Assembly: GCA_029549705.1 (NCBI GenBank)
Contig: JAKPIR010000119.1
Span: 1-34,275, forward strand
DNA: 34,275 nucleotides
Direction of reading: 5' to 3'
Source: Pseudomonadota bacterium
GTDB taxonomy: Bacteria > Pseudomonadota > Gammaproteobacteria > Burkholderiales > Methylophilaceae
The notes under the pieces are model-generated. The model made no database searches. It saw nothing but the letters and a program-made list of their open reading frames with translations, and was not told the DNA's origin. Positions 1-34,275 of the stretch are shown here, one piece after another (positions within the stretch are counted from its first letter, which is position 1; each line of letters starts with the position of its first letter). Both the position numbers and the translations under genes were made by a program.

Positions 1-29
1 AGGCTTCCAGAGCATTATTTTTTTCTCGG
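1..29 (+). repeat. Right half of dispersed palindromic terminator-like element (copy 1, truncated by window edge)
   Basis: AGGCTTCCAGAGCAT (1-15) then a T-tract and CTCG; matches the 3' arm and tail of the full copies at 28461-28511 (minus orientation) and 33850-33903. Confidence 0.75.
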
Positions 30-61
30 GGGGGATTAAACAAAAATCAGCTTATTTGAAC

Positions 62-484
62 TTAGTTAAACAGCGTACTTTGTTTATTTTTTTCAGCCGC
101 CAGTGCGGCAATCAGTCTTTCATGGTCAGCATTTTGAATCAAATCATGCGCGTGTTTGACTGCAATTTCAGCGCTCTCAAAATCACCCTCCGCTAGCGCG
201 TGCATGCCTTGCAAAAGGGCTGCATTGCTGGCCTCTAAGCGTTGTGCTTCTTGCTTACTGCGCCGAACTGCGGGAAAGCGCCGTAAAAAATGCAAAAACC
301 GTAAACAATAATGCATGGCCAAAAAGCCCAGCACCATTAATATCAGCAAAAAATTAAAAGAAAACTGTAAGCGGTAAGGCGGGCGCACAATCAGTACGTA
401 GCCTTCATTGTTGCTGGCAAACCACACCACGCATACCAGTAAGGTAAACATCAGTAGCCACCAAAAAATTTTGCGCCTAATCAT
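62..484 (-). CDS. hemY: HemY N-terminal-domain protein, unusually short (140 aa)
   Basis: Two hydrophobic segments and a HemY_N-like region (NNEGYVLIVRPPYRLQFSFNFLLILMVLGF); directly downstream of hemX and hemD; the usual C-terminal TPR region is missing. Confidence 0.75.
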   Translation of the reverse strand: MIRRKIFWWLLMFTLLVCVVWFASNNEGYVLIVRPPYRLQFSFNFLLILMVLGFLAMHYCLRFLHFLRRFPAVRRSKQEAQRLEASNAALLQGMHALAEGDFESAEIAVKHAHDLIQNADHERLIAALAAEKNKQSTLFN

Positions 485-1517
485 GGTCTTCTAGCGTTTG
501 TTTATAACGATTGACCGCGGCGAGGCTCTCATTCAATTGCGGTAATTCTATGTTAATGTCGCTGTTAGAGAGCTCTTTAAGTTTCGCAATAGCTTGTCTG
601 GTTTTTGGGTGTTTGCCGTCGTAATAAAGATTCAGCCAGTCTACCACGGCGGTTAAATCGGCTTTGTATGTGGCTTCGTCGCGCTGTAGCAAGGCGATGC
701 GCGCCGTTAGCAGCCGCAATTTGATGTTTTCACGCAAATAGCGGGCATTATCCGCCGGCAGTAAAGGCGGCTCAGGTTTATCAATGCGCTCAACGGTGAC
801 AAGGTTTTTAATATCGCGCCAAATGGGCAGCACCACTTTTTCAACGGCATTCAGGTCCGTGGGCTGGGGCGCTTCAAGTTCGGCAAGGCTTGCGTTGAGG
901 GTAGGCTGGCGTTCGCTGATTAACGGCAGTATAGCACTTAGCTGGCTTAAGCCCTCCAATTGCAAACTGATATTGCTCACGTCCACTTGTGGCAATTTTC
1001 GCAGATTTTCAATTTCAAGCGCCAGTGTTTGACGTAATTGTGAAGCGCGCGGCAAGGCGAGCGGCTGCAAACGTTTATCGGCGGCTTCAAGTGCCAAAAG
1101 CGCGGCTTTAATATTGCCTGCCAGTTGTAATTGTTGGTTGGCCATCGTGAGCAACTGTTCCACTTCGGCCACAGCGGAGGCCTCACGATTTTCTGCCAGT
1201 TGGTTGTAGAGGGTTTGCAACACCTCTTGCTGATCACGCGATTCAGCGATTTTTTCCTCCAGCAAAACCGTGCGGGCATTGGCTTGAGTACTGCGCTCTT
1301 CGGCCTGTTTGGCTAATGCCAGACTTTGCTGGTTAAGTGCTTGGTAATCTTCTAGTCGCTGGCTTAAAGTCTTTTCTACGGCACTGAATTTTTGTTGCGT
1401 GGCAATCCACTGCCAGCCGAGCGTCAGCAAGGCGATAATGACCAAAATGAGCGCAGTGTTGGATAACAACGACGGCCGACGTCTATCTGCTAGATTGTCT
1501 TGATGTTCATTTACCAT
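477..1517 (-). CDS. hemX: HemX-like membrane protein (uroporphyrinogen-III C-methyltransferase-related)
   Basis: N-terminal TM then coiled coil; typical HemX C-terminal region (VLPIWRDIKNLVTVERIDKPEPPLLPADNARYLRENIKLRLLTARIALLQRDEATYKADL); between hemD and hemY. Confidence 0.88.
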   Translation of the reverse strand: MVNEHQDNLADRRRPSLLSNTALILVIIALLTLGWQWIATQQKFSAVEKTLSQRLEDYQALNQQSLALAKQAEERSTQANARTVLLEEKIAESRDQQEVLQTLYNQLAENREASAVAEVEQLLTMANQQLQLAGNIKAALLALEAADKRLQPLALPRASQLRQTLALEIENLRKLPQVDVSNISLQLEGLSQLSAILPLISERQPTLNASLAELEAPQPTDLNAVEKVVLPIWRDIKNLVTVERIDKPEPPLLPADNARYLRENIKLRLLTARIALLQRDEATYKADLTAVVDWLNLYYDGKHPKTRQAIAKLKELSNSDINIELPQLNESLAAVNRYKQTLEDHD

Positions 1518-2283
1518 GAGGTTTCACCAACTGCACCAATTGTTGAATAATCGCATCGTCCCCTGGCGCATTTGCAACCAGCACTTTTAAACCAAATTGT
1601 AGCGGCAACTCGGCTATTCTAGCGTGATTCACACAAAGGGTCACGTGACGTAGCCACTCTGATTTGCCAGCTAAATCAAGCAGGTTGCGCATTGCTTCAC
1701 TGCTGGTGACCACCATGGCATCTAGCTTTTGGTGTTGCCATAAGTGATGGAGCAAATCGGCATTGCTTTGTGGATTAACCCGACGGTAGCTTTCAGCAAA
1801 AATAACATGGCCACCACGTGCTTTAAGGGTATCTGCCAACAGTTCTCGTCCACCAACACCTCTAAAAATAAGCACGGTTTGGTTAGCCACATCATGCATT
1901 TCACCAAGAGCGAGCAAAGTTTCACTATCAAAACGCGTATGCGGCGTCAGTACCTGATGTACACCAAAGCGTGCCAGCTCTTTGGCCGTTTGATGGCCAA
2001 TGGCCGCAAACTTAACACCTTCTGGCACATTGCCATATTTGGCGAGTACGCGGTGCATGGCGCTATCTACCGCGTTGGTACTAATAAAAATTGCCCAGTC
2101 AGCATGTTCAAGCGCTGTAATGGCCTGATCAAAAGCGCGATAATCATCCAAAGGCGAAATGGCAAGCAATGGAAAAGCGGTTGCAAACCCGCCATGGTGT
2201 CGTATCGCTTCACAGAGGCTCTCAGCTTGACCAAGCGGTCTGGTAACCACCACATGTAAGCCAGCTAATGCCAGAGTTGTCAT
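1507..2283 (-). CDS. hemD: Uroporphyrinogen-III synthase
   Basis: HemD-like sequence (VVVTRPLGQAESLCEAIRHHGG..., ...FAAIGHQTAKELARFGV...) directly after hemC. Confidence 0.9.
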   Translation of the reverse strand: MTTLALAGLHVVVTRPLGQAESLCEAIRHHGGFATAFPLLAISPLDDYRAFDQAITALEHADWAIFISTNAVDSAMHRVLAKYGNVPEGVKFAAIGHQTAKELARFGVHQVLTPHTRFDSETLLALGEMHDVANQTVLIFRGVGGRELLADTLKARGGHVIFAESYRRVNPQSNADLLHHLWQHQKLDAMVVTSSEAMRNLLDLAGKSEWLRHVTLCVNHARIAELPLQFGLKVLVANAPGDDAIIQQLVQLVKPHGK

Positions 2284-2304
2284 TTTTATAGAAAATAGAT
2301 TTGG

Positions 2305-3255
2305 TTACTTGTGGCCATCTAATGCGGCTAGAATTTCACCCGCGCCACTGGCTAACAGCTGATTCGCTAATTGCTGGCCTAACGCCTCAGCCTGACTTCG
2401 ATGACCCGCTGCTTTTTCAATCAACATTTGTTTGCCATCCACACTGGCTACAAAGCCCGTGATTTCAATTGTATCTGCATGACAAGTGGCATAAGCACCA
2501 AGCGGAACAGTACAACTGCCTGCCAAAGCGCGGCTCATCGCACGTTCTGCTTTAACACATACTTCTGTATCCGCATGATTGAGTGGTGCAAGGATAGCTA
2601 ATAAATCCATTCTGGCCGCGTTAATTTCAATGCCCAAAGCTCCTTGACCAACCGCAGGAATGCTGAGTTCAGGTGGAATCACACTACGAATGCGTGCCTG
2701 TAAGCCCAAACGAATAAGCCCGGCGGCAGCTAAAATAATGGCCGCATATTGGCCTTCATCGAGCTTACGCAAACGCGTTTGCAAATTGCCGCGTAGCGAC
2801 TCAATTTTTAAGTCTGGAAAGCGCGCCTGCAGCTGGCTTTGCCTGCGCAAGCTCGAGGTGCCCACGATGCTGCCCGCCGGCAATGCTTCAAGGCTGGAAA
2901 AATCATTTGATACAAACGCATCACGCGGGTCTTCACGCTCACCAGTGGCTGCCATCAAAAAGCCTTCAGGCAGATTCATCGGAACATCTTTCATGCTATG
3001 CACAGCTAAATCTGCACGCCCGTCTGCAAGCGCGGTCTCTAATTCTTTTACAAAAAGACCTTTCCCCCCCACGCGAGCAAGTGGCGTATCTAAAATTTGA
3101 TCGCCCGTTGTGGTCATGCCTAAAATTTCAACAACGGTTTCGGGGTATAGTGCCTGTAAGCGGCTTTGAATATGCAGTGCCTGCCACATGGCAAGCGGAC
3201 TTTCACGTGAGGCAATCACGAGTTTGCCGAGTGGTCGGTTGGTTTTAGTCGTCAT
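2305..3255 (-). CDS. hemC: Porphobilinogen deaminase (hydroxymethylbilane synthase)
   Basis: [74 protein letters not shown]. Confidence 0.98.
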
Positions 3256-3308
3256 GAAGAAAAGTTTTTATTAGCGATAATGCGGCATTTTAGCACAACC
3301 CTCAGTCG

Positions 3309-4067
3309 TCAATTGGTACGAATAAGGTGTTGTTGGCGACGGCTTACCGTTACCGTATCTGGAATGTTTTTGAGTAGCGCAACCCATTGTTTTTCGCTAC
3401 TGAGAAGGCCCTCTGCATCGTGGCTTACATGGCGTTTTTCATAGCCTAAAATAAAAGCCTGAGCGACCAAGCAATTTCGATGTAATCGAATAAAAATTTT
3501 ACCGAACTCTTGTTCCAGATGATTGAGGGACTCTTCAAGCAAGTATTCTTTTTCGGCAGTTCTGACGGTGATGTATTTTAATTCAGCACGAAAATAAATA
3601 ACTTCAGTCACAGGAATAAGTAAAATACGCCCGCGTTCGCTGATGCTTAAATGGGTTCTTTGCGGGCTTAGAGGCGCCAATGCCTCAAGCTGTTGAGGCA
3701 TTAATGCCCGTGCTTTTTGAATGGCGCTTTGCAGGCGCTCAAGGCGTATGGGTTTTAGCAAATAATCGACCGCATTGAGGTCGAAAGCCTGCAAAGCATA
3801 AGCATCATAAGCGGTTGTAAAAATGACTGCTGGCGGCTTGGCCAGTTTTTGAAGATGCTGTGCGGTTTCGATGCCATCCATGATGGGCATCCGAATATCT
3901 AATAGCACAATATCGGGTAAATTTTCATTGGCAAAATTCAGTGCTTCCTGACCATTTTTAGCGTCTGCGACAATATTGATTTCATGGATGTCACTAAGCA
4001 GTTCCCGCAGGCGCTTTCGGGCTGGTGCTTCATCATCGACTATTAACAGTTTTATCATCGCAGTCAT
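3309..4067 (-). CDS. algR: LytTR-family response regulator (AlgR-like)
   Basis: REC domain (LLIVDDEAPARKRL, VLLDIRMPIMDG, TTAYDAYALQAFDLNAVDYLLKPI) plus C-terminal LytTR domain; next to a LytS-type kinase, hemC and argH, the same neighbourhood as Pseudomonas algZ/algR. Confidence 0.85.
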   Translation of the reverse strand: MTAMIKLLIVDDEAPARKRLRELLSDIHEINIVADAKNGQEALNFANENLPDIVLLDIRMPIMDGIETAQHLQKLAKPPAVIFTTAYDAYALQAFDLNAVDYLLKPIRLERLQSAIQKARALMPQQLEALAPLSPQRTHLSISERGRILLIPVTEVIYFRAELKYITVRTAEKEYLLEESLNHLEQEFGKIFIRLHRNCLVAQAFILGYEKRHVSHDAEGLLSSEKQWVALLKNIPDTVTVSRRQQHLIRTN

Positions 4068-5056
4068 ACCTCTTTGTACGGCAATGTAATATGTACATGA
4101 TATTCTCCATTGGATTGCGCACTCTTCAATGAGGCTTCCAAGTCAAAATGCAACGTCAGACGCTCTTTAATGTTTTTTAATGCCATTTTATTGCCAATGT
4201 GGCGCAAGCTGGTTTCATTATAGGGGTTGCTCAATACTAAATGAATCTCTTTGCGGCTTGTGTAAATTTGAATGGTGATAGTGCCACCTTTTTCTAGCGG
4301 TTCTATGCCATGGTAAACCGCATTCTCTATCAGCGGCTGCAATATTAAAGGTGGAATCATGGCATCTGGCGGCATATTGTCAATTTTCCATTGCACATTA
4401 AGGCGCTCATCAAGACGCAATTTTTCCAGTGCTAAATATTGTCGGCATAGGGCTATTTCTTGGCCCAATGGCACGAGGTCGCGGTTATCTGCCATTAACA
4501 CGCGAAACAAATCGGCCATATCTTCCAGTGCAGTTTCAGCTTGTTTGGGCTGCGTACGAATCAGCGACAACACCGCGTTGATACAATTAAATAAAAAATG
4601 CGGTCTGATGCGCGCTTGCAAGGCTTGTAATCTTGCCTCTATGACCGCGGGTGAATAAGCATGCTGATGCAGATAAAAATAGTAAAGACAAATTGCTGTG
4701 ATGATAGAAGCAAAAAACAGCAACCTTAGCCGAGAGGGTAAGTTAGTATAAATCAGCAGATGTGAAATCAAATCATAAAAGCCGCTACACACAAGTAAAA
4801 CGATGAGAAAAATGCCTAACATGCCTTGCCAATAGCGCAATTTGGCGAGTAACGAATAGCTACCATACAGAATTAAAAGGCAAAGTAGCAATAATGGCTG
4901 TGCGACGGATGAAATCGTCGTGATAACGACGTAAAAACCTTGAAAATGGTCGCTTTGAACGATTGCTGTCAGTGTTATTACCGCATTGACGATGATGAGT
5001 ATCCGTAAATTAACGCCTAAATTGTGTAAATTTGGCAGACGGCTGGATTTTCTCAT
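4064..5056 (-). CDS. LytS/FimS(AlgZ)-type sensor histidine kinase
   Basis: Multiple TM helices, His_kinase motif (LQARIRPHFLFNCINAVLSLIRTQP) and ATPase motifs (PPLILQPLIENAVYHGIEPL); overlaps the response regulator start by 4 nt. Confidence 0.87.
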   Translation of the reverse strand: MRKSSRLPNLHNLGVNLRILIIVNAVITLTAIVQSDHFQGFYVVITTISSVAQPLLLLCLLILYGSYSLLAKLRYWQGMLGIFLIVLLVCSGFYDLISHLLIYTNLPSRLRLLFFASIITAICLYYFYLHQHAYSPAVIEARLQALQARIRPHFLFNCINAVLSLIRTQPKQAETALEDMADLFRVLMADNRDLVPLGQEIALCRQYLALEKLRLDERLNVQWKIDNMPPDAMIPPLILQPLIENAVYHGIEPLEKGGTITIQIYTSRKEIHLVLSNPYNETSLRHIGNKMALKNIKERLTLHFDLEASLKSAQSNGEYHVHITLPYKEV

Positions 5057-5208
5057 AGCACAGAATATAAGCTGTATTGACGGTTCTTAATTCTAAGATG
5101 GGCGTGTAATTTTTTATTGGCGCTTTTTTTTAAACCTGCCAAACACATCGCCGAAATTGAATGGCAAATTTGCGATTTTAATAAGAGTGGCATCGAAGCT
5201 TTTACGTT

Positions 5209-6687
5209 TTGCATTATACTTATCATAATAGATTAATTCTAAACGAGAAAGTTAAAGTGACACAAAAGTTAAGCGCATTGAATAAAAAAGATACAAGCTG
5301 GTCGGGTCGTTTTAATGAGCCTGTGGCTGAATTGGTAAAAAAATACACAGCCTCCGTGGGCTTTGACTATCGACTGGCCATCTATGATATTCAGGGGTCG
5401 ATTGCCCATGCCCAAATGTTAAGTGAGCAGTGCATCATTTCACATGAAGATTGCACGGCAATTGAAGCAGGTTTGTTAGACATCAAAGAAGAAATCAATG
5501 CCGGTAAATTTGACTGGCAACTGAATTTAGAAGATGTGCATCTTAATATAGAAAAACGCCTGACGGATAAAATAGGCGACGCGGGTAAGCGCTTACACAC
5601 AGGCAGAAGCAGAAATGACCAAGTGGCAACCGATGTGCGTCTGTGGCTGCGGGATGTGACTTTGCAAGTCATCGAAGGCTTATCGCGCTTACAAGCAAGT
5701 TTATTAGATTTGGCAGAAGCGCACTTTGACACAGTCATGCCCGGGTTTACGCATTTGCAGGTAGCCCAGCCAATTACGTTCGGGCATCATCTAATGGCCT
5801 ATGTTGAAATGCTTAAACGTGATGTTGCACGTTTTCAGGACTGTTATAAGCGCATCAATCGTTTGCCTTTGGGCGCGGCAGCTTTGGCAGGGACAAGCTA
5901 TCCTATCAATCGAGAGCGTGTAGCAGAAAAATTGGGTTTTGATGGTGTTTGTGAAAACTCACTCGACGCAGTTTCCGACCGTGATTTTGCCATTGAATTT
6001 ACATTTGCCTCTTCAATGGTCATGATGCATTTATCTCGGTTCTCAGAAGAGCTAATATTATGGAGTTCGCCACGTTTTGCGTTTATCGACATTGCGGACA
6101 GGTTTTGCACGGGTTCATCAATCATGCCGCAAAAGAAGAACCCCGATGTGCCAGAGCTGGTTCGCGGTAAAACAGGCCGTGTTTACGGCCACTTAACCGC
6201 CTTGCTGACCTTGATGAAAGCCCAGCCCTTGGCCTACAACAAAGATAATCAAGAAGACAAAGAGCCTTTATTTGATACAGCAGATACTTTGTTAGTCACA
6301 CTTGAAATTTATGCTGACATGCTACGCCTTCCGGTGATTGAGAATGGTGTAGTTATCAAAGCTGGCTTTACGGTAAACAAAGAAAATATGCGCCAAGCTG
6401 CAAGCGAGGGCTTTGCAACAGCCACTGATTTAGCGGATTATCTCACCAAAAAAGGAATGCCTTTTAGAGATGCGCATGAAGCTGTTGCCTTGGCTGTGCG
6501 CTATGCGGTTGATCAGCGTTTGGAATTAAGCAACTTACCATTGGCAACCTTACAGCAGTTTGCACCAGAAATTGCTGAAGATGTCTTTTCGGTTTTGACG
6601 CTCGAAGGCTCACTGAATAGCCGCAATCATATTGGCGGCACCGCACCTTCCCAAGTGAAGGCGGCCATCGCTCGCGCAAGGAAGTAG
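5209..6687 (+). CDS. argH: Argininosuccinate lyase (likely true start GTG at 5257)
   Basis: [52 protein letters not shown]. The ORF-track start is TTG at 5209; in-frame GTG at 5257 gives [19 protein letters not shown]. Confidence 0.98.
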
Positions 6688-6809
6688 ATCAAGCCCAAAC
6701 GGGTCATTGATAGTTTCATTGTAAACAATACAATTAATCACATTATAAATATAGTCTTTGCTTGAGCTTTTGTTCTCGAGCAAAAAGTTAAAGTGATTAA
6801 GCTGGTTTA

Positions 6810-8276
6810 ATGAAACTCAATACCCATTTACTTCGTATCAATATTATTATTTTTTTAGCTAGCCTAGTATTTTCAATCTATGCTTCCGCTGAAGAATTTT
6901 TGTATGAAGATGGCTACTCAAACACCACAGAATATACCCCTGAAAGTACTTCTACACCTTGGTCATTGTTAGCGGGTGAGAGTTTAAGCGACCTTGCACG
7001 ACTACTTTACCCAAACAGTAAACAGATGCAACAGAGATTTATTGCAAAGTCTCTAGAATTAAGTCGTCACATTCAGCCAGATTTAAATCCATCGGAACGC
7101 GCGCATCAGCTGACGGTCATTATTATTCCTAATATTAAATTTTTAGGAACAGGCAGTACGAAATCCAAAGGCAATCGTTCTAATCTAGTTGCTAAGCAGT
7201 CAAAGGATCACTTCAGCCAAGAGACGCTAGTGCCTAACGCAACGCAGCAAAAGGCTTTTGATTATTTACTGATTAGAAATACTTCTTTGAAAGAAGAGTT
7301 GATTAAGCTAAATGCTAAACTACTAACATTATTAGAGTCTTTCGCAAGTTTAAAGATAGAGCTAATGCGCCTATTAGCGCAAGTGGAAATTCAGTCAGCA
7401 CATGTATCTTCTTCAGCTTCTACAGGTGAATCATCGATTGAATCAGCGGCATGGGGTCATCCAGCAAGCCCGGTAATCAATGCTAGTCCTAAAGCCGCCA
7501 AGTACTTACTACAGCCAATTCTGACGGTACTTTTTGTCTTAAGCTTGTTCCTAGCGCTAGCATTTTTTAATCAGCAACAAAAAAATTTCTTAAATCCCCG
7601 CAATGTATATTTAAGAGCAAAGCGCAGTTATGGTAATATCAGAGGTGAGTTATTTAACGACAATAGTTTCTTAAAAACAAAACGATCGCCTACTATTTTT
7701 GCTTCGGATTTTCCACTGGAACCTGTGGCAAAGAGCGAGTATTCCGGCTCAATGATAGTGACGGATTTAAGTGACGTAGGTATACCGCATTTTGAAGATG
7801 ACGCTGCTCAAGCACTTGAGCAAGCAAAAATCTTTTTGGCGATACAACGTGAGGATGAGGCAATAAAATTGCTAAAAGCACAAATTTCAGCTGCGCCTAA
7901 GGCAACCTTACAGCATTGGCTTTTGCTCATGGATATTTATCGTAAAACCAATCAAAAAGCCGAATTTATGCAGTATGCAAAACTACTTCATGAAAATTTC
8001 AATGTTGTCATGCCTAGTTGGGACAGTACGACATTACCCTCAGCGATTAACAGTAGCTTAGAAGCTTTTACACACATTTCAGCAAAAATGACCCAATTGT
8101 GGGCGAATTGTGAGAAAGAAGCACAAAGAATATCCCAAACCAAAAGCTACCTAGACGAGTTACTGCTTGATAATAGAAATAATGAACGGTCTGGGTTCAG
8201 CTTTGAAGTTTTTAAAGAAATAATATTATTGAGAAACATGCTTGATGTAAGAGAGAAATTAGAGTTTGTTGATTAG
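6810..8276 (+). CDS. FimV-like protein (signal peptide, LysM-like N-terminus, single TM, C-terminal FimV/TPR region)
   Basis: N-terminal signal; LLAGESLSDLARLLYPNSKQMQQRFIAKSLELSRHIQ resembles the FimV N-terminal domain; TM (ILTVLFVLSLFLALAFF); C-terminal AQALEQAKIFLAIQREDEAIKLLKAQI...HWLLLMDIYRKTNQ. Confidence 0.65.
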   Translation: MKLNTHLLRINIIIFLASLVFSIYASAEEFLYEDGYSNTTEYTPESTSTPWSLLAGESLSDLARLLYPNSKQMQQRFIAKSLELSRHIQPDLNPSERAHQLTVIIIPNIKFLGTGSTKSKGNRSNLVAKQSKDHFSQETLVPNATQQKAFDYLLIRNTSLKEELIKLNAKLLTLLESFASLKIELMRLLAQVEIQSAHVSSSASTGESSIESAAWGHPASPVINASPKAAKYLLQPILTVLFVLSLFLALAFFNQQQKNFLNPRNVYLRAKRSYGNIRGELFNDNSFLKTKRSPTIFASDFPLEPVAKSEYSGSMIVTDLSDVGIPHFEDDAAQALEQAKIFLAIQREDEAIKLLKAQISAAPKATLQHWLLLMDIYRKTNQKAEFMQYAKLLHENFNVVMPSWDSTTLPSAINSSLEAFTHISAKMTQLWANCEKEAQRISQTKSYLDELLLDNRNNERSGFSFEVFKEIILLRNMLDVREKLEFVD

Positions 8277-8284
8277 GGCGTACC

Positions 8285-8309
8285 AAAAAACGAACGAACT
8301 TTAGTTTGT
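8285..8309 (-). terminator. Probable rho-independent terminator overlapping the hemW stop codon
   Basis: Minus strand ACAAACT-AA-AGTTCGT hairpin (one G-T pair) followed by TCGTTTTTT; between convergent genes. Confidence 0.5.
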
Positions 8310-9536
8310 CATAAATAAAGTAAGTAGTTCATTTAAAAAGCGCTGTCCCAAAAGTGTGGGTTTTATATAGCCGTTTTTTATCTCAAGTAAATTTTTGTTT
8401 TGTGCCTGAGAAATGCTACTTTCTAACGTATTAATGTGTAGGCCTGTCCGCATCTGAAATAGGTTTACCGGAACGCCATCCGTTAAACGCAGCGCATTCA
8501 TCATAAATTCGAATCCTAGTTCGCAATCAGATATATTCCAAACGCTCTCTGTAGCTTTTCCTTGTAGCGCTTGCTCCATGTAAGCTTTTGGATGTTTGGA
8601 GCGAGTTTCTCGCGTAATTTTGTCGTGATAACTTAATTTGCTATGCGCCCCCGCCCCAATGCCTAAATAATCTCCAAACTGCCAGTAATTCAAGTTGTGC
8701 CTTGCTTGTTTACTGGGTTTAGAAAATGCGGAAGTTTCGTAATGTTCGTAACCGTGTTTTGCCAATAAATTTTCTATCTCTATTTGCATTTCAGCGCAGA
8801 TGTCGTCGTCAGGTAACTTGGGAGGCGAGTGGTAGAAAGGCGTGTTGGGTTCTAATGTCAGATGGTAAAAAGATAGATGATCTGCATTGAGTGCAATCGC
8901 TTGTTTGGCATCTTCGAGAGCATGCTGCATAGTTTGATTCGGCAATCCGTACATCACATCAAAATTTACACGCTCAAAGGTAGTGAGTGCTAACTCTGCT
9001 GCTTGAATTGCCTGCTTTTCTGTGTGAATGCGCCCTAAAGCGTTAAGGTGGCTAGCATTAAAACTTTGAATGCCCAATGACAATCGGTTCACACCCGCTT
9101 GTTTGTAACCAATAAAATTGGCTGAATCTACGGTGCCAGGATTGGCTTCAAGCGTAATTTCGGCATCGTATTCCAGCGGTGTGAGTGCACGTACCTGACT
9201 TAATATCTTATCTATAGATGCTGGCTTAAATAAGCTTGGCGTACCCCCGCCAAAAAACACACTTTTAATTTTTCTGCCCCAGACCTTAGGTGTCGCTTGC
9301 TCTAAATCCGCAATCAGTGCATCCACATAAGTACTTTCGGGAATCTCGCCATGCTGATGACGACTTTCATGCGAATTAAAATCACAATACGGGCACTTTT
9401 GAACGCACCAGGGAATATGAATGTACAGTGATAGTGGCGGTGAATCGGTGAGCCCTGAAATGGTTTGCTTACCTACTAGCGGAATGATGCTTTGACGCGT
9501 TTGGTTAAACGAGGTATCCGCTTTGATTTCTATCAA
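8301..9536 (-). CDS. hemW: Radical SAM heme chaperone HemW (oxygen-independent coproporphyrinogen III oxidase-like)
   Basis: SLYIHIPWCVQKCPYCDFNSH, VFFGGGTPSLF, EANPGTVD, NRLSLGIQSF; upstream of rdgB/rph. Confidence 0.96.
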   Translation of the reverse strand: MIEIKADTSFNQTRQSIIPLVGKQTISGLTDSPPLSLYIHIPWCVQKCPYCDFNSHESRHQHGEIPESTYVDALIADLEQATPKVWGRKIKSVFFGGGTPSLFKPASIDKILSQVRALTPLEYDAEITLEANPGTVDSANFIGYKQAGVNRLSLGIQSFNASHLNALGRIHTEKQAIQAAELALTTFERVNFDVMYGLPNQTMQHALEDAKQAIALNADHLSFYHLTLEPNTPFYHSPPKLPDDDICAEMQIEIENLLAKHGYEHYETSAFSKPSKQARHNLNYWQFGDYLGIGAGAHSKLSYHDKITRETRSKHPKAYMEQALQGKATESVWNISDCELGFEFMMNALRLTDGVPVNLFQMRTGLHINTLESSISQAQNKNLLEIKNGYIKPTLLGQRFLNELLTLFMTN

Positions 9537-9551
9537 TTTTTTTATAGTAGG

Positions 9552-9776
9552 TTACCTTTTGTATGGGTTAACTAGCGACTCTACGAGTTGATGCAGTGCT
9601 TCGCGCATTTGCTGTTCTGAGACCTCCATCAGCAATCCATCCTCTAATGCGTCTTGGGCTATTTGCTTAATCTCGTCAAAATTTTCTGTCATCACTTTAA
9701 CTTTTTCGGTGCACGAAACAACACTGCCGTCATCACGGAGCCACTTTGGCCAAATAGAGTGATTGGACTTAGTCAT
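9552..9776 (-). CDS. Small conserved hypothetical protein (74 aa)
   Basis: ORF overlaps the rdgB end by 8 nt and runs into hemW; in-frame position inside the operon supports translation. Confidence 0.65.
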   Translation of the reverse strand: MTKSNHSIWPKWLRDDGSVVSCTEKVKVMTENFDEIKQIAQDALEDGLLMEVSEQQMREALHQLVESLVNPYKR

Positions 9777-10368
9777 GACTTAGCCTCTCAAGCTTTTGTA
9801 ATAATTTTGCCATGGCGTGACCGCGGTGGCTGATACGGCTTTTGATTTCTAGTGGTAGTTCGGCAACCGTTTTACCTGTTTTTGCGTCCAAAAATAGCGG
9901 ATCATAACCAAAGCCATCTGTGCCTCGATATTCATAGAGAATTTCACCATACCATTGACCTTCAGCAATAATAGGTTCAGGGTCATGCTCATGACGCACT
10001 AATACCATAACACAGTAAAAGTGCGCATGCCGATTGCTCTCAGTGCCCAGCACTTTGAGCAGTTTTTGGTTATTACGTTCGTCCGATTTTGGCTCCCCTG
10101 CATATCTAGCTGAAATCACACCAGGTGCCCCTAGTAGCGCATTAACACATAAACCTGAGTCATCAGCCAATGCGGGTAAGCCTGTATGTTTACTGGCATG
10201 ACGTGCTTTGGTAAGCGCATTTTCTATAAACGTGCAGAATGGCTCTTCACACTCCGGCACGTTTAGCGCTGACTGCGGAATAATTTCTATTTCAAGCCCA
10301 CCAAGAATATGCTGAATTTCTCGTAGCTTGCCAAGATTCCCCGTTGCGATAACCAGCTTTTTAAACAC
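9769..10368 (-). CDS. rdgB: dITP/XTP pyrophosphatase
   Basis: [65 protein letters not shown]. Confidence 0.96.
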
Positions 10369-11107
10369 TTAGAGCCTCTTGTTGCTTCATCATGAGTTGC
10401 CCAATACCGTGTGCAGCTAAATCGAGCATAGCATTCATTGCAGTACGGTCAAACGGTTCGCCTTCCGCCGTTCCTTGTATCTCCACAAAGCCGCCATCTG
10501 CAGTCATCACCACATTCATATCCGTATCACAGTCAGAATCTTCAATATAATCCAAATCAAGTACAGGTTGACCTTTGTAAACACCAACTGAAATAGCCGC
10601 TACCGCCTGTTTTAGCGGGCTATTTTGTAGCTTACCCGTTTTAATTAGGTGGTTAACTGCATCAGCCAAAGCAACATAAGCGCCAGTGATACTGGCTGTT
10701 CTCGTGCCGCCATCTGCTTGAATCACATCGCAATCTATTTGTATGCTACGTTCACCTAATTTTTCTAAATCAATAATTGCCCGTAACGAGCGGCCAATTA
10801 AACGCTGAATTTCTTGTGTACGGCCAGACTGTTTACCTTTTGCCGCCTCTCTATCCATACGGCTACCCGTCGAGCGAGGTAGCATGCCATATTCTGCGGT
10901 CACCCAGCCCTGGCCCTTACCTTTTAAAAAGCCCGGCACTTTTTCATCTACACTGGCAGTGCAGAGCACGTGCGTGTCACCAAATTTGATTAGAACAGAA
11001 CCTTCAGCGTGCTTGGTATATTTGCGAATGATTTCAATATTACGTAATTGATTGCTGGCACGGGCACTTGGCCGATGGTTTTCTACATTGCTTGGTTTAG
11101 CCTGCAT
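10361..11107 (-). CDS. rph: Ribonuclease PH
   Basis: [80 protein letters not shown]. Confidence 0.98.
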
Positions 11108-11165
11108 GATTGAATCCTGATTATGATTAAAAAGCCACTTGGCTTAGCTACGTCTTAGCTTGACG

Positions 11166-12101
11166 TTATTTATCTTGTGAGGTCAGCTTGTTTTTTTGAA
11201 GCGCCCGTTGTATTTCATTGATGGTATTTTCAATGTCGTCATCTGAAAAATCATCAGTAAAAGTATCGTCACTACCTAAAATGTTACGTTTAACTGGGTT
11301 CATGATGGTAGTAGTGGCACCCATTGCCATTGTAATCGTGGATACGGCAAATGGGTCGCTGAGTTTATCGCCCCACTGTAGACCAATAGCACTCATATTG
11401 TCACCTTGCTCTTGGCTAACTAGTTCTGCTTTATTCAGTAGTGCGGTAACATTATCAGTAATAGAAGGACCATATAGCATGACTTTGATTTCATCATCGG
11501 TTAATGCACCCCAAACGCCATCTGTGCAAAGCAAAATGGTATCACCTTCAGCCAACTCTTGACGATCCGAGAGGTCGATTTTAGGTGGCGTATCACCCCC
11601 TAGGCAACTATATACTTTGTGGCGATATGGATGCGTGGTCATTTCACTTTTATTAATGATTCCTTTGTTATAGAGCGACTGAACAACAGAGTGATCTTCC
11701 GTACGATAGAGTAAGTGATTGTTACGAAAATGGTACAGTCTGGAGTCCCCCACATGGGCGCAATAGAGCATACCGCGCTGTACGATGGCTGCCACAATGG
11801 TCGTGCGGGGTGATTCAAGCATCTCACGTTCTTGCGTGAGTTGGTCGATCATGTCGTGAATTTGCTGGATGTGGTCAATTAAAAACTTAGCGGGGCTAGA
11901 AAGTGTAGGCACGGCCAAACGCTGAAAAGCTTCAGTCATGGTGGTGACCGCTAATTGCGCAGCCATTTCACCGTGCCGGTGCCCACCCATGCCGTCAGCT
12001 ACCACAAGTAGCAAGGCATCTTTGCTGTAAGAATAGGCCAGTCTGTCTTGGTTGTACTGGCGAGGCCCTTGCAGGCTATTTTGAAAAATAGTAAATTTCA
12101 T
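11166..12101 (-). CDS. PP2C-family protein serine/threonine phosphatase
   Basis: VVADGMGGHRHGEMAA, HVGDSRLYHFRNNHLLYRTEDHSVV, LLCTDGVWGALTDDEI, EQGDNMSAI; start overlaps the kinase stop. Confidence 0.95.
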   Translation of the reverse strand: MKFTIFQNSLQGPRQYNQDRLAYSYSKDALLLVVADGMGGHRHGEMAAQLAVTTMTEAFQRLAVPTLSSPAKFLIDHIQQIHDMIDQLTQEREMLESPRTTIVAAIVQRGMLYCAHVGDSRLYHFRNNHLLYRTEDHSVVQSLYNKGIINKSEMTTHPYRHKVYSCLGGDTPPKIDLSDRQELAEGDTILLCTDGVWGALTDDEIKVMLYGPSITDNVTALLNKAELVSQEQGDNMSAIGLQWGDKLSDPFAVSTITMAMGATTTIMNPVKRNILGSDDTFTDDFSDDDIENTINEIQRALQKNKLTSQDK

Positions 12102-13072
12102 TGAGATTTTTTGATGTTAATAGGGGTATTGAGTACGTCAGAAACCGGACTCTTCAGCACTTCAACAATTTTATCAAATCGACTTTTTTTCTTAGGTGTG
12201 GGCATGGATTTGAGTAGTGATTTTTGCAAAGAAAACACACTTTGCGGCCGCTTTAAATAATCTAGGCTCAAGCACTGATCAATGATTTCTAGTAGACTCT
12301 GTGAGTAATTTGACAACCCCAGTTTTACCGCGGGAACAAGCAGGTCGTTTTTTACGCGTAAATTAGCTGCAGCTGGCGAGGTGCGCGTCAAACAGGAATA
12401 CATGGTGGCGCCAATGCTGTAGATATCGCTCCATGGCCCTAACAAGTTGCGATCAAAATATTGTTCAGGTGGTGCAAATCCTGGCGTATAGCTGGGCGAT
12501 GATTTCGCCAGATTTTCGTTAAGTGCTTGTCTGGCAGAACCAAAATCAAGCAATACGGGCGACTCATCTAACCTAATATAAATATTGGCAGGTTTAATAT
12601 CTAAATGTAATAGCTTTTGCGCATGCACTTCACGCAAACCTTTCGCAAGCTGGCTAAATACCTGCCGAATAAAAATCTCTGAAACTAATTCAGTTTGTCC
12701 TAATATGTAATCCTGCAGTGACTTACCTTGCTCATACTGCATGACCATGTATACGGTTTCATTGGCACGAAAAAAATTAATGACGCGCACGATATTTCGA
12801 TGATCAATTTTTGCTAGCGATAACCCCTCATCAAAAAAGCATTTCAAACCATGCCTAAATAGAGCTGCATCATCTGGGTTGGGCATGACCGTTGCGCCAC
12901 CGCTTCGCAATGCAATTGAAGTAGGTAAATACTCTTTAATGGCAACAAGATTATTGTCATTATCATGCGCCAAATAGACAAAGCTAAAGCCTCCAGAACT
13001 TAAGACTTTATCAATTTTATAATCTTGAAGCTGGTAGCCATTAGGTAAGGCTAAATTTTTAGTTGAAGACAC
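12098..13072 (-). CDS. Serine/threonine protein kinase
   Basis: Gly-rich loop (VLSSGGFSFVYLA), VAIKEYLP, catalytic loop LLHLDIKPANIYI, VLLDFGSAR, APPEQY, WSDIYSIGATMY. Confidence 0.95.
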   Translation of the reverse strand: MSSTKNLALPNGYQLQDYKIDKVLSSGGFSFVYLAHDNDNNLVAIKEYLPTSIALRSGGATVMPNPDDAALFRHGLKCFFDEGLSLAKIDHRNIVRVINFFRANETVYMVMQYEQGKSLQDYILGQTELVSEIFIRQVFSQLAKGLREVHAQKLLHLDIKPANIYIRLDESPVLLDFGSARQALNENLAKSSPSYTPGFAPPEQYFDRNLLGPWSDIYSIGATMYSCLTRTSPAAANLRVKNDLLVPAVKLGLSNYSQSLLEIIDQCLSLDYLKRPQSVFSLQKSLLKSMPTPKKKSRFDKIVEVLKSPVSDVLNTPINIKKSQ

Positions 13073-13277
13073 TGAGTTATCGTTTTTAAAAAATGGGTTT
13101 GAATAAAATTTTCTTAACGCTAAATTGGGTAATATATTCCATTAAACTTAGAGTACATTCAGCAATATAACGCGTAATTGATTGTAATTAAAGTTATTTG
13201 CCATTATTTTGGCATGAAATCATTGCGATTTGATACCATGATGCAAATTTTATTTAATTTTTTTTAGGAATTGATGC

Positions 13278-14144
13278 ATGACTTACAGTATGACGGGCTT
13301 TGCGGCACTCGAAAAACCGATTCACAATGCGACATTGTTGCTGGAACTGCGGGCTGTGAATAGCCGTTATTTAGATTTACATTTTAAATTAGATGAAAAT
13401 TTAAGAGGGTTTGAACCAACGATACGTGAGTTAATCAGTGCGCAATTAAATCGGGGTAAAGTTGAGTGTAAAGTGAATTTAATTCAGCGGCCGCAATTGA
13501 ATCAGGAAACAGCGCTTGATGGCACAGTGATGCAGCAACTGGCAGCAATGCAATTACAGGCCAAAGCCTACTTTCCATCTAGCCGTGAGCTAAGTATGGC
13601 GGATATTCTTCGCTGGCCAGGAGTTGTGCTCACGCAAGGCGTTGACCAGGATTTATTAGTAGAAGAGATTAAACAATTAGTGCAACAGGGTTTACATGAC
13701 TTAAAAGCCTCACGCGCGCGCGAGGGCGACAAACTTAAAATGTTGATTCTAGATCGCATCCATCAAATGGAAATGTTGGTTGAAAAGGTAAAACCCCTAT
13801 TGCCAACACTTGCGAAAGAATATCAGACCAAACTTGAAAATAAATTGCAGGAAACTTTAAAAAGCATTGATCCAGAGCGCATAGCGCAAGAACTGGTGTT
13901 GTTTACACAGCGTATTGATGTAGACGAAGAGCTCAGTCGGTTAACCGCGCATGTGTCAGAAATCAAGCGTATTTTGAATAGTGACGCACCCGCCGGTAAA
14001 CGCCTTGATTTTTTAATGCAAGAACTCAACCGTGAAGCCAATACACTGGGCTCAAAATCCGTATCAACGCAAACGTCGCAAGTGTCGATGGAACTCAAGG
14101 TCCTCATAGAGCAGATGCGCGAGCAGATACAGAATATTGAGTAA
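13278..14144 (+). CDS. yicC: YicC-family endoribonuclease-like protein
   Basis: MTYSMTGFAALE start; ELRAVNSRYLDLHFKL; C-terminal GKRLDFLMQELNREANTLGSKS. Confidence 0.95.
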   Translation: MTYSMTGFAALEKPIHNATLLLELRAVNSRYLDLHFKLDENLRGFEPTIRELISAQLNRGKVECKVNLIQRPQLNQETALDGTVMQQLAAMQLQAKAYFPSSRELSMADILRWPGVVLTQGVDQDLLVEEIKQLVQQGLHDLKASRAREGDKLKMLILDRIHQMEMLVEKVKPLLPTLAKEYQTKLENKLQETLKSIDPERIAQELVLFTQRIDVDEELSRLTAHVSEIKRILNSDAPAGKRLDFLMQELNREANTLGSKSVSTQTSQVSMELKVLIEQMREQIQNIE

Positions 14145-14154
14145 TATTTCAGCT

Positions 14155-14175
14155 AATACATGTGGACCATGTATT
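14155..14175. terminator. Candidate bidirectional hairpin between convergent yicC and diguanylate cyclase genes
   Basis: Perfect 8-bp stem AATACATG-TGGAC-CATGTATT in the 33-bp convergent gap; AT-rich, no strong T-tract. Confidence 0.4.
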
Positions 14176-14177
14176 CT

Positions 14178-16004
14178 TTATATGGTCGGAATCTCAGCGC
14201 CAACCACACGATTTCTGCCAGACTGCTTGGCGATGTAGAGTGCCGCATCAGCCCTAGGCAAGACAGAATCAATATTCTCACCAGTGAGTCTTTCGGCAAC
14301 ACCAGCACTAAAGGTAATCAGCACGCGTTCATTGTTGTGTAGAAAGAAGTTTTTGGTAAGGTCGCGCTGTATCCCGGTAACCACATTCACAGCATCATTT
14401 TGTTTTGAGCCTGGCAGTAGGATGACAAATTCTTCACCACCATAACGTGCCAGCACATCAGTGCTGCGAAGGATGCTTTTAACCACTTTGGCCAGATGTG
14501 CGAGTGCCGTATCGCCCGTGGAGTGACCCATGGTATCGTTGATTTTTTTGAAATGATCAATATCGAGCATGGCGAGCGAGATGGGCGTATTGTGGCGGTC
14601 GGCACGTTCAAATTCTCGATCAATCGCATCATCCATGCCTCGTCGATTAAGTGCACCGGTTAAAAAGTCTTGGTGTGCAACTTCGCTAATGTAATCGAGC
14701 TTGGCGGACAATTCATTGATTTGCTTTTCAGCTTCTTCAACTTTTTTCTGAGTTTCTTCGAAGGCATTGTGTGAATTTTGCGCATCCGCGTTCATTTCAC
14801 GAATATCCCCCACCAAATTTTGCAAAATGGTATTCAGTTGCGTAATGTCTTCGGTTTCTGAAATTTGCGCTTGATACTGATTGATTTTGGCTTGATAAGT
14901 GCCAGTGCTTCTTGAAATATCTGCCAAACCGCTAACAAAGCTGCTCATCATGCCCTTGAGCGTTTCTTTAGCAGCAACAAGGCCTGGTTTAATGTTTGAT
15001 TGCTTATAGATGAGTTCTTTTAGGCTGCTTTCAGCATTATAAACGGTGTCAATATCCAGCGGTTTTGAAATAATATCCTGCACAATTGCAATTTGACCAT
15101 GTAGCCATTTATCTTCTATCGTCAGTTCACCCATGCTGGAAACCAGCAAACGCAGCATTTGTACCAATGACTCCTGCATGCGGTGTTGTGCATCGTTACG
15201 CATCTCGGCACGCAAAATGAACGATTTCAGTGTTTCACCTAATGCATTGACCTCTTCAACCGTGTTGGCTGCCTGGGCGAGACGAATGACATTCTCGATT
15301 TTATTCGAGGCGGCCGGTATGTCTGAAAATTGGGGTAAAACAACAAGCTTGATAGCTCTTGTGAGTAAGTCTCGCCAAGCTATAGTGAGTGCTTGCTCAC
15401 TCTCGGTTAATACTACAGCTGCTTGTGCCGGCGAATTTTTTTGAGTTGCCGTGACGGTTTCAATATCTGTTGTTGATTGAGTCTGGCTTCCTGTCGCGCT
15501 GCTGGCAGTTGTTGATGGCTGCCCCTCACCCCATGAGGTGATGAGTGCCTGAATTTTCTCACCTAGTTGGCTAGGGTCATTGGCAAAGTTGATAATAACG
15601 CGATTGAGCCCCTCTTTTTTACGGCTCAAGGTGATGCCTGTGTGGTTCACATCGAGCTGTTTCAGCAAATGGCGCAAAAGCGAGGGCCAATTCACACCAT
15701 CGGCCTCATTGGCGCTGGTGGGCATGAGTTTACGTAATTGGTCTTCTAGACTCTCAGCGTCACGCTTTTTAATGAAGGTGGCAATTTTTTGTGAGGTAGC
15801 GAGGTACTTGGGCCTGTCTTTACCGAGTTCCGTTAATACCTTTTCTAAAGATTTGCCGAGCACTTCTGCGTTATCAACGGATTTAATCCCAGCAATTTCA
15901 TCATACACACGGCGATAGTTTTCGGGCGTGGGCGGGCTCTGGCTTTTAGAAAGCTGAATCAGCGTCTGGCGCGCCAGTTCTAGAGGCGTTAATTTTTTAT
16001 CCAT
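14178..16004 (-). CDS. Diguanylate cyclase (GGDEF domain, canonical I-site)
   Basis: HQDFLTGALNRRGMDDAIDREFERADRHNTPISLAMLDIDHFKKINDTMGH and RSTDVLARYGGEEFVILLPGS: GGEEF A-site with RxxD five residues upstream. Confidence 0.94.
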   Translation of the reverse strand: MDKKLTPLELARQTLIQLSKSQSPPTPENYRRVYDEIAGIKSVDNAEVLGKSLEKVLTELGKDRPKYLATSQKIATFIKKRDAESLEDQLRKLMPTSANEADGVNWPSLLRHLLKQLDVNHTGITLSRKKEGLNRVIINFANDPSQLGEKIQALITSWGEGQPSTTASSATGSQTQSTTDIETVTATQKNSPAQAAVVLTESEQALTIAWRDLLTRAIKLVVLPQFSDIPAASNKIENVIRLAQAANTVEEVNALGETLKSFILRAEMRNDAQHRMQESLVQMLRLLVSSMGELTIEDKWLHGQIAIVQDIISKPLDIDTVYNAESSLKELIYKQSNIKPGLVAAKETLKGMMSSFVSGLADISRSTGTYQAKINQYQAQISETEDITQLNTILQNLVGDIREMNADAQNSHNAFEETQKKVEEAEKQINELSAKLDYISEVAHQDFLTGALNRRGMDDAIDREFERADRHNTPISLAMLDIDHFKKINDTMGHSTGDTALAHLAKVVKSILRSTDVLARYGGEEFVILLPGSKQNDAVNVVTGIQRDLTKNFFLHNNERVLITFSAGVAERLTGENIDSVLPRADAALYIAKQSGRNRVVGAEIPTI

Positions 16005-16258
16005 AATTTAACGGTTGCGTTTGCAGTCAATTTGTTGTTTGAATTTTGTGAGGCTACCCATATTAGACGCCATCATACCGAGTTAAGCAACAATTCAATT
16101 ACTTGATTAAGCGGGTGATATTGGGTTTATTACCGTGTTGGCGGATGATTCAAACGCAAATATACGAGCGTGAAAATGATAAAAAATAAACCGATTGCAT
16201 ATAAAAATACAAAATAAATTTGCACAAATTGTGAGGATTTTAAATACAAACCTTTTTT

Positions 16259-16370
16259 GATGCTCTGTACCAGTGCTTGGCATCACCATTCTCGCTAAGT
16301 GCTAAAGCACTAAGTCGAATGCGAAAGCCTTTATTTATAAGGCTTGCAGAGCATCAATTTTTTCTCGGGA
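16259..16370 (+). repeat. Composite copy (copy 2) of the palindromic terminator-like element, split by a ~56-bp hairpin-bearing insertion
   Basis: GATGCTCTG (16259-16267) pairs with CAGAGCATC (16347-16355); inner AAGCCTT-TATTTAT-AAGGCTT retained; AATTTTTTCTCGGG tail. Segment 16268-16323 is absent from the other copies. Confidence 0.7.
16287..16329. repeat. Second hairpin repeat element, copy A
   Basis: CTCGCTAAGTGCTAAAGCACTAAGTCGAATGCGAAAGCC aligns 33/39 with 22654-22692; flanking CATT/AATG stem. Confidence 0.6.
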
Positions 16371-16494
16371 GAAATGTGTAATGAAGTGTGGTTTTTTTAA
16401 GCGCCTCATTTGCGCTGCGGTGGAAGTTTCGTGCATCAAAAACTTCGGTAAAAATGGTATGATTTTAAAACATAAGAGTGCAAAAGAATTCACG

Positions 16495-17106
16495 ATGACA
16501 ACAGGCAATTTATTTATCATAACAGCGGCATCCGGTGCGGGTAAAACCAGCCTGATTAAGGCGCTACTAGCAAAAGATTCCCAATTAAAATTGTCTATTT
16601 CGCATACCACGCGCAAGCCTAGAGCCAGTGAAATAGACGGAGTAGATTATCATTTTGTTGATGATGCAACGTTTTTAAGCATGCTGGGTGAAGCGCAGTT
16701 TTTAGAAAGCGCACAAGTGCATGATGCACGTTACGGCACATCGCAGGCGGCGGTGGAAGGGCCACTAAAAGCAGGTTATGACTTAGTGCTAGAAATCGAC
16801 TGGCAAGGTGCAGAGCAAGTCCGCCGTTTGTATCCGCAAGCAACGAGCATTTTTATTTTGCCGCCTTCAATCGAGGCGCTAGAACGCAGGCTGACCGGGC
16901 GCGCGCAAGATAGTTCCGAGGTCATTGCTAAACGGTTGGCTGCCGCCCGCGAGGAAATGCGGCATGTAAGTGCGTTTGATTATGTTACAATCAACGATGA
17001 TTTTGACGTAGCACTTCAAGACATTAGCGCAATTATTCGCGCACAACGGCTTAGGGGCATTGCACAGTTGCAGCGTTACGCTAGCCTGATTCAATCACTG
17101 ACATAG
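16495..17106 (+). CDS. gmk: Guanylate kinase (ORF track begins at 16381; likely start ATG 16495)
   Basis: [26 protein letters not shown]-loop, [53 protein letters not shown]. Confidence 0.96.
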
Positions 17107-17144
17107 CACATTCAAAATTATTTAATTATTCATTAGGAAACACC

Positions 17145-17351
17145 ATGGCACGTATTACAGTAGATGATTGCTTAGACCAAATTCCAAACCGTTTTCAGTT
17201 AACGTTAGTGGCCGCTTACCGTGCGCGTCAATTACATAATGGGGCTGAGCCACTCATCAACACACAAGGCTTGCGCGATAAAACTACGGTTATTGCATTG
17301 CGTGAAATCGCCGCTGGTAAAGTAGGCGTCGAGATTTTACTGCCGCGCTAA
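17145..17351 (+). CDS. rpoZ: RNA polymerase omega subunit
   Basis: [30 protein letters not shown]; between gmk and spoT. Confidence 0.97.
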
Positions 17352-17376
17352 TTGTTAAACGCGCGGTGAACATGTT

Positions 17377-19680
17377 ATGCCCAGAACCGCAAAACATTCT
17401 CAGGCGGATTCATCCAAAGCAGATTTAGAAAAATCAGCTTTAGCCATACTTTCACAAGCGCCTTTGCTGCCAGCTGACAGCGAAGATTCAGCACTCAGCT
17501 TACTCCTTAAACAATACCTCAAGCCTCAGGACGTGGCCCTAGTCCGCGAGGCTTATCGCTTTGCATTTGCCGCGCATGATGGCGTGGTGCGTAAAACGGG
17601 CGAGCCCTACATCACGCATCCTGTGTCTGTAGCTTGTATTTTGGCCGATTTGCACATGGATGTGCCGACTATTCTTGCGGCATTGCTACATGATGTGGTG
17701 GAAGATACCGCAATTACAGCTCAGGAAATTAAAGAAAAATTCGGCGCACAGGTTGCTGAATTAGTCGATGGGGTGACTAAACTCGATAAAATTGAATTTC
17801 AAAGTGCGAGTCAGGCACAGGCCGAAAACTTTAGAAAAATGTTGCTGGCCATGAGCCAGGATGTGCGGGTGATTTTAGTAAAACTGGCTGACAGACTGCA
17901 TAACATGCAAACACTCACCGCCATGAAACCTGAATCGCGTAAGCGCATTGCCAAAGAAACCTTAGAAATTTATGCGCCCATTGCTAATCGTCTTGGTTTA
18001 AATTTAATCTATCAAGAGCTTGAAGATTTAAGCTTTAAAGCGCTTTATCCTATGCGCTATCGTGTGCTAACGCAGGTGATTAAAGCCGCGCGCGGCAATC
18101 GCAAAGAAGTGATTAGCAAAATTCTGGAAAGCATACAAAATAAACTCAAAGAAGCTGGCATTGAAGCTGAAGTTACTGGCCGAGAAAAACATCTGTATAG
18201 CATCTATAAAAAGATGGCGGGTAAAACCAATTCATTTTCGCAAATTTATGATATTTACGGTTTTCGCGTGGTGGTGAAAGATTTACCAACCTGCTATTTA
18301 ACACTGGGTGCACTGCACGGGCTTTTCAAGCCGATTCCGGGTAAGTTCAAGGACTATATCGCCATTCCCAAAGCCAATGGCTACCAGTCATTACATACAA
18401 CGTTATTTGGCCCGTTTGGTACGCCGATTGAAGTGCAAATTCGTAGCATTGACATGCATAATGTGGCTAACGCAGGCGTAGCGGCGCATTGGTTATATAA
18501 GTCGAGTGATGCGGAGCTCACCGCACTGCAACAGCAAACGCATCAATGGCTGCAGCGGCTGTTGGAAATTCAAACGGAAAGCGTTGATTCTCTGGAGTTC
18601 TTAGAGCATATCAAGGTTGATCTTTTTCCTGATGAAGTTTATGTATTTACGCCCAAAGGTAATATTTTGGCCCTGCCACGTGGCTCAACGGCAGTAGACT
18701 TTGCTTATGCCGTGCATACCGATGTGGGCAATAGTTGTGTGGCCGTTAAAATCAATCAAGAATTGGCACCGCTACGTACAGAGTTAAAAAATGGCGATCA
18801 TGTGGAAATTATCACTGCGGCACTATCTAAACCGAATGCGGCTTGGCTAAATTACGTCAAAACAGGCAAAGCGCGTTCCCATATTCGGCATTATCTTAAA
18901 ACCATGCAGTCGGAAGAGTCGACCCACATTGGCGAACGCATGTTGAATCAAGCCTTGCGCGCCATGCATGTGGAGCCTTCAGCCGTAAAAGAAAAACAAT
19001 GGGATAAGCTCATTCGCGATTACAGTGTAAAAAATAAACAAGAAATTCTGACTGACATTGGCTTAGGCAAGCGGCAGAGTGTGATGGTGGCGCATCAACT
19101 ATTGGCCATTGATGAAAAACAGTCTGCGGACGCCACTGAAGGAGTGGTGAGCAAGCTTTTTGGTAGAATATTCGGCAAAAGTAATAAAAAGCCGCTTAAT
19201 ACCATTACCATTCGCGGTTCTGAGGGCATGAGCGTGCAGTTTGCCGCGTGCTGCCGGCCTATTCCCGGTGACCCGATTCTTGGTTTTATCAATAAAGACA
19301 AAGGCTTAATTATTCATACGCATGATTGCCCCGCCATCAGAAAATTTAGCTTGGACCCGGAAAAGTGGCTGGATGTTGAGTGGGATTCAGACAGCAAGCG
19401 TTTGTTTAAAGTAAATCTGAAGCTCGTTGCAGAGAATAAACCCGGCATGCTGGCGATGATTGCCGCCATTATTGCCGAGGCTGGCTCAAATATTGATAAT
19501 GTGAGCATGGAGGAATCTGACAACAGCGTATATACGGGGCTTAACTTTACCGTGCAAGTGCGCGACCGCGTGCATCTGGCAGAGCTCATGCGCGCCTTAC
19601 GCAAAGTACCCAATGTGGTTCGTATCAACCGCGCCAAAGGCAATTCAACGGCAAATGGCACACAGCAGGTTTCACAATAA
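17377..19680 (+). CDS. spoT: Bifunctional (p)ppGpp synthetase/hydrolase
   Basis: HD motif with HDVVEDT (hydrolase-competent), synthetase region (IYDIYGFRVVV, KFKDYIAIPKANGYQSLHTTL), TGS (YVFTPKGNILALPRGSTAVDFAYAVHTDVG), C-terminal ACT. Confidence 0.97.
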   Translation: MPRTAKHSQADSSKADLEKSALAILSQAPLLPADSEDSALSLLLKQYLKPQDVALVREAYRFAFAAHDGVVRKTGEPYITHPVSVACILADLHMDVPTILAALLHDVVEDTAITAQEIKEKFGAQVAELVDGVTKLDKIEFQSASQAQAENFRKMLLAMSQDVRVILVKLADRLHNMQTLTAMKPESRKRIAKETLEIYAPIANRLGLNLIYQELEDLSFKALYPMRYRVLTQVIKAARGNRKEVISKILESIQNKLKEAGIEAEVTGREKHLYSIYKKMAGKTNSFSQIYDIYGFRVVVKDLPTCYLTLGALHGLFKPIPGKFKDYIAIPKANGYQSLHTTLFGPFGTPIEVQIRSIDMHNVANAGVAAHWLYKSSDAELTALQQQTHQWLQRLLEIQTESVDSLEFLEHIKVDLFPDEVYVFTPKGNILALPRGSTAVDFAYAVHTDVGNSCVAVKINQELAPLRTELKNGDHVEIITAALSKPNAAWLNYVKTGKARSHIRHYLKTMQSEESTHIGERMLNQALRAMHVEPSAVKEKQWDKLIRDYSVKNKQEILTDIGLGKRQSVMVAHQLLAIDEKQSADATEGVVSKLFGRIFGKSNKKPLNTITIRGSEGMSVQFAACCRPIPGDPILGFINKDKGLIIHTHDCPAIRKFSLDPEKWLDVEWDSDSKRLFKVNLKLVAENKPGMLAMIAAIIAEAGSNIDNVSMEESDNSVYTGLNFTVQVRDRVHLAELMRALRKVPNVVRINRAKGNSTANGTQQVSQ

Positions 19681-19731
19681 ACGCCAGCTGAGCCACGTAC
19701 AGTAATGCATTAACCGGCGATTACTGTTTAT

Positions 19732-21771
19732 ATGACAGCTCTTTCAACGCTCAAATCGTTCAGCAAACCACTGCTGGCTAGTTTAAATAAGCTTGGTATC
19801 AGCCATTTGCAAGCATTGTTATTGCATTTGCCGCTACGCTACATTGACGAAACCCATATCACCGCAGTGAGAGACTTGCGTATTGGTGAGGCTTCATTAG
19901 TTGAGGGTATCATCGTGCATGCGGAAGTGGCATATAAACCCCGCAAAGCCTTGATAGCCCGATTAGAAGACGCAAGCGGGCAACTTACGCTGCGTTTTTT
20001 ACATTTTTATCCCAGCCAGATTGCAGCATTAAAAGAGGGGAACCGCATACGTGCTTATGGCGAGGTGCGCCATGGCTATTTTGGCTATGAAATGGTGCAT
20101 CCTACCTGTAAAGCCGCGAGTGAAAAAACAGTAGTAGCCGATACACTAACCCCAGTTTATCCCACCGTGGCGGGTTTAACTCAAGCGAGCTTACGTAAGG
20201 CTATCCATCTAGCCTTTACGCACGATACCTTGCAAGAAACCCTGCCAGCCAGCGTGTATGAGACCTTTCATTTTCCTAGTTTTGCGGCAAGTTTAAAGAT
20301 GTTGCATCAACCACCGGCCGATGCCGATTTGCAGCGTTTAGAAAATAAATCTACCCCGGCATGGCGGCGACTCGCGTTTGATGAGCTGCTCGCACAACAA
20401 CTTTCCATGCGTAAACACTACGCGCGCCGCCGAAGTGTGAATGCGCCGGCTTTTGCGCCCTCGAAAAAAATGGTTTCTGCCCTATTAAAAAGTTTGCCCT
20501 TTGCGCTTACGCAAGCCCAACAAAAAGTGGCGATTGAAATTGAGCGCGATTTAACCGAGCCTCATCCGATGCAGCGTTTGTTGCAAGGGGATGTCGGCAG
20601 TGGTAAAACCATAGTGGCCTGCATGGCGGCATTGCAGGCCATCGAAAATGGCTGGCAAGTGGCGCTGATGGCGCCGACTGAAATTTTAGCCGAGCAGCAT
20701 TACCAAAAAATGCTGGGCTGGCTCACACCACTCAATATTTCTATCGCTTGGCTTACAGGCAGCCAAAGCAAAAAGGAGCGAGAAGCCTCCCTGCAATCCA
20801 TAGCGGCCGGTAGCGCGCAGTTTGTAGTGGGAACGCATGCGTTGTTTCAAGAGACCGTACAGTTTAAAAAATTAGGCTTAGCGATTATTGATGAGCAGCA
20901 CCGCTTTGGTGTGCAGCAACGGTTAGCCCTACGCAAAAAAGGCGAACCAGAGCCGCACCAGTTGATGATGTCCGCTACACCGATTCCCCGCACACTTTCC
21001 ATGAGTTATTACGCCGATTTAGATGTTTCGGTGATTGACGAATTGCCGCCCGGCCGCACACCAATTGTCACTAAACTGGTTTCAGATGCGCGTCGTGACG
21101 AGATTTTGCAACGTGTACGTGAGGCATGTCTGGCGGGCAGCCAGGCCTATTGGGTGTGTCCGCTAATTGAAGAATCTGAAGCACTGCAACTTGCAACTGC
21201 CAATGACACCTATGCGCTAATGCAACAAGCATTCCCCGAGTTAAACATAGGTTTAATCCATGGCCGCATGAAACCCGCCGAAAAACAAGCGGTGATGGCG
21301 CAATTTAGTACAAACAGCTTGCAATTGTTGGTGGCCACCACGGTGATAGAAGTCGGCGTAGATGTGCCCAATGCCAGTTTAATGGTCATAGAGCACGCTG
21401 AACGCGCTGGCTTGAGCCAACTGCATCAATTACGAGGTCGTGTCGGCCGAGGTGCAGCAAAGAGCACCTGCATTTTGCTCTACCAAAATAAACTTTCTGA
21501 AACGGCGCGGGCACGCTTAAAAGTGATATACGAAAGTAATGATGGTTTTGCTATTGCTCAGGCTGATTTGAATTTACGTGGGCCTGGTGAGTATTTAGGC
21601 ACGCGCCAAAGCGGCGTGCCGATGCTCAAAATTGCTGATTTGAATCGTGACGAAAATCTGTTAAATATCGCTAAAAATATGGCAGATAGTTTAATTCAAC
21701 AACATCCGCAAGCCGTAGAAGCGCATTTGGCGAGGTGGATGGGTAGTGCGGAAGATTTGGTGAAGGTTTAA
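19732..21771 (+). CDS. recG: ATP-dependent DNA helicase RecG
   Basis: LLQGDVGSGKTIVACMAAL, MAPTEILAEQHY, IIDEQHRFGVQQR, MMSATPIPRTL, LIHGRMKPAEK, QLRGRVGRG. Confidence 0.98.
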   Translation: MTALSTLKSFSKPLLASLNKLGISHLQALLLHLPLRYIDETHITAVRDLRIGEASLVEGIIVHAEVAYKPRKALIARLEDASGQLTLRFLHFYPSQIAALKEGNRIRAYGEVRHGYFGYEMVHPTCKAASEKTVVADTLTPVYPTVAGLTQASLRKAIHLAFTHDTLQETLPASVYETFHFPSFAASLKMLHQPPADADLQRLENKSTPAWRRLAFDELLAQQLSMRKHYARRRSVNAPAFAPSKKMVSALLKSLPFALTQAQQKVAIEIERDLTEPHPMQRLLQGDVGSGKTIVACMAALQAIENGWQVALMAPTEILAEQHYQKMLGWLTPLNISIAWLTGSQSKKEREASLQSIAAGSAQFVVGTHALFQETVQFKKLGLAIIDEQHRFGVQQRLALRKKGEPEPHQLMMSATPIPRTLSMSYYADLDVSVIDELPPGRTPIVTKLVSDARRDEILQRVREACLAGSQAYWVCPLIEESEALQLATANDTYALMQQAFPELNIGLIHGRMKPAEKQAVMAQFSTNSLQLLVATTVIEVGVDVPNASLMVIEHAERAGLSQLHQLRGRVGRGAAKSTCILLYQNKLSETARARLKVIYESNDGFAIAQADLNLRGPGEYLGTRQSGVPMLKIADLNRDENLLNIAKNMADSLIQQHPQAVEAHLARWMGSAEDLVKV

Positions 21772-21774
21772 AAA

Positions 21775-22416
21775 ATGCACGATTTTGAGAATGAATATTT
21801 CTTTTTACTACAAGAGTACAAAAATGGTTTAGATAACCCAAACCCCGTGCCTGTGGACCCTCTAAATGAAATTCCGTTTACTCACAAAGCACTTGCTTTG
21901 GATTCTAAACCGTTCATGCTTTATGATAATTCACTAGAATATAAAGATGTAGCTGATTTTAAGCCACTTAATAGATTGCCTGAGATACTATTTCACGGTG
22001 GTGATTTAATTGTTAAAGAAGAATTAAGAAATGCAATATTGGCACTAGAAATACCAAATCTAGCAATGAATGCCATTAGTTTTATTGACTACAAAAAAAA
22101 TCAACATGATGGACTTTGGTATTTAGCATTTACTAAATTATTTTATGGTTGGGACAAAATAACACGCTTTAATAAAGCTGCTAAGATTTCTGGCACAAAT
22201 CCGCTCTATTCTCAGGCTAAAGGATATTCACTAAACTATTTGTTGCTAGCAAAAACACCACTACAAAATCGTCTGTTACTAAAACTGGATGAAGCAGGTG
22301 ACCACAATGTGATAGCGCATGAAAGTATTGCCTATCTTTTTAAAAAATCAGGTGTAATCGTTTTGCCCGCCAGTGAATATGAGAATTACGATCCCTATAA
22401 AAACGACCAAACCTAA
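21775..22416 (+). CDS. Hypothetical protein, possibly Imm11 (DUF1629)/Imm43-like immunity family
   Basis: 213-aa AT-rich ORF 3 nt after recG; ILFHGGDLIVKEELRNAILALEIPN...WYLAFTKLFYGWDKI...NVIAHESIAYLFKKSGVIVLPASEYENYDP has a DUF1629-like layout, by eye only. Confidence 0.35.
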   Translation: MHDFENEYFFLLQEYKNGLDNPNPVPVDPLNEIPFTHKALALDSKPFMLYDNSLEYKDVADFKPLNRLPEILFHGGDLIVKEELRNAILALEIPNLAMNAISFIDYKKNQHDGLWYLAFTKLFYGWDKITRFNKAAKISGTNPLYSQAKGYSLNYLLLAKTPLQNRLLLKLDEAGDHNVIAHESIAYLFKKSGVIVLPASEYENYDPYKNDQT

Positions 22417-22514
22417 GCAAGCGTAGCGTAACTCACCCCAACCCTTAATTTTAACCCCATTATTTTGCATATTTTTACATATAAATGCTGCCAAATTCCG
22501 CCCGAGAGATTTTA

Positions 22515-22533
22515 ATGCCTCTGCGAGGCGCAT
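22515..22533. other. Short perfect hairpin in recG-distal intergenic region
   Basis: GCCTC-TGC-GAGGC (22517-22529), extended to ATGCCTC...GAGGCgCAT with one bulge. Confidence 0.45.
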
Positions 22534-22629
22534 AAATACTGGCTTGGCGGGCAGGTCTAATAAAGGGCGTTGGTGGGGCTGAGCTTGAGATGATTTTGTG
22601 ACGGCAAGCGGAAACTCGCTATCGCTCAT

Positions 22630-22646
22630 AAGACCGCAAGGGTCTT
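22630..22646. other. Short perfect hairpin
   Basis: AAGACC-GCAAG-GGTCTT. Confidence 0.45.
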
Positions 22647-22649
22647 CCC

Positions 22650-22692
22650 CAACCTCGCTAAGTGCTGAAGCACTGAGTCGGTTGTGAGAGCC
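22650..22692. repeat. Second hairpin repeat element, copy B
   Basis: CTCGCTAAGTGCTGAAGCACTGAGTCGGTTGTGAGAGCC aligns 33/39 with 16291-16329; flanking CAAC/GTTG stem. Confidence 0.6.
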
Positions 22693-22871
22693 GCTTACAC
22701 ATGTGAATAGTGCATGACTTTCACCTTATTGATATCTACGCCACTATCATTGCGATCTTAGCGCGGCAATCTGCGGCGGTTATTTGTGGCACGCAATTAG
22801 ATTGCTTCAATGCGTTAGCTATGACCGTTATTGTATGAAATGCGGGCGATAACTTGTGGGATAATTAGCTT

Positions 22872-23420
22872 GTGAAAACTCAGCATCAACATGTTAAGCA
22901 TCGTAGCCGTTGGCTTAATAAGCCATTTGCGAGCGGCAGTTTTAGCGCTTGGCTAATTGAAACAGGTTCGCTCACAGCGCGTTTGCAATATCGTTATAAA
23001 CATTTCTCAGTAAAACCACTTGCCGTTAAGTATGCCAAACCTCTTCAAGATGAAGCGGTTTTACTGCATCAAGCAAGCCATAAAACCGCTTTAATACGTG
23101 AAGTGTTACTCATAGGTAATCATCAGCCAGTCGTATTCGCGCATAGTGTATTGCCAAGAGCTAGCCTGCGAGGCGCATGGAATGGGCTTGGCAGGCTAGG
23201 TAATAAACCGCTTGGTGCGACTTTGTTTGCAAATCCAAGAGTGAAACGTACGCCCCTGAGCTATAAGAAGCTATTCCCGAATCACGCACTTTACCGATCA
23301 GCAGTGTTTCATCTTGCTCAAAAACCGGCTTATTTATGGGCGCGGCGCTCGGTGTTTCATCTAAATTGCGCTAATATTTTAGTGACAGAAGTATTTTTAC
23401 CACAGTTATTAGACCAATGA
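22872..23420 (+). CDS. ubiC: Chorismate--pyruvate lyase
   Basis: SFSAWLIETGSLTARLQ, AHSVLPRASLRGAWNGLGRLGNKPLGATLF; overlaps the ubiA start. Confidence 0.92.
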   Translation: MKTQHQHVKHRSRWLNKPFASGSFSAWLIETGSLTARLQYRYKHFSVKPLAVKYAKPLQDEAVLLHQASHKTALIREVLLIGNHQPVVFAHSVLPRASLRGAWNGLGRLGNKPLGATLFANPRVKRTPLSYKKLFPNHALYRSAVFHLAQKPAYLWARRSVFHLNCANILVTEVFLPQLLDQ

Positions 23421-24298
23421 ATCTACAGCACCTCAACAAAAAAATTGATGCCTACGAGCGTTTGATGCGCCTAGATAAGCCTATCGGCATTTTATTGCTG
23501 TTGTGGCCAACGCTTTGGGCGCTGATTATTGCCGGGCAAGGCAAGCCGGATTGGATTATCGTACTCATTTTTATCACTGGCACGGTGTTAATGCGTAGCG
23601 CGGGTTGTGTGCTGAATGACCTTGCGGACCACCGATTTGATGGCTTAGTTGAGCGCACTAAACATCGCCCGCTGATTACCAATGAAGTGAGTAAAAAAGA
23701 GGCCTACTGGCTTGCCGCGGGCTTGTGTATAGCGGCCTTTGGTTTGGTGTGCCTGATGAACCGATTAACGATATACCTTTCAGTAGCCGCACTGTTTTTA
23801 GCTGCGACTTATCCACTCACCAAAAGGTTTTTTGCAATACCGCAGGCGTATTTGGGCATTGCGTTCGGCATGGGCATTCCGATGGCCTTTGCCGCCATCA
23901 CTGGTGGAGTGCCAAGTGTTGCATGGCTATTAATGGTAGCGAATGTTTTTTGGGCGATTGCATACGATACGGAATACGCCATGATTGACCGAGCTGACGA
24001 TTTAAAAATCGGCATTAAATCCTCAGCGATTACATTTGGCCGTTTTGATGTGCTGGCGGTCATGCTGTGTTATATGTTAACCATACTATTGCTTATCACT
24101 GCAGGCCAGCAACTGGCGCTTGGCTATGGATTTTATGGCGGGCTAGTAGCGGCCGTAGTAGTGGCAATACATCATTACGGCTTAATTAAAGGGCGCGAAA
24201 AATCGCAGTGCTTCAAGGCTTTTTTGCATAACAATTGGTTTGGTTTTGCCGCGTTTGCAGGGTTGGCCGTGCATTATTTGATGCAATATCAGCAATAA
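23417..24298 (+). CDS. ubiA: 4-hydroxybenzoate octaprenyltransferase
   Basis: RLDKPIGILLLLWPTLWALIIAG, RSAGCVLNDLADHRFDGLVERTKHRPL, WAIAYDTEYAMIDRADDLKIGIKSSAI. Confidence 0.98.
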   Translation: MNLQHLNKKIDAYERLMRLDKPIGILLLLWPTLWALIIAGQGKPDWIIVLIFITGTVLMRSAGCVLNDLADHRFDGLVERTKHRPLITNEVSKKEAYWLAAGLCIAAFGLVCLMNRLTIYLSVAALFLAATYPLTKRFFAIPQAYLGIAFGMGIPMAFAAITGGVPSVAWLLMVANVFWAIAYDTEYAMIDRADDLKIGIKSSAITFGRFDVLAVMLCYMLTILLLITAGQQLALGYGFYGGLVAAVVVAIHHYGLIKGREKSQCFKAFLHNNWFGFAAFAGLAVHYLMQYQQ

Positions 24299-24332
24299 GC
24301 ATTAAATAGCGCACAAAAGCGCAACATAATGT

Positions 24333-24362
24333 TTGACAAACAACCACGCTTCAGCATAAAAT
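24333..24362 (+). promoter_or_regulatory. Probable sigma70 promoter for rplM-rpsI
   Basis: TTGACA (24333-24338), 18-nt spacer, TAAAAT (24357-24362). Confidence 0.7.
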
Positions 24363-24402
24363 CCGCCTCTTAATTTTTTTAGCTCATAGTATTGATAAGA
24401 CA

Positions 24403-24831
24403 ATGAAAACCTTCTCAGCAAAGTCACACGAAGTGAAGCGCGATTGGTTTGTGGTCGATGCCACAGACTTAGTGCTAGGCCGTTTAGCTAGCGCGGTTGC
24501 ACACCGTTTACGCGGTAAACATAAAACTATTTATACACCTCACGTTGATACGGGTGATTATATTGTCGTAATTAACGCCGACAAATTAAAAGTAACGGGC
24601 AACAAGGGCGATGACAAACTCTATCATCGCCACTCAGGTTATCCCGGTGGTATCAGCACCACGACGTTTTCTAAAATGCAAGACCGTTTTCCAGGTCGTG
24701 CTTTAGAAAAAGCGGTTAAAGGCATGTTACCTAAAGGTCCATTAGGATACGCCATGATCAAAAAATTGAAAGTTTATGCTGGCGACAAGCACGAACATGC
24801 GGCACAACAACCGCAAGCATTGAAAATCTAA
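24403..24831 (+). CDS. rplM: 50S ribosomal protein L13
   Basis: [56 protein letters not shown]. Confidence 0.99.
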
Positions 24832-24840
24832 GGATAAAAG

Positions 24841-25233
24841 ATGATCGGTAAATATAATTACGGTACGGGCCGCCGCAAAAGTTCAGTAGCGCGCGTGTTC
24901 TTAAAATCAGGTAAAGGCAATATCGTTGTGAACGATAAGCCAGTGGACGAATACTTCTCACGCGTGACTTCACGCATGATTTTGCGTCAACCATTAGAGT
25001 TAACCAACAATCTTTCAAGCTTTGATATCATGGTAAACGTGATTGGTGGCGGTGAATCAGGTCAAGCTGGTGCAGTGCGCCATGGCATTACCCGTGCGTT
25101 GATTGATTTTGATGCTAACTTGAAAAGCGCGTTATCACATGCTGGTTTTGTAACCCGCGATGCACGTGAAGTTGAGCGTAAAAAAGTGGGCTTACGCAAA
25201 GCGCGTCGTCGTAAACAATTCTCTAAACGCTAA
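24841..25233 (+). CDS. rpsI: 30S ribosomal protein S9
   Basis: [29 protein letters not shown]-terminal [16 protein letters not shown]. Confidence 0.99.
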
Positions 25234-25252
25234 TTTAAGGCGGATAGGTTTG

Positions 25253-25279
25253 AAAAAGGTCGCTTTAGCGGCCTTTTTT
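25253..25279 (+). terminator. Rho-independent terminator of rplM-rpsI
   Basis: AAAAAGGTCGCT-TT-AGCGGCCTTTTTT hairpin plus T-tract (one G-T pair). Confidence 0.85.
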
Positions 25280-25367
25280 ATTTTGTGTGCATTTTTATTT
25301 CAAGCTTACGTTTAAGTCTTTATAATCAGTATTGATTCAATATATTCACCTCTATTTTTGGCAACTT

Positions 25368-26423
25368 ATGGCAAACAATAAAAAAATTAAAATCGGCATC
25401 GTTGGTGGCACAGGGTATACCGGCGTAGAACTATTGCGCTTACTCAGTGTGCATCCTAATGCCACTTTAACCGCGATTACCTCAAGGGGTGAAGCAGGTA
25501 TGCCAGTCGCCGATATGTTTCCCAGTTTACGTGGATATGTTGATTTGGCGTTTACAGACCCCGCTACAGCTAACCTTGGTGACTGTGATGTTGTGTTTTT
25601 TGCGACGCCGCATGGTGTAGCGATGCGCCAGGCCGAGGCATTACTAGAAGCAAAAGTAAAAGTGATTGATTTAGCGGCAGATTTTCGCCTGCAAGATACC
25701 GCTGTGTTTGAAAAATGGTACAAAATGCCACATAGCTGCCCGGCCGTATTACGCGAGGCGGTGTATGGCATTCCTGAGCTTTATCGTGAACAAATTAAAT
25801 CGGCGCAAGTCATTGGTAACCCTGGCTGTTACCCAACCACGGTGTTATTAGGTTTAGCGCCGTTGCTCGAGCAGGGTTTGATTGATTTTTCAGCGCCGAT
25901 TGTGGCTGATTCAAAGTCTGGTGTGTCGGGAGCGGGTAGAAAGGCAGAAGTCGCTACGCTGTTTGCAGAAGCGAGTGACAATATGAAAGCCTATGGTGTG
26001 AGCGGTCATCGTCATCATCCTGAAATTCATGCGCAACTTGTACAGCTGGCAGGAAACGACGTACAGTTTATTTTTGTACCACATCTTATTCCAATGATTC
26101 GTGGTATGTTATCAACCCTATACGTTAAACTCTCAAACAATGCAAAGTCGGCTGATTTACAGCAGCTCTATGAGCAGCGTTATCAGCATGAGCGCTTTGT
26201 AGATGTGCTTCCTGCTGGAGTGTTACCAGAAACACGGTCAGTGCGTGGTTCAAATCAAATCCGTATTGCCCTGCATCAACACGCGGGCACAGATTATTTA
26301 ACGCTGGTTGTTGTACAAGATAACTTAGTCAAAGGTGCGGCAGGGCAAGCAGTACAAAATATGAACATCATGTTTGGTTTGCCTGAGACGGCGGGTTTAG
26401 AAGTTGTACCGCTGTTGCCCTAA
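25368..26423 (+). CDS. argC: N-acetyl-gamma-glutamyl-phosphate reductase (ORF track starts at TTG 25332; likely ATG 25368)
   Basis: [60 protein letters not shown]. Confidence 0.97.
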
Positions 26424-26449
26424 ACCTTTTAGCCAAAAAAAGCCGATAA

Positions 26450-26815
26450 ATGAAGCCAGTTAAAAGAAAAATCAGACGACATTACGGCTTGACGGCTAAA
26501 CAAGTCGCTGTGCGCTCAAAGCGGCCTTGGTATTATCGTTGGGTTTTGGGCGCCTGTATTTTGGCTGCTGGTTATGGGCTGGCTTTTTGGCAATATGCGG
26601 CAGGCGGAAAAAGTTTGGCAGAAAAATACAAGCTCACAACACTTGAAAATCAAAACCTGCATACCAAGGTGATTCAAATAGAGCGCCAGTTACAAATAGA
26701 GCAAGCCGCTAAAACCAATTTGAATCAAGAACTCAATCAGGTGCAAGATGAAAATATCAAAATGAAAGAAGATTTATTGTTTTATAAGAATTTGATGGCA
26801 AAAAAAATTAAGTGA
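26450..26815 (+). CDS. Short DUF6776-like membrane/coiled-coil protein
   Basis: TM (WVLGACILAAGYGLAFWQYA), coiled coil, terminal EDLLFYKNLM; position between argC and bactofilin/erpA. Confidence 0.5.
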   Translation: MKPVKRKIRRHYGLTAKQVAVRSKRPWYYRWVLGACILAAGYGLAFWQYAAGGKSLAEKYKLTTLENQNLHTKVIQIERQLQIEQAAKTNLNQELNQVQDENIKMKEDLLFYKNLMAKKIK

Positions 26816-26872
26816 ATTACGCCTCAATGCATAAAAACCTATAGCTAACTGAATTTAAGAATAGGAAATGTG

Positions 26873-27277
26873 ATGTTTTTTAAAAAAAGTAACAGAATTC
26901 AAGATAGTATCGATACGCTCATTGGTGCCGATACGCGTATCGAAGGGAACGTGCATTTTACCGGTGGCTTGCGTGTTGATGGCGTGGTGCGAGGTAATGT
27001 CACTGAACCAAATGCTAGCCCAAGCACTCTTATTTTAGGTGAAAAGGGCCGTATAGAAGGCGCAGTGACAGCTTCTAAAGTAGTCATTATTGGCAACGTG
27101 GTCGGGCCAGTAACTTCAGGCATTTTTATTGAGCTGCAGGCAACTGCGCACATTACTGGCGATGTGTATTACAAATCTTTAGAGATGCACACTGGGGCGG
27201 TGATTGAAGGCAAACTCGTCTTTTTGGGCGACAGTGCAAAAGCCGCCCTTGACAACAATCTTGAAACAAATCTCTAA
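26873..27277 (+). CDS. Bactofilin family cytoskeletal protein
   Basis: DTLIGADTRIEGNVHFTGGLRVDGVVRGNV...LILGEKGRIEGAVTASKVVIIGNVVGPV beta-helical repeats. Confidence 0.93.
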   Translation: MFFKKSNRIQDSIDTLIGADTRIEGNVHFTGGLRVDGVVRGNVTEPNASPSTLILGEKGRIEGAVTASKVVIIGNVVGPVTSGIFIELQATAHITGDVYYKSLEMHTGAVIEGKLVFLGDSAKAALDNNLETNL

Positions 27278-27283
27278 CTTAGG

Positions 27284-27313
27284 TTGACCGATACGCTACG
27301 CTAGTAGCATAAT
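27284..27313 (+). promoter_or_regulatory. Probable erpA promoter with an internal dyad
   Basis: TTGACC (27284-27289), 18-nt spacer, CATAAT (27308-27313); GCTAC-GCTA-GTAGC dyad at 27295-27308. Confidence 0.45.
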
Positions 27314-27342
27314 GATTTTATAGAATATTTTAGGAGTACACG

Positions 27343-27708
27343 ATGAATACAATGACAGAAATACAAGACTTAGAAATGCCTTCACCGTTGGTGTTTACCG
27401 ATAATGCGGCTAAAAAAGTCAAAGAGTTGATTGAAGAAGAAGGTAGCCCAGATTTGAAATTACGCGTGTTTGTGAGCGGTGGCGGTTGCTCTGGCTTTCA
27501 ATACGGCTTTACGTTTGAAGAAGAAGTGAATGAAGATGACACACAGGTCATGAAGGATACCGTGACCTTGCTGATTGACCCGATGAGCCTGCAGTACTTG
27601 ATGGGCGCGGAGATTGACTATCAGGACAGCTTGCAAGGCTCACAGTTTGTCATTCGTAATCCGAATGCACAAACCACCTGCGGTTGTGGTTCATCATTCT
27701 CTGTATAA
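27343..27708 (+). CDS. erpA: Iron-sulfur cluster insertion protein ErpA (A-type carrier)
   Basis: [35 protein letters not shown]-terminal [11 protein letters not shown]. Confidence 0.97.
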
Positions 27709-27725
27709 AGCTTCAATAAGCTAAC

Positions 27726-27756
27726 AAGCCAAGCTTTTGCTTGGCTTTTTCTTTTT
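27726..27756 (+). terminator. Rho-independent terminator of erpA
   Basis: AAGCCAAGC-TTTT-GCTTGGCTT followed by TTTCTTTTT. Confidence 0.9.
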
Positions 27757-27789
27757 ACAAGATCAACTTTTAATTTTAGAACCTAAAAT

Positions 27790-28410
27790 ATGATGAAACA
27801 AATCATCTGGTTGCTGGTTATTCTGTTGGTCTCTTGCAGTGGTGGCGAAAAGTACCCAGCTATTCCTAAAGGTGCAACGGTTGTTATTTTAGGCGATAGT
27901 TTGAGTTATGGCACAGGTGCAAACGTGGGCGAGGATTACCCAAGTTTGCTCGCTAAATCAACAGGTTGGCATGTCATCAACGCAGGTGTGCCGGGTGAAA
28001 CCGCGACTGATGGTTTAGCACGCTTGCCCCAGTTGTTAGAAAAGCATGCGCCAAAATTACTCATTGTGGAGCTGGGCGGCAACGATTTTTTACAACGCCA
28101 ACCCCAAAGTGAAACAGAGGCAAGCTTGCGAGCGATATTGTCGTTAGCTAACGGGCAACGCGTGCCAACGGTGTTATTGGCCATACCTGAATTGAGCCCA
28201 ATCCGTGCTGCCGTGGGCAATTTGTCGGATCATCCGCTCTATGAAAAAATAGCTGAAGAAACTGCAACGCCGTTGGTTGCAGAAATATTTTCAGAGGTGC
28301 TGTCTGATCAGGCATTAAAATCAGATCAAGTGCACCCAAATGCAGAAGGTTACCGGGTAGTACACCGTGAAATGGTTGAGGCATTCAAGCAGCTTGGATT
28401 TGCCCGTTGA
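27790..28410 (+). CDS. SGNH/GDSL-family esterase (TesA/arylesterase-like lipoprotein)
   Basis: Lipobox-like LLVSC; VVILGDSLSYGTGA, VPGETATDGL, LLIVELGGNDFLQ, DQVHPNAEGYRVV. Confidence 0.93.
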   Translation: MMKQIIWLLVILLVSCSGGEKYPAIPKGATVVILGDSLSYGTGANVGEDYPSLLAKSTGWHVINAGVPGETATDGLARLPQLLEKHAPKLLIVELGGNDFLQRQPQSETEASLRAILSLANGQRVPTVLLAIPELSPIRAAVGNLSDHPLYEKIAEETATPLVAEIFSEVLSDQALKSDQVHPNAEGYRVVHREMVEAFKQLGFAR

Positions 28411-28460
28411 GTATCAGAAATTGATCTGAAAAAATCACTCAGCCAACCATAAAAAACTAC

Positions 28461-28511
28461 GAGAAAAAATATATGCTCTGGAAGCCTTTATTTACAAGGC
28501 TTCCAGAGCAT
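28461..28511 (-). terminator. Palindromic terminator-like element (copy 3), oriented as terminator of gltA
   Basis: Perfect 16-bp arms ATGCTCTGGAAGCCTT (28473-28488) / AAGGCTTCCAGAGCAT (28496-28511), loop TATTTAC; on the minus strand followed by ATATTTTTTCTCG. Confidence 0.8.
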
Positions 28512-28538
28512 CAAAAAAGGTTGCGTGCTTAATGTACG

Positions 28539-29846
28539 TTATTTTCTGTTTGCAATGGGTACAAAATCGCGTTTGGTTTCACCCATATAAAGCTGTCTAG
28601 GCCGGCCTATTTTGTGCTCAGGGTCAGTATGCATTTCTGACCATTGCGCAATCCAGCCAGCGGTTCTGGCCAGCGCAAAAATAGCGGTAAACATAGAGTT
28701 TGGAATGCCCATGGCGCGCATGACGATGCCGCTGTAAAAATCTACGTTTGGGTAAAGTCTGCGTGAAACAAAGTATTCATCTTCAAGGGCAATTTTTTCT
28801 AACGCCATGGCGAGTTTGAACATGGGGTCATTATTTAAGCCGAGTTCGTTAAGCACTTCATGGCAGGTTTTACGCATAATCGCCGCGCGGGGATCCATAT
28901 TACGGTATACGCGGTGACCAAAACCCATGAGCCGGAATGAGTCGGTTTTATCTTTTGCGCGTTTGATGTATTCGCCGATACGTGAAATATCACCAATTTC
29001 TTCTAGCATTTTTAGTGTGGCCTCATTGGCGCCACCATGGGCGGGGCCCCATAAAGACGCAATGCCAGCCGCAATACAGGCAAATGGATTGGCGCCACTC
29101 GAACCTGCAAGGCGCACCGTTGAAGTGGAGGCATTTTGTTCGTGGTCAGCATGCAAAATCAGAATACGATCAAAGGCTTTGGCTAAAATCGGGTTTGGCA
29201 CATAGTTTTCACAGGGCGTGGCAAACATCATGTGCATGAAATTTTCCGCATAGTTAAGGTGATTCTGCGGATACATGAAGGGCTGGCCTAGGTTGTATTT
29301 ATAGCTCCATGCAGCAATGGTGGGTACTTTTGCAAGCAGCTGATGCGCGGTAATTTCACGGCTTAACGCATCGTGAATATCGCCTTTGGTATGATAAAAC
29401 GCTGACATGGAGCCCACTACACCCACCATGACCGCCATCGGGTGCGCATCGCGTCTGAAGCCTCTAAAAATATTCGTGAGCTGATCATGCACCATGGTGT
29501 GGTTATTGATCGTGCGAGTGAATTCTTCTTTTTGTGTGACGTTTGGAAGTTCACCGTTAATCAGCAGGTATGACACTTCCAAAAAATCGCAATGCTCCGC
29601 CAATTGCTCAATCGGGTAGCCACGGTAATAGAGGAAACCTTTTTCACCATTAATAAAGGTGATGCTTGAGTTGCAGGCAGCGGTTGACATAAAGCCAGGG
29701 TCATAAGTAAAAATACCATGTTGGGCTAAGCTGCGAATGTCAATCACGTCATTGCCAAGGCTACCGGAAAGTATGGGTAACTCAATAGAAGGAGCACCGT
29801 TATCAAAGCTGAGCGTGACTTTTGTTGGTTTTGTTGTGGGTTTCAT
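28539..29846 (-). CDS. gltA: Citrate synthase (type II)
   Basis: [104 protein letters not shown]. Confidence 0.98.
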
Positions 29847-29892
29847 AGCAAATTACTCGTTTCAATTTTGCTATATTATAAAGGCATTGCGC

Positions 29893-31029
29893 TTAGTGCG
29901 GGTAAATTGCACCCAAAATACGTGCGCCTTTAGCGCCAGTGACTTCTGGCAGGCTGCTGGTTTTGCCCTCCAGGGTTTGCTTGGCAAGCCAGGCAAAGGC
30001 GATGGCTTCAACCCAGTCAACACCTATGCCCAAAGCTTCTGTTGTTGTAAGGGGCGTATTTGCCAGTTTGTCTTTTAGACGCGTTACCAGCAACGCATTA
30101 TGCGCGCCACCGCCACATAAATAGACTTCATCAATCGTTGCACTGGTTTTGCGTATCGCCTGAAAGATAGTTTCAGCGGTGAGTTCAACCAGTGTGCGCG
30201 CAACATCTTGCGGCCGCAAATGCGGATACAGTAAATGTTGTTTTAACCAGCCTGCATGAAACAAGTCACGCCCTGTACTTTTGGGCGGCGGTAAAGCGAA
30301 ATAGGGTTCAGCCAGCATATCAGCCAATAAGTGGTCCAGCACTAAGCCTGTGGCTGCCCATTGGCCGTTCGTATCGTAATCCTGATTGAGCTGTAACTTG
30401 GTCCAATAATCAATCAGCATATTGCCCGGGCCAGAATCAAAGCCAACGACAGCGCCTAGCACATCATCTGTTTTTGGCAGATAAGTTAAATTGGCAATGC
30501 CGCCAATATTCACCAAAATACGATTTTTTTGCGGGTGAGAAAAAACTGCTTGATGAAAAGCCGGCACCAGCGGCGCACCCTGACCACCTGCCGCAATATC
30601 GCGACTACGAAAATCACTTACAACCGTAATACCGGTAAGTTCACTTAACAGCGCGGCATTACCGATTTGTAATGTAAAGCCCGTGCCATCTTTAAAGCCT
30701 GGTTGATGACGAATGGTTTGGCCGTGACATCCTATGGCCGAGACGTTACTTGAAGATAATCCCTGTTTGGTTAGCAATGCATTCACTGCGTCTGCATAAA
30801 GCCGTGCCAGCTGGTTGCCTGCTAAAGCCGTCATTTCAAGTTCATTATCAGTAGGATGCTGTAACGCTAAAATTTGTGTGCGCAGTGCAGGCGAGTAGGG
30901 AAGAAAGTGCGTTTGAATCACGTGCGGAGGGCGATGTGGATTGTTGAATGCATTGAATTCAACCAAAGCCACATCGACACCATCTAGGCTGGTTCCGGAC
31001 ATAAGTCCGATGAAAAGTTTACCAACCAT
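29893..31029 (-). CDS. anmK: Anhydro-N-acetylmuramic acid kinase
   Basis: FIGLMSGTSLDGVDVALVEF, AIGCHGQTIRHQP, VSDFRSRDIAAGGQGAPLVPAFH, VNIGGIANLTYL, GFDSGPGNMLID, LCGGGAHN. Confidence 0.98.
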   Translation of the reverse strand: MVGKLFIGLMSGTSLDGVDVALVEFNAFNNPHRPPHVIQTHFLPYSPALRTQILALQHPTDNELEMTALAGNQLARLYADAVNALLTKQGLSSSNVSAIGCHGQTIRHQPGFKDGTGFTLQIGNAALLSELTGITVVSDFRSRDIAAGGQGAPLVPAFHQAVFSHPQKNRILVNIGGIANLTYLPKTDDVLGAVVGFDSGPGNMLIDYWTKLQLNQDYDTNGQWAATGLVLDHLLADMLAEPYFALPPPKSTGRDLFHAGWLKQHLLYPHLRPQDVARTLVELTAETIFQAIRKTSATIDEVYLCGGGAHNALLVTRLKDKLANTPLTTTEALGIGVDWVEAIAFAWLAKQTLEGKTSSLPEVTGAKGARILGAIYPH

Positions 31030-31070
31030 TTTGCGACGACAGAATCGTTAAAGAAGTGAAATTTTAATGT

Positions 31071-32528
31071 TTAGTCCAAAGCTGCAAGATTGCTAGACCC
31101 CAACAAATTGAGTTGAGCCGTCATTTGCTGGCTTTGTAAATCAAAAGCGAGTTTGTCTTGGCCAGATAGCGCGTTATCTTTTGGTAAGGCTACCGTCATC
31201 GGGTCGCGGTGAACGCCGTTCACTAAAAATTCATAATGCAGATGAGGCCCAGTGGAAAGCCCGGTGGTGCCAACATAGCCAATCATTTCACCTTGCGACA
31301 CTTTCTTACCTTTTTGCAAACCGCTGGCAAACCGTGATAAATGGCCATAAACCGTGCTTACGCCATTGTCATGCTTGAGTACAATGACGTTTCCGTAACC
31401 GCCTTTAACCCCAACAAAATCTACCACGGCATCACCGGCAGCTTTCACGCCAGTACCAGTAGGTGCCGCAAAATCCGTGCCTTTATGCGCTCTTAGGGTC
31501 TGTAAAACCGGATGAAAACGGCCTAAACTAAAGCCAGAGCTAATCCGCGTGAATTCAAGCGGCGAACGTAAAAATGATTTATGCAGGCTTTTGCCTTCTG
31601 GTGTGTAGTATTGCATTTCGCCAGCCGCATCTTTAAAACCGATGGCACGATACGTTTTGCCGTTATTGGTAAACTCTGCTGCCAGAATTTTATCAGTTTT
31701 GATGAGCTCACCTTGATAATAGCTGCCTTCATATATCACTTTAAACTGGTCACCGCGACGTAAATCCGTATTGAAATCAATTTCGCTTTCAAATAGTTCC
31801 GCGATTTGTATTGCGATGGCTTCAGGAATATTGGCAGCATCAGCAGCGCCAAATAAAGAACTGTTGATTTTTGCAGATTTTAATATAGGCCGGCTCTCAA
31901 GCGCGCGCTCAGCTTTGCTTGCTTCGTAGCCATCAGCCGTTTGTTTTATTGCAATATATTGGCCATCACTTAATTGGTATTCAAGCGCGATTAAATTGCC
32001 TTCAACATCCGTTTGCGCTTCGAAGGTGCGGTTAGGTCTTAAAGACGAAGCAATTTCTTTTGCAATGTCATCAGAGCGGATAAAATCAAGCGCATCGCGA
32101 TTGAGTACGTTCAGGCGAGTTAGAACTGTGTTTAGCGTATCGTCACGGCGTACGCGCTCCCTGTACCAGAAGTGCTGTTCACCAGCGCCAGCCACACTGT
32201 TATTGATCTGTGGCAAGCCTGTTTCTTCAACAACAATAGCAGTTGCAACGTTGCCTACCAAGGTCTGTGGTGCAATACCAAATGCGGTGTAGATGCCAAA
32301 TAAAGGTAAGCAGGAAATCGCTAAAATCCAGCGCAATTTAAGCTTACGTTCAGCTTTATGGGCGATTTGCGTTAAAATAGCGTTTTGCGCAGAAGCGCTA
32401 GCAAGATTTTCTTTTGCAAAGTAATTAAAAGCTTTGTTATGTGGATTAGACTCGTTAAATTTCACGGGCTGTCCTCTATAAAAGTTTAATACGGTTGTGG
32501 ATAATAACAGAAAACTCAATTTAAACAA
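31071..32528 (-). CDS. M23 family murein endopeptidase (MepM-like)
   Basis: TM/anchor, OapA/LysM-like middle domain; C-terminal M23 motifs HKGTDFAAPTGTGVKAAGDAVV, GYGNVIVLKHDNGVSTVYGHLS, GLSTGPHLHYEFLVNG. An internal GTG (VKFNESN) may be the true start. Confidence 0.94.
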   Translation of the reverse strand: MFKLSFLLLSTTVLNFYRGQPVKFNESNPHNKAFNYFAKENLASASAQNAILTQIAHKAERKLKLRWILAISCLPLFGIYTAFGIAPQTLVGNVATAIVVEETGLPQINNSVAGAGEQHFWYRERVRRDDTLNTVLTRLNVLNRDALDFIRSDDIAKEIASSLRPNRTFEAQTDVEGNLIALEYQLSDGQYIAIKQTADGYEASKAERALESRPILKSAKINSSLFGAADAANIPEAIAIQIAELFESEIDFNTDLRRGDQFKVIYEGSYYQGELIKTDKILAAEFTNNGKTYRAIGFKDAAGEMQYYTPEGKSLHKSFLRSPLEFTRISSGFSLGRFHPVLQTLRAHKGTDFAAPTGTGVKAAGDAVVDFVGVKGGYGNVIVLKHDNGVSTVYGHLSRFASGLQKGKKVSQGEMIGYVGTTGLSTGPHLHYEFLVNGVHRDPMTVALPKDNALSGQDKLAFDLQSQQMTAQLNLLGSSNLAALD

Positions 32529-32532
32529 GTAA

Positions 32533-32551
32533 ATGAACTGTAACAGTTCAT
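32533..32551. promoter_or_regulatory. Perfect dyad in divergent M23 peptidase/tyrS intergenic region
   Basis: ATGAACTG-TAA-CAGTTCAT, 8-bp perfect arms. Confidence 0.5.
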
Positions 32552-32584
32552 GTTTTGCGCTATCAGCTTTAAGGATAATAATAC

Positions 32585-33796
32585 GTGACTACAAATACTG
32601 TTGGCTTCAACATCAACGAGCAACTCGCCGTCATAAAGCGTGGTGCAGATGAGCTACTAATTGAAGCGGAGCTGGTTGAGAAGCTAAAAAAAGGTAAACC
32701 GCTCAGAATCAAAGCGGGTTTTGACCCAACGGCGCCAGACTTACACTTGGGCCACACGGTACTCATTAATAAACTTCGCCAGTTTCAAGAGCTTGGTCAT
32801 CATGTGCTGTTTTTAATTGGCGACTTCACCGGCATGATAGGCGACCCCACAGGAAAAAGCGCTACGCGCCCGCCGCTAACAGCTGAGCAAGTGCAAGAAA
32901 ACGCAAAGTCTTATACCGCACAAGTCTTTAAGATTCTTAAGCCCGAACAAACAGAAGTCGTGTTTAACTCTAAGTGGCTAACTGAGCTGGGCGCTGCTGG
33001 GATGCTCAAATTAGCGGCGAGCCACACCGTGGCGCGCATGCTCGAGCGTGACGATTTCTCTAAGCGTTATAAAAATAACCAGCCGATTGCCATTCACGAA
33101 TTTTTATACCCGCTATTACAAGGCTACGACTCAGTCGCACTAAAAGCCGATGTTGAGTTGGGCGGCACCGACCAAAAGTTTAACTTGCTGATGGGGCGTG
33201 AACTGCAAAAACAAGCCGGTGAGGCGCAGCAATGTGTGCTGACCATGCCGTTGTTAGAAGGTTTAGACGGCGTCAACAAAATGTCCAAGTCTCTCGGTAA
33301 CTATATTGGTATAGCAGAATCGCCTGAAATTATCTTCGCCAAAATCATGTCTATTTCAGATGAATTGATGTGGCGTTATATCGAGCTCCTGTCATTTGAA
33401 AGCCTGGACGCCATCGCGCAATGGAAGGCGCAAGTGGCTGCAGGCGAAAACCCCCGCAACATTAAAGTGCGGTTTGCGCAAGAAATCGTCGCGCGTTTTC
33501 ATAGTCATGCCGAAGCTGAAAAAGCGCTAAGTGATTTCCAAACCCGCGCCAAAGGCGGCATACCTGACGAAGTGCCGGAAATCAGCATAGCCATTGATGC
33601 AGACGCTATCGGGATTGCACAGCTGCTTAAACTTGCCGGTTTGGTAGAAAGCACTTCTGAAGCATACCGCGCCATTGATCAAGGTGGTGTAAAAATCGAT
33701 AGTGAAAAAGTGACAGATAAGCACCTAAGCCTAAATAAAGGCGTGACAGTCGTGGCGCAGGTGGGCAAGCGAAAATTTGCAAAAATCACACTTTAA
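32585..33796 (+). CDS. tyrS: Tyrosyl-tRNA synthetase
   Basis: [76 protein letters not shown] start preceded by AAGGA. Confidence 0.98.
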
Positions 33797-33849
33797 TTAA
33801 AGTAATAAATATCCAGTTCATCTAGTTATTTTATGGGCAACCTTTTTCG

Positions 33850-33903
33850 ATGCTCTGAAAGCCTTTATTTACAAGGCTTTCAGAGCATAATTTTTTTCTC
33901 GAG
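33850..33903 (+). terminator. Palindromic terminator-like element (copy 4), oriented as terminator of tyrS
   Basis: Perfect 16-bp arms ATGCTCTGAAAGCCTT (33850-33865) / AAGGCTTTCAGAGCAT (33873-33888), loop TATTTAC, tail AATTTTTTTCTCGAG. Confidence 0.85.
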
Positions 33904-33905
33904 CG

Positions 33906-33932
33906 AATTTTGCTTAAAGTTTAAGCAAAATT
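33906..33932. repeat. Perfect 13-bp-arm AT-rich palindrome upstream of rrn promoters
   Basis: AATTTTGCTTAAA-G-TTTAAGCAAAATT. Confidence 0.85.
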
Positions 33933-33975
33933 AATCACGCAATTGTAATAATTCTGTAACACGCGCAAATAGTGC

Positions 33976-34003
33976 TTGACCAAATTTAAAGCCTCTGTAA
34001 AAT
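33976..34003 (+). promoter_or_regulatory. rRNA operon promoter P1
   Basis: TTGACC (33976-33981), 16-nt spacer, TAAAAT (33998-34003). Confidence 0.75.
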
Positions 34004-34087
34004 GCGCGCCTTCGCTAGCAAAACAAGTTAGCGAAATGTGGCAAAACAGACCGTCAATAATTAATTAAAAAATGTTTTAAATTAGTA

Positions 34088-34115
34088 TTGACGCGCTTCG
34101 AAAGCTCTGTATAAT
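34088..34115 (+). promoter_or_regulatory. rRNA operon promoter P2
   Basis: TTGACG (34088-34093), 16-nt spacer, consensus TATAAT (34110-34115). Confidence 0.85.
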
Positions 34116-34148
34116 GCGCACCTCGTTAACGCAAAGCGCTAACGAAAT

Positions 34149-34188
34149 ACTAAAAAGAAATTACTTTTTAGTTCCGGCTCTTTAACAA
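34149..34188 (+). promoter_or_regulatory. rRNA antitermination leader: boxB-like hairpin plus boxA
   Basis: ACTAAAAAG-AAATTA-CTTTTTAGT perfect hairpin followed by GCTCTTTAACAA (34177-34188), matching rrn boxA. The 16S gene lies beyond the window. Confidence 0.8.
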
Positions 34189-34275
34189 AATAACAACTGA
34201 TAAGTGTGGGTGCTTGTGGATTGAGGCAAGCGCATTTAGGCGCGATTAACATATTTATGCTTGCATAGGTTAAGT

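Follow-up and report, generated by a model that had tools for sequence, protein, structure and literature searches.

A composite of two repeats occupies the intergenic region upstream of gmk (positions 16250–16369), where a 57-bp double hairpin interrupts the 5′ arm of a dispersed host palindrome. The insert is very probably a separate, non-autonomous mobile element of REP-like build, which enters CTG^(N)AAGC in the arm or loop of palindromes and plays no likely role in gmk expression, being a selfish repeat in a tolerant intergenic site. As judged by comparison of related genomes, it is present or absent at orthologous sites, has a fixed position and orientation relative to its target, produces no target duplication and spreads independently of its host.

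Architecture of the composite and its host palindrome

The analyzed DNA (hereafter, the window) is the 34,275-nt contig C212 of genome G000. Closest matches to its Gmk protein are mostly from Methylotenera assemblies. The composite lies between a divergent gene for a GGDEF protein (14178–16004, minus strand) and gmk, which starts on the plus strand at about 16495 (Table 1). The initial annotation described a palindrome with outer arms GATGCTCTG (16259–16267) and CAGAGCATC (16347–16355). Both are exact, and the pairing runs on to 11 nt (TTGATGCTCTG/CAGAGCATCAA). The inner stem is also present as described, with AAGCCTT at 16325–16331, the loop TATTTAT at 16332–16338 and AAGGCTT at 16339–16345. 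The segment interrupting the 5′ arm does carry a hairpin of its own, but it is 57 nt long (16268–16324) and not ~56 nt (16268–16323) as given initially. It stands in place of one base of the uninterrupted copies, for a net gain of 56 nt. Closure of the outer stem around both hairpins, considered feasible in the initial annotation, is seen in minimum-energy folds of either strand, both as RNA (−42.2 and −42.1 kcal/mol, z −4.1 and −4.6) and as DNA (z −5.3 and −4.9). The composite fold beats each of 200 shuffles, as RNA or DNA and on either strand.

Table 1. Repeat features of the window and the observations on which they rest
Feature	Position	Strand	Basis
Composite element (host palindrome and insert), ACCTTTTTT to TTTTTTCTCGGG	16250–16369	+	Matches other composites at 84–96% over most of its length, in a copy search that scored 40 of 252 candidates
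Host palindrome, 5′ outer arm TTGATGCTCTG	16257–16267	+	Sequence
Inserted 57-nt double-hairpin unit, TACCAGTGCTTGGC-ATCACC-(hairpin)-GCGA	16268–16324	+	Missing at the orthologous site; 7 copies in G000; 57/57 identical copies in G033
Head hairpin of the insert (CCA/TGG)	16270–16280	+	96% of cells keep pairs in 18 relatives, with compensatory changes
Main hairpin of the insert (CATTC..GCT.AGTGC TAAA GCACT.AGT..GAATG)	16287–16321	+	94% of cells keep pairs; both sides changed in 5 of 13 pairs
Host inner stem-loop, AAGCCTT-TATTTAT-AAGGCTT	16325–16345	+	Common to uninterrupted copies
Host palindrome, 3′ outer arm CAGAGCATCAA	16347–16357	+	Sequence
Conserved right flank of the host element, TTTTTTCTCGGG	16358–16369	+	Common to uninterrupted copies
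Uninterrupted host copy downstream of the citrate synthase gene	28460–28521	−	
Uninterrupted host copy downstream of the tyrosyl-tRNA synthetase gene	33840–33901	+	
Right half of another uninterrupted host copy, at the contig end	1–30	+	
Free-standing relative of the insert (GACCGCAAGGGTC-TTCCCC-hairpin-GTGAGAGCC), outside palindromes of the host family	22632–22692	+	

The host is a dispersed palindrome of ~65 bp. Its core pattern, CTG-N-RAGCCTT-N7-AAGGCTT-N-CAG with at most three mismatches (each place being seen on both strands), matches about 233 uninterrupted copies in G000 (Methylotenera), about 282 in the sister genome G034 and about 87 in G033, versus 0 for the reversed control pattern. 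The copy number in G000 against that control, together with six further composites, argues that the palindrome is not a chance structure. Uninterrupted copies share a left flank ACCTTTTT and the right flank listed in Table 1, and the stems vary by matched changes (GCTCTG/CAGAGC and GCCCTG/CAGGGC). The host loop occurs in both orientations relative to the asymmetric flanks (L024 and the window copy at 28460–28521 versus L014), as if the tip of the hairpin flips. Host copies are nearly all found between called genes. Among the 46 flanked by called genes on either side, 17 have convergent neighbours, 26 codirectional ones (T-run in sense in 11, antisense in 15) and 3 divergent ones. This distribution of gene orientations points to a tolerated intergenic repeat rather than a strand-specific terminator. 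A role as intrinsic terminator was considered and set aside for want of a sense-strand bias; at single sites, the palindrome may still have such an effect. The gmk site belongs to the rare divergent class.

Occupied and empty sites, and spread of the insert

The interrupting segment is not part of the standard form of the palindrome. G000 contains seven composites, the one at gmk and six more, versus about 233 uninterrupted copies; composites thus make up about 3% of host copies in this genome, and a search of G034 found none. All seven inserts separate the outer CTG from the inner AAGCC, and the GCGA end (GTGA in two) abuts AAGCC. Five occupy the ACCTTTTT-side arm; the other two (L004, L005) occupy the opposite arm. 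Since the palindromic host has CTG-N-AAGCC once per strand, one target and one orientation account for both arms. Three insert subtypes are found at this one position, represented by L001–L003, L004–L005 and L006–L007, the last of them with a TACCCGCAAGTGGC head.

The closest relative found is L042 (JAKQTB010000108.1), with gmk DNA 87.8% identical to that of the window; G034 (JAKQTB01) appears to be the same assembly as G001/L042. Flank pieces of the composites are 78–93% identical between G034 and G000. Comparison with a close relative had been proposed as a check, and L042 has, at the same place upstream of gmk, not an unrelated sequence but the uninterrupted palindrome CGATGCTCTG-G-AAGCCTTTGTTTATAGGGCTCGTAGAGCAT, with both flanks alignable and matching. 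The same holds for six out of six testable composite sites, gmk included, all of which have an uninterrupted palindrome in G034. Five of these (gmk and four others) could be aligned on both sides and differ by a clean 56–57 nt, with no target duplication. Since the insert takes the place of the single base N, the gap measures 56 nt (57 nt in L006). At the sixth site (L004), the G034 match covers the left flank and continues through the element. L007 was left out as a paired site, as its contig ends in the element. These uninterrupted palindromes at orthologous sites support the initial suggestion that one mobile hairpin was inserted into another. In a second before/after comparison, based on eleven composites of G033, the nearest relatives among the genomes compared are 70–85% identical and some sites appear to lack the whole element, so that the exact junctions are unreadable.

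G033, the assembly of L043 (JAKQIT01), contains at least 18 composite-type copies. Several of its inserts are 57/57 identical to that of the window, despite only 76.9% identity of gmk DNA, and its host loops are mostly AGTATCCATGC where G000 has TTTATTTATAA. An identical insert in diverged genomes with different host loops indicates that the insert travels apart from the host palindrome, and these sequences suggest that it probably moves between species. No carriers of the unit were found among viral contigs, plasmids and phages.

Units with the same head (ACCAGTRCTTGGC-ATCACC), a GCGAAAGC-like tail and differing main hairpins are scattered through the genus, and insert matches at E ≤ 0.1 are found in 37 of 52 genomes. 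Their hosts are diverse. In L164 and L173 the unit occupies the loop of a REP-like hairpin, GTGGAATATAT..ATTATTC (AATATAT-type REP loops); in L221, L225 and L156 it lies within a TAAGYGCT..AAGCACTT palindrome. REP-type units also split a GTTCCCTGAGCTTGTCGAAGGG repeat at CCCTG^AGC in three genomes (L172, L174, L175). In these other host families the right junction is always (A)AGC and the left junction is TG in most cases (usually CTG). Across 18 diverse units, 94.4% of pairs are kept over both hairpins, with 22 compensatory cells versus 4.2 in shuffles, and sliding the pairing partner destroys this covariation signal. We tentatively envisage a genus-wide family of gene-less double hairpins for which other palindromes, and units of their own kind, would serve as site-specific landing pads (CTG^(N)AAGC). 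Intergenic repeats would thereby lengthen through nesting and pass from one species to another, driven by a trans-acting transposase that targets extruded hairpins; this broader picture is about as easily doubted as believed, with the balance slightly toward doubt.

Several individual arrangements were also observed. L171 (1504–1620; G014:C344) is nested at two levels: one unit sits within the loop of another member of its own family, once more just before AAGC. In L198 (G033:C139:76322–76460), two units with different main hairpins are inverted within one palindrome, resembling a hybrid REPIN. L169 (G024:C220:217–584) contains two double-hairpin units about 318 bp apart, apparently inside a repetitive coding region.

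Mechanism of movement and alternative readings

The element would recognize CTG^(N)AAGC in the arm or loop of a palindrome (GCTT^(N)CAG on the other strand), move as single-stranded hairpin DNA and be joined to the target by a Y1/HUH transposase of the RAYT/IS200-like kind acting in trans. Our best inference for the mover is an HUH-type single-strand transposase, because of the short fixed target, the lack of duplication, the hairpin substrate and the REP-like tail. TnpA-REP has been shown to cleave at CT dinucleotides next to a hairpin (PMC8266576). PF01797 genes are found in 30 of 52 genomes. They are present in all eight genomes (≥1.9 Mb) with five or more insert matches versus 17 of 32 others (Fisher p = 0.016; Spearman rho 0.48; values not corrected for kinship). 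G000 has two such genes, one of them with a stop codon, and none was detected in G034, where no composite was found.

PF01797 (RAYT) genes were examined as cognate partners by inspection of their flanks at 27 loci. None of the 27 genes is flanked on both sides by the insert unit, as a REPtron would be, and other repeats lie beside them. At the L221 locus, a REP-type unit with an insert-type head is located about 270 bp away from the gene, whose own REP is GTAGGAGCGC... The RAYT genes of L205 (G033:C14) and L208 (G000:C338) each have a host-family short palindrome nearby, which follows the gene in L205 and precedes it by about 100 bp in L208; the genes' own flanking repeats are different. L201, L202 and L203 are RAYT-like genes between GTGGTCTGTCCCC/GGGGACAGACCACG inverted repeats, like the TIR type in PMC3733652. 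At the junction the short palindrome has also lost one host base, the N that separates CTG from AAGCC. Simple strand transfer does not predict such a loss, which counts against the proposed mechanism.

Owing to the lost base and the result at the 27 loci, the main rival on mechanism is a transposase-free route, in which the insert spreads by template switching or by short-tract gene conversion. A stalled strand would pair via CTCTG and AAGCC with a composite elsewhere and copy the 57 nt. Replacement of the single base between CTG and AAGCC, as by a conversion tract, agrees with this route, as do the 5–9 nt of homology supplied on each side by the host arms and the failure to find a cognate transposase in the flanks of the PF01797 loci. 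However, no more than about 2–4 nt are shared at the junctions by units whose host families are quite different, identical inserts in different species require an entry step, and three subtypes reached one position. We thus regard this route as rather unlikely, though it deserves serious attention. It concerns the mechanism only, and the insert is mobile either way.

A different possibility is that the composite is ancestral and the short palindrome a deletion product, the 56-nt segment having been lost at six sites in G034. Composites in several other Methylotenera genomes, including the closed genome G052, are in line with this. Yet it requires at least six precise deletions in one lineage at ends without direct repeats, composites are a small minority of copies in G000, and inserts are more alike between species than their hosts are. 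We consider such a history improbable. Insertion in the G000 lineage is the simplest reading of the aligned sites, since the alternative needs six precise deletions. The same six sites were present in no outgroup, so the inferred direction (gain rather than loss) rests on copy numbers and parsimony.

The initial annotation had also offered a branched RNA as an explanation. A stable fold on both strands, and a hairpin with a T-run upstream of gmk, would suit a functional branched RNA or a gmk attenuator. However, composites occur at unrelated loci, the branched form is not kept in the sister species, and Rfam covariance models gave no match at gathering score and nothing credible. Palindromes between codirectional genes have no preference for the sense strand either (T-run downstream in 11, opposite in 15). 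Several relatives, most of them without the element, conserve a TGGTATGAT motif that lies at about 16456, some 40 bp ahead of gmk, so the gmk promoter probably lies downstream of the composite. An RNA function is therefore highly improbable and this part of the initial proposal is not upheld. Insertion at gmk seems to have been neutral or nearly so, because the composite is not conserved even between sister species.

An assembly artefact or contamination can be practically dismissed: the assembly is fragmented (426 contigs) and repeats are frequent at contig ends (one composite, C20, is there), but for five composites the two flanks match the sister genome collinearly, the same composite is found in the closed genome G052, and composites also occur in G022, G035 and G036, so they are not a product of one assembly.

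Relation to known repeat systems

Other repeats can thus serve very small repeats as landing sites, nesting of this kind can build complex intergenic mosaics, and branched intergenic folds should be taken for RNA genes only with caution. Cyanobacterial small dispersed repeats are likewise very small and mobile and can nest. For gene-less repeats of 20–60 bp, sites before and after insertion are rarely caught. Target choice, insertion polarity and the responsible enzyme are directly testable here, because two sister genomes offer six site pairs and hundreds of empty targets, along with a precise target rule. No description of these Methylotenera repeats or of their target rule was found in the literature searched, most subscription journals being outside the search.

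The closest likeness is to REP/REPIN elements (RAYT, TnpA-REP), which are also small intergenic hairpins without target duplication. Among the other units of the insert family, L198, L221 and L225 resemble REPs in their GTAG/GTGG foot and in a tail of GCGAAAGC or GTGAAAGC, and L198 contains an inverted pair. Like GTAG-tagged REPs, both repeats are intergenic and dispersed in high copy number, with about 233 copies of the host in G000 and, for the insert, 7 in G000 and at least 18 in G033. By contrast, the window insert has an extra head hairpin, a fixed target in other palindromes and no RAYT gene found flanked by it. GTAG/GTGG is absent from the 5′ foot of both repeats (CACC-ATTC in the insert, TTTTTYGATGC in the host), while it is present in the same-head units L198, L221 and L225. 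The CGTC tag is absent from both ends of insert and host. Because the GTAG, CGTC and RAYT-flank tests failed, the insert is not filed as a REP, yet it behaves like one and has REP-tagged cousins. Nor is it a REPIN, in which two inverted REPs form the unit, since it is a single unit; the one inverted pair is elsewhere (L198). It also differs from MITEs, as its ends (TACCAG/GCGA) are not inverted repeats and there is no target duplication at the aligned sites. A fixed short target without duplication is shared with IS200/IS605-like elements: the unit always precedes (A)AGC and mostly follows CTG, with one host base lost in the short palindrome.

REPs within palindromes have had a passing mention, for A. 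variabilis GTAG-15, T. roseum GTAG-23 and H. neapolitanus CGTC-1 (PMC3733652, section 7). There too, a small palindrome occupies a defined palindromic target, and the target consensus in H. neapolitanus also has GCTT and AAGC. However, empty targets were reported there only in T. roseum and without before/after sites, whereas here there are hundreds of empty targets and six site pairs. The REP-specific insertion sequences ISPpu9, ISPsy8 and ISRm22 (PMC1525189) likewise insert site-specifically into dispersed palindromes, but they are full insertion sequences with a transposase gene, as opposed to 57 nt without a gene. Further parallels are the GC clusters of yeast mitochondria (GC42), tiny mobile hairpins with an AG dinucleotide as target site (PMC4478555), and the double-hairpin elements of Allomyces mitochondria, as cited in the same source. 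These are organellar, and we claim no sequence relation. As far as that source describes them, they resemble the Methylotenera insert in being tiny mobile hairpins, in the merger and shuffling of palindromes and in transfer between species.
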